From Pseudomonadota bacterium (GTDB lineage Bacteria; Pseudomonadota; Gammaproteobacteria; Burkholderiales; Methylophilaceae), in contig JAKOWL010000210.1 in assembly GCA_029781535.1 (NCBI GenBank), positions 1-44,876 of the forward strand: DNA of 44,876 bases, in the 5' to 3' direction. Under the pieces are notes generated by a model. It had not been told where the DNA came from and ran no database searches. It was given only the letters and a program-made list of their open reading frames with translations. The position numbers and the translations under genes were made by a program. Positions 1-44,876 of this stretch are shown in pieces. Within the stretch, counting starts at the first letter, position 1; the number at the start of each line of letters is the position of its first letter.

Positions 1-423
1 CCGGTGTGGTTCATCGTCGCACCTTTGAAGCTGGTGGTGGACTTGTGGCAGGTCTCACAGGCTGCCGTGGTGGCAATATGGGTGCTTGGTTTGCCTATCG
101 CAGTCTTGCCGTTATGGCAGGTCGCACAGCCAGTCGTGATGCCGGTGTGGTTCATCTTCGCACCCTTGAAGCTGGTGGTCGATGTATGGCAGGTCTCGCA
201 CGCTGCTGTCGTGGCGATGTGGGTGATTGGTTTGCCTATCGCAGTCTTGCCGTTATGGCAGGTCGCACAGCCGCTAACCACTCCGCTATGATTATATTTT
301 GCACCTAAGAAACTACTGGTAGAAGTATGACAAGTTTCACAAGCTGCGGTCGTTGGGATATGGCTAGCAGATTTACCTTTTGCCTTCGTCCCGTTGTGAC
401 AACTAGCGCAATTACCCGTAATA
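1..423. repeat. 141-bp tandem coding repeats (47 aa)
   Basis: Near-identical segments begin at about 1, 142 and 283 (CCGGTGTGGTTCATC at 1 and again at 142), a period of 141 bp. Each encodes 47 residues with two CxxCH motifs. Copies further from the left edge are more diverged. The high nucleotide identity of the first two copies suggests recent duplication, and the array probably continues beyond the window. Confidence 0.85.
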
Positions 424-1064
424 CCTGTGTGATCGAACTTGACCGCACCCAAGAACGTAGTAGTTGATGTGTGGCATGTCTCGCAAGGAGCAGTGGTTTG
501 AATATGATTGGCTGACTTACCTTTAGCCGTGGTGCCATTGTGGCAGCTGGCGCAACCTGATGTAATTCCCTGATGATTAAACCCTGTCGCAGGCAACCAT
601 CCGGATATCTTATGACAAGACTCACATCCCGCACTCGTCTGGATATGATTTGCCGGTTTACCAGGTGCCGATTTTCCATTATGGCAAGCCGCGCATGGTG
701 TACCTCCCATTACGCCATTATGGCTAAATGAAGCCGGTGTCCATGAAGATGGGATATGACAAGTTTCGCATTTGTCTGAAGAAGGGATATGCCCAACAGG
801 CCGCGCTGAAGCATTCATCCGATTGCCATTCACATGACAACTGGAACACTGCTTAGGGGTTCCTTTAAAGATACCATTGATATGACAGCTTTCACACCGC
901 GCTGTTGCATGGTTGCCTGTTAATGCGAAACCGGTTTTTGAATGGTCGAACTTAAAACCCTTAATGGTTTTAGTTGCAGCAAAGCTAGGGGCCGCCAAAA
1001 TGACGGATAGGCAACATGCGATTATGAATGTCGCAATCTGTTTCCAATTTGTTTTTATTCGCAT
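1..1064 (-). CDS. Secreted multihaem cytochrome c, C-terminus cut by window edge
   Basis: The frame is open from an ATG at 1064 to the left edge with no stop (354 complete codons), so the C-terminus lies outside the window. The N-terminus is a signal peptide: charged MRIKTNWK, a hydrophobic stretch, and a probable cut after PSFAA. I count 13 CxxCH c-haem motifs (for example CESCH, CSSCH, CETCH, CASCH, CATCH). From the middle onward they fall in pairs inside a 47-residue repeat (pattern CATCHNGK...THI.TTAACETCH.S..SF.GA...H). An AGGGGG ribosome site lies a few bases upstream of the ATG. Repeat architecture and haem density fit a periplasmic or cell-surface electron-transfer cytochrome of the cytochrome c3/c7-like repeat type; the specific partner is unknown. 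It lies downstream of a 27-haem cytochrome gene on the same strand but has its own promoter region with a palindromic site at 1143-1165. Confidence 0.88.
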   Translation of the reverse strand, partial: MRIKTNWKQIATFIIACCLSVILAAPSFAATKTIKGFKFDHSKTGFALTGNHATARCESCHINGIFKGTPKQCSSCHVNGNRMNASARPVGHIPSSDKCETCHIPSSWTPASFSHNGVMGGTPCAACHNGKSAPGKPANHIQTSAGCESCHKISGWLPATGFNHQGITSGCASCHNGTTAKGKSANHIQTTAPCETCHTSTTTFLGAVKFDHTGITGNCASCHNGTKAKGKSASHIPTTAACETCHTSTSSFLGAKYNHSGVVSGCATCHNGKTAIGKPITHIATTAACETCHTSTTSFKGAKMNHTGITTGCATCHNGKTAIGKPSTHIATTAACETCHKSTTSFKGATMNHT

Positions 1065-1110
1065 AAAACCCCCTAAAAATTTGCTACTTCAATTACATTT
1101 CTCGAGCAAA

Positions 1111-1131
1111 GTGTGGGAAATTTATCCACAC
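1111..1131. promoter_or_regulatory. Inverted repeat in cytochrome leader
   Basis: Arms GTGTGG (1111-1116) and CCACAC (1126-1131) are separated by 9 bp, 47 bp or more upstream of the cytochrome ATG at 1064. It could be a second regulator site or a weak mRNA hairpin. Its half-site spacing differs from that of the nearby 23-bp palindrome, so I keep it separate. Confidence 0.3.
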
Positions 1132-1138
1132 ATGCCAG

Positions 1139-1167
1139 AGTTTATGTGGGATTTTTTTATACGTCAA
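1139..1167 (-). promoter_or_regulatory. Putative promoter with overlapping palindromic operator (site 1)
   Basis: Read on the minus strand, TTGACG (1162-1167) is followed after 17 bp by TAAACT (1139-1144), a plausible sigma-70 promoter for the cytochrome starting at 1064. The 23-bp element at 1143-1165 lies over it and matches the perfect palindrome at 5581-5603 at 17 of 23 positions, including the run of seven T and the core ACGT in the right arm. The promoter call is by eye; the operator role is inferred from recurrence at three places. Confidence 0.45.
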
Positions 1168-1251
1168 CCTATTTTTAAAAAAATAATAACGTTTGCGATT
1201 GTTATGAAAATAAATTATATAAGGAGAAAATTGCTTATAAAACAATGGGTA

Positions 1252-3237
1252 TTATCTACCCACCCCTGCATTCACTTTGATTTCCCTGAAGTCAGTATCC
1301 ACATGACAGCGGTCGCATTGAGGACCAAAGCTACCGCCATGGACATCATCCGCAGAATGGCAACTATAACAGGCAGTGTTTTGTTTAATTTTTCCCACGA
1401 ATGCAGTTCTGTGACAGTCAAGACAAGCCACACCTTTATGCCCACCGCTTAATTTGAATTTGGTTCTTGTGTCGTGGTTGTAATCCCACACTTTCCAATC
1501 GCGCACATTGTGGCAATCTTCGCAAAGCGTACCCAGTTGCTTCTTATGTTCATCATCTTTTTGATGGCAAGAATAACAATCCTTTTTCACGTTTTTGAAG
1601 TCGCCAGTTGTGTGGCATTTTTTACACTCGACTGGAGCATGCTTGCCTAACAGTGGGAACTTTGTCTTGTTGTGGTCAAAATCTTTGACCTTCCACGTAC
1701 TTTCGGTATGGCAATCTTCACATTTCTTACCTTCACTGCCTTTGTGAATATCATCTTTCTGGTGACATGCATAGCACGTACTTTGCAACTTCTGCGGCGC
1801 GGGTGCTGGCTTATGGCAACTCTCGCATTTGGCCTTGATATGCTGCCCCTTCAATGGATACTTAGTGTCCTTGTTATGATCAAAACTCGTGGTTTTCCAG
1901 TTATTCTCATTATGGCAACGATCGCACTTATCCCCAAAGACCGTCTTATGCGGATCATCCTTTTGATGACAATCGTTACAGGTGGTTTTTAGTTTCTCTG
2001 TCAAACCGTTGACGTGACAACTCTCACATTTTGCCGGCTTATGTTTACCTTTAAGCAAAAACTTGGTGTCGCGGTCATGATCAAAAACCGCTTTCTTCCA
2101 ATCACGTGCGTTATGGCAATCAGCACATTTTTCGCCAAACTTGCCTTTATGCGCATCATCCTTTTTATGGCATGAATAACAATCCATCGGCAATTTCTCG
2201 AACTTCAAACCGCCAGACGTGTGACACGCCTCACATTTTGCCGACTTATGCTTGTCTTTTAGGGGGAATTTCGTGTCCTGGTCATGATCGAAGTCGGTCT
2301 TCTTCCAGCTGCGCTCATTATGGCAATCCGCACAATTTTCACCCAATGTCCCGTGATGCTTATCATCGTCTCGATGGCAACCGATACAGGTTTTCGGTAG
2401 TTTTTGGCCTGCAGACTTGTGACAGCTCTGGCATTTCGCCGCCTCATGCTTGCCCAACAGCGCAAAATGACCGTCTTGTTTATGATCGAACGTAGACTCT
2501 TTCCAAGTCTTCTCGGTATGACAATCGGCACATTTCTGTCCGAACACACCCTTATGGTCATCGTCTTTCTTATGGCATGAATAGCAGTCTTTAGGCGTCT
2601 GCTTGAACATATTGTCCTTATGACAATCCTTGCACGCCACCTTGCTTTCTACCGCGTGCGTACCTTTGAGTGGAAAGTCGCTCTTATCATGGTCGAACCT
2701 GATATCTTTCCAGCTCTTCTCGATATGGCAATCAGCACATTTCTCACCAAGTGAGTTTTTGTGTTTATCGTCTTTTTTATGACAACCGACACAGGTCGCG
2801 GGCGCTTCTCTATATTTGACTTTTGGCTTGTGACAATCCTTACATTGCACCTTGTCACCCAAGTGGCCGCCCTTAAGCTCAAAGTCGGTCTGGTTATGCT
2901 TAAAGGTTTTCTCGTCAAGATTAACAATATTGGCTTCCCTGCCTTTATGTTCTGTATGACACTCAGAACAATTGCGCCCTTGCTTCATCTTGCCATGGTA
3001 GCCACGCTTCTGGCTCACATCTGTATTGATGTCCTTGTGACAGTCCTTGCATAACAAGTCCTGCCCTTCCTTATCAAAGCGCTTATGGCACTTTTGACAA
3101 TCGTCTTCCCACTTCAGATGTCCTTTGATGACCTTGCCAGGCATCATGACGGATTCCAGCGTGTCGGCAGTTGCCGTACATGCCATCAAGAACCCTAGAA
3201 CAATTGAAACAAAAAGACGCAACATTATTTTTTTCAC
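1252..3237 (-). CDS. 27-haem cytochrome c (CxxCH triplet repeats)
   Basis: Large c-type cytochrome with 27 CxxCH motifs in about 660 residues. After a short N-terminal section they come in roughly 65-70-residue modules of three haems, with the signature CYSCHKKDD.HKG.FG.KCADCH.E..W...FDHD followed by FPLKG.H and a third CxxCH. The signal peptide is IMLRLFVSIVLGFLMACTATA. I choose the GTG at 3237 (gives VKKIMLRLF, 10 bp after the upstream stop); an ATG at 3225 is the alternative and an in-frame ATG at 3273 overlaps the previous gene. None has a clear Shine-Dalgarno. LMAC could be a weak lipobox, otherwise cleavage after TATA. Haem number is in the range reported for large cytochromes of PCC3-type porin-cytochrome clusters of iron oxidisers. 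It follows the cytochrome-b-like gene at 3248-4129 and is probably co-transcribed with it. Periplasmic electron transfer is well supported; donor and acceptor are not known. Confidence 0.9.
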   Translation of the reverse strand: MKKIMLRLFVSIVLGFLMACTATADTLESVMMPGKVIKGHLKWEDDCQKCHKRFDKEGQDLLCKDCHKDINTDVSQKRGYHGKMKQGRNCSECHTEHKGREANIVNLDEKTFKHNQTDFELKGGHLGDKVQCKDCHKPKVKYREAPATCVGCHKKDDKHKNSLGEKCADCHIEKSWKDIRFDHDKSDFPLKGTHAVESKVACKDCHKDNMFKQTPKDCYSCHKKDDDHKGVFGQKCADCHTEKTWKESTFDHKQDGHFALLGKHEAAKCQSCHKSAGQKLPKTCIGCHRDDDKHHGTLGENCADCHNERSWKKTDFDHDQDTKFPLKDKHKSAKCEACHTSGGLKFEKLPMDCYSCHKKDDAHKGKFGEKCADCHNARDWKKAVFDHDRDTKFLLKGKHKPAKCESCHVNGLTEKLKTTCNDCHQKDDPHKTVFGDKCDRCHNENNWKTTSFDHNKDTKYPLKGQHIKAKCESCHKPAPAPQKLQSTCYACHQKDDIHKGSEGKKCEDCHTESTWKVKDFDHNKTKFPLLGKHAPVECKKCHTTGDFKNVKKDCYSCHQKDDEHKKQLGTLCEDCHNVRDWKVWDYNHDTRTKFKLSGGHKGVACLDCHRTAFVGKIKQNTACYSCHSADDVHGGSFGPQCDRCHVDTDFREIKVNAGVGR

Positions 3238-3247
3238 TACGAATGGT

Positions 3248-4129
3248 TTAATACATATGCACCCAGATAACATGGAATATGGCAGTGGCCACCATCATGT
3301 ACATCAAAGGAATGTGAATCACATGCCAGGCTGAAAAGATTTGTTCGAACTTTTTAAACTGTGCGACTGTTTGAATCTGTATCAGATATTTCTTTACCAG
3401 ATTGGATGCTTCTGCCGCTATCTCTTCATGCGCAGGTCCGAGCTTGAGATGGATATAACGTTTACAGCGCCATGCAAGCAACATGCGCCTGACGTCAAAA
3501 CCAAGGAAGAACCATACTCCTTGCAGAAAGTTACGTTTCTTCTCTAGTGCTTCATGCTCAAAATTTTTAATCTTTTTTTCCACCTTAGGCACAAAATGCA
3601 ATTTGGATTTAATGTCCCCCGAACTGCCAGCCATCTCATCATATGCTTCGTTGAGGGTAGACCGACTGCCATACAGGCCTTTGTGGATTTTTGTATAAAC
3701 AAAACGCCCGATCAAACCACTGCCAGCCACCAGCAACATGCAATACAACGCAATGGCTGCATTGATGGAACCCGTATGGAATGTGGTGTGAAATAAAACC
3801 AAAGTTGGGCCCAATACACCCAGTATCATATGGATGCGGAACCAATGTTTGAGCTTACCCAACCCCTGCATGAACTTAAGGTGCTTCCGCATCGAGTACA
3901 TCAGCAGAGTCAGCATCATCACACCGCCTGCCAAACCAAGGTAATAACCCAACCCCTCGCCTGGCTTGTAATAATTGCCATGCGCTACTCTCCAACCCAG
4001 CCAGATTGCGGACAGTAACAATACCAACATCACTATCTTGTTCACATAACGCATCATCGCACCAAGTCCTATATTACGTTCCGATTTGATAACATCAGAA
4101 TCTACAGTTCCTCGATATACAACACTCAT
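3248..4129 (-). CDS. Cytochrome b-like inner-membrane protein
   Basis: 293 residues with about five membrane helices (roughly 30-46, 62-80, 100-117, 121-142 and 272-291) and a charged cytoplasmic stretch at about 145-265. Histidines are placed as in dihaem b cytochromes: H100, H114 and H118 in the third helix (HMILGVLGPTLVLFHTTFH) and H269/H272/H286/H291 in the last. It probably passes electrons between the quinone pool, or the reductase encoded divergently at 4278, and the 27-haem cytochrome encoded 10 bp downstream. The ATG at 4129 has a good AAGGGG ribosome site. A palindromic site at 4148-4170 lies just upstream. I recognise the general type, not a named family; haem binding is inferred from histidine placement. 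Confidence 0.75.
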   Translation of the reverse strand: MSVVYRGTVDSDVIKSERNIGLGAMMRYVNKIVMLVLLLSAIWLGWRVAHGNYYKPGEGLGYYLGLAGGVMMLTLLMYSMRKHLKFMQGLGKLKHWFRIHMILGVLGPTLVLFHTTFHTGSINAAIALYCMLLVAGSGLIGRFVYTKIHKGLYGSRSTLNEAYDEMAGSSGDIKSKLHFVPKVEKKIKNFEHEALEKKRNFLQGVWFFLGFDVRRMLLAWRCKRYIHLKLGPAHEEIAAEASNLVKKYLIQIQTVAQFKKFEQIFSAWHVIHIPLMYMMVATAIFHVIWVHMY

Positions 4130-4147
4130 AATACCCCTTCAGCAACT

Positions 4148-4170
4148 TACGTGTAACTTTTTCACACACA
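4148..4170. promoter_or_regulatory. Palindromic operator-like element (site 2)
   Basis: The left arm ACGTGTAA and the central TTTTT match the perfect palindrome at 5581-5603, and the right half keeps ACAC; 17 of 23 positions agree. It lies in the 148-bp divergent region, 19 bp upstream of the cytochrome-b gene ATG (4129) and 107 bp upstream of the oxidoreductase ATG (4278), so it could control both. Confidence 0.5.
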
Positions 4171-4277
4171 TAATTTAATGGGTATATTATCAAACTTTTT
4201 AATACTTATGTTTAAATAACGTTAACTAATAGATTCAACGTATTGATACACTAGTCTTTTTTATCAAATTTTTCAGC

Positions 4278-5582
4278 ATGTCGACAATTACTTTAATCTT
4301 ATATCTAGCGCCTTTTCTGTTGGTTCTGGGAATATATATCAAGCGCCAAAGCCACCGGGATAGGCGTGGCCGCGAACGTTTGCATGAAGCAAAAGAGTCA
4401 GGCTTAACTGAACCCGCATCCATTCATCCAATTATCGACCCTGGCCGCTGTGTGGGTTCCGGAGCTTGTGTCAAAGCCTGCCCTGAAAAAGCTTTGAGCA
4501 TGATCAATGGCAAAGCCGTGCTCACCGACCCGACCCATTGCATCGGTCACGGCGCCTGTTTAGCCGCTTGCCCGGTAGAAGGGATAGACCTTGTATTCGG
4601 TACCGAAAAGCGTGGTATGGATATCCCTTTTGTATCACCTAACTTTGAAACAAACGTCCCTAATATTTTCATTGCCGGCGAACTAGGTGGCATGGGGCTG
4701 ATTCGCAAGGCTGCAGAACAGGGCAAACAAGCAATTGAAACCATCACTGAAAAGAAAAACGAAGGAAATGAATATGATGTTGTCATCATCGGAGCCGGTC
4801 CCGCGGGCATGTCTGCATCACTAGCAGCAAAGGAGAAGGATCTTCGCTATATCACCATTGAGCAGGAAGACTCGCTAGGCGGGGCCATTTATAAGTATCC
4901 TCGCAACAAGGTTGCGATGACACAACCTGTGACTTTACCAATTATTGGCAAGGTCGAGATGTACGATATCAGCAAAGAGGAGCTACTGGGGTTCTGGAAT
5001 CGCGTACTAAAAGAAAACGAACTTGCAGTCAAATTCAACGAGCGGATGGAAACAATCAGCAAAACCGCCAACGGTTACGCAGTTAAAACCTCCAGGAACA
5101 CCTATCAGACCGCGAACATTTTACTAGCGATTGGCCGCATGGGGACGCCCAGGAAACTCGAGGTGGCAGGTGAAGATTTACCCAAGGTTGTATATCGCCT
5201 TATTGACCCGGAACAATACATCAACCATCATGTATTAGTAGTTGGCGGAGGCGATAGCGCGCTGGAAGCCGCCATTACCATATCGGAGCAACCAGGTACC
5301 ACGGTAACACTCTCTTATCGCAGTGAAGCATTTGGGCGGGTAAAACCGAAGAACCGTGAACGATTGCAACAGGCTGAAGATCAAAAGAGATTGACGGTAC
5401 AGCTTAAATCCAATGTGAAAGAAATTTTTTCCGATACTGTCAAACTCGAATTGAGCAGCAAGGAAGTTGTAGAAATCCCGAATACTGCCGTAATTATCTG
5501 TGCCGGCGGGGTACTTCCCACTCCGTTTCTGAAAGAAATTGGCGTAATGGTAGAAACCCATTATGGCAAGAAAGTGAACTAA
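4278..5582 (+). CDS. Membrane-anchored ferredoxin / FAD-NAD(P) oxidoreductase
   Basis: 434 residues. An N-terminal membrane helix (about 5-21) is followed by a two-cluster ferredoxin-like domain (58-101) and a thioredoxin-reductase-like flavoprotein with GAGPAG at 172-177 (FAD) and GGGDSALE at 323-330 (NAD(P)H). It lacks the CxxC redox pair of thioredoxin reductase, so it is more like ferredoxin/quinone-type reductases. Both iron-sulphur motifs are short of one ligand: CVGSGACVKACP and CIGHGACLAACP have Ser61 and His91 where the second cysteine of CxxCxxCxxxCP is expected. It is divergent from the cytochrome-b and 27-haem genes and is a likely cytoplasmic-side link between NAD(P)H and the membrane haem protein. 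The ribosome site is weak. Oxidoreductase class is firm; the physiological reaction is inferred. Confidence 0.85.
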   Translation: MSTITLILYLAPFLLVLGIYIKRQSHRDRRGRERLHEAKESGLTEPASIHPIIDPGRCVGSGACVKACPEKALSMINGKAVLTDPTHCIGHGACLAACPVEGIDLVFGTEKRGMDIPFVSPNFETNVPNIFIAGELGGMGLIRKAAEQGKQAIETITEKKNEGNEYDVVIIGAGPAGMSASLAAKEKDLRYITIEQEDSLGGAIYKYPRNKVAMTQPVTLPIIGKVEMYDISKEELLGFWNRVLKENELAVKFNERMETISKTANGYAVKTSRNTYQTANILLAIGRMGTPRKLEVAGEDLPKVVYRLIDPEQYINHHVLVVGGGDSALEAAITISEQPGTTVTLSYRSEAFGRVKPKNRERLQQAEDQKRLTVQLKSNVKEIFSDTVKLELSSKEVVEIPNTAVIICAGGVLPTPFLKEIGVMVETHYGKKVN

Positions 5583-5603
5583 CGTGTAATTTTTTTACAC
5601 GTT
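5581..5603. promoter_or_regulatory. Perfect palindromic operator (site 3)
   Basis: Arms AACGTGTAA and TTACACGTT are perfect 9-bp inverted repeats around five T. The site starts at the stop codon of the oxidoreductase gene and covers the putative -35 box of the DUF6502 gene. An AT-rich stem with the T-run in the loop argues against a terminator. Partial copies occur at 1143-1165 and 4148-4170. Confidence 0.65.
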
Positions 5604-5622
5604 AATAAAACTGACATATAAT
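5594..5622 (+). promoter_or_regulatory. Putative sigma-70 promoter of the DUF6502 gene
   Basis: TTTACA (5594-5599), 17 bp, then TATAAT (5617-5622). Transcription would begin near 5629, only about 3 nt before the ATG at 5632, and no Shine-Dalgarno is visible, so the mRNA would be nearly leaderless. The -35 box lies inside the palindrome at 5581-5603. Confidence 0.55.
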
Positions 5623-5631
5623 ATTATTAAT

Positions 5632-6486
5632 ATGACAATAGGTTTGGCAGCTTCCGAGAAAAAGCAATCCATCATTCACAACACCCTGCGTAGGGTGTTG
5701 CGCCCTTTGGTACGCCTGATGCTTTCACAGGGCATCAATTACACTATGGTACTAGAGGATCTCAAGAGTGTATTTGTCAGTGTCGCCGAAGATGAATTCA
5801 AACTGGATGGCAAGCCCCAGACCAACAGCAGGATCACCCTGCTTACCGGTGTTCATCGTAAAGATGTACAACGTATTCGCAATGAAAAAGGCGAGCTGGC
5901 CGAAACACCTCATTCCATAGGCGCACAAGTCGTGGGGCTATGGCTTGGTCGTGATAAATACCTAGATGATTTTGGCAAACCAAAACCTTTAGCGAGACTG
6001 GCTAGCAAAGGCGGAGAACTTTCATTTGAGTCGCTTGTTGCAAGCATCAGCAAAGACTTTCGAGCCAGACCACTCTTAGATGAATGGTTAAGACTCAGTT
6101 TTGTCAACATCGATGACAAAGATTATGTTCATTTAAACTTGAAGGCATTTATTCCCAATCAGGATTTGGAAGAAAAACTTTCATTTCTTGCGATGAACAT
6201 ACATGACCACATATCCGCTACAGTAAACAATCTGGACAGCCAAAAACCTGCCATGATGGAAAGATGTGTATATTACGAAGGATTGACCCAGCAGAACATC
6301 GACAGCTTGCACGAACTGGCAAAACAAAATGGGATGGAATTGATTAACCTCATCAACCGGCGTGCAGCCGACTTAAAGGCAGCACAAGGTCCTGGAAGGA
6401 GAGAATCAGACAGCAAGACCGGCAGAATGAACTTTGGTGTTTATTTCTTTCACGAGCCAGGCTCAAGCAACGCTCGAAAAGACTAA
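5632..6486 (+). CDS. DUF6502 family protein, possible regulator
   Basis: 284 residues, soluble, no signal peptide. The N-terminal part resembles a helical DNA-binding region: a basic helix (RRVLRPLVRLMLSQGINY) and then SRITLLTGVHRKDVQRIRNE (about 66-85), which reads like a helix-turn-helix. The C-terminal part is helical and rich in charged residues. This matches proteins grouped as DUF6502, whose function is not established to my knowledge. It is followed 8 bp later by the DUF5666 gene, and DUF6502/DUF5666 pairing fits one operon. A perfect palindrome overlaps its promoter, which would suit autoregulation. Regulator status is inference. Confidence 0.75.
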   Translation: MTIGLAASEKKQSIIHNTLRRVLRPLVRLMLSQGINYTMVLEDLKSVFVSVAEDEFKLDGKPQTNSRITLLTGVHRKDVQRIRNEKGELAETPHSIGAQVVGLWLGRDKYLDDFGKPKPLARLASKGGELSFESLVASISKDFRARPLLDEWLRLSFVNIDDKDYVHLNLKAFIPNQDLEEKLSFLAMNIHDHISATVNNLDSQKPAMMERCVYYEGLTQQNIDSLHELAKQNGMELINLINRRAADLKAAQGPGRRESDSKTGRMNFGVYFFHEPGSSNARKD

Positions 6487-6494
6487 AAATCAAG

Positions 6495-7883
6495 ATGCGC
6501 CGACTCATCGCCCTCGCTGTTTCAGCTTTACTGTACTGCAACGTAGCAAGTGCTGGCAATGTCTGCAGCACTGGATTAAATGAACTAGGAAGCAACCTTG
6601 ATGGTGTTGGCGGCACCGGCCAGCAACTTAAAGATGGGATTGGCGGTACCGGTCAACAAGCTCATGAAGGCGTAGGGGGTACTGGACAGCAATCCCATCA
6701 AAATGAAGGGATTGGCGGTACCGGCCAACAAGCGCAGGAAGGCCTAGGTGGCACAGGGATAGTCGGCGTCATAACCGGTTTTGCGAGTATATGCGTCAAC
6801 GGGATCGAGGTGCATTATGACCAGAATACATCCGTAGATATCGACGGACAGACCAGCTCGATAGCCGGCTTGGACATAGGCCAGGTTGTTGCTATCGAAT
6901 CACGCGACATGAGAGCTCAAAATAAAGCCACACACATCAGCGTATCGCATGCAATAATTGGCAAAGTAGAAAAAATCAACCGATCAGGCAACTCGATCCA
7001 AGTGATGGGTAAAACCATCCCCGTGTCCCCCAATACTCAAGGGCGACATAACCTTAAGACGGGCGGCATGGTAAAACTAAGTGGCTTGGCATCTGCAGAT
7101 GGAAAACTCCAGTTGACTAGAATCGACCCAGCAAACGCTAATGATTTGCCCTCGATATCCGGAGTCTTGGATAAAGGCGGAAATATCCATGGCATCAAAG
7201 TATTAAACACCGCCCCCTCTGATATCGGAAAAAACATCCAGGCGCAAGGCTCATGGGATGGGCGAAGCCTCGAAGCCAATCAAACCAAACAAAATGCCGT
7301 GCAGCGCGTACTCGACAACAGTAAAACCGTTGCCATCCAAGGGCTCGCACCTGCTAATTTATCTAACAGCTTCAAATTACAAAATCGTGTGGTAACGGTC
7401 ACCAGCGACACCAAAGTCAAAGGTCTACCTACAAATGATACTTCCGCAGTTATCATCAAGGGTGTGGCTAACAATACCGGAGGCATCACCGCTAGCAGCA
7501 TTCAGTATATTGCCCGAGACAAAATACTAAGCCTCGGCGGCAGCAAAGTACGGCCAAGCACAGAAGGCAACACACCCAGCAAGGATGGCCGCACCCAGTC
7601 CGCCCCCAATACCCAGGAAAAAACCGAGTCATTTAAGGAACTGGAAAAATCTGAAAGATCTGAGCAGCTAGACTCAGCTGAAAAGCCCGAGAGCACCGAA
7701 AGACCTGAAACAGTCGAGAGGCCAGAAACTATCGAAAAACCTGAAAAGATTGAGAAGCCAGAGAAAATCGAAAAACCCGAAAAGATTGAGAAGCCAGAGA
7801 AAATCGAAAAACCTGAAAAGATTGAGAAGCCAGAGAAAATCGAAAAACCTGAAAAAGTTGAAAAGCCTGAGCTGCACGATTAA
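6495..7883 (+). CDS. Secreted DUF5666 repeat protein
   Basis: 462 residues. Signal peptide 1-20 (cut after ASA). Residues 37-88 carry five GGTG repeats, mostly GGTGQQ with a variable spacer. The middle (about 90-345) contains several small beta-barrel-like segments of DUF5666 type (GIVGVITGFASICVNGIEV, then IIGKVEKINRSGNSIQVMGK, and related later stretches). The C-terminus (about 375-460) is low-complexity, made of charged EKPEKI and ERPET hexapeptides. Export to the periplasm or surface is likely; the biochemical role of DUF5666 is unknown. It follows the DUF6502 gene by 8 bp, and its TAA overlaps an in-frame upstream ATG of the beta-barrel gene, so the three probably form one operon. Confidence 0.8.
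   Translation: MRRLIALAVSALLYCNVASAGNVCSTGLNELGSNLDGVGGTGQQLKDGIGGTGQQAHEGVGGTGQQSHQNEGIGGTGQQAQEGLGGTGIVGVITGFASICVNGIEVHYDQNTSVDIDGQTSSIAGLDIGQVVAIESRDMRAQNKATHISVSHAIIGKVEKINRSGNSIQVMGKTIPVSPNTQGRHNLKTGGMVKLSGLASADGKLQLTRIDPANANDLPSISGVLDKGGNIHGIKVLNTAPSDIGKNIQAQGSWDGRSLEANQTKQNAVQRVLDNSKTVAIQGLAPANLSNSFKLQNRVVTVTSDTKVKGLPTNDTSAVIIKGVANNTGGITASSIQYIARDKILSLGGSKVRPSTEGNTPSKDGRTQSAPNTQEKTESFKELEKSERSEQLDSAEKPESTERPETVERPETIEKPEKIEKPEKIEKPEKIEKPEKIEKPEKIEKPEKIEKPEKVEKPELHD
7731..7865 (+). repeat. 36-bp coding tandem repeat
   Basis: A 36-bp unit starting ATCGAAAAAC recurs at 7731, 7767 and 7803 with a partial fourth from 7839, encoding two EKPEKI hexapeptides per unit. Copies differ by about one base, so length variation by slippage or unequal recombination is plausible. 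Confidence 0.85.
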
Positions 7884-7951
7884 TGAAATTATCTATAGAA
7901 ATCTCACAAAGGTTTCGCGATAATACCCTCAGGAAGGCATTGAGATTTAAA

Positions 7952-8716
7952 ATGAAAAGAATAATTACAATATTCGCATTTGCGGTCAGCAGTGCGAGTG
8001 CGAACGATGGCAGACTTAGCTTTACTTCCGGTATTGACTATAGTAGGGGTAAATATGGTCAATCCGAAAGCACCAAAATCAAATATATTCCTATCATCAC
8101 AAAATACGACCAAGACAATTGGCAGTTGAAGCTGACCATCCCATGGATAGAGATCGACGGGCCCGGCGGAGCCACTGGTGGGGACAGTAGAATCATTATT
8201 GAAAGTAACGTCAATAAACACAAACGCGAATCTGGTCTTGGTGATATTGTCGCCGGATTCACTTACACAGCGATTGATTCAGAAAGATATAGATTCATTC
8301 TGGATATGGGTGGCAAGGTCAAGTTTGGCACCGCTTCGACCCAAAAAGGCCTCGGCACAGGGGAAAATGACTATTCACTGCAAACAGATGTTTATAAGAC
8401 GCTGGATAAACTCACACTTTTGGGCACTCTTGGGTACCGCTTTATAGGAAACCCAAGTAACGCTGATTATAAGCTGCATGACGTTTGGTATGGAACTTTA
8501 GGTGCCAGCTATCGGTTTAACTCCTCCAACAGCATGGGCCTGCTGCTAGACCTTAGAGAAGCAACATGGGAATACGGCACCAACATTCGCGAATACACCC
8601 TTTACTACTCCCACCGATTTAACCCTACTTATAGCCTGCAATCTTATATTACTTCCGGCGACACAAAATCTAGCGTAGATATGGGGGCCGGCCTGATGTT
8701 AAACGTTCGGTGGTAA
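7952..8716 (+). CDS. Predicted outer-membrane beta-barrel protein
   Basis: 254 residues from the ATG at 7952, chosen because MKRIITIFAFAVSSASA is a clear signal peptide. An in-frame ATG at 7883 (overlapping the previous TAA) would add 23 charged residues ahead of it. The mature part alternates hydrophobic and polar residues in many short strands (for example WQLKLTIPWIEI, YRFILDMGGKVKFG, YTLYYSHRF) and ends in MLNVRW, with a terminal aromatic residue typical of barrels assembled by the BAM complex. The length suits a 10-12-stranded barrel of the general transporter/porin type. Its neighbourhood with multihaem cytochromes suggests it could be the outer-membrane part of the electron-transfer system, but no cytochrome-sheath porin family is recognisable. 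Confidence 0.7.
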   Translation: MKRIITIFAFAVSSASANDGRLSFTSGIDYSRGKYGQSESTKIKYIPIITKYDQDNWQLKLTIPWIEIDGPGGATGGDSRIIIESNVNKHKRESGLGDIVAGFTYTAIDSERYRFILDMGGKVKFGTASTQKGLGTGENDYSLQTDVYKTLDKLTLLGTLGYRFIGNPSNADYKLHDVWYGTLGASYRFNSSNSMGLLLDLREATWEYGTNIREYTLYYSHRFNPTYSLQSYITSGDTKSSVDMGAGLMLNVRW

Positions 8717-8781
8717 AACGCTTTTGCAGCTGAATAGTAATACATTTCAACCCGGCCAGACTCACTTATACAATTAATCCA

Positions 8782-11301
8782 TCAAGCATATTTCCGATAA
8801 AACCAATGCTTGATAATCTCCACCAACGCCAGATAGGCAACCACCATCGCCCCCAGCGCAGTAAAGAAAACTGCTGGCGGGGCTATAAATCCAAAGTACT
8901 TACCTAAAGGCGTATAAGGTATGGACATCGCTATCAGTACAATAGTCAGCGATGTGAGCGCCAACCAAATATTGGGACGGCTTTCTATTGGGCTGTGCCG
9001 GGTACGAATAATAAAAATCACCAAAACCTGAGTCGCAATTGATTCGATAAACCAGCCGGTGCGGAACAGCGCCTCATTGGCATGCAAAATCATTAGCATG
9101 ACATAAAATGTCAGAAAATCGAACAGTGAGCTTACCGGCCCCAAGGTCAGCATAAAATTTCGAATAAAGTGCATATCCCATTGACGTGGTTGCTTAAGAT
9201 AATCCTCGTCTACATTATCGAACGGGATCGCGACCTCGGATAAGTCATACAGCAGATTATTCAATAGGATTTGTATCGGCAACATCGGCAGGAACGGCAA
9301 AAACAACGAAGCGCCAGCCATGCTGAACATGTTGCCGAAGTTGGAACTTGTCCCCATCATGACATACTTCATGATATTCCCAGAAGTGCGGCGCCCTTCC
9401 ATAACCCCTTGGTGAAGCACATTCAGGTCTTGCTTGAGCAGGATGAGGTCCGCTGCATCTTTTGCAACATCTACGGCCGTATCTACCGAGATGCTGGCAT
9501 CCGCCAAGTGCAATGCAGCTGCATCGTTGATACCATCGCCCATATATCCTACCGTATGCCCACGCTGCTTGATCGCCATCAACACACGACTTTTAAGTAC
9601 AGGCGTTACACGGCAAAAAAGATTAACGTTTTCCACTCTCGCCTGCAGTGCAGCGTCATCCATCAAAGCAATTTCGCTTCCTGTTAACACACCTTTAACA
9701 GGCAATCCCAACTCAGTACATACATGCTGCGTTACCAGTTCATTGTCCCCGGTGACGATTTTGATTACGATACCGTTATTTTGCAGATGTGACATCGCCA
9801 CTCCTGCGCTAGCCTTAGGTGGATCAAGGAAAGCAGCAAGTCCTGCAAATACCAGCGAAGTCTCATCACCGGCCAGGACATGCTTACAGTTTTGATCCAC
9901 TTGCTTCCACGCGATACCAAGCACGCGAAAACCTTGTTTGGCCAACATCTGGGACAATATATTGATTTCACCAAGTTTTTCAGCTCCCATAGGCAGAACG
10001 ACTTCCGGGCTGGATTCATAACGATTACACAAGCGTAAGATATCTTCATGCGCGCCTTTGACCACCAGATATCGAGATGCCTCATGGGATAACAACACAG
10101 AAACCCGCCTGCGTTCAAAATCAAAAGGAACCTCATCTACCTTTTGCCAGGTACTGACATCCAATCTTTCATGTTGCAGAATAGCCTCGTCTAAAGGGCT
10201 TCTCAAGCCGGTTTCAAAATAACTGTTGAGATACGCCCATAGCAATACATGCTCGCTTTCCTGGCCATTATTGTCCAGATGTTTCTCAAGACTGATCTTG
10301 GCTTGTGTCAATGTACCAGTCTTATCCGTACACAACACGTCCATACTACCCAAGTTGTGGATTGCAGATAACCTCTTAACAATTACATGCTGCTTGCTCA
10401 AACGCATTGCCCCGCGCGACAAAGTAACAGTGATTACCATTGGCAATAATTCAGGTGTCAAACCAACCGCCAGAGCCAAAGCGAACATGAAAGATTCAAA
10501 CAATGGCCTTTGCAACAACAAGTTGACCAGCACAACGAATAGGACCATGAATAGTGTCAGGCGCACGATAAGTAAGCCAAAACGATAAGTACTTTGCTCG
10601 AATGCATTTGGCGGCGGTGCCTTATTGAGCGAACCAGCAATACCCCCCAAAGCCGTTTGCGCGCCAGTCTGGCAAATCAGAATACGGCCTGAACCGCTAA
10701 CAATAGAAGTGCCTGCAAACGCTACATTTGCAGCATTTTCCATATCCATATCTGCACCATTTATATCTAACACATGTTTTTCAACCGGATATGGTTCGCC
10801 TGTCAGCAGAGCCTGGTTCACGAACAAATCATGTGCTTCAATCACCCGTCCATCCGCAGGTATCAAATCTCCGGCACTAAGCAATACGACGTCGCCAAGC
10901 ACCAACTGATCCACGTGAATTTCGATCTCCTGCTGATCGCGTAAAACATTCGCTTTAAGCGCGACAGAACGCCGCAAGGTTTCTGCCGCCTGTTCTGCAC
11001 GATGCTCTTGTATGAAATCAAGTGTTACACTGATAATCACCATCGAGATAATGATGACAAAACTGGTAACTTCGCCAGTAAATACTGAAACCAGGCTCGC
11101 CGCCAATAGCAAAAGTACCAGCGGATTACGAAAACGCGACAGGAACTGCAACACTAAAGCACGTTTACGCACAGCATCAAGCACATTAGGGCCATCGCGT
11201 TTAAGGCGATTCGCAGCTTCCGTCTGCGACAACCCTAGTTCCGAGCTTCCCAGCTCCCCATACAGGTCTACCAGCTTGCCAAGCCACCATTGCTGGGTCA
11301 T
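8782..11301 (-). CDS. mgtA: Magnesium-translocating P-type ATPase
   Basis: 839 residues from the ATG at 11301 (AGAGG ribosome site 7 nt upstream; a TTG one codon earlier is less likely). P-type ATPase motifs in order: LLTGE (about 168-170) of the actuator domain, the phosphorylation site CTDKTGTLT (about 325-333), TGDN, and the hinge GDGINDAAAL. Helices pair at about 60-100, 245-285 and in a C-terminal block of six. Sequence around NFGNMFSMAGASLFLPFLPMLPIQILLNN and NVDEDYL is typical of MgtA/MgtB, which import Mg2+ into the cytoplasm at the cost of ATP. Length is near the family norm. It lies 13 bp downstream of the MBL hydrolase gene, and they probably share a transcript. No Mg2+ leader element is evident since the gene is promoter-distal. 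Confidence 0.93.
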   Translation of the reverse strand: MTQQWWLGKLVDLYGELGSSELGLSQTEAANRLKRDGPNVLDAVRKRALVLQFLSRFRNPLVLLLLAASLVSVFTGEVTSFVIIISMVIISVTLDFIQEHRAEQAAETLRRSVALKANVLRDQQEIEIHVDQLVLGDVVLLSAGDLIPADGRVIEAHDLFVNQALLTGEPYPVEKHVLDINGADMDMENAANVAFAGTSIVSGSGRILICQTGAQTALGGIAGSLNKAPPPNAFEQSTYRFGLLIVRLTLFMVLFVVLVNLLLQRPLFESFMFALALAVGLTPELLPMVITVTLSRGAMRLSKQHVIVKRLSAIHNLGSMDVLCTDKTGTLTQAKISLEKHLDNNGQESEHVLLWAYLNSYFETGLRSPLDEAILQHERLDVSTWQKVDEVPFDFERRRVSVLLSHEASRYLVVKGAHEDILRLCNRYESSPEVVLPMGAEKLGEINILSQMLAKQGFRVLGIAWKQVDQNCKHVLAGDETSLVFAGLAAFLDPPKASAGVAMSHLQNNGIVIKIVTGDNELVTQHVCTELGLPVKGVLTGSEIALMDDAALQARVENVNLFCRVTPVLKSRVLMAIKQRGHTVGYMGDGINDAAALHLADASISVDTAVDVAKDAADLILLKQDLNVLHQGVMEGRRTSGNIMKYVMMGTSSNFGNMFSMAGASLFLPFLPMLPIQILLNNLLYDLSEVAIPFDNVDEDYLKQPRQWDMHFIRNFMLTLGPVSSLFDFLTFYVMLMILHANEALFRTGWFIESIATQVLVIFIIRTRHSPIESRPNIWLALTSLTIVLIAMSIPYTPLGKYFGFIAPPAVFFTALGAMVVAYLALVEIIKHWFYRKYA

Positions 11302-11314
11302 CAAACAGCCTCTT

Positions 11315-12676
11315 TCAGCTTAACTCTACTTTTTCAAGATAATCTGGCACATAGGTTTGCCAATTCAGTTGTTCTTCAATACGCAGTCGTAACGCATCTG
11401 CAGCGATAGGCTCACCGTGCACGATAAACGTTTGCTTGGGTGGGTTCTGGAAATGCCTCAACCAGTCAAGAATTTCATTCGCATCCGCGTGCGCCGACAG
11501 ATTGTCGATGATGGCAATCTCGGCTCGGACAGGCACGTATTCTCCATGAATCTTGATTTCGCGCGCGCCATCTAACATTGCCGCCCCGCGCGTACCACCC
11601 GCCTGGAAACCAGAAAACAGAATAGTATTGCGTGCATCTGGCGCCACCTCTTTCAGGTGATGCACTACCCGCCCACCCGTGGCCATACCGCTACCCGCCA
11701 ATATGATCATCGGACCTTTACGCGTATTCAAGCTTTTCGATTCCTCAACACTCGTTACGATATGCGCCGTACGACACATCGCTTCAGTCTGCTCTGGCGT
11801 AAGCCGGTACTCACCCGGATGATTATCAAAAATCGCAGTTGCTTCTTCTGCCATCGGACTATTCAGATAAACCGGTAAATCCTGTGGAATCAAGCGTCTG
11901 TTTTTCAGCAAATGGATGCAATATAAAAGAGATTGTGTTCTGCCGACCGCAAAAGTGGGAATCACCACTTTGCCTCCGCGCTGAATCGTACGATTGATGA
12001 TTGCCTCCAGTTTATCCAGCGGGTCAGACGGATCATGCGTACGGTTGCCATAAGTAGATTCGACTACAAGATAATCCGCATTCTTCACAGCAGATGGCGC
12101 ACGCATCACCAGGTCATGTGGCCTGCCGATATCCCCAGAGAACAAGATGGAAGTCTCTTCATTATTCACATACACCATCGCCGCACCGAGAATATGTCCT
12201 GCTGGCAGCAAGTGGAACCGTAAGTCACCTCCAAGCGACTTTTCTTTATAAAGATCCACCGCGTGAAATTGCTGCAGACTACGCTCCGCATCATCACGCG
12301 TATAAAGCGGTAAAGCAGGCTTATGCTTGGAAAAACTGTATTTGTTCGAATACTCCGCTTCTTCTTCCTGCAGTTTTGCACTGTCCAGCAGCAATATCTC
12401 GCACAAATCCTTGGTGCCAGAAGTGCAGTAGATTGGCCCCTTGAACCCCTGTTTAACCAACAAAGGTAAATAGCCGCTATGGTCAATGTGCGCATGCGTG
12501 AGCAGAACAGCATCGATATCTTTTGGGTTAAAAGGCATCGGCCGCCAGTTACGTAACCTTAACTGCTTGAAACCTTGAAACAGCCCACAGTCGACCAGGA
12601 TATTCTTTGAGTCGCTTTGTAGTAGATATTTCGAACCGGTTACCGTACCGGTCGCACCCAAGAACTGTAGTTGCAT
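11315..12676 (-). CDS. Beta-CASP metallo-beta-lactamase-fold RNA-processing-type hydrolase
   Basis: 453 residues, soluble. The metal-binding HxHxDH is present as THAHIDHSG at about 60-68, preceded by LVDCGLFQG. Further metal ligands lie in AGHILGA and SGDIGRP, and the beta-CASP part follows (VVESTYGNRTHD, IPTFAVGRTQ, ILAGSGMATGGR, LSAHAD, VHGEP). This is the YSH1/CPSF73-like family that cleaves or trims RNA; bacterial members are often annotated as MBL-fold exonucleases, and their substrates are mostly unknown. The gene is upstream of mgtA by 13 bp. Confidence 0.88.
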   Translation of the reverse strand: MQLQFLGATGTVTGSKYLLQSDSKNILVDCGLFQGFKQLRLRNWRPMPFNPKDIDAVLLTHAHIDHSGYLPLLVKQGFKGPIYCTSGTKDLCEILLLDSAKLQEEEAEYSNKYSFSKHKPALPLYTRDDAERSLQQFHAVDLYKEKSLGGDLRFHLLPAGHILGAAMVYVNNEETSILFSGDIGRPHDLVMRAPSAVKNADYLVVESTYGNRTHDPSDPLDKLEAIINRTIQRGGKVVIPTFAVGRTQSLLYCIHLLKNRRLIPQDLPVYLNSPMAEEATAIFDNHPGEYRLTPEQTEAMCRTAHIVTSVEESKSLNTRKGPMIILAGSGMATGGRVVHHLKEVAPDARNTILFSGFQAGGTRGAAMLDGAREIKIHGEYVPVRAEIAIIDNLSAHADANEILDWLRHFQNPPKQTFIVHGEPIAADALRLRIEEQLNWQTYVPDYLEKVELS

Positions 12677-12846
12677 GAAGTCACCTTCTTTCGATTAGCA
12701 TGTCACAGTGCAGAATACATATTTCAGCTTAAGTCTAAAACCATCCAATATAGTAAGCAAGAACCACAAACCTGTTTCCATGTCTTAGTGCAAAGGCTAA
12801 ACAAAAAACAAACCCTCAATTACCGATTAGTTGAACCTTTTATCAT

Positions 12847-12873
12847 CTAGCACTCTCTAATATGGAGTGCTAG
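12847..12873 (+). promoter_or_regulatory. CIRCE element (HrcA operator)
   Basis: TAGCACTC (12848-12855), 9 bp, then GAGTGCTA (12865-12872): exact 8-bp arms with the CIRCE spacing (consensus TTAGCACTC-N9-GAGTGCTAA, only the outermost base of each arm differing). It lies 39 bp upstream of the rpoH start, so the HrcA repressor should control sigma-32 transcription here. HrcA-controlled rpoH has been proposed in betaproteobacteria. Confidence 0.93.
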
Positions 12874-12911
12874 AATATAACAATTAGTAAGGAGATTAGG
12901 ATATTAACGCT

Positions 12912-13757
12912 TTGACCATTCCGTCTATTGCATCACTTGATAGCTTTGACCACTACGTGCGGGTTATCAAAAGTTTTCCTGTGCTTACCGTTGAGGAAGA
13001 ACATGAATACGCTACGCGTTTGAAACAGCATAACGATTTGGAAGCAGCACAAAAGCTGATTCTTTCCCACCTACGCCTAGTCGTCAGCATTGCCCGCGGT
13101 TATCTTGGTTATGGTATCCCCCAGGCAGACTTGGTTCAGGAAGGCAATATCGGCCTGATGAAGGCCGTGAAACGTTTTGACCCAGACCGCGGTGTACGTC
13201 TGGTTTCGTTCGCCATGCACTGGATCAAAGCAGAAATCAACGAATACATCGTACGTAACTGGCGCTTGGTAAAAACCGCAACAACTAAAGCGCAACGCAA
13301 GCTTTTCTTTAACTTGCGCAGCATGAAGCAAGGGATAGAAACTTTGCATACGGATGAGATCAACCATATCGCGCAAGAGTTGAATGTAAAACCGGAAGAA
13401 GTGATGGAAATGGAATATCGCTTGAACGGTCAGGAGATTTCACTGGATGCAAGCGTGGATGAAGATGGCGAAGAAACTTATAGCCCCATCGCCTACCTGG
13501 CCGATGAAAGTCCAGAACCTTCCACAGCACTGGAAATTGCCCAAACCGAAATGCTGCAAACCAGCGGGTTAAGTGCTGCATTGGCCAGCCTGGATAGCCG
13601 CAGCAGACGTGTAGTAGAAGCGCGCTGGCTGAATGAAGGTGAAAGTGCTACCTTGCACGACTTAGCAGCAGAGTTTGGTGTTTCTGCTGAACGCATTCGT
13701 CAAATTGAAGCCAAGGCAATGCAAAAAATCAAAAGCATTATCTTGGCAAACGAATAA
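12912..13757 (+). CDS. rpoH: RNA polymerase heat-shock sigma factor sigma-32
   Basis: 281 residues. Region 2 contains LVQEGNIGLMKAVKRFDP and SFAMHWIKAEINEYIVRNWR, followed directly by the diagnostic RpoH box QRKLFFNLR. Region 4 ends with a helix-turn-helix, LAAEFGVSAERIRQIEAKAM. It directs RNA polymerase to heat-shock promoters. The start is uncertain: TTG at 12912 is conventional but lies 17 nt from the strong AAGGAG (12889-12894). An in-frame ATT at 12903 (reading I-N-A-L-T-I-P) is exactly 8 nt from it. No ATG exists upstream before the in-frame TAG at 12897. A CIRCE operator precedes the gene and a strong terminator follows it. Confidence 0.95.
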   Translation: MTIPSIASLDSFDHYVRVIKSFPVLTVEEEHEYATRLKQHNDLEAAQKLILSHLRLVVSIARGYLGYGIPQADLVQEGNIGLMKAVKRFDPDRGVRLVSFAMHWIKAEINEYIVRNWRLVKTATTKAQRKLFFNLRSMKQGIETLHTDEINHIAQELNVKPEEVMEMEYRLNGQEISLDASVDEDGEETYSPIAYLADESPEPSTALEIAQTEMLQTSGLSAALASLDSRSRRVVEARWLNEGESATLHDLAAEFGVSAERIRQIEAKAMQKIKSIILANE

Positions 13758-13770
13758 CCAAGCTGAAATA

Positions 13771-13798
13771 AAAAAGCCGCAGAAATCTGCGGCTTTTT
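13771..13798. terminator. Bidirectional rho-independent terminator
   Basis: AAAAAGCCGCAG (13771-13782), loop AAAT, CTGCGGCTTTTT (13787-13798). A-run on one side and T-run on the other let it stop rpoH (plus) and the dynamin-like gene (minus). Confidence 0.95.
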
Positions 13799-13813
13799 AT
13801 TTTCCATCTACAG

Positions 13814-15772
13814 CTAAGCTGCTTTTTGCGTATCCTCACTATCAAAAGCCAAAGCGTTGCCCATATGCTGGCGTAACACCTTCAAGTCATCAATTTGCGC
13901 ACGGATGCTTTTCTCGATATTTTCCAACTCCGCAATACGGTCTTCCAGTGTATCTGTCGCTTTATAAATACGCTTGATACTTTCCAAACGGCGACGCAAC
14001 TGCAACTGGTGCTCACGCACCTGCGATTCCATCGGGGCAATCACCGCTTTCAACCAGTTTTCCACGTCACGGTTTGCCACCTCGTAGACATGAATCACAC
14101 GACTAGCCAACGTCTCAAAGAATTTGCTGGTCAATGTCATCTTCTCGTTGGCAATCATATTAAACGTCGTATTGAACTGTTCCTTATATGCGCGTTCCAG
14201 CTTAGCCAACTCTTTTTGATAACGTAAGGTGGAAAATGCTGGTGGCTCGGACTTACGCAGGCCATGTTCTTTGGAGAACTTGTCATACATCACGTCCATC
14301 ATTTTCTTGATTTCTTCAATCTGTGCATCAGACTGTACCAGACGCGTTTTTAGTTCAACAAAGAAGCTATCCATCGCATCACGAATCTGTTTGGTGAAGC
14401 TAGCAGACACCATAGTTTCGCGTGTATTATGCACCTTCATTTTCAAGGCTTCCATTCCCAGCAGAGTAAACAGCTTGTTAGTTTGCTGTGAAAATACACT
14501 ACGTAATGCCTGAAAGCGTTGAAGACCTTTCTCAAAGTTCTCCTTATCCACTTTCACCTTGTTCATCATATGCTCGACTACATCCTCGTTCTTGCCGCGT
14601 AAGCCACGCAGTTCTTCGAGCTGGTCAACCACGCCTGTAACACGGGACTCCAGAATCATGTTGGAATTATTTACCAAATCATCCAGTTCGTTCTTTGTGT
14701 TATCGCGCACGATCTCTTTTTTGGAAGGGATCAGTTCGTCGGATAAGGCTTTCTCTAGCTGTGGCAAACGACTTTGTGCCAGCAATGCTGCATCGCCATT
14801 CACTTTCGCCAGCAAGCCTTTTTGTGCAGAGGTCGGGAAAATCTGCTTTGGCTCCAAGCCCAATAAATCAGCCGTCATTTTGACTTGTTTAGTGATTTCT
14901 TTTTCGATTTCGGCTTCGTTTTTCAGTTCGTCCCACAAACCGTCAATCTTGTTCAATACAGCCATACGGCCTTTTTGTTTCCAGCGTGTACCGCTGATGT
15001 ATTGACGCCAGACATCGATCTCGGACTTTGTAACACCTGTATCCGCTGCCAGTATGAACAGCACGGCATGCGCATTCGGCAACATGTTCAATGTCAGTTC
15101 CGGCTCTGTACCGATTGCATTCAACCCTGGGGTATCAAGAATCACCAACCCCTGCTCCAGCAGCGGGTGCGGGAAGTTGATCATGGCATAACGCCAGCAT
15201 GGGATATCAATCGTGCCATCTTTGTTCACGTGCAGCGCATCTTCTTCGCTGTTGGGATCATATAGGCCGTATTTCTCGGCCTCTTCCAATGTGACGCTCT
15301 TGGTACTGCTAACTTCCCTGAAAGCGGCGGCCATGCTGTCGTTTGAATCGACATCAAACTCAACCAATTTCCATTCATCGGGATAACGCTTGTATTCTGT
15401 GGTAGTCGCGTCCATCGCGCGTGTCTCGATTGGCAACAATTGCAATGAGCTCGGCTTGGCAGGGTCATACAAAAGCTCTGTAGGGCACATCGTCGTACGG
15501 CCTGCGCTGGAAGGCAACAGCCTTTGTCCATAATCGGCAAAAAAGATTGCATTAATCAGTTCGGATTTACCGCGTGAGAACTCAGCCACAAAAGCCACAT
15601 TCAGCTTATCTTCACGCAAACGTTCCAGCAAACCGCTGATACGTTGATCAATCTGCGCATCATTGAGCTCTTGCTCATTCAGCCAGCTGCGATAGTCACA
15701 GATGCTATCCACAAGCGCTTTCCTCCACTCGGAATAAGCGGCAAACTGACTTGCTAATTTATTTTCGGCCAT
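13814..15772 (-). CDS. Bacterial dynamin-like GTPase
   Basis: 652 residues from the ATG at 15772 (GGGGA ribosome site 6 nt before; an upstream in-frame TTG at 15784 is less likely). The GTPase domain shows G1 AEFSRGKSELINAIFF near residue 65, G3 ILDTPGLNA near 215 and G4 LNKID near 275. The rest is long helices and coiled coil, including a C-terminal RRRLESIKRIYKATDTLEDRIAELENIEKSI. Bacterial dynamin-like proteins act at membranes in remodelling, repair or phage tolerance; which applies here is unknown. No membrane helix is obvious. The gene stands alone and converges on rpoH. Confidence 0.88.
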   Translation of the reverse strand: MAENKLASQFAAYSEWRKALVDSICDYRSWLNEQELNDAQIDQRISGLLERLREDKLNVAFVAEFSRGKSELINAIFFADYGQRLLPSSAGRTTMCPTELLYDPAKPSSLQLLPIETRAMDATTTEYKRYPDEWKLVEFDVDSNDSMAAAFREVSSTKSVTLEEAEKYGLYDPNSEEDALHVNKDGTIDIPCWRYAMINFPHPLLEQGLVILDTPGLNAIGTEPELTLNMLPNAHAVLFILAADTGVTKSEIDVWRQYISGTRWKQKGRMAVLNKIDGLWDELKNEAEIEKEITKQVKMTADLLGLEPKQIFPTSAQKGLLAKVNGDAALLAQSRLPQLEKALSDELIPSKKEIVRDNTKNELDDLVNNSNMILESRVTGVVDQLEELRGLRGKNEDVVEHMMNKVKVDKENFEKGLQRFQALRSVFSQQTNKLFTLLGMEALKMKVHNTRETMVSASFTKQIRDAMDSFFVELKTRLVQSDAQIEEIKKMMDVMYDKFSKEHGLRKSEPPAFSTLRYQKELAKLERAYKEQFNTTFNMIANEKMTLTSKFFETLASRVIHVYEVANRDVENWLKAVIAPMESQVREHQLQLRRRLESIKRIYKATDTLEDRIAELENIEKSIRAQIDDLKVLRQHMGNALAFDSEDTQKAA

Positions 15773-16006
15773 TGATATCCCCAAATTGGCTACTTTTATA
15801 GTACTTATACTTTATCACGAGGATAAAAATATTCAAACAAATCAGTTGGATTAAGTTACTGATTTTAAGTGCTTTCTGATAAGTGGTCGTTTTTCTGCGA
15901 CAAACGGTTGTTTACTGCACCCGTAACGCAAAATTGCTTCGGTGCTTGTGAGTGTCAGCCTAGCTTCTGCTATCATTCCATATTATTGTTTCAATCTGAA
16001 AACCCC
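15773..16006. other. Divergent intergenic region with inverted repeat
   Basis: The 234 bp between the dynamin-like gene and the DUF971 gene contain an exact 8-bp inverted repeat, AAATCAGT (15839-15846) and ACTGATTT (15858-15865), with an 11-bp spacer. There is no T-run after it, so an operator is more likely than a terminator. No RNA gene is recognised. Confidence 0.35.
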
Positions 16007-16375
16007 ATGGCAGCAACCCCACAACCTACCGATATTCGCTTGCATCAAGCTTCCAGGTTGCTGGAAATCCATTTTGACAACGGAACCGAGTGCATGCTGA
16101 GCTGCGAATTCCTGCGCGTCTACTCACCTAGTGCAGAAGTACGCGGGCACGGTGCAGGACAAGAAGTGCTGCAAATCGGCAAGGAAGGTGTGAATATCAT
16201 TGCTATCGAGCCAGTTGGCAACTACGCCGTCAAACTCACATTCAGCGATGGCCATGACACCGGTTTATACTCATGGGATTACCTTTATCATCTGGCCGCG
16301 CATTATGAGCCAATGTGGATGGATTATATTGCCAAACTGGAAGCAGCCGGTCATCAAAGAAAGAGCATCATATGA
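16007..16375 (+). CDS. DUF971 family protein (GBBH-like N-terminal fold)
   Basis: 122 residues from the ATG at 16007; an open frame extends upstream to 15869 but reads through promoter-like DNA. Sequence features [33 protein letters not shown] and [20 protein letters not shown] are the DUF971 (gamma-butyrobetaine hydroxylase N-terminal-like) signature. Small proteins of this kind often precede ubiE in betaproteobacteria; a role linked to Fe-S or quinone metabolism has been suggested but is not established. Its TGA overlaps the ubiE ATG by 4 bp, so translation is coupled. Confidence 0.88.
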
Positions 16376-17127
16376 GTGACAACAAAACCACACATTTCGG
16401 ATATGAAACTGTCGCCGAAGAAGAAAAACAAAAGAAAGTCGGCGCCGTTTTCCACTCTGTCGCACAGAATTACGACATCATGAATGACGTGATGTCCGCA
16501 GGCATGCACCGCTTGTGGAAACGCTTTGCAGTCGATATCAGCGGAGTAAAGCCTGGCGACAAAGTGCTGGACATCGCTGGCGGCAGCGGCGACCTATCCA
16601 AGCTATTCGCACAGAAGGTCGGCGTCAATTCCAATCAAAACCCTGGCAAGGTCATCCTCACAGATATCAATGCCAGGATGCTGGCGGTGGGTCGTGACCG
16701 CATGATAGACGCAGGGCTGAACGTACCTGCTGCCCAGTGCAATGCCGAGAAACTGCCTTTCCCGAATGACACTTTCGACTGCGTGATTGTCGCCTTTGGC
16801 CTGCGCAATATGACACACAAGGATAACGCCCTCAAGGAGATGCAGCGAGTGCTCAAAGTGGGTGGCCGCTTGCTGGTGCTGGAGTTCTCGAAAGTCTGGC
16901 AGCCACTGGAAAAAATCTATGACACCTACTCATTCAAGCTATTACCGCTAATGGGCAAACTCATTGCCAAAGATGAAGCCAGCTATCGCTATTTGGCGGA
17001 ATCCATCCGCATGCATCCTGATCAGGAGACTCTGAAAGCCATGATGCATGATGCCGGATTTGACCGGGTGGATTACTACAACCTGACTGCGGGCGTAGTT
17101 GCCTTGCACAAAGGCGTTAAATGCTGA
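16372..17127 (+). CDS. ubiE: Demethylmenaquinone/2-polyprenyl-benzoquinol C-methyltransferase
   Basis: 251 residues from the ATG at 16372, which overlaps the previous stop as ATGA. Class I SAM methyltransferase with motif [14 protein letters not shown] (about 64-76) and family signatures [36 protein letters not shown] and [16 protein letters not shown]. It methylates the ring carbon of ubiquinone (and menaquinone) precursors using S-adenosylmethionine. First of the ubiE-ubiJ-ubiB set. Confidence 0.96.
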
Positions 17128-17714
17128 AGCCGGCATTGACACACTTTTTGCAGCACGTCTGCGCACAGAACAATTGGGCGAAACCTCACCTAATCGCCCA
17201 TGCGGGCAAAACGCTATGTATTGATTTCTCTATAGTAAGAATGCCCTTGCAGATACTGGAAGATGGCAGCCTGTGCATAGCTGGGGAAACCGCCACAGCT
17301 GACGCGACAGCGCACATCCCGCCCAGCCTGACACTACGCCTGCTGGCCAAGGATGAGGCTGCCAGACAGCAAATCCATATTGAGGGAGACACCCACCTGG
17401 CAACAGACTTTGCAAAGGTGATGCAACACATGCGCTGGGACATGGCCGAAGACATTTCAAAACTCGTTGGCGACATCCCCGCACAAAAAATCAGCGGTTT
17501 CACACAGAACACCGCGCAGGAGGCAAAACGCCAGATCACCAACCTGGCTGACATGCTGGCGGAATACTGGCAGGAAGAAGTCCCCGTGCTGGCAAAGAAA
17601 CGTCAGGTACAAGCCTTCAACGCCAATGTGGATACACTGGTCAGTGATGTCGACAGATTGGAAAAGCGGCTGGAAAAACTCACACAAAAACATCTACAGG
17701 AAAGCTCGCATTAA
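17121..17714 (+). CDS. ubiJ: Ubiquinone biosynthesis accessory factor UbiJ (SCP2 domain)
   Basis: 197 residues; the start overlaps the ubiE end by 7 bp. The N-terminal SCP2-like lipid-binding domain (about 15-105) is followed by a segment with [16 protein letters not shown] and a C-terminal coiled coil ([18 protein letters not shown]). UbiJ binds ubiquinone intermediates and organises the cytosolic Ubi metabolon in other proteobacteria. Position between ubiE and ubiB is the usual order and supports the call. Confidence 0.9.
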
Positions 17715-19261
17715 TGCATCTCCTCAGGCTTATTCATATCTTGGGTGTGTTTTTATGGTATCGGCTGGATGATTTCATTGCCGAGCGCCCAGTGTTCAAA
17801 CCACTGCATCTGCTGATAAAAATTTTGATGTTCTGGCGCCAGCCCGGAGAGGCGCGTGGAGTAAGGCTCCGCAAGGCATTGGAAAGCCTCGGGCCAATAT
17901 TCGTTAAATTTGGCCAAGTATTATCAACACGTCGCGACCTGCTTCCACCGGATATTGCAGAAGAACTTGCCAAACTACAGGACCGCGTCCCCCCTTTTAC
18001 CTTCGATGCCGTGCAAGCCAGCATCGAAGCCTCGTTCGGGGCATCTTTGAACACAATCTTTCCCAAATTCAAGCAAACTCCTGTTGCCAGCGCATCTGTA
18101 GCGCAAGTGCATTTCGCCGAATTGCCTGACGGCAAGCAAGTCGCCGTCAAAGTACTACGGCCAGGCATCGCCACTGTCATTCACCGCGACATTCGCCTCC
18201 TGGATACCCTGGCTTGGCTGCTTGCGGCCATTTCCAGCGAAGGCAAGCGCTTGAAGCCACAAGAAATTGTCGAGGAGTTTGCACGACACACCGAGCAAGA
18301 GCTGGATTTGACGCTAGAAGCAGCCAACTGCAGTCAACTTGCACGCAATTTCACCGATAAGCGCTTGCTAATCCCGGGAGTACACTGGGACTATTGCCGC
18401 AAGGATGTCATGACCATGCAGCGCATGCATGGCACCCCTATCAGCCAGGTTGACGCACTGCGCGCCAAAGGCATTGACATCACAAAACTGGCTCATGATG
18501 GGGTGGAGATATTCTTTACACAAGTGTTCCGCGACGGGTTCTTTCATGCTGACATGCATCCCGGCAATATCCAGGTGGCCGATGATGGCCGCTACATCGC
18601 GCTGGATTTCGGCATCATGGGCACGCTCAACGACAATGACAAATACTATCTGGCGCGCAATTTCCTGGCATTTTTCAATCGTGATTACCGCGATGTAGCC
18701 GTGGCACATATCGAGTCAGGCTGGGTACCGCCAGACACCAGCGCCGATGAATTGGAAACCGCCATTCGCGCAATCTGCGAGCCGATCTTCGACAAACCGT
18801 TAAAAGACATTTCCTTTGGCAGGACACTGCTCAGCCTTTTCCAGATGTCACGCCGCTTTGGTGTGAATATCCAGCCGCAACTTGTGATGCTGCAGAAAAC
18901 CTTGCTGAACATCGAAGGCCTAGGGCGCGACCTAGACCCAAATATCGACCTCTGGCAAACCGCCAAGCCGTTCCTAAAACGCTGGATGAGTGAGCAAGTG
19001 GGTTGGCGCAGCATTGCCAAAAAACTGAGACATGAACTGCCTTTCATGCTCAGGACTGCACCGGAAATGCCGCGCCTGCTGCATCAATATCTCACACAGC
19101 AAACCCAGCACAACATCAGGCCATCCACTTTGGCGCAACTTGAGTCTTTGGTAAGGGATCAGCAAACCCAGATACGCTGGCAAAAACGTTTTATCTGGAC
19201 TATATTGCTGCTGGTATTGTTGCAGATATTATTGAGCATCTATCTTTTCATCGGGAGCTGA
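17714..19261 (+). CDS. ubiB: UbiB protein kinase-like ATPase for ubiquinone biosynthesis
   Basis: 515 residues; its ATG shares one base with the ubiJ stop (TAATG). UbiB/ADCK features: the KxGQ motif in FVKFGQVLSTRRDLLP (about 74-89), an alanine-rich loop ASASVAQVH, the catalytic-loop region FFHADMHPGNI, and DFG as ALDFGIMG. A C-terminal membrane helix lies at about 493-513. It is needed for aerobic ubiquinone synthesis, probably by extracting or presenting lipid intermediates at the membrane. Confidence 0.95.
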   Translation: MHLLRLIHILGVFLWYRLDDFIAERPVFKPLHLLIKILMFWRQPGEARGVRLRKALESLGPIFVKFGQVLSTRRDLLPPDIAEELAKLQDRVPPFTFDAVQASIEASFGASLNTIFPKFKQTPVASASVAQVHFAELPDGKQVAVKVLRPGIATVIHRDIRLLDTLAWLLAAISSEGKRLKPQEIVEEFARHTEQELDLTLEAANCSQLARNFTDKRLLIPGVHWDYCRKDVMTMQRMHGTPISQVDALRAKGIDITKLAHDGVEIFFTQVFRDGFFHADMHPGNIQVADDGRYIALDFGIMGTLNDNDKYYLARNFLAFFNRDYRDVAVAHIESGWVPPDTSADELETAIRAICEPIFDKPLKDISFGRTLLSLFQMSRRFGVNIQPQLVMLQKTLLNIEGLGRDLDPNIDLWQTAKPFLKRWMSEQVGWRSIAKKLRHELPFMLRTAPEMPRLLHQYLTQQTQHNIRPSTLAQLESLVRDQQTQIRWQKRFIWTILLLVLLQILLSIYLFIGS

Positions 19262-19262
19262 C

Positions 19263-19700
19263 ATGAGAAAAAACGCTATTCTATTGGGCATCGTTCTAGC
19301 ATTCTTTTCTGGCCTCACCTTAGCTGGCACCCCAGAGGGCTTATGGAAAAGCATCGATGACGAGACTGGCAAACCTCGTTCACTGATTCGCATTCATGAA
19401 AATAATGGCGAATATAGTGCCGTCGTCGAAAAAGGCCTGCTCCCTACCGATACCGGTGAAAGCGTGTGCGACAAATGCACTGATGAACGCAAAGGTCAGA
19501 AAATCATTGGCATGACGATAGCCAAAGGCTTGAGAGAAAAAGATGGCGTTTACCAGGGCGGCGAAATCCTGGATCCGGAAAATGGCAAAACATATCGATG
19601 TAAGATGAAGCTGCTGGAAAATGGCAAAAAGCTGGAAGTACGTGGCTTTATTGGCATCTCGCTATTTGGCCGCTCCCAAATCTGGACACGCGAAGAATAA
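19263..19700 (+). CDS. Exported DUF2147 protein
   Basis: 145 residues with a signal peptide (MRKNAILLGIVLAFFSGLTLA). The mature part begins TPEGLWKSIDDETGKPRSLIRI and has CDKCTDERKGQ, MTIAKGLREKDGVYQGGEILDPENGKTY and GFIGISLFGRSQIW, all typical of DUF2147, a lipocalin-like beta fold of unknown function. It starts 1 bp after the ubiB stop, so it is probably in the same transcript. Confidence 0.88.
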   Translation: MRKNAILLGIVLAFFSGLTLAGTPEGLWKSIDDETGKPRSLIRIHENNGEYSAVVEKGLLPTDTGESVCDKCTDERKGQKIIGMTIAKGLREKDGVYQGGEILDPENGKTYRCKMKLLENGKKLEVRGFIGISLFGRSQIWTREE

Positions 19701-19721
19701 GTTTGGGACGATAGAAATATT

Positions 19722-21191
19722 ATGCTGCTCTGGTTTGTGATTGCGTATTGGGTCATATCTGTAGGCATTGGGCTTTGGGCTTCCAGCCGCGTGCACAATG
19801 CCAAAGACTTCGCAATCGCAGGTCGGCATTTGCCTTTTTACATGGTGACTGCCACAGTATTTGCTACTTGGTTCGGTTCAGAAACCGTATTAGGCATTCC
19901 CGCCACTTTTCTGCAGGAAGGCTTGCATGGGGTTGTCGCCGATCCCTTTGGTTCATCCATGTGCCTGATTTTGGTCGGTTTGTTTTTTGCCGCTCCGCTC
20001 TACAGAATGAACCTGCTGACGATTGGCGACTTTTACAAGCAACGCTATGGCCGCCAAGTGGAAGTGCTTACCACGATTGCCATCGTAATCTCGTACCTAG
20101 GTTGGGTGGGTGCGCAAATCAACGCACTAGGCCTAGTGTTCAACGTCGTTTCCGGCGGAGAAATCAGCAAACTTGCCGGTATGATCATCGGATCCGGCAC
20201 CATCCTCATTTACACTATCTACGGCGGCATGTGGGCCGTGGCTATCACCGATTTCCTACAAATGATCATTATTTGTGTCGGCATGCTATATATCGGCGGA
20301 GAAGTGAGCGGTATGGTTGGCGGCGTAGGTAATGTAGTGAAGCATGCCAGCGATGCGGGAAAATTCTCATTCTGGCCAGCACCTGACCTGAAAGAGATCA
20401 TCGCATTTGCTGCTGCCTGGGTCACCATGATGTTCGGCTCTATCCCGCAACAAGACGTATTTCAGCGCGTACAATCTTCCAAAACCATCAACATTGCTAT
20501 ATGGGGCTCTGTGCTAGGTGGAAGTTTGTATTTTATTTTTGCATTCGTACCGATGTTTTTGGCTTATTCAGCCACGCTGATCGATCCACAAATGGTTCAA
20601 AACCTGATAAATAAGGATCCACAATTGATTCTGCCCAACCTAGTATTGAATCATGCACCGCTAATCGCACAAATTATGTTCTTTGGCGCATTGCTTTCCG
20701 CCATCAAAAGCTGTGCTTCTGCCACTTTGCTCGCACCATCAGTCACTTTTACCGAGAACATCCTGAAACCCATGGTGCCGCATATGACCGACCATCAGCT
20801 GTTACGCTGGATGCGCATCGTCACATTGACGTTTACTGTATTGGTAACCGTTTATGCAGTTAACTCCAAACTCAGCATCTTCAAAATGGTGGAGAACGCT
20901 TACCAGATAACATTAGTAATGGCATTCATCCCATTGGCTTGCGGCGTATATTGGAAACGTGCAACCAATCAAGGTGCGCTGACGGCGATCTTTCTTGGGC
21001 TTAGCACTTGGCTAGCTGTAATGATTGTAGGGCCGGAAGATCCTCTGATTCCCGCACAATTTGCCGGGCTGATTGCCAGTGTAATCGGGATGCTATTAGG
21101 CTCATTATTGCCTCAGTGGATTGCACAACCTCTGCCACATGAGCAAAGCTACTTACATCGCCATGCATCTTCGGAACATCATATCAGCTGA
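19722..21191 (+). CDS. Sodium:solute symporter family transporter
   Basis: 489 residues with about 12-13 membrane helices. SSS-family signatures: AIAGRHLPFYMVTATVFATWFGSETVLGIP near the N-terminus, MNLLTIGDFYKQRYG, and MMFGSIPQQDVFQRVQSSK in the middle. It imports a small organic solute with Na+; the substrate cannot be told from sequence. Its 3' end overlaps the convergent mutM by 8 bp, so no terminator fits between them. Confidence 0.9.
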   Translation: MLLWFVIAYWVISVGIGLWASSRVHNAKDFAIAGRHLPFYMVTATVFATWFGSETVLGIPATFLQEGLHGVVADPFGSSMCLILVGLFFAAPLYRMNLLTIGDFYKQRYGRQVEVLTTIAIVISYLGWVGAQINALGLVFNVVSGGEISKLAGMIIGSGTILIYTIYGGMWAVAITDFLQMIIICVGMLYIGGEVSGMVGGVGNVVKHASDAGKFSFWPAPDLKEIIAFAAAWVTMMFGSIPQQDVFQRVQSSKTINIAIWGSVLGGSLYFIFAFVPMFLAYSATLIDPQMVQNLINKDPQLILPNLVLNHAPLIAQIMFFGALLSAIKSCASATLLAPSVTFTENILKPMVPHMTDHQLLRWMRIVTLTFTVLVTVYAVNSKLSIFKMVENAYQITLVMAFIPLACGVYWKRATNQGALTAIFLGLSTWLAVMIVGPEDPLIPAQFAGLIASVIGMLLGSLLPQWIAQPLPHEQSYLHRHASSEHHIS

Positions 21192-22002
21192 TCTTTTGGC
21201 AGTGCTTGCAATAAAATGTCGAGCGCTGGCCTAAGCGAATATTCTGGATGACATTCCCGCAAACTTTACATGGCCCACCTGCTCGGCCATACACAAAATA
21301 CTCCTGTTGAAAATATCCGGGATTCCCATCTGCACCAAAAAAATCACGCAAACTGCTTCCTCCTGCCGCCAATGCATCCTGAAGTGTTTGCTTGATTGCA
21401 TCCACCAATCTCTGGCAATCAGCCAAACTTAGGTTCTTGGCAGGAGTTTGCGGATGTATTCTTGCGCGAAACAAAGATTCGCTCGCATAGATATTCCCTA
21501 CGCCGACCACCAAGTGACTATCCATGATTGCGACCTTGATTGCCATGCTGCGTCCGGCCAGCTGCTTATTGAAGTACTTTGCATCGAAGTCATTGCCTAA
21601 TGGCTCGACCCCTAACACATTAATCAACGGATGCATCTCTGGTGCATTGCCCGCCCATAGCACAGCACCGAAGCGTCGCGGATCTCGCAAACGCATCACT
21701 TGACCTGAGTCGAACACGATGTCGAAGTGGTCATGCTTTTCCGGCGGATAATTTCTATCCAGCAAACAAATACGCCCGGACATCCCCAGGTGTAGCAGCA
21801 GTGTTCCCACATCAAACTTGGCTAAAATATACTTGGCGCGCCTTTCCAGGCTTTTGAGTTGCTGGTGCGCAAGCGTGCTAGGCAGATGCTCCGGGATAGG
21901 CCAACGCATCTTGGCATTACGGATAATGACATCCTTGACGGTTTGACCAAGTAGCGGCGCAAGACCGCGCCGCGTGACTTCTACCTCTGGAAGTTCAGGC
22001 AT
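21184..22002 (-). CDS. mutM: Formamidopyrimidine-DNA glycosylase
   Basis: 272 residues. The N-terminal MPELPEVEVTRRGL holds the catalytic Pro2 and Glu3. The lysine loop is present in LERRAKYILAKF, the helix-two-turn-helix in VGVGNIYASESLFRARIHP, and the C-terminal zinc finger in CKVCG...GQRSTFYCKHCQK. It removes oxidised purines such as 8-oxoguanine and cleaves the strand. Last gene of a five-gene minus-strand operon, 3 bp after the DUF4340 gene. Confidence 0.97.
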   Translation of the reverse strand: MPELPEVEVTRRGLAPLLGQTVKDVIIRNAKMRWPIPEHLPSTLAHQQLKSLERRAKYILAKFDVGTLLLHLGMSGRICLLDRNYPPEKHDHFDIVFDSGQVMRLRDPRRFGAVLWAGNAPEMHPLINVLGVEPLGNDFDAKYFNKQLAGRSMAIKVAIMDSHLVVGVGNIYASESLFRARIHPQTPAKNLSLADCQRLVDAIKQTLQDALAAGGSSLRDFFGADGNPGYFQQEYFVYGRAGGPCKVCGNVIQNIRLGQRSTFYCKHCQKIS

Positions 22003-22005
22003 TCC

Positions 22006-22902
22006 TTATTTAAGGTTGAGTGGCGGGTTAAGCATGTTAAACCCGACATCATTAGCAAAATGGTAAACCAACCCCTCATCCGAACGCGCCAGCAAAAGTT
22101 CTGGTGCTTCCTGAATCTTGTCGAAATGTACTTTTTTTCCATCCTTCATTACAACTTCAAAACTAGGATAAGTCGCTTTTCTATCAGGTTTGTAAATTCC
22201 CACAGAGCTTGCCACGGCATGCACCCAAGCGTTGTCCAGCCACTCGTTCAGCTCGTTTTGTGTCGGTTTGGCTTTGCTCAGACTAGCCTTCCATTGCCCA
22301 TTATCAGCCAGGTTCATATCCAGTCCGCCCAACTCTTGCCATTGCTCAAGCTTTGAAAAAGCAAAACCTACTATCTGCTTGCTTTCCGAAGGGGCCAAAG
22401 GCGCCTTGTCTATCATCTCGATGGGTTGTGTAGCAGCAGCCTCGGCGTAACTTGCGGGCACCAGATATACCGCATCCTGATAAGCGACATATTGTTCTTC
22501 GCTCACAGGATTGAACGTGCCGAAAACAAACGTCTGATCTCCCGCGGCACCTGCAAATTTCAGTCGAATTCGTGGATTATCCAGCCCATATTTAGCCAAA
22601 TCATTTGCCGGCAACTTGTCTTTGCTCTTAGCCGCAATGATTGCCAGAATACGGCTGACGGAAATTTGATCTGCGCGTGTTTTATACGGTGCCGTCATGC
22701 GCCACAAACCATCCACCTTTTCAAAAGTGACTGGCGCTTGTGCCGGGAACTCCACTTTGATAGACGTAAAATCTGCCAGCTTCAGATGGGACACCTCATA
22801 TTGCATCGCATCTACCCCGGCTTTCGGTCGCAGATACAGAAACGCCACGATCCCTGCAACCAAGGCCAGTAGTATCAAATTAACAATCCATCTTTGTTTC
22901 AT
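22006..22902 (-). CDS. DUF4340 domain protein, membrane-anchored
   Basis: 298 residues. One N-terminal membrane helix (about 5-25), then a periplasmic region with the DUF4340 pattern: KVEFPAQAPVTFEKVDGLWRM, ADQISVSRILAII, LAKYGLDNPRIRLKFAG, TFVFGTFNP and YVAYQDAVYLV. Function is unknown. DUF4340 genes commonly follow GldA/F/G-like ABC transporter genes, as here (15 bp after the GldG-like gene), suggesting an extracytoplasmic partner of that transporter. Confidence 0.88.
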   Translation of the reverse strand: MKQRWIVNLILLALVAGIVAFLYLRPKAGVDAMQYEVSHLKLADFTSIKVEFPAQAPVTFEKVDGLWRMTAPYKTRADQISVSRILAIIAAKSKDKLPANDLAKYGLDNPRIRLKFAGAAGDQTFVFGTFNPVSEEQYVAYQDAVYLVPASYAEAAATQPIEMIDKAPLAPSESKQIVGFAFSKLEQWQELGGLDMNLADNGQWKASLSKAKPTQNELNEWLDNAWVHAVASSVGIYKPDRKATYPSFEVVMKDGKKVHFDKIQEAPELLLARSDEGLVYHFANDVGFNMLNPPLNLK

Positions 22903-22917
22903 ACCGGTCTCGCAATC

Positions 22918-24303
22918 CTAGGCTTTTTTACGCTTCCACCAAATACCCAGCCCAAGCAGTAACAAAATGGCCGGTACAACATATTGTGTACCATAGCCAA
23001 CCAGCTTGGCAGAAATAGAGCCCTCTGGAATCGTCATATTCACGTCTTTGAGCGGCATCGGCTGGATAGTAATCAGTTTGTCGTCACCAGCTAACCAGTT
23101 GACGATATTGACGCCAAAATCCAGATTACCGCCGTTCGTAATGAACGTGTTCGATAAGAAGTTGCCATTACCCATGACGACTACACGCTGCCCCTTCTTG
23201 CCATACTCGCGCTCAAGAGCAACGCCGATATTGATAGGGCCACGCTTATCCTTCTTCTCATCAAATACTGCTTTTTGACCTTTGCCGCCATTTACCAGCC
23301 TGTCAGATTCCAACCAGCCATTTGGTGCCACATCCACCAGCCGGCCGACCTTCCAGCCCAGATCGAATGAAGCCTTTGCATCTACTTCATGCGCTTCCGG
23401 GAACAGGGTTCGAAGCTGGAAAGTGCGCGTGATAGGATGGTCGCCATAAGCACTGGCAAATGCCACTTTCGCGTCAGCGCCATACTGAGCAGCCGTCATA
23501 TCCACTGCTATCCCAGGTGAAACCTTAATACCCAAGTAGTCAGCAACCTCTTTCAGACCATGCAGGTTGTCATCATCCAGCAACCAAAGCACATTACCGC
23601 CGTTTTCGATGTAAGCCTTGATTTTCTTGGCTTCGATATCACTGACATCTACCTGTGGCCCAGCAATCACCAGCATTGCGCCATTCGCAGGAACCGCCTG
23701 CGCAATAGTCAAATCTGGATTGGCAAACTTGAAGCCCTTGGATTCCAGCACCTTGCCGAACTCACCCAAGTCATTGTTCTTTACCCCTTGCAGGTGACGC
23801 TCCCCGTGACCATCCAGATACATGACGGGACGTGTGTTTGTACGTGACAAGCGTACCAGCAGATTGGTCATTTCCTGTTCCGCGAACGGAGGACTGATAT
23901 GCTCGGTGCGTTTGTTATACTCCACTACCACCTCACCATCTGCCTTGATACTCGCCTCTTGCGCCAACTTAGGCTCCTCGGTCGGGCTGATGAATTTCAG
24001 GTAAATATCTGGCTTGGTACGCTGATAACGACTCACAAAATCAGCCAGCCCTTTTCTAAAGGTATCGCCATTGTTAGGGTCATCCTTGGAAGCAAACACC
24101 GTCAAATGGACAGGTCCTTTCATTTGCTTGAGGACATCGATACTCCCCTTCGTCAGCGTATTCCTGTTGGCCTGGGTGATATCCTTGGACACATGATACT
24201 GGTTGCTCAAATATGCAAGCAAAAACACCAACACCAAAAACACCACTACAAAAAAGCTGTTTTGCACCAACAACTGAAAACGCAATTTGTTGTTAATTTT
24301 CAT
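22918..24303 (-). CDS. GldG-like ABC transporter auxiliary protein
   Basis: 461 residues with a membrane helix at about 14-34, a large extracytoplasmic region and a second helix at about 438-456 followed by WKRKKA. The body has the GldG/DUF-type features NTLTKGSIDVLKQMKGPVHL, PVMYLDGHGERHL, KAYIENGGNVLWLLD and RVVVMGNGNFLSN. In Bacteroidetes GldG belongs to an ABC system needed for gliding; proteobacterial versions have no known substrate. Flanked by the permease (13 bp) and DUF4340 (15 bp) genes. Confidence 0.87.
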   Translation of the reverse strand: MKINNKLRFQLLVQNSFFVVVFLVLVFLLAYLSNQYHVSKDITQANRNTLTKGSIDVLKQMKGPVHLTVFASKDDPNNGDTFRKGLADFVSRYQRTKPDIYLKFISPTEEPKLAQEASIKADGEVVVEYNKRTEHISPPFAEQEMTNLLVRLSRTNTRPVMYLDGHGERHLQGVKNNDLGEFGKVLESKGFKFANPDLTIAQAVPANGAMLVIAGPQVDVSDIEAKKIKAYIENGGNVLWLLDDDNLHGLKEVADYLGIKVSPGIAVDMTAAQYGADAKVAFASAYGDHPITRTFQLRTLFPEAHEVDAKASFDLGWKVGRLVDVAPNGWLESDRLVNGGKGQKAVFDEKKDKRGPINIGVALEREYGKKGQRVVVMGNGNFLSNTFITNGGNLDFGVNIVNWLAGDDKLITIQPMPLKDVNMTIPEGSISAKLVGYGTQYVVPAILLLLGLGIWWKRKKA

Positions 24304-24316
24304 ACTGTTAAACCCA

Positions 24317-25063
24317 TTAGCCTCTTAATCTGTCGGCATCCAGACGACGTATCGTCAACACCAGAAAAGTAGTGATAAACAAAAAGAAATATGCCAAATC
24401 CGCGGTATCCACTAGCCCGCGCGAAAAATTCTGGAAATGCTGCATCAACGACATGTAGGACACTGTGTTGCTAGGGTCACCCGCTAGGAACCTATCCAGG
24501 ATCATAAGCGCGAACAATGCGATGAACGTCAGGATGGCGGCGACGACGGGTTGAGAAGTAAGGCTGGAAAAATATAAGCCCAATGCGCTAAAACTGGCCA
24601 CCAGAAGAATCAGGCCAATCGTGTTGGCGGCGATAAAACCAAAATCGATATCCGCCCACACGTTCAAAGTTGACATCATCAGCGCTAGATAAATGATAAT
24701 CAGGCTGAGAAACACCACTAGACCAATAAATTTGCCAACCACGATCTCGGTTAGTGACAGTGGAGCACTGAACAGGAAGGGCAGCGTCTGGCTACGACGC
24801 TCTTCAGAAATCAGGCGCATAGAAAGCAGAGGCACAGAGAACAACATGATGAACGAAGCCAGACCGTAAACTGCAGACCCTACAAAACTGGTCACCCCAG
24901 TACGCTCAGCAGGACGGATTGCACCTGACATCACGTCAAAGTAATTACCGACAGAATTGGTAAAGTAAAGTCCAAAAATAAAGCTCAGAATCGCCAGAAT
25001 CGCCCACCCCAGTGGTGAAGCGAACATGCTTTTCAGTTCTTTTCTAACAATATTGAATATCAT
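24317..25063 (-). CDS. ABC-2 type permease (GldF-like)
   Basis: 248 residues with six predicted helices. It begins MIFNIVRKELKSMFASPLGWAI and contains RLISEERRSQTLPFLFSAPLSLTEIVVGKF, the usual ABC-2 permease coupling segment. It pairs with the ATPase gene 21 bp upstream and the GldG-like gene downstream. Confidence 0.9.
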   Translation of the reverse strand: MIFNIVRKELKSMFASPLGWAILAILSFIFGLYFTNSVGNYFDVMSGAIRPAERTGVTSFVGSAVYGLASFIMLFSVPLLSMRLISEERRSQTLPFLFSAPLSLTEIVVGKFIGLVVFLSLIIIYLALMMSTLNVWADIDFGFIAANTIGLILLVASFSALGLYFSSLTSQPVVAAILTFIALFALMILDRFLAGDPSNTVSYMSLMQHFQNFSRGLVDTADLAYFFLFITTFLVLTIRRLDADRLRG

Positions 25064-25084
25064 GATAGTCGTTCTACCCGTTGA

Positions 25085-26032
25085 TTATGCTGCTTCAGCT
25101 TCTGCTGCGGCATCGTGATAAGTCAGTTGTACAAACACGTCTTCCAGACTGGTCTGGTCAGGGGCGATTTGATAGAGCCCCCAGCCATTCTTCACCGAAG
25201 CCTCCACAATGGACTGGCTGGGATTCTTCCCTTCTGCGAAACGTACACGGACCATACCGCTTTCCAAGGATTCCACCTCGGTTACCCCTGCAATACCCAG
25301 CAGTGCATCTGCCTGTGGCGCGCCCTTGAACCCGACAAGCAGTTTGTTGCCGATACGGCTGCGTTTCAGCACGTCGATGCCACCGTTGAATACCAGCTTG
25401 CCTTTGTCAATGATCTGCACATGGTCACACACCATCTCCACCTCTGGCAGAATATGTGTCGAAAGGATCACGCTATGTTCTTTGCCAATCTCTTTGATCA
25501 GCGTACGAATATCTCGAATCTGGATTGGGTCCAATCCCACGGTCGGCTCATCAAGAATCACCACCATCGGGCTATGAATGATTGCCTGGGCAATCCCCAC
25601 ACGCTGCTGGTAACCATTGGACAAGTTCTCGATCAGACGCTTGCTCATATTGCTTAAACCGCAACGCGCCTTGGCATTTTCCACTGCCTTCTTGATATGT
25701 TTGCCACTGACCTTATGCAGCCGTGCAGCTATGGTCAGATATTCATCTACCGTCAGTTCCTTGTATAACGGACGCATCTCTGGCAAATAACCGATCAAGG
25801 CCTTGGCTTCCCTAGGTTTTTCTATCATGTCGATGCCGCAAATCTTCACGCTTCCCGCACTGGGAGCCAGATTACCCGTCAGCATTTTCATGGTAGTCGA
25901 TTTCCCGGCACCGTTTGGCCCCAGGAACCCAAGCACTTCACCCTGCTTCAGATTAAAACTCACGTCACTGACAACAGCGCGTCCGCCATACAAACGAGTG
26001 AGCTCTATGGCATCAACTGTAATATTACTCAT
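25085..26032 (-). CDS. ABC transporter ATP-binding protein (GldA-like)
   Basis: 315 residues from the ATG at 26032 (MSNITVDAIELTRLYGG); the frame is open further upstream, to 26086, but the extra residues do not resemble the family. Walker A GPNGAGKST (about 36-44), ABC signature LSNGYQQR, Walker B VVILDEPTVGLD and the H-loop STHILPE are present, plus a C-terminal domain of about 90 residues usual in ABC-2 exporters. First gene of the operon ABC ATPase - permease - GldG - DUF4340 - mutM. Substrate unknown. Confidence 0.93.
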   Translation of the reverse strand: MSNITVDAIELTRLYGGRAVVSDVSFNLKQGEVLGFLGPNGAGKSTTMKMLTGNLAPSAGSVKICGIDMIEKPREAKALIGYLPEMRPLYKELTVDEYLTIAARLHKVSGKHIKKAVENAKARCGLSNMSKRLIENLSNGYQQRVGIAQAIIHSPMVVILDEPTVGLDPIQIRDIRTLIKEIGKEHSVILSTHILPEVEMVCDHVQIIDKGKLVFNGGIDVLKRSRIGNKLLVGFKGAPQADALLGIAGVTEVESLESGMVRVRFAEGKNPSQSIVEASVKNGWGLYQIAPDQTSLEDVFVQLTYHDAAAEAEAA

Positions 26033-26232
26033 AGCAATTCGTTCTCTATTAACCTGCATGCTCCAAAAGCATGGTTTTAGAATCAAAACATATGGATAAG
26101 TTTCTTACAAAAAGCTATAGTCACGCATCGTGCCAAAGCAAGTTGTTATCCAACCTTTAATTATGGATGAACTTGCAAGAACTGTCACGGACTAAACGCT
26201 TTGAGACCTTTCGGGACGAAATCAATTAGAGT

Positions 26233-27927
26233 ATGAGCGCTTCATTGCTAAAAATTAAAAAAATAACGATTATCCTTGCCGCTATGCTGGCTAGCACAGC
26301 CTTGCCAGCATCTGCCGAGCAATCCAAGTCCCCGATAAACACCAACGTCAAGCCAGAATACATCTATGAATACCTTCTAGGTGAAGTTGCCGGCCAGCGC
26401 GGCGATCCAACATTGTCCAGCCAATTGTTCCTAGATTTGGCCAAAAAGACCCGTGACCCACGCATCGCCGAAAGGGCCGCACGCGTTGCCGCTTTTGCAC
26501 AACAGCCTGGAATAGCCCTTCAAGCAGTACGGCTATGGTCAGAATTATCTCCCGACTCCACCGAGGCGCATCAAGCTGCAAGCCAATTGTTGGTAAGCAG
26601 CGGCAACCTTAAAGCAGCCAAACCACACATTAAAAAACTACTGGAAAAAGAAGATACCCGCGCCAATGGGTTCTTGTACCTAACTAGCCTACTATCCAGC
26701 CAGAAAGACAAGGGCGAAGTATTAAATACAGTGAAGGAACTGGCCGCGCCTTACCCGAAAATGCCAGAGGCGCAGTTTGCCATTGCCCAGGCTGCCTGGC
26801 TTGCGGATAACAGTGAGACCGCAAAAAAAGCCCTTGAGACAGCCGACAAACTCCGCCCAGGCTGGGAGGTCGCCGCACAAATGCAAGGGCAGATCTTGCA
26901 GAAGAACTCCCCAGACAAGGCAATAGGCTATTATCAGCAATTCTTGGCGAAATATCCCAAATCCAATGAGGTGCGCCTGAGTTATGCAAAGCTGCTGGTC
27001 AATCAGAAACGCTATACAGATGCCAAGCCTGAGTTTGTAAAACTGGTAGAGACATCTAACAGCAATGCTGACATCAGCGCTGTGGTTGGTTTGCTTGCAC
27101 TAGAATCTAACGATACTGCAATGGCTGATAAATATCTGCAATTGTCTTTAGACAAAGGTTTCAAGGATCCCGAGCAACTCTATATCTATCTGGGCCGCAG
27201 TGCCGAGAAGCAAAAGAACGACACTCAAGCTTTAAACCTGTATAACAAAGTAACAGAAGGCAACAGCCATTATCTGGAAGCTAGGCTGTCTGCCGCAAAC
27301 GTGATTTCACGCACCCAAAGCCCTGACGCCGCAATCAAAATGCTGGACGAAGTCAACGACCTGACCCAGGAACAGCAAGTCATCGTGATTCAAGCCGAGG
27401 CCAACCTGTTGTCACAAGCAAAACGCGACAAAGAGGCATTCGAGCTACTGCAAAAAGCCGTCACAAACATGCCAGATAGTGCAGAGCTAATATACGACTA
27501 CGCGATGGCTGCTGAACGTACCGCCCAATACAGCATTATGGAATCGGAACTTTATCGGCTCATCAAACTGAAACCGGATTTTGCCTCTGCCTATAATGCG
27601 CTGGGATATTCCTATGCGGACCGTAGCATCAAACTGCCGGAAGCCAAGAACTTAATCGAGACCGCGCTCAAACTGCAGCCTGGTGACCATTACATCTTGG
27701 ATAGCCTGGGCTGGGTGCATTATCGTCTGGGCAATCTTAACGAGGCCGCCAAATATCTGCGCCAGGCATATAATGTACAGGCAGACCCGGAGATTGCCGC
27801 ACATTTGGGTGAAGTCTTATGGAAACTCGGCCAGCAGGAAGAAGCCAAAAAAATCTGGGAAATTGCGCTGGAAGCCAATCCAGGCAATGAGGTGCTGATA
27901 GCTACCAGCAACCGCTTCAAATCCTGA
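26233..27927 (+). CDS. Exported tetratricopeptide-repeat protein
   Basis: 564 residues with a signal peptide (about 1-28, cut after PASA). Almost the whole mature chain is TPR-type helix pairs; clear units include the C-terminal NALGYSYADRSIKLPEAKNLIETALKLQPGDHYILDSLGWVHYRLGNLNEAAKYLRQAY region. TPR proteins upstream of lolB-ispE are conserved in betaproteobacteria; the job is probably as a periplasmic or envelope scaffold. It is followed by lolB after 12 bp. Confidence 0.87.
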   Translation: MSASLLKIKKITIILAAMLASTALPASAEQSKSPINTNVKPEYIYEYLLGEVAGQRGDPTLSSQLFLDLAKKTRDPRIAERAARVAAFAQQPGIALQAVRLWSELSPDSTEAHQAASQLLVSSGNLKAAKPHIKKLLEKEDTRANGFLYLTSLLSSQKDKGEVLNTVKELAAPYPKMPEAQFAIAQAAWLADNSETAKKALETADKLRPGWEVAAQMQGQILQKNSPDKAIGYYQQFLAKYPKSNEVRLSYAKLLVNQKRYTDAKPEFVKLVETSNSNADISAVVGLLALESNDTAMADKYLQLSLDKGFKDPEQLYIYLGRSAEKQKNDTQALNLYNKVTEGNSHYLEARLSAANVISRTQSPDAAIKMLDEVNDLTQEQQVIVIQAEANLLSQAKRDKEAFELLQKAVTNMPDSAELIYDYAMAAERTAQYSIMESELYRLIKLKPDFASAYNALGYSYADRSIKLPEAKNLIETALKLQPGDHYILDSLGWVHYRLGNLNEAAKYLRQAYNVQADPEIAAHLGEVLWKLGQQEEAKKIWEIALEANPGNEVLIATSNRFKS

Positions 27928-27939
27928 TTCGAGATAACG

Positions 27940-28554
27940 TTGCGTTTGTCAGCACATCTTGGATTACGTCATTTTAGCCTGCTGTGCGCATTCCTGCTCA
28001 CTAGCTGCGCGACTCAGGCCCCGCAACCCATTCCTGCTACAATCCCCATTGCAGCACTGCAGCACCAGACCAAACTCAAAACCATCCAGGCCTTCTCGCT
28101 CAAAGGCCGGCTTGGCGTCGTCACGCAAAAACAGGGCTTCTCCGGAGGAATCGACTGGCAACACCAGGCATTGAATGACGATATCCAGGTATTTTCCCCA
28201 CTGGGCGGCAAAGTCGCAGACATCAGCAAGACCCCGCAGCTGGTCACTCTTACTGACCAGAAAGGCAAAATCGTCACCGCCGCAGATGCCGAAAGCCTGA
28301 CCGAAACCACGCTAGGCTGGCGACTGCCGCTAAAAGGCCTGAGCGACTGGGCATTGGGTCGCCCTACGGACAGCCCGATACTTGCAAATGCCTGGGATGA
28401 GAATGGCCGACTGACCATGCTGAAACAGGACGGCTGGGATATCGAGTTCCCCAGCTATAACCTGGTCAATGATATCGCATTGCCAGACAAGATTTACCTG
28501 AAAAGCGAAAAGGTCAATCTGAAGCTAATCGTGGAAAACTGGCAGCCAAAATAA
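27940..28554 (+). CDS. lolB: Outer-membrane lipoprotein receptor LolB
   Basis: 204 residues, TTG start (27940) with a GAG ribosome core nearby. Lipoprotein signal peptide with lipobox LLTSC, so it is anchored by lipid. The mature part has the LolB features LKTIQAFSLKGRLGVVTQKQGFSGGIDWQ, LFSPLGG-like VFSPLGGKVADI and LPLKGLSDWALGRP. LolB accepts lipoproteins from LolA and inserts them into the outer membrane. Between the TPR gene and ispE, the usual position. Confidence 0.92.
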   Translation: MRLSAHLGLRHFSLLCAFLLTSCATQAPQPIPATIPIAALQHQTKLKTIQAFSLKGRLGVVTQKQGFSGGIDWQHQALNDDIQVFSPLGGKVADISKTPQLVTLTDQKGKIVTAADAESLTETTLGWRLPLKGLSDWALGRPTDSPILANAWDENGRLTMLKQDGWDIEFPSYNLVNDIALPDKIYLKSEKVNLKLIVENWQPK

Positions 28555-28651
28555 GCCAGATTTCTTTCATTGTTGCCAACAAGATTAGCTTCCATAGCAT
28601 ATGTTTTGATAATGAACGCGCACGCAAGGGCGCCATGTTAAAATCCACACC

Positions 28652-29497
28652 ATGCAAGCTTTTCCCGCCCCGGCAAAAATCAATCTGTTTTTGCATGTCA
28701 CCGGCCGACGTGCCGATGGCTACCATACCCTGCAGAGCGTGTTCCAGCTGCTGGACTTTGGCGACACAGTATATTTGAAGCTGCGCAGGGATAATCAAAT
28801 CCTGCGTACCAAAGATGTGGAAGGGGTGCCAACGCAGCAGGATTTGTGCGTACGCGCCTCAACTGCCCTGCAGCAAGCAACTGGCTGCCAGCTAGGCGTG
28901 GAAATCGCCGTCGAGAAACGCATCCCGATGGGCGGCGGCCTGGGTGGCGGCAGTTCAGATGCTGCCACCATGTTGCTTGCGCTGAATCGGCTATGGCAGC
29001 TTAACCTGAGCCGTAACGAACTGATGAAAATCGGGCTGACCCTGGGTGCCGATGTGCCCGTATTTATATTTGGCCGCAACGCTTGGGCAGAGGGTATAGG
29101 CGAAGTTTTGACCGCGATCGATTTGCCTGAACGTTACTTTGTAGTACTGACACCTCAAATACATGTGGCAACTGCACAAGTTTTTGCACATCCGACATTG
29201 ACAAGAAACACGAAACCATTGAAAATAGCGGACTTTTCAAACGGTGCGTTTCGCGATAGTTTCAGAAACGACCTTGAAACTGTAGTATGCAATGAATTTC
29301 CCGCAGTGGCATCTACCCTCGAGTGGCTGAATCAGTTTGGTCAAGCGCGCATGAGTGGTTCCGGTGCTTCTGTGTTTGTAGCGGTAGATTCGCAACAGTT
29401 GGCAAACGAGATTCTGGCAAAAAGACCGGTGAATACCACAGGATTTGTAGCCAAAAGCTTGAGTCAACATCCTTTGCTGGATTACGCTGCAGATTGA
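28652..29497 (+). CDS. ispE: 4-diphosphocytidyl-2-C-methyl-D-erythritol kinase
   Basis: 281 residues. GHMP-kinase fold: N-terminal [22 protein letters not shown] with the catalytic lysine region, the ATP loop [17 protein letters not shown] (about 89-105) and the C-terminal [13 protein letters not shown]. It phosphorylates CDP-methylerythritol in the MEP isoprenoid pathway. tRNA-Gln begins 9 bp after its stop, so it is very likely co-transcribed. Confidence 0.96.
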
Positions 29498-29506
29498 AAA
29501 CGATAT

Positions 29507-29581
29507 TGGGGAGTCGCCAAGTGGTAAGGCACCGGATTTTGATTCCGGCATTCGTAGGTTCGATCCCTACCTCCCCAGCCA
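29507..29581 (+). tRNA. tRNA-Gln (UUG)
   Basis: 75 nt including encoded CCA. Acceptor TGGGGAG pairs with CTCCCCA, discriminator G. The anticodon loop ATTTTGAT gives UUG, and the T loop is TTCGATC with 5-bp stem GTAGG/CCTAC. It follows ispE by 9 bp and precedes a terminator. Confidence 0.97.
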
Positions 29582-29598
29582 AGCTTCAATAAGACGAC

Positions 29599-29637
29599 AA
29601 GCGTGTAGATAATCTGGTTTACACGCTTTTATTTTTT
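29599..29637 (+). terminator. Rho-independent terminator after tRNA-Gln
   Basis: AAGCGTGTA (29599-29607) pairs with TACACGCTT (29620-29628) across a 12-nt loop and is followed by a T-rich run. It ends the ispE/tRNA-Gln unit just before prs. Confidence 0.85.
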
Positions 29638-29649
29638 AATGTGTAGAGG

Positions 29650-30609
29650 ATGCAAGTGCACATCAACCACAATATGATGGTGTTTACCGGCAACGCCAAC
29701 CCTGCCCTGGCGCAGGAAGTTGCCAAACATCTCGGTATCGAACTGGGCCGTGCCGACGTTGGTCGCTTCTCTGACGGCGAAGTGATGCTGGAGTTGCTGG
29801 AAAACGTACGCGGCAAAGATGTGTTCGTTCTGCAATCCACCAGCTACCCCACCAATGACAACCTGATGGAAGTCATGGTGATGGTGGACGCCTTGCGCCG
29901 TTCCTCTGCTGCACGCATTACTGCAGCCATCCCTTATTTTGGCTATTCCCGTCAGGATCGCCGCCCTCGTTCCGCACGTGTGGCGATTACTGCCAAAGTT
30001 GTGGCCAACATGCTCACTGGCGTAGGTGTCAACCGTTTGCTGACGATGGATTTACACTCTGACCAGATTCAGGGCTTCTTTGATATCCCGGTAGACAACA
30101 TCTATGCTACGCCGATTCTGGTGAAAGACTTACAGGAAAAGAATTATCCTGACTTGGTAGTGGTTTCACCCGACGTAGGCGGCGTGGTGCGTGCCCGTGC
30201 AGGCGCAAAAGTGCTGGGGGCTGACCTGGCAATCATCGACAAACGCCGTCCGAAGCCAAACGTCGCTAAAGTCATGAACATTATCGGCGACGTGGCTGGC
30301 CGTACCTGCGTCATCATGGATGATATGGTGGATACCGCAAATACTCTGTGCGAGGCTGCGGCTGCGTTAAAAGAACAAGGCGCAGTGAAAGTGGTGGCCT
30401 ACGCCACACACCCGATCTTCTCCGGTGGCGCAGCAGACCGCATTGCCGCATCCGAGCTGGACGAGGTAGTTGTCACCAACACCATCCCATTGCAAGAAGC
30501 ATCGAAAAACTGCAAAAAAATTCGCCAGTTGAGTGCAGCGAGCCTACTTGCCGAAACCATGCGTCGCATCAGTAGCGAGGATTCGGTTTCTTCATTGTTC
30601 ATGGATTAA
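29650..30609 (+). CDS. prs: Ribose-phosphate pyrophosphokinase
   Basis: 319 residues. Motifs: [48 protein letters not shown], the PRPP-binding [13 protein letters not shown] and the PRPP loop [14 protein letters not shown]. It makes PRPP from ribose 5-phosphate and ATP for nucleotide, His and Trp synthesis. Start choice is open: AGAGG abuts the ATG at 29650, while the GTG at 29656 is at ideal spacing (6 nt), and family members often begin near the MMVFTG methionines at 29674. The catalytic residues are unaffected. Confidence 0.96.
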
Positions 30610-30617
30610 GTTTCATG

Positions 30618-30648
30618 CCACAAGCTGGTCGCGGCTTGTGGATTTTTG
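30618..30648 (+). terminator. Terminator or attenuator between prs and rplY
   Basis: CCACAAGC (30618-30625) pairs with GCTTGTGG (30634-30641), followed by ATTTTTGT. It may stop part of the prs transcripts before rplY. Confidence 0.65.
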
Positions 30649-30678
30649 TGTAGTAAGCAGTAAATTTAGGAGTTTCAA

Positions 30679-31296
30679 ATGAGTATCGAAATCAAAGCAG
30701 TCAAACGTGACGAGCAAGGTACGGGTGCGAGCCGCCGCCTGCGTCGCGCTGGCATGGTGCCAGGTGTGGTGTACGGTGCGGACAAACCGGCCGTTAACAT
30801 CAGTTTGCAACATAAACCACTGGCACTGGAGTTCCGCCACGAAGCGTTCCACTCCTCCGTGTTGAGCTTGGAACTGGACGGCAAAAAAGAAACCGTACTG
30901 TTGCGTGACTATCAATTGCACCCAGTACGCAACACCTTGTTGCACATCGATTTCCAACGCGTTTCCGCGTCCGAGAAAATCCACGTGAAAGTGCCATTCC
31001 ACTTTGTGAACGCAGACATTGCACCCGGCGTAAAACTGGGTGGCGGCATCGTAGCGCACATCGCAACTGAAGCAGATGTAAGCTGCTTGCCAAAAGATCT
31101 GCCTGAGTTCGTCGAAGTTGACCTTTCCAAACTGGAAATGGGTCACTCCATTCACTTGTCACAAATCGCACTGCCTAAAGGCGTGGAATTCGTACAACTG
31201 ACACATGGCAACGACGCAACAGTGGCTTCTATTGCTAAAACACGCGGTTCAGCTTCAGAAGAAGCAGCTGCAGGTGAAACACCTGCAGCAGAATAA
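30679..31296 (+). CDS. rplY: 50S ribosomal protein L25, long (Ctc) form
   Basis: 205 residues: N-terminal L25 domain binding 5S rRNA (about 1-95; [39 protein letters not shown]) and the C-terminal TL5/CTC beta domain (about 100-185; [48 protein letters not shown]), with a low-complexity tail rich in Ala and Glu. A TAGGAG-type ribosome site is 8 nt upstream. The usual neighbour of prs and pth. Confidence 0.96.
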
Positions 31297-31315
31297 GGCT
31301 GCAGCAATGCTGACA

Positions 31316-31348
31316 ACGCGCACTGATTCAATGCAGTGCGCGTTTTTT
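31316..31348 (+). terminator. Rho-independent terminator after rplY
   Basis: ACGCGCACTG (31316-31325) pairs with CAGTGCGCGT (31334-31343) around 8 nt, followed by six T. It ends just before pth, which starts at 31372. Confidence 0.93.
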
Positions 31349-31371
31349 ATTGGCTGATTATTCTATATTAC

Positions 31372-31935
31372 ATGAGCATCCGATTACTGGTGGGTTTGGG
31401 CAACCCGGGCGAGAAATACGCAGATACACGCCACAATGCAGGTTTTTGGTGGGTAGATTTGCTCGCGCGCCAAAACGACATCGTATTTAAACCGGAGGCC
31501 AAATTTTTTGGCGAAGTAGCCAAGCTGAATACTGACGTCTGGCTGCTGAAACCTAGTACCTTCATGAATGCCAGCGGCAAAGCTGTCGCAGCCATCGCCA
31601 ATTACTACAAGATCTCGCCAGCCGAGATTCTGGTCGCGCACGATGAACTGGACCTGCAGCCTGGCACCGCCAAACTGAAATTCGGCGGCGGGCATGGCGG
31701 GCACAATGGCTTGCGGGATATCCATGCAGCGCTTGGCACTGCAGATTACTGGCGCCTTCGCTTAGGGATAGGCCATCCAGGCAACAAGAATGAAGTTGTG
31801 AACTTCGTGCTCAAAGCCCCTGGCAAACAAGAACACGATGCCCTGGGGGTCAGTATTCATGCGGCTTCTGGCGTGGTGCCGGAAATGCTGACAGGCAACA
31901 TGGAAGCCGCCATGTTAAAATTACATACAAAATAA
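31372..31935 (+). CDS. pth: Peptidyl-tRNA hydrolase
   Basis: 187 residues from the ATG at 31372 ([16 protein letters not shown]); the open frame upstream runs through the rplY terminator. Catalytic-site motifs are visible: GLGNPG..Y..TRHNAGF with the active His, [11 protein letters not shown] with Asn, [27 protein letters not shown] and RLRLGIGHP. It releases tRNA from dropped-off peptidyl-tRNA. Confidence 0.96.
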
Positions 31936-31953
31936 CCGAAAGAGATTTAATCA

Positions 31954-33039
31954 ATGAAATGCGGTATCGTAGGATTACCTAATGTTGGAAAATCAACATT
32001 ATTCAACGCCATCACCAAGGCAGGCATCGCCGCAGAAAACTACCCTTTCTGCACTATTGAACCCAACGTTGGTATCGTAGAGGTGCCTGACCCTCGTCTG
32101 CAGCCTTTGATTGACATCGTCAAACCGCAGCGCATCCAACCCGCCATTGTGGAGTTTGTCGATATCGCAGGCCTGGTAGCTGGCGCATCCAAAGGCGAAG
32201 GGCTTGGCAATAAGTTCCTGGCCAACATCCGTGAGACCGACGCGATTGCACACGTTGTACGTTGCTTTGATGATGGTAACGTTGTTCACGTTGCCGGCAA
32301 GGTGGATCCACTGGCTGATATCGAGGTCATCAATACCGAGTTGGCACTGGCCGACATGGAGACTGTGGAAAAGACCCTTGCACGCGAAGGCAAGAAAGCC
32401 AAATCTGGTGATAAAGACGCCATCGCCTTGTGTGCAATTCTTGAGCGTGTGCAAAAACACCTCGACACCGGGGCGCAAGTACGTACACTGGGACTGGATG
32501 CCGACCAATTACAGCTCATCAAACCGTTGTGCCTGATTACCGTGAAACCTGTGATGTATCTGGCCAACGTAGACGAAAATGGCTTTGAAAACAACCCGTT
32601 GCTGGATAAAGTAATTACCCTTGGCAAAGCCGAAAGCGCACCCGTTGTCGCCATCTGCGCCAAGATCGAGGCCGAAATCTCCGAACTGGAAGATGAAGAC
32701 AAGACCCTGTTTCTGGAAGAACTCGGTCTAAGCGAGCCCGGTCTTAACCGCGTGATTCGCGCTGCTTATGATCTGCTTGGCCTGCAAACCTACTTCACGG
32801 CAGGCGTGCAGGAAGTACGTGCCTGGACTGTCAAAAAAGGCGCCACCGCACCACAGGCTGCGGGCGTAATTCACACCGACTTTGAACGCGGCTTTATTCG
32901 CGCAGAAGTGATTGCCTATGACGAATATGTAAAAAACAAAGGCGAGAAAGGGGCGCAAGAGGCTGGCAAAATGCGGCTGGAAGGCAAGGAATACATCGTA
33001 CAGGATGGTGATGTCATGCACTTCAGGTTTAACGTGTAA
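31954..33039 (+). CDS. ychF: Redox-regulated P-loop ATPase/GTPase YchF (OLA1)
   Basis: 361 residues. G1 [15 protein letters not shown] at 7-21, [22 protein letters not shown]3 [10 protein letters not shown], a coiled-coil insert, and the C-terminal TGS domain ([36 protein letters not shown]). YchF is an Obg-family protein that prefers ATP and binds ribosomes. 18 bp after pth. Confidence 0.96.
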
Positions 33040-33054
33040 TTTAGCATGATTATT

Positions 33055-33083
33055 TTGACATCAGGTCGGCAAAACCCTATAAT
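33055..33083 (+). promoter_or_regulatory. Consensus sigma-70 promoter of tRNA-Met
   Basis: TTGACA (33055-33060), exactly 17 bp, TATAAT (33078-33083), a perfect consensus match. A GC-rich discriminator GCGCGGC follows, as in stringently controlled stable-RNA promoters. Confidence 0.93.
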
Positions 33084-33101
33084 GCGCGGCTCAGTTTAAA
33101 T

Positions 33102-33178
33102 GGTGATGTAGCTCAGCTGGTTAGAGCACAGGATTCATAATCCTGGGGTCGAGGGTTCAAGTCCCTCTTTCACCACCA
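33102..33178 (+). tRNA. tRNA-Met (CAU), elongator type
   Basis: 77 nt with encoded CCA: D arm GCTC...GAGC, anticodon loop TTCATAA (CAU), variable loop GGGTC, T arm GAGGG TTCAAGT CCCTC. The inner acceptor pairs are imperfect (T-T at 6-67 and G-T at 7-66). A consensus promoter lies 18 bp upstream. An integrase gene follows 210 bp later, making this the probable island attachment gene. Confidence 0.95.
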
Positions 33179-33215
33179 ATTCACTGTCTTGTGGAATCTA
33201 AGACGGTATAAATAG

Positions 33216-33237
33216 CCCGCCTAAGTGCGGGTTTTTT
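33216..33237 (+). terminator. Rho-independent terminator after tRNA-Met
   Basis: CCCGC (33216-33220), 6-nt loop, GCGGG (33227-33231), then six T. Confidence 0.85.
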
Positions 33238-33291
33238 ATTGCATTTTTGTCCAAGTTCGTCTAATCTTGTTTTAAGAAATCCAGATGTAGC

Positions 33292-33354
33292 TGGGGGCAA
33301 CTGTGGGGGCAACCTCGTTATTAAGAGCGGAAAGCCCAAATTATTGCCCCCACA
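33292..33354. repeat. GGGGGCAA repeats before the integrase gene
   Basis: TGGGGGCAA (33292-33300), TGTGGGGGCAA (33302-33312) and its exact inverse TTGCCCCCACA (33344-33354). Repeated short motifs between the tRNA end and int are typical of integrase arm sites or an int operator; the role is inferred from place. Confidence 0.55.
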
Positions 33355-33387
33355 TTGCGTCTAAAACCTCCTAGAATAAGGCGAACA

Positions 33388-34605
33388 ATGGCACTCACAG
33401 ACATAGCAATAAAGACTGCAAAACCCCGTGAAAAGGCTTATAAACTGGCCGATAGCGGCGGGCTGTATATAGAAATTGCTCCCAGTGGGGGCAAGTGGTG
33501 GCGCTACAAGTATCGTTTTGAGGGCAAAGAGCAGCGCATATCCCTCGGCACGTATCCCGACATCAGCCTTAAAGATGCAAGAGAACGCCACGCGGACGCT
33601 CGCAAACTGCTAGCCTCGGGGGCAAATCCTAGCGAGGCAAGAAAAGCAGAGAAAATTAGCAAAGCCGAAATCTCAGGCCATACATTCGAAGATGTGGCTC
33701 GCGAATGGTGGAAATCACACATGGCAAATAAAGCTGATAGCCATAAAAACAAAGTGATCCGCCGCTTTGAGCAATACCTCTTCCCGTGGATTGGTAATAA
33801 ACCAATTTCCAGCATTACAGCCCCAGAGATTTTGCAAAATATAAAAAGAGTTGAAAAACAAAACAAGCTTGAGACAGCACACAGAGCATTGCAAACGGCT
33901 GGACAAGTTTTTAGATACGCCGTACAAACTGGCAAAGCTATTCGGGATGTTACGGCTGATCTTAAAGGGGCGTTGCCACCTACTACTGTTAAACATATGG
34001 CTGCATTTACCGAGCCGAACGAGGTAGCTCAGCTTCTTAGAGCTATCGACGCATTCAACGGCACCTTTACAGTCCACTGCGCCCTTAGACTCTCACCGCT
34101 GTTATTTGCTAGACCTAGCGAACTGAGAACTGCAAAGTGGGCTGACTTTGACCTTGAGACTGGGGAGTGGCGTTACCTAGTGACTAAAACCAAAACTGAG
34201 CACATCGTACCACTAGCTACCCAAGCAATAGCCATATTGAAAGAACTATATCCTTTGTCTGGTCATGGGGTATATGTATTTATGGGCGGTCACTCGCCAA
34301 TGAAACCAATGAGCGAAAGCGCGGTTAATGCCGCTCTTAAACGCATGGGGTATGACACTCAAGTAGACATTACAGCTCACGGGTTTAGGGCTATGGCTAG
34401 AACTATTCTGCATGAGCGCCTGAACATTGACCCTAATATCATCGAGCATCAACTAGCACACAAAGTACCTGACACTCTCGGTACTGCCTACAACCGCACA
34501 AAGTTCTTAGCACAACGCAAGACCATGATGCAGCAATGGGCTGACTACTTAGATGAACTTAAAGCAGGTGCAAAGGTAATACCACTCAAAGGGAAGACCG
34601 CCTAA
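33388..34605 (+). CDS. P4-type tyrosine recombinase (integrase)
   Basis: 405 residues from the ATG at 33388 (AAGGCG ribosome site; the frame opens earlier but MALTDIAIKTAKPREKAYKL is the family start). N-terminal DUF4102 arm-binding domain (about 1-90; LADSGGLYIEIAPSGGKWWRYKYRFEGKE), a SAM-like core-binding domain (about 100-190) and the catalytic domain with Arg in FARPSELRTAKW, HGFRAM (HxxR), HQLAH and the nucleophile Tyr in AYNRT. It integrates and excises islands at tRNA genes. It points away from tRNA-Met and appears intact. Confidence 0.95.
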   Translation: MALTDIAIKTAKPREKAYKLADSGGLYIEIAPSGGKWWRYKYRFEGKEQRISLGTYPDISLKDARERHADARKLLASGANPSEARKAEKISKAEISGHTFEDVAREWWKSHMANKADSHKNKVIRRFEQYLFPWIGNKPISSITAPEILQNIKRVEKQNKLETAHRALQTAGQVFRYAVQTGKAIRDVTADLKGALPPTTVKHMAAFTEPNEVAQLLRAIDAFNGTFTVHCALRLSPLLFARPSELRTAKWADFDLETGEWRYLVTKTKTEHIVPLATQAIAILKELYPLSGHGVYVFMGGHSPMKPMSESAVNAALKRMGYDTQVDITAHGFRAMARTILHERLNIDPNIIEHQLAHKVPDTLGTAYNRTKFLAQRKTMMQQWADYLDELKAGAKVIPLKGKTA

Positions 34606-34907
34606 AGCCCCCTCCAACAATCCAAGCGCCCTGTCACGAGGGTGACTTTCTCTTATACATACAGCCCACCTTCAAGGCATTTATCATAGCAAGTAGATAC
34701 TTCACCCAAACCACCAAGCAACTCTAAACAAACCTCAGAGTGCACTACTGAGCTACCAAGCTAACTATCCAGCAATAGTTCCATTATTCTTAGCTCCAGA
34801 ACAATTCAAGCTTGTCCAATTCAATCTTGCCACCTACAGGAAGAACAACCGTTTTTCTGACCTTAATCATTCACCTAAATTGATACTTGTTTTTATAAGG
34901 GACGCAA
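34606..34907. other. Intergenic region between int and alpA-like gene
   Basis: 302 bp without a credible gene. A short hairpin GTCAC-GAGG-GTGAC (34633-34646) followed by TTTCTCTT may be a weak int terminator. The rest is AT-rich, and I recognise no RNA or repeat. Confidence 0.5.
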
Positions 34908-35102
34908 ATGACTGAAAGACTCATTCGAATTCGAGAAGTAATCCAATTAACGGGGAAATCTCGCAGTGCAATCTACTTTGACATAGCGAACAAAAAATTC
35001 CCAAAACCTATAGCCATTGGTGCTAGATCAGTAGCATGGCGATTATCCTCCGTCGAAAGATGGATTCAGGACAAGATCAGTGACGCCATATTTCTCTATT
35101 AA
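34908..35102 (+). CDS. AlpA-family regulator / excisionase-like protein
   Basis: 64 residues: RLIRIREVIQLTGKSRSAIYFDIANKKFPKPIAIGARSVAWRLSSVERWI matches the MerR-like helix-turn-helix of AlpA proteins, with the usual FP.P...G.R...W pattern. AlpA proteins activate or assist excision of P4-like elements. Ribosome site AAGGGA 6 nt upstream of the ATG. A strong terminator follows, so it is a single-gene unit. Confidence 0.92.
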   Translation: MTERLIRIREVIQLTGKSRSAIYFDIANKKFPKPIAIGARSVAWRLSSVERWIQDKISDAIFLY

Positions 35103-35118
35103 TAAGCACCTACCGGAC

Positions 35119-35143
35119 AAGCCCACAATCGTGGGCTTTTTCA
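35119..35143 (+). terminator. Rho-independent terminator after alpA-like gene
   Basis: AAGCCCAC (35119-35126), loop AATC, GTGGGCTT (35131-35138), then T-run. Confidence 0.92.
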
Positions 35144-35171
35144 TATCTGAACATTTTCAGTAAGGACTTTA

Positions 35172-35468
35172 ATGAACCCGCCAACAAACCGATGCCCAAA
35201 GTTTAACACCTGTAATGCTGCCGTCTGTCCACTTGATTCAGATTGGCGCAAACGAAAGCATATCAGCGTAGACAAGTGCTGCCTCTACTTATTGGAGCTT
35301 GCAAAGACCGACGCCAAGGCCAATTTTGAAGGTGCGGGGCTTATACATCTGCATAAGGCCATATCAGACGTTAAGGATGAAATTTTAGCCAGCTCTGCCC
35401 GCATTAAACGTACTTACGAACGGGCAAGCACTTCAGGTAGCAGACTCAAGCCAATCAACAAAGATTAA
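35172..35468 (+). CDS. Small cysteine-rich island protein, unknown function
   Basis: 98 residues, AAGGA ribosome site 5 nt before the ATG. The N-terminal third contains CPKFNTCNAAVCPLDSDW and later DKCCLYLLEL, five or six cysteines that could bind a metal. The rest is helical and basic (RIKRTYERASTSGSRLKP). I do not recognise the family by function. Its neighbours are the AlpA-like gene and a second unknown gene, suggesting cargo or a regulatory accessory of the element. Confidence 0.65.
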   Translation: MNPPTNRCPKFNTCNAAVCPLDSDWRKRKHISVDKCCLYLLELAKTDAKANFEGAGLIHLHKAISDVKDEILASSARIKRTYERASTSGSRLKPINKD

Positions 35469-35518
35469 ATTTGTACCAATTTTCTATATTGGTAAAACCA
35501 TATTACATAGGATCACTC

Positions 35519-36265
35519 ATGAACACACTAACATCACAAGAAAACATAACCTTAGACAGCCAACTTGATGCTTTAAACTTCCTAGACAGCATCATTGATG
35601 AGTTGCCTGATCAACGAGCACCAAAGATTGATCAGCGAGAACAGTATGCCGCTGAGAAAAAGCATAGAGATGAACTTAAAAAGGCGGTCGAAAAGGCTGC
35701 TCAGAATGCCTATGATCAATACATCAGACATAACCCTGAAGCAATAAACCTCAAATGTATTAGTAACACGTTTATTAAGAAGCGCGACCCACTCAAGCAA
35801 ATAGACCTAAAGCGCTACTACGAGCAATTACTTAATAAAATCTTATTCTATAGCGACAAACTTACCAGCATGAGCGCAATTACAAGAGAGGTGAACAAGA
35901 GCTTCCCGAACACACCGCAGGGTGCAAACATCTGGACACGTGAGTTGCCAAAGTTTCAGTTGAATAAAGTGGCTACTATGATCAGGGGTAATAAGCCAAA
36001 CTTAAATGTGAGGCTTAAAGGTTGCAAAACTTTTAAAGACATCAGACAGGCAATCTTGAATGCTCAAACCAAGGCCAACGATTCAATACGAATCAAGGCC
36101 GAAATCGTCATCTCAAGTGACAAAATTATCGTCAATCAAACCAGCTACGACATTCAAGACAATTCAACTAAGAGCTACAACTACAAGAGAGTTCGTGTGC
36201 CAGTGAAAGACTCCAGACAGTGGTTAAACGTAGAAGCACTGATAGCGCTACTACAGACTAAGTAA
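35519..36265 (+). CDS. Unknown charged protein of the island
   Basis: 248 residues from the ATG at 35519 (TAGGA ribosome site 6-7 nt upstream); an in-frame start at 35471 is possible but lacks a site. No signal peptide or membrane helix. The N-terminus is acidic (DALNFLDSIIDELPDQ), followed by a charged helix (EKKHRDELKKAVEKAAQNAYDQYI), then a mixed alpha/beta part with ITREVNKSFPNTPQGANIW and a C-terminal NYKRVRVPVKDSRQWLNVEALIALL. No family recognised. It lies 50 bp after the cysteine-rich gene and 173 bp before hsdM. Confidence 0.65.
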   Translation: MNTLTSQENITLDSQLDALNFLDSIIDELPDQRAPKIDQREQYAAEKKHRDELKKAVEKAAQNAYDQYIRHNPEAINLKCISNTFIKKRDPLKQIDLKRYYEQLLNKILFYSDKLTSMSAITREVNKSFPNTPQGANIWTRELPKFQLNKVATMIRGNKPNLNVRLKGCKTFKDIRQAILNAQTKANDSIRIKAEIVISSDKIIVNQTSYDIQDNSTKSYNYKRVRVPVKDSRQWLNVEALIALLQTK

Positions 36266-36438
36266 TGGTTACGAGAGGGGTTAAAAGCCCTTCTCACTTT
36301 CTGTTAATTTTTCCGACTTACACACGAGCATATATCCTTTTTGCTCTGTATAGCCGGATACATACTTACATACCCTAGCAAGTCTGATAAGCTTCAGTTT
36401 TTTGACTACAACACTATAATTAAGAAACTGTATCTAAC

Positions 36439-38058
36439 ATGTCGGAAGAACAACGTCGTCAGCTACAACAACAGCTTTGGAATATTGCTAACACCTTACG
36501 AGGTAAGATGAATGCGGATGAGTTCCGTGACTACATCCTAGGCTTTATCTTTTACAAATATCTATCTGAGAAAATCCAGCGCTTTTGCGATGGCGAGTTA
36601 GTACAAGAAAATCTTAAGTTTGCCAGCTTGAGCGAAACCACCAAAGAAGGGCAAGCTTACATCTCAGCACTTGAAGATGCCGCACTAGATGAGCTGGGCT
36701 ACTTTCTCAAGCCCTCAGAGCTATTCAGTGCTATCGCCAAGAAGGGCAATAACAAGCTGGATAGTGACGACGAAGCCAGCAATAACAACTTCATACTGGA
36801 CGACCTGACACGCATCTTAAAGAACATTGAGCAAAGTACCCTAGGCACTGAGAGTGCTGATGACTTTGTGAATTTGTTTGAAGACCTAGACCTTACCTCT
36901 TCCAAGCTAGGTAAAACGGTTAAAGAGAAAAATGAGATAGTCGCCAAAGTACTCTCACACCTTGATGCTATCGACTTCAACCTGTCTGACACTGAGGGCG
37001 ATGTGCTAGGTGATGCCTATGAGTATCTTATCGGTCAGTTCGCCAGTGGTGCAGGTAAAAAGGCGGGTGAGTTCTATACCCCTCAGCCCGTTTCCACCTT
37101 GCTCGCTAAGCTAGTCACGGACGATAACAAGCTTATTCGCAGTATCTATGATGGTGCTTGTGGTAGCGGATCGCTGCTTTTGCGTGTGAAGCGTGTATAC
37201 GACCCCAAAGGTGAAAAGAAGGTAAAGATATACGGGCAAGAGCTTAATCGCACCACCTACAACTTATGCCGCATGAACATGATCATGCACGACGTGCACT
37301 ATGCAGACTTCGACATCAAGCAAGAAGATACGCTAGAGCGCCCGCAGCACTTTGGTATGCACTTTGATGCGATTGTGGCTAATCCACCATTCTCAGCCCA
37401 TTGGAGTGCTAGCCCATTGATGATGAATGACGAGCGCTTTAGCCAATATGGCAAGCTAGCACCCAGCACCAAGGCGGACTTAGCCTTTGTGCAGCACATG
37501 CTTCACCACTTGTCAGAAGACGGCACCATGGCAATTATTCTGCCGCACGGTGTGCTATTCCGTGGCGCGGCAGAAGGCCGCATTCGCAAATACCTTATCG
37601 AGCAGCTTAACGCCATCGATGCGGTGATTGGCCTGCCTGCCAATATCTTCTACGGCACCAGCATCCCAACTTGTGTATTGGTGCTTAAAAAATGTCGCAA
37701 GCACCCTGATAACATCTTTTTTATAGATGCCAGCCAGCACTTTGATAAAATCAAAACGCAGAACATCTTGCGCCCAGAGCATATCAATAAGATTATAGAT
37801 ACCTACAAGGCCAGAACTAACGAGGATAAATATAGCCATGTAGCAAACCTAGAGAGCATTAAGGCGAATGACTACAACCTGAATATACCGCGTTATGTAG
37901 ATACCTTTGAGGCAGAAGAAACCATAGACCTCGCCGCTATCTCAGGAAAGCTAGCCGAGTTGGATAAAGCCAGTAAAACTACTGATGCAACCATAGCCGC
38001 ATTCTGCAAAGAGCTAGGCATAGCCCTACCATTCGCCACGCAAGGGCAACAAGCATGA
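36439..38058 (+). CDS. hsdM: Type I restriction-modification system, methyltransferase subunit
   Basis: 539 residues. N-terminal HsdM helical domain (QQQLWNIANTLRGKMNADEFRDYILGFIFYKYLSEKI), then the N6-adenine methylase core: AGEFYTPQPVSTLLAKLV (about 210-227), SAM motif YDGACGSGSLLLRV (about 236-249) and catalytic NPPF in AIVANPPFSAHWS (about 312-324). It methylates adenine at the sites chosen by HsdS. Its TGA overlaps the hsdS ATG by 4 bp. Length normal. Confidence 0.96.
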   Translation: MSEEQRRQLQQQLWNIANTLRGKMNADEFRDYILGFIFYKYLSEKIQRFCDGELVQENLKFASLSETTKEGQAYISALEDAALDELGYFLKPSELFSAIAKKGNNKLDSDDEASNNNFILDDLTRILKNIEQSTLGTESADDFVNLFEDLDLTSSKLGKTVKEKNEIVAKVLSHLDAIDFNLSDTEGDVLGDAYEYLIGQFASGAGKKAGEFYTPQPVSTLLAKLVTDDNKLIRSIYDGACGSGSLLLRVKRVYDPKGEKKVKIYGQELNRTTYNLCRMNMIMHDVHYADFDIKQEDTLERPQHFGMHFDAIVANPPFSAHWSASPLMMNDERFSQYGKLAPSTKADLAFVQHMLHHLSEDGTMAIILPHGVLFRGAAEGRIRKYLIEQLNAIDAVIGLPANIFYGTSIPTCVLVLKKCRKHPDNIFFIDASQHFDKIKTQNILRPEHINKIIDTYKARTNEDKYSHVANLESIKANDYNLNIPRYVDTFEAEETIDLAAISGKLAELDKASKTTDATIAAFCKELGIALPFATQGQQA

Positions 38059-39266
38059 GTGTGCCAGTATTAAGGTTTAAGGATGAGCTTGGGCGAGATT
38101 TTCCTGAGTGGGATTTTAAGGATGGCGGAGATATTTTTGATTCCGTCACTAATAAAAATCACAATTCAGATTTACCTATTTTAGCCATAACCCAAGAGCA
38201 TGGGGCTATACCTAGAAACCTAATTGAATATCAAATATCTGTAACAGATAAAAGTATTGAATCATATAAAGTGGTTGAAATAGGTGATTTCATAATTAGC
38301 TTACGTTCCTTTCAGGGTGGAATTGAGTATTCAAAATATAAAGGGATTTGTAGCCCTGCATATATCGTCCTAAGACCAAAGCAAAGGATTGTTGATGACT
38401 TTTATAAGTTTTACTTTAAAACATCTGTATACATAAGAAATTTAAATTCCAAGCTTGAAGGAATACGTGATGGAAAAATGGTGAGTTATAAGTATTTTTC
38501 TGAGATCCAGCTACCTTATCCATGTGAGCAAGAACAAACCAAAATCGCCAGCTTCCTCATGGCCGTCGATAAAAAAATCACCCAGCTCACGCAAAAGTGC
38601 GAGCTGCTAGCCCAATATAAAAAAGGTGTAATGCAGCAAATATTCAGCCAAGAGCTACGCTTTAAGGATGATGACGGGCAAGACTTTCCTGAGTGGAAGA
38701 CTCATCCCTTAAGCTATTGGTTAAGTGAATCTAAGGCAAGGAATTATAAGCTTCACTTCAACAAAACCGATGTGCTTTCCGTCTCTGGTGAATTTGGGGT
38801 TGTAAATCAAATCGAATTTATGGGTAGGTCTTATGCGGGTGCATCTGTACATAATTATCACATTCTGGAATCGGGCAACATTGTGTATACCAAAAGCCCT
38901 TTGAGAAACAATCCTTATGGAATTATAAAATTCAACAAAGGGAAAAGTGGGATTGTTTCCACGCTTTATGCCGTTTACAAATGCTACAGCAATATTAATG
39001 GTGAAATCCTTGACTACTACTTCCAATTAGACACAAATCTCAACAACTACTTAAAGCCGCTTGTTAGAAAAGGCGCTAAAAATGACATGAAAGTAAACAA
39101 TGGTCACGTTTTAACCGGCCAAATTTGCTTGCCGTCTTGCACAGCCGAGCAGAATAGAATTGTAGACTTTTTGAATAAATTGGATGAAAAAATAAAATTC
39201 GTTCAAGCCCAGCTTGAGGCCGCCAAGCAATACAAACAAGGATTGCTTCAGAAGATGTTTATATAG
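38055..39266 (+). CDS. hsdS: Type I restriction-modification system, specificity subunit
   Basis: 403 residues with two target-recognition halves. Each half begins with the same pattern (VLRFKDELGRDFPEW at about 5-19 and LRFKDDDGQDFPEW at about 201-214) and ends in a similar helical spacer (EQTKIASFLMAVDKKITQLTQKCELL... and EQNRIVDFLNKLDEKIKFVQAQLEAA...). It therefore should recognise a split DNA site. The recognition domains are more AT-rich than the spacers, as expected where TRDs are exchanged. Appears complete. Confidence 0.94.
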   Translation: MSVPVLRFKDELGRDFPEWDFKDGGDIFDSVTNKNHNSDLPILAITQEHGAIPRNLIEYQISVTDKSIESYKVVEIGDFIISLRSFQGGIEYSKYKGICSPAYIVLRPKQRIVDDFYKFYFKTSVYIRNLNSKLEGIRDGKMVSYKYFSEIQLPYPCEQEQTKIASFLMAVDKKITQLTQKCELLAQYKKGVMQQIFSQELRFKDDDGQDFPEWKTHPLSYWLSESKARNYKLHFNKTDVLSVSGEFGVVNQIEFMGRSYAGASVHNYHILESGNIVYTKSPLRNNPYGIIKFNKGKSGIVSTLYAVYKCYSNINGEILDYYFQLDTNLNNYLKPLVRKGAKNDMKVNNGHVLTGQICLPSCTAEQNRIVDFLNKLDEKIKFVQAQLEAAKQYKQGLLQKMFI

Positions 39267-39277
39267 GTTAGCCCACT

Positions 39278-42145
39278 ATGCCACCGCAATCTGAATACGC
39301 GTTAGAAACCGCCTTAATCAAGCAACTCAACGGCATGGAATATGCCAGTGTTGTGATTGAGGATGAGGCTGCCATGCTTGCCAATCTTAAGCGCCAATTA
39401 GAGCTGCATAACAACGGCATTAAGCTCTCAGCAAGCGAGTTTGAGCAGGTGCTTAACCATCTGAACACAGGCGATGTGTTTGAGCGTGCCAAAGTGCTAA
39501 GAGACCGCTATGCACTCAAGCGTGACAATAACGAGACTATTTATATTCGCTTCTTAAATAGTGATGATTGGTGCTTGAATGAATTCCAAGTCACCAACCA
39601 AGTGACCATGCAGGGCAATCGTAAAAATCGCTATGACGTGACCTTGCTGATTAATGGCTTGCCTTTGGTACAAATTGAACTTAAGCGTCGAGGTGCGGAG
39701 CTGAAGGTAGCCTTCAACCAGATCAATCGTTACCAGCATGACAGCTATGATGCAGGCTTTGGTTTATTCCAGTATGTGCAGTTATTCATCATTAGCAATG
39801 GGGTAAACACTAAGTACTTCTCTAACAACAAGCAGCAGAGCTTTAAGCAGACGTTCTTTTGGACAGACAAGGATAACAAGCGCTTGTCTGATCTACACGA
39901 GTTTAGTGCTGAGTTTCTTAAACCTTGCCATATAGCTAAGATGATTACGCACTATATGGTGCTGACTGAGGAAAAGGTTATCAAGGTGCTAAGACCCTAT
40001 CAATTCTATGCTACTGAGGCGCTAGTCGATAGAGTGAAAAACAGCACTGAGAATGCCTATATCTGGCATACAACTGGCTCAGGTAAAACGCTCACCTCAT
40101 TCAAAGCCAGCCAGATTATTATGCGTAACCCCAAGGTGCATAAAGTGATGTTTGTAGTGGATAGGAAAGACCTGGACTACCAAACCGCACGCGAGTTTAA
40201 CGGCTTTAGCAAGGGCAGCGTGGACGAGACCACAGACACCCGTAAGCTAGTTAAGCAGCTCAACGATGACAGCACCAAGCTGATACTCACCACAATACAA
40301 AAACTTAACAATGCGATTATGCACCCGCAGCACTTAGCCAAGGTGAGCCACCTGCAAGATAAGAAGTTTGTGTTTATCTTTGATGAATGCCACCGGAGCC
40401 AATTTGGTGATACGCACCAGAATATTAAGAAGTTCTTTAAAAACGCGCAGATGTTTGGCTTTACTGGCACCCCGATATTTGCAGATAACGCTACGGGCAG
40501 CTTAGGACATCAGAAGACCACTAAAGACCTATTTGGTGATTGCCTGCATAAATATGTGATTGTGGATGCGATCAAAGATGAGAATGTGCTGCGCTTTGCC
40601 GTGGAGTACGTAGGTAAGTACAAGCGCAAGGGGAATGCAAACGAGTTAGACATCGCCACAGATGCCGATATTGAGGTGGCGGGGCTAGATACTAAAGAGC
40701 TGTTGGATAGTTACCCTAGGCTGGAGAAAATAACCGACTATATCCTCACGCATCACGCGCATAAGACCAAGCGGCCTGACTTTACAGCGATGTTTTGCGT
40801 TAGCAGCGTTGAGACATTGATTAAGTACTATGAGATCTTTAAGAAGAAACAAGCAGGCCTAGCTAACCCCTTAAAGGTTGCCACGATATTTAGCTATGCA
40901 GCCAATGAAGAAGACCCAAACGCAAACGGCTTGATCAATGGCTTGATTCCTGAAGAGAACCCTCTACCAGAAGGCAGGATTAACCCATTTAACCGTGACA
41001 AGCTAGATGGCTTTATTGCTGACTATAACGCCATGTTTGGCTGCAATTACAGCACCCGTGATAATCAGTCGTTCTATAACTATTACCAAGATATTGCCAA
41101 GCGGGTACGCCAAGGACAAGTAGATATTCTGCTAGTGGTAAATATGTTCTTAACGGGTTTTGATAGTCCACGGTTAAATACACTATACGTAGACAAGAAC
41201 TTGAAGTATCACGGGCTAGTGCAGGCTTTCTCACGTACCAACCGGATACTTAACGACAAGAAGTCTCAGGGCAACATAGTCTGCTTCAGGAACCTAAAAG
41301 ACGCGACTGACGAAGCGATTGCACTATTCTCGAATAAGGACGCAAAAGAGACTGTGCTACTAGAACCTTATGAGGATTACGTTAAGCAGTTTAACGATGC
41401 TACCCTTGAGCTATTGAAAATAGCGCCTACCGTGAAGAGCGTGGATTCGCTGCCAGACGAGAACGCAGAGTTAGCCTTTGTCACTGCATTTAGAGAGCTA
41501 CTACGCATTAAGAATGTGCTCACCAGCTTCGCAGACTTTGATGAAGCTGACCTCGCGCTGGAGCCGCAAAAGTTTGAAGACTACAAGAGCAAGTACTTAG
41601 ATGTACACGATAAGGTGAAAAAGCAGGCAGAAGGTGAGAAAGCCTCAGTACTTGAAGACATCGACTTTGAGCTTACCCTAATCCACCGCGATGAAATCAA
41701 TGTAGCCTATATCCTTAACTTGCTGGTGAGCCTGAATAAGCTCGCCCCAGAAGAAGCCAAGAAACGCCAAAAAGAGATTATCGACTTGGTGGCTGGCGAG
41801 ATACAGCTACGCAGCAAACGCCAGCTTATCGAAGAATTTATTGAGAGCAACCTGCCTAAGCTCAAGCCTAATGAGGATGTTATTGGCGCATTTGAGAGCT
41901 ACTGGAGCAATCATAAACAAGCCGCCTTCAGGAAGCTATGCGAAGATGAGAACATCGTACCTGAGAAATTTGCTAAGGTGCTACAGACTTATGAGTTTCA
42001 GAACCGCTTACCCAGAGATGGCGAGATTGTAGAGGCGCTGAGCTTTAAGCCAAAAATACTTGAGCGAAAATCTATACTAGAACGTGTTGCTGAAAAAATT
42101 GAGGTATTCATCAATACCTTTATCGAAGGTATGGGTGGGGTGTAG
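39278..42145 (+). CDS. hsdR: Type I restriction-modification system, restriction/translocase subunit
   Basis: 955 residues. The N-terminal PD-(D/E)xK nuclease shows D and E-x-K in NRYDVTLLINGLPLVQIELKRRG (about 118-140). SF2 helicase motor: Walker A HTTGSGKTL (about 265-273), DEAD-type box FIFDECHRSQFG (about 367-378), FTGTPIF and the later motif FLTGFDSPRLNTLYVDK. The C-terminal part binds the HsdM/S core. It cleaves unmodified DNA after ATP-driven translocation. It starts 11 bp after hsdS, so the three genes form one operon. Confidence 0.95.
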   Translation: MPPQSEYALETALIKQLNGMEYASVVIEDEAAMLANLKRQLELHNNGIKLSASEFEQVLNHLNTGDVFERAKVLRDRYALKRDNNETIYIRFLNSDDWCLNEFQVTNQVTMQGNRKNRYDVTLLINGLPLVQIELKRRGAELKVAFNQINRYQHDSYDAGFGLFQYVQLFIISNGVNTKYFSNNKQQSFKQTFFWTDKDNKRLSDLHEFSAEFLKPCHIAKMITHYMVLTEEKVIKVLRPYQFYATEALVDRVKNSTENAYIWHTTGSGKTLTSFKASQIIMRNPKVHKVMFVVDRKDLDYQTAREFNGFSKGSVDETTDTRKLVKQLNDDSTKLILTTIQKLNNAIMHPQHLAKVSHLQDKKFVFIFDECHRSQFGDTHQNIKKFFKNAQMFGFTGTPIFADNATGSLGHQKTTKDLFGDCLHKYVIVDAIKDENVLRFAVEYVGKYKRKGNANELDIATDADIEVAGLDTKELLDSYPRLEKITDYILTHHAHKTKRPDFTAMFCVSSVETLIKYYEIFKKKQAGLANPLKVATIFSYAANEEDPNANGLINGLIPEENPLPEGRINPFNRDKLDGFIADYNAMFGCNYSTRDNQSFYNYYQDIAKRVRQGQVDILLVVNMFLTGFDSPRLNTLYVDKNLKYHGLVQAFSRTNRILNDKKSQGNIVCFRNLKDATDEAIALFSNKDAKETVLLEPYEDYVKQFNDATLELLKIAPTVKSVDSLPDENAELAFVTAFRELLRIKNVLTSFADFDEADLALEPQKFEDYKSKYLDVHDKVKKQAEGEKASVLEDIDFELTLIHRDEINVAYILNLLVSLNKLAPEEAKKRQKEIIDLVAGEIQLRSKRQLIEEFIESNLPKLKPNEDVIGAFESYWSNHKQAAFRKLCEDENIVPEKFAKVLQTYEFQNRLPRDGEIVEALSFKPKILERKSILERVAEKIEVFINTFIEGMGGV

Positions 42146-42280
42146 TTAGCCAGTATCGCTGTACCAAAAATTTTTATAGATTTGCGCGAGATGACTCGAC
42201 CATTCCAGAGTAAAAATCCCCCCCAGTGCCCTATTCCTTGTAGTAATAGCATTTAAATATCTGCTCAGAATTTGATCAAC

Positions 42281-43096
42281 TTAGATTAATGTAGCTAAGT
42301 AATTAAGCGCGGGCATGCTTGATCTGAGCCCATGGTAAAAGCAAGACTTCCAAGAATTAGGGGTATGTTGTTGTGTTTGATCTACCAACTCCAAACGCTC
42401 TAACTCGAGAGCAATCTTATTGATATCCCTATCATTACCAATAATAATGCTAGGACTGTTTACTAAACTACCCCAAAGATTAGCAACATATTCCATAAAT
42501 CCGGATGGTATGACGATATTTTGAATGTGCCAATCAACCATATCCTTTTCACCCCCAGTCAGATTGTAAGATACCGGTCGAATGTTAGGAGCTCGCCAAT
42601 CTCCGCTGATATTAACTGTCATTATGCGCTGACCAGCAATTTTGTCGTAATAGCAATGAATTGGTCGCTGTCTGGAATTAACTCCTTTGTAAGCAGTCTG
42701 TCGCGGGACATTACATTGATAACACGCAGGCACAAGATTTCTTGAAAAAAAAGAAAATTCATAATATAAGGATTTAGGAAGATAATGGTCTAATGTGCCT
42801 AGGGCATCCCTGCCACACATAGGACATGCACCTACCATCTCACGTCTTTGCTTAGAAATAAAACTTAAAGCAACAGGCTCTTTTGTGTATAGATATTTGA
42901 AATCATCTTTCAAGGCGGCCAAAGAAGTAGCTGTATTAATCTTCCATGGGTTTCCTTTAGCCCTTAGGTATTCTTTGTATCTACTTTTTACCACAGGTAT
43001 TTGTGCAGTAACAGCTATAGCTGAAGCTGCTGTAGATGCCCTCAAGTTTTCAAGGTTTGATAAATCTTTAACCTTAGGTTTTGTGAGATATCTCAT
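42281..43096 (-). CDS. HNH nuclease, Septu PtuB-like
   Basis: 271 residues. The N-terminal 85 residues are helical. The HNH/treble-clef core is CPMCG (C91, C94), LDHYLPKS (D103, H104), the N120 region FSRNLVPACYQCN (C125, C128, N129): two zinc-binding CxxC pairs around the catalytic DH and Asn. A C-terminal region of about 130 residues has no recognised motif. The ATPase gene upstream overlaps by 4 bp (ATGA), the layout of PtuA-PtuB and other ATPase-HNH defence pairs. A DNA or RNA nuclease activated by phage is likely; the target is unknown. Confidence 0.8.
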   Translation of the reverse strand: MRYLTKPKVKDLSNLENLRASTAASAIAVTAQIPVVKSRYKEYLRAKGNPWKINTATSLAALKDDFKYLYTKEPVALSFISKQRREMVGACPMCGRDALGTLDHYLPKSLYYEFSFFSRNLVPACYQCNVPRQTAYKGVNSRQRPIHCYYDKIAGQRIMTVNISGDWRAPNIRPVSYNLTGGEKDMVDWHIQNIVIPSGFMEYVANLWGSLVNSPSIIIGNDRDINKIALELERLELVDQTQQHTPNSWKSCFYHGLRSSMPALNYLATLI

Positions 43097-44727
43097 TCAA
43101 AAGCCCTTATTTTTCGGATTTTCATAAGAGCCTCTACACTCATTTCACATCCATACTTATCAAGTAGACTTTCAAAAGAGTTGCTATCATCAACAATTTC
43201 AAGGATTTCTTGCATTAAATGGTCTGGCAATTCATCTCCAAACACCTCCGTCGATATTGAGGATACGTTCGCACCTAAGGTCTGCAAACGAGGCTTTAAT
43301 ACTCTAGTTACGCCAGATTCTGGGTCAAAATCTAAAACATGAACTTGTTCAGACTGCACCTCTCTGACAACGAATGGAGAATGTGTAGCTATTATTGCTA
43401 TAGACTTAGTTGCCTTTAATATTTGATTTAAAAGCCTCATAAACTGAGAAATTAGATTGGGGTGGAGAAAATTCTCAGGCTCATCTATCAAAAATACTGA
43501 TGCAGGACCGGCGTTAGCCAAAGCATTTAAAGAGAACTGCAAAAAGGCGTGTTGTCCGGTACTTAATTTTCTCGGCTTATGATCAGCATCTAGATAAATT
43601 AAATTGCGAGAAAAATCTACTCCGGAAATTCTTTGAAGCTTAATCTGCTCTCCACCTGCTCTCATCCATTTACTCAGTGAAAGGTATTTTCTTCCTTTGC
43701 TATCAGCATAAGCATCTTCTGAATCATTTTTCATAGGAACATAAACGGTTAAATGCCCTAGTTCCTGCTCTAGAATATCTTTATATAAAAACAAAAAAGG
43801 GCGCCCATGATCATCGAAGGTTCTTGCTATATCTACCAAAAGCCTTGCGAAACCATCTCTATGTTGGATACGTTCTATTTTTGGATTAAATGTAAATTGT
43901 CGAACAGCAGCAGATCGAATATTTTTATTTTTTCGCTTTCTTAATTTTTTATGACCAACATGGCTAAATGCCAACACTTGATTAAAACTTAAGTCACGAG
44001 ATATTTGAGCATATTTAACATCAGAACCGGCAAATGCACCTGCTAACTTCCTCAAAGATTCAGTTTTACCAAGACCATTTTTACCGACTATAACTGCTAT
44101 TCGTCCTCTAAGATGATTTGAACTGTCAAAGTTAAAATTAAATTCAAACTTTGGCCCTTCCCCAACCAACTTAACATTAAAGTTTTTTTGCACATCATCT
44201 TCGTACCAATCATTACTATCTAAGACATCAGCCCCTCTTCTATAGGCAAAGTAGGATTCACTTGCCCGCGTCATTGCCTCAGTAAAGACTTCCGATTCAA
44301 AAAAATCCTCCCATCCTGAAATCTTTTTTTGCTGTGATGCCAACACTGAAACATCATTCAACGACTCTAATAATTTCTTACTATTATCAGAACCAATTAA
44401 ATTACGCATCAAGCTATATTGTTGGCTCTCGAACAATAACAAAGCGTACGGTAGACCAATTCTCTTAAATGGAATTAGTTCCAGCTCATTTTTTTTCAGC
44501 TCTTTAAATAGCTCTCTGATGTATTGAGTAGTATCTAATTTATCTTTAATTGCTAAATATGCGGGCAACCATGAAATTTCTTGAGAGTTCTCAGAGACAA
44601 CCCCTACTTCAATCCTAACCCTAAAGCCAAAGTCATTCCATCTATCACTACTAGGTACTATTATTATTTCTGTACCCAGAGGTAGGTACTGATATTTTTT
44701 ACTTAGGCTTAAATAAATATTTTCCAT
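43093..44727 (-). CDS. ABC-type/SMC-like ATPase, Septu PtuA-like, with long N-terminal extension
   Basis: 544 residues. ATPase motifs: Walker A VGKNGLGKT (about 214-222), ABC signature LSTGQ (388-392), Walker B VFLIDEPEN (411-419) and H-loop ATHSP (447-451), as in AAA_15/AAA_21 ATPases of Septu, OLD and retron effectors. There is no TOPRIM domain after the ATPase, so it is not an OLD/GajA nuclease. About 200 residues precede Walker A, unusual since the P-loop of PtuA/OLD-type proteins lies near the N-terminus; this part (for example WLPAYLAIKDKLDTTQYIRELFKELKKNELELI) is unrecognised. It should act with the HNH protein whose start it overlaps by 4 bp. The 149 bp upstream to the window edge are AT-rich with no gene. 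Confidence 0.8.
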   Translation of the reverse strand: MENIYLSLSKKYQYLPLGTEIIIVPSSDRWNDFGFRVRIEVGVVSENSQEISWLPAYLAIKDKLDTTQYIRELFKELKKNELELIPFKRIGLPYALLLFESQQYSLMRNLIGSDNSKKLLESLNDVSVLASQQKKISGWEDFFESEVFTEAMTRASESYFAYRRGADVLDSNDWYEDDVQKNFNVKLVGEGPKFEFNFNFDSSNHLRGRIAVIVGKNGLGKTESLRKLAGAFAGSDVKYAQISRDLSFNQVLAFSHVGHKKLRKRKNKNIRSAAVRQFTFNPKIERIQHRDGFARLLVDIARTFDDHGRPFLFLYKDILEQELGHLTVYVPMKNDSEDAYADSKGRKYLSLSKWMRAGGEQIKLQRISGVDFSRNLIYLDADHKPRKLSTGQHAFLQFSLNALANAGPASVFLIDEPENFLHPNLISQFMRLLNQILKATKSIAIIATHSPFVVREVQSEQVHVLDFDPESGVTRVLKPRLQTLGANVSSISTEVFGDELPDHLMQEILEIVDDSNSFESLLDKYGCEMSVEALMKIRKIRAFE

Positions 44728-44876
44728 ATTTTTATTTAAATTAGTTTGTTCTCTTTATAGCCTAAATATCCAATAATTAAAACCGTCTACATAAGAAATC
44801 TCAATTGTAAATTTGGCGCAATAAAAGCCGAACTAACGCTTTTTTTATTTAGGCCATGTAAAAAATATTCTTGAAC

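Follow-up and report, generated by a model that had tools for sequence, protein, structure and literature searches.

The locus and its palindromic sites

The window, the whole 44,876-nucleotide stretch analyzed here, carries two multihaem c-type cytochrome genes, a membrane protein gene, a divergent oxidoreductase gene and a DUF6502 gene that probably forms an operon with the two genes after it (Table 1). The membrane protein had been named cytochrome b in the earlier note, a label left without backing by zero Pfam or NCBIfam matches. The NCBIfam search likewise returned no family for the DUF6502 or DUF5666 proteins.

Table 1 Genes, candidate operator sites and promoter-like sequences of the locus. 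Matrix scores are from the full matrix, followed by the score with the window and four relatives removed from training (left out).
Feature	Position	Strand	Remarks
First multihaem c-type cytochrome	3..1064	-	Truncated by contig start; 13 CXXCH present, 21 in L003 orthologue
S4, candidate operator site	1108..1134		AAAGTGTGGGAAATTTATCCACACATG; 22.8 bits, 22.3 left out
Promoter-like TTGACG-17-TAAACT	1139..1167	-	Encloses S3, faces cytochrome gene; consensus match 9/12
S3, candidate operator site	1141..1167		20.8 bits, 19.7 left out
27-haem c-type cytochrome	1252..3273	-
Membrane protein	3248..4129	-	Without family match
S2, candidate operator site	4146..4172		Between divergent genes; 22.4 bits, 17.2 left out
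Promoter-like TTCACA-16/18-TATATT/TATTAT	4161..4190	+	First hexamer in S2 right arm
FAD/4Fe-4S oxidoreductase	4278..5582	+	Pfam Pyr_redox_3, Fer4_10
S1, candidate operator site	5580..5604		Perfect palindrome 5' of DUF6502; 22.2 bits, 19.1 left out
Promoter-like TTTACA-17-TATAAT	5594..5622	+	11/12; -35 in S1 right arm
DUF6502, proposed regulator	5632..6486	+	PF20112 E 7.4e-29; modelled HTH-like helices
DUF5666 protein	6495..7883	+	GIGGTG-type repeats; probable DUF6502 operon
Outer-membrane-type protein (Phenol_MetA_deg family)	7883..8716	+	Probable DUF6502 operon

The earlier note had described a perfect inverted repeat at 5581-5603 (S1) with two relatives, at 1143-1165 (S3) and 4148-4170 (S2), each upstream of a gene start. 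These coordinates are exact, both relatives are identical to the perfect palindrome at 17/23 positions, and the placement holds for all three. The repeat in fact reaches 5580-5604, with 10-bp arms around a 5-bp centre, and a five-T spacer is not a general feature, the centre being A/T-rich across sites instead. The window holds no further match at 17/23 or better, and 40 first-order Markov shuffles gave a mean of 0.025 such matches (maximum 1). Scanning with the full operator matrix returned exactly four sites (20.8-22.8 bits; next best 9.1). The fourth, S4, had been overlooked in the count of three; it lies 33 bp from S3, the two forming a tandem pair at the cytochrome promoter. Among 60 shuffles scored with the left-out matrix, a single one attained 18.4 bits, exceeding S2. 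A chance origin of the window sites was rejected on the shuffle tests and left-out scores.

Conservation was seen in two Methylotenera metagenome-assembled genomes (MAGs), L003 and L004, the two closest relatives. S2, S3 and S4 are kept in place in both: 18 consecutive columns of S4 are invariant, S3 is largely kept and S2 forms a conserved block. The proposed test of whether sites are missing from orthologous clusters thus found them retained in two. S1, the perfect palindrome, was not found at its place in L003 or L004.

S1 starts within the stop codon of the oxidoreductase gene, and its RNA folds at -13.2 kcal/mol (z -3.2; 2/200 shuffles equally good). S1 might accordingly be read as a terminator or mRNA 3' hairpin of that gene, its likeness to S2 and S3 being incidental, and there is a terminator-like match on the minus strand. 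However, the plus strand, in which the oxidoreductase is read, has no such match, on which ground a plus-strand terminator was rejected, and S1 fits a DNA matrix whose training loci come from other genomes. We regard the hairpin explanation as scarcely plausible.

The candidate operator across the DUF6502 family

The 65-locus set comprised 56 of the 57 same-order places outside the own genome, eight relatives and the window. The operator consensus is GTG[GT][GA]AAANTTT[CT][CA]CAC, in which 11 bases separate GTG and CAC and conservation is strong at the inner GGGAA/TTCCC positions. GTG-N11-CAC occurs 5' of DUF6502 at 34/65 loci (mean 4.9 and maximum 12 in 300 shuffles), and no other spacing exceeds 12 loci. 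The matrix scan of relatives proposed in the earlier note placed sites 5' of DUF6502 at 46/65 loci. An in-gene control gave 0/158. The N11 spacing is also somewhat enriched 3' of DUF6502 (12/65 loci, 7 symmetric). A further class-level set held 90 loci (93 gene segments) from about 136 places, two same-order; 30 loci came with the scan and 60 were added, mostly chosen among weaker Pfam-model matches. In loci of other orders, the matrix found sites in 25/31 members of the clade described below and in 0/61 non-members; since the training loci L006 and L008, of the 65, have gammaproteobacterial MAG titles, this comparison covers loci unused in training, not a wholly separate group.

DUF6502 is present in 48/300 same-order and 99/369 same-class sampled genomes; a further set of 15 genomes was selected as carriers. 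Among the 300 same-order genomes, the strict pattern was found in 13 of the 48 carriers versus 7 of the 252 non-carriers (Fisher p = 3e-7), and the reversed-pattern control occurred in 5/300, all non-carriers. In the own genome outside the window, allowing at most two mismatches, there were 52 matches versus 41 for the reversed control. Fifty of the 52 were listed and rescored on the 17-bp core, and 11 stretches were examined with flanks. Among the matches listed, only two exceed 16 bits with flanks: C88:14025 (19.2 bits) and C75:2143 (17.5 bits), the latter 51 nt before an exported-protein gene that TPR/YfiO models match weakly.

The small dedicated regulon envisaged at the outset is supported by the carrier enrichment, the family-wide 5' placement and the sites in orthologous clusters. 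The tie between the cytochrome locus and DUF6502 stands for the window through the shared sites, but cytochromes are not a general target: a protein with at least three CXXCH motifs is encoded at 6/65 loci, a rough count, as are all our neighbour counts, because our simple gene calling makes mistakes where GC content is high.

The DUF6502 protein and two candidate operator types

Pfam assigns no function to its family PF20112 (DUF6502). The window protein passes the family model with 100.9 bits (cut-off 27). A structural model, weak overall (mean pLDDT 63.3, pTM 0.36) and good for part of the chain only, contains HTH-like helices at residues 65-72 and 76-88. In nine DUF6502 proteins, those of the window and eight relatives, a Pfam scan gave no significant HTH match (HTH_29, E 0.068, in one of nine), no other regulator family, no S24 peptidase domain and no cyclic-nucleotide-binding or Crp HTH domain. 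PDB sequence searches with 9- and 49-member profiles gave nothing significant, and our literature search on DUF6502 found no paper naming the family.

A tree of 157 of the 158 genes (one short fragment was dropped) revealed a second DUF6502 clade with a distinct operator, TTGGGA-N6-TCCCAA (type B). Operator type follows clade: 71 genes with an A site and none with B lie inside the first clade (clade A), versus 0 A and 27 B outside, with no exception among labelled genes, where each gene bears one label and L205, which passes both thresholds, is labelled B by its higher score. Fifty-nine genes carry neither label. Training of the type-B matrix used genes that lack an A site, and the in-gene control (0/158) was its sole check. 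Both types occur together in two genomes, G308 and G435: there is one gene of each per genome, every one with its own operator (L179/L215 and L186/L206). Within clade A, 71/92 members have a site 5' of their own gene. The other 21, including L003 and L004, showed none in the searched stretch 5' of DUF6502; L003, L004, L061 and L071 have a site elsewhere nearby.

The modelled second HTH-like helix also differs between the clades. Position 75, in this helix, is His in 83/92 members of clade A and Thr, Ser or Asn in 55/65 genes outside, an incomplete discriminator as Asn occurs in both. Clade A sits further from the Pfam model. The link between DUF6502 and the operator, and the two clades, are new from the present analysis.

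Could the operator belong to another conserved regulator, such as CRP/FNR or LexA/S24, with DUF6502 a mere target? CRP sites are TGTGA-N6-TCACA-like, with 8 bases between GTG and CAC. The GTG/CAC arms, which the earlier note had likened to CRP/FNR sites, are common to both, but here they stand 11 apart. CRP-like N8 spacing is not enriched (3/65 upstream regions, 0 symmetric, versus 34/65 for N11), and a CRP/FNR site was rejected. Our literature search on the operator strings returned a single, unrelated paper, on FddR, an S24-family repressor of Francisella (PMC13148647). FddR is reported to bind GTG-N11-CAC, the same outer dyad and spacing, to be autoregulated and to have a divergent target and a small regulon. 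That an unrelated protein uses this dyad favours another regulator, as does the fact that binding by DUF6502 is deduced from sequence. However, FddR is an S24 peptidase and spacer substitutions are reported not to abolish its binding (PMC13148647), whereas the inner positions of the DUF6502 operator are strongly conserved and the nine proteins match no S24 or other regulator family. Moreover, genomes lacking DUF6502 show the pattern at the level of the reversed control, and a single outside regulator would not explain clade-matched operators within one genome. We therefore consider control by another regulator quite improbable.

Because operator type tracks clade and the model shows a clade-differing HTH-like helix pair, DUF6502 is most likely an autoregulated transcription factor. 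We consider it likely that the window's own DUF6502 protein, an HTH factor that would control its own unit and a few further genes, recognizes the window palindromes as its operator. Across the family, DUF6502 proteins are probably DNA-binding regulators, each acting on its own gene and on a handful that encode exported proteins.

Promoter overlap and a proposed mode of regulation

Promoter-like matches in the region numbered 16, a modest excess over shuffles (10.1, sd 2.7), and the one at S1 is the best within 1000-6000. S3 falls within the -35/-10 spacer of its minus-strand promoter-like sequence, whose TTGACG hexamer is kept in L003 and L004. Of 110 A-type sites, 30 end in TCAA versus 3 in the mirrored sense; on the opposite strand, this end reads TTGA, a -35 whose spacer then contains the operator. 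The sites thus coincide with the -35, or with the stretch between -35 and -10, in likely promoters, which points to repression as the most likely mode. DUF6502 might instead activate, or do both, and some sites do sit farther upstream, as far as -233 relative to the family-match start. The overlap of S1, S2 and S3 with promoter-like core elements and the TCAA asymmetry speak against activation, which we hold to be rather unlikely.

Under the repression model, DUF6502 would bind its consensus, probably as a dimer, and would control, besides its own transcription unit, the oxidoreductase and multihaem cytochrome genes, most likely by repressing operator-bearing promoters. The tandem S3/S4 pair may allow cooperative repression, and a signal would release it. 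Judging from site placement, DUF6502 probably represses the multihaem cytochrome genes here. TetR- or LacI-type one-component HTH repressors have an operator in the promoter spacer and are autoregulated. DUF6502 probably acts in a like mode, with a palindrome over the -35/-10 region and autoregulation, and differs in having no Pfam regulator-family match.

We lean, with less assurance, towards a broader picture in which DUF6502 is a large undescribed proteobacterial transcription factor family. Its clades would have diverged in recognition helix and operator geometry, a 17-bp odd GTGGGAAANTTTCCCAC versus an 18-bp even TTGGGAN6TCCCAA. Clade A would govern a cell-envelope programme of DUF5666-type GIGGTG-repeat proteins, lipoproteins, DUF535 and outer-membrane proteins. 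Multihaem cytochrome genes for electron transfer would have been recruited into it more than once, as 21-/27-haem genes in Methylotenera-like genomes and nonahaem genes in three others. Clade-bound operator types one base apart in spacing offer a natural case for regulator-operator co-evolution. If the proposal is true, a domain of unknown function would turn out to be a regulator whose binding site is defined, and there would be a first handle on the switching of large multihaem cytochromes.

Proposed operator sites in the window and at related loci

The earlier note had placed three palindromes in the window, and their positions and stated identities were exact on recheck; a fourth site, S4, had been overlooked. 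A matrix built for the DUF6502 (PF20112) family scores the four sites at 20.8-22.8 bits and everything else in the window at 9.1 or less. When the matrix is trained without the window and four related loci, these sites still rank first (22.3, 19.7, 19.1 and 17.2 bits; next, 9.4), and on 60 window shuffles the best score per shuffle under this left-out matrix averages 11.8, with a maximum of 18.4. The 2.39-Mb genome, which holds one copy of DUF6502, contains the strict form CGTGTAA-N5-TTACACG a single time. Elsewhere in this genome, a possible further operator lies 51 nt ahead of a gene whose exported product matches TPR/YfiO weakly, and another site lies ~40 nt past a gene for a small Cys-rich protein with a twin-arginine-like start.

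Positions of candidate operators and neighboring features
Feature	Position	Palindrome in earlier note	Remarks
S1	5580-5604	5581-5603	perfect inverted repeat, 25 bp
S2	4146-4172	4148-4170	
S3	1141-1167	1143-1165	
S4	1108-1134		
DUF6502 gene	5632-6486 (+)		downstream of S1
DUF6502 neighbor	6495-7883		GIGGTG-type repeats
Tandem repeat, DUF5666 protein	7690-7870		C-terminal; Lys/Ile/Glu/Pro-rich (KIEKPE-like)
Site at L116	C75:2143-2169		17.5 bits; 3.8-kb contig
Site at L117	C88:14025-14051		19.2 bits

Two Methylotenera MAG loci (L003 and L004), with DUF6502 proteins 66-69% identical to that of the window, share its gene order of cytochrome, membrane protein, oxidoreductase and DUF6502, the first cytochrome of L004 not being returned by the gene caller. 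Compared with the window, both keep 18 consecutive invariant columns at S4 and are mostly invariant at S3 and S2, in intergenic DNA that has otherwise diverged. S1 was not found in either locus. There, DUF6502 lies 25 and 67 nt beyond the oxidoreductase gene in the same orientation, and may be transcribed from the S2 promoter.

The best promoter-like match within 1000-6000 (11/12) has its -35 within the right arm of S1. S2 contains the -35 of plus-strand matches (10/12), and S3 takes up the -35/-10 spacer of a minus-strand match (9/12). This overlap is suggestive only, since the region holds 16 such matches compared to 10.1 (sd 2.7) in shuffles.

A probable family-wide operator upstream of DUF6502

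We compared 65 loci, comprising the window, 8 relatives from titled MAG records and 56 of 57 other places from 300 same-order genomes. GTG-N11-CAC lies upstream of DUF6502 in 34 of them, with inner symmetry in 27; 300 shuffles averaged 4.9 loci, and none exceeded 12. Other GTG/CAC spacings, from 5 to 21, are found upstream in 0 to 12 loci each, at most 5 symmetric. Inside the gene the pattern occurs in 9 loci (2 symmetric) and 3' of it in 12 (7 symmetric), where symmetry exceeds that of other spacings. Iteration of a symmetric matrix led to the consensus TTTACGTGGGAAAATTTCCCACGTAAA, with 72 sites in 46 of the 65 loci, often paired ~27-39 or 57-66 bp apart. Tandem sites 28-29 bp apart were also seen in two genomes (L108 in G015, L109 in G274); the related proteins nearby lack a Pfam match, as tested for L109. 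Across the 1.15 Mb that the 65 loci cover, 68 of the 89 sites scoring at least 15 bits fall no more than 350 bp upstream of the DUF6502 match.

Of the 300 same-order genomes, 20 contain the strict pattern GTGKRAAWNWTTYMCAC, among them 13 of the 48 DUF6502 carriers and 7 of the 252 non-carriers (Fisher p = 3e-7); the reversed control matched five, none with DUF6502. The genome that contains the window lacks a match because its sites differ by at least one base. Allowing one mismatch, 15 carriers of our choosing hold 60 sites, compared to 13 for the reversed control, and one carrier has none. Among the 60 is a distinct recurrent near-match, GTCGAAAAATTTTACAC, which is not the operator palindrome (several places in G015; contigs C26, C44 and C46 of G067). 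Sites are few in each genome, so DUF6502 regulons seem small. The small dedicated regulon tied to DUF6502 that had been proposed is supported, with sites upstream of the gene across the family. None of eight other same-family genomes sampled has DUF6502; the locus thus looks accessory in this family.

Genes beside the proposed operators

In three other genomes (G067, G088 and G201) an operator precedes a nonahaem cytochrome gene near DUF6502, giving a separate tie to cytochromes. At other loci, sites precede lipoprotein, other exported-protein or DUF535 genes, or lie between these and DUF6502. At three loci a DUF535-type gene and DUF6502 are divergently oriented, with the operator region between them (L050, by Pfam match; L057 and L069, relatives by clustering). 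At 31 of the 65 loci DUF6502 is followed by a member of one of four protein clusters, the largest including the window's DUF5666 protein, the only one checked against Pfam. N-terminal GIGGTG-type hexapeptide repeats occur in DUF6502 neighbors in the window and at L063, L057, L106 and L111; these neighbors are DUF5666 proteins and one protein that appears FecR-like.

Two proposed operator types and the DUF6502 protein

A class-level set of 90 loci with 93 DUF6502 gene segments, picked mostly among weaker Pfam matches, gave 23 upstream sites of at least 15 bits with the GTG-N11-CAC (A-type) matrix, which never exceeded 4.0 in an equal-length in-gene stretch. Of 86 genes lacking an A-type site, 21 have a second palindrome, TGGG-N8-CCCA (B-type; matrix core TTGGGAATATATTCCCAA), and other TGGG/CCCA spacings, 0 to 15, occur in 0-2 genes each. 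Altogether, 158 genes were labeled 71 A, 28 B and 59 neither, and the in-gene control labeled none of them. In a FastTree tree of 157 DUF6502 proteins, a 92-member clade (support 0.865) contains 71 A, 0 B and 21 unlabeled; outside it are 27 B, 0 A and 38 unlabeled. Two genomes, G308 and G435, have one gene of either type, each with its own operator (L179/L215; L186/L206). That operator type tracks the clade, and that both types coexist in these genomes, argues against base composition or a single outside regulator as the cause.

The DUF6502 model, from 9 sequences, has a mean pLDDT of 63.3 and a pTM of 0.36, and is fair to good at 31-170 (ten-residue blocks at 73-90) except 81-100 (67 and 53). 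Helices 65-72 and 76-88, separated by a three-residue turn, are read from predicted secondary structure alone as a helix-turn-helix (HTH), and the helix, helix, strand, strand of 132-168 as a winged-helix-like part. Position 75, at the second HTH-like helix, is His in 83 of the 92 clade proteins; in 55 of the 65 others it is Thr, Ser or Asn, with Asn present in both groups. Most likely, DUF6502 is an HTH repressor that controls its own gene and has a defined operator. What is new here is the proposed operator found across the family, its division into two types and the correspondence of type with DUF6502 clade.
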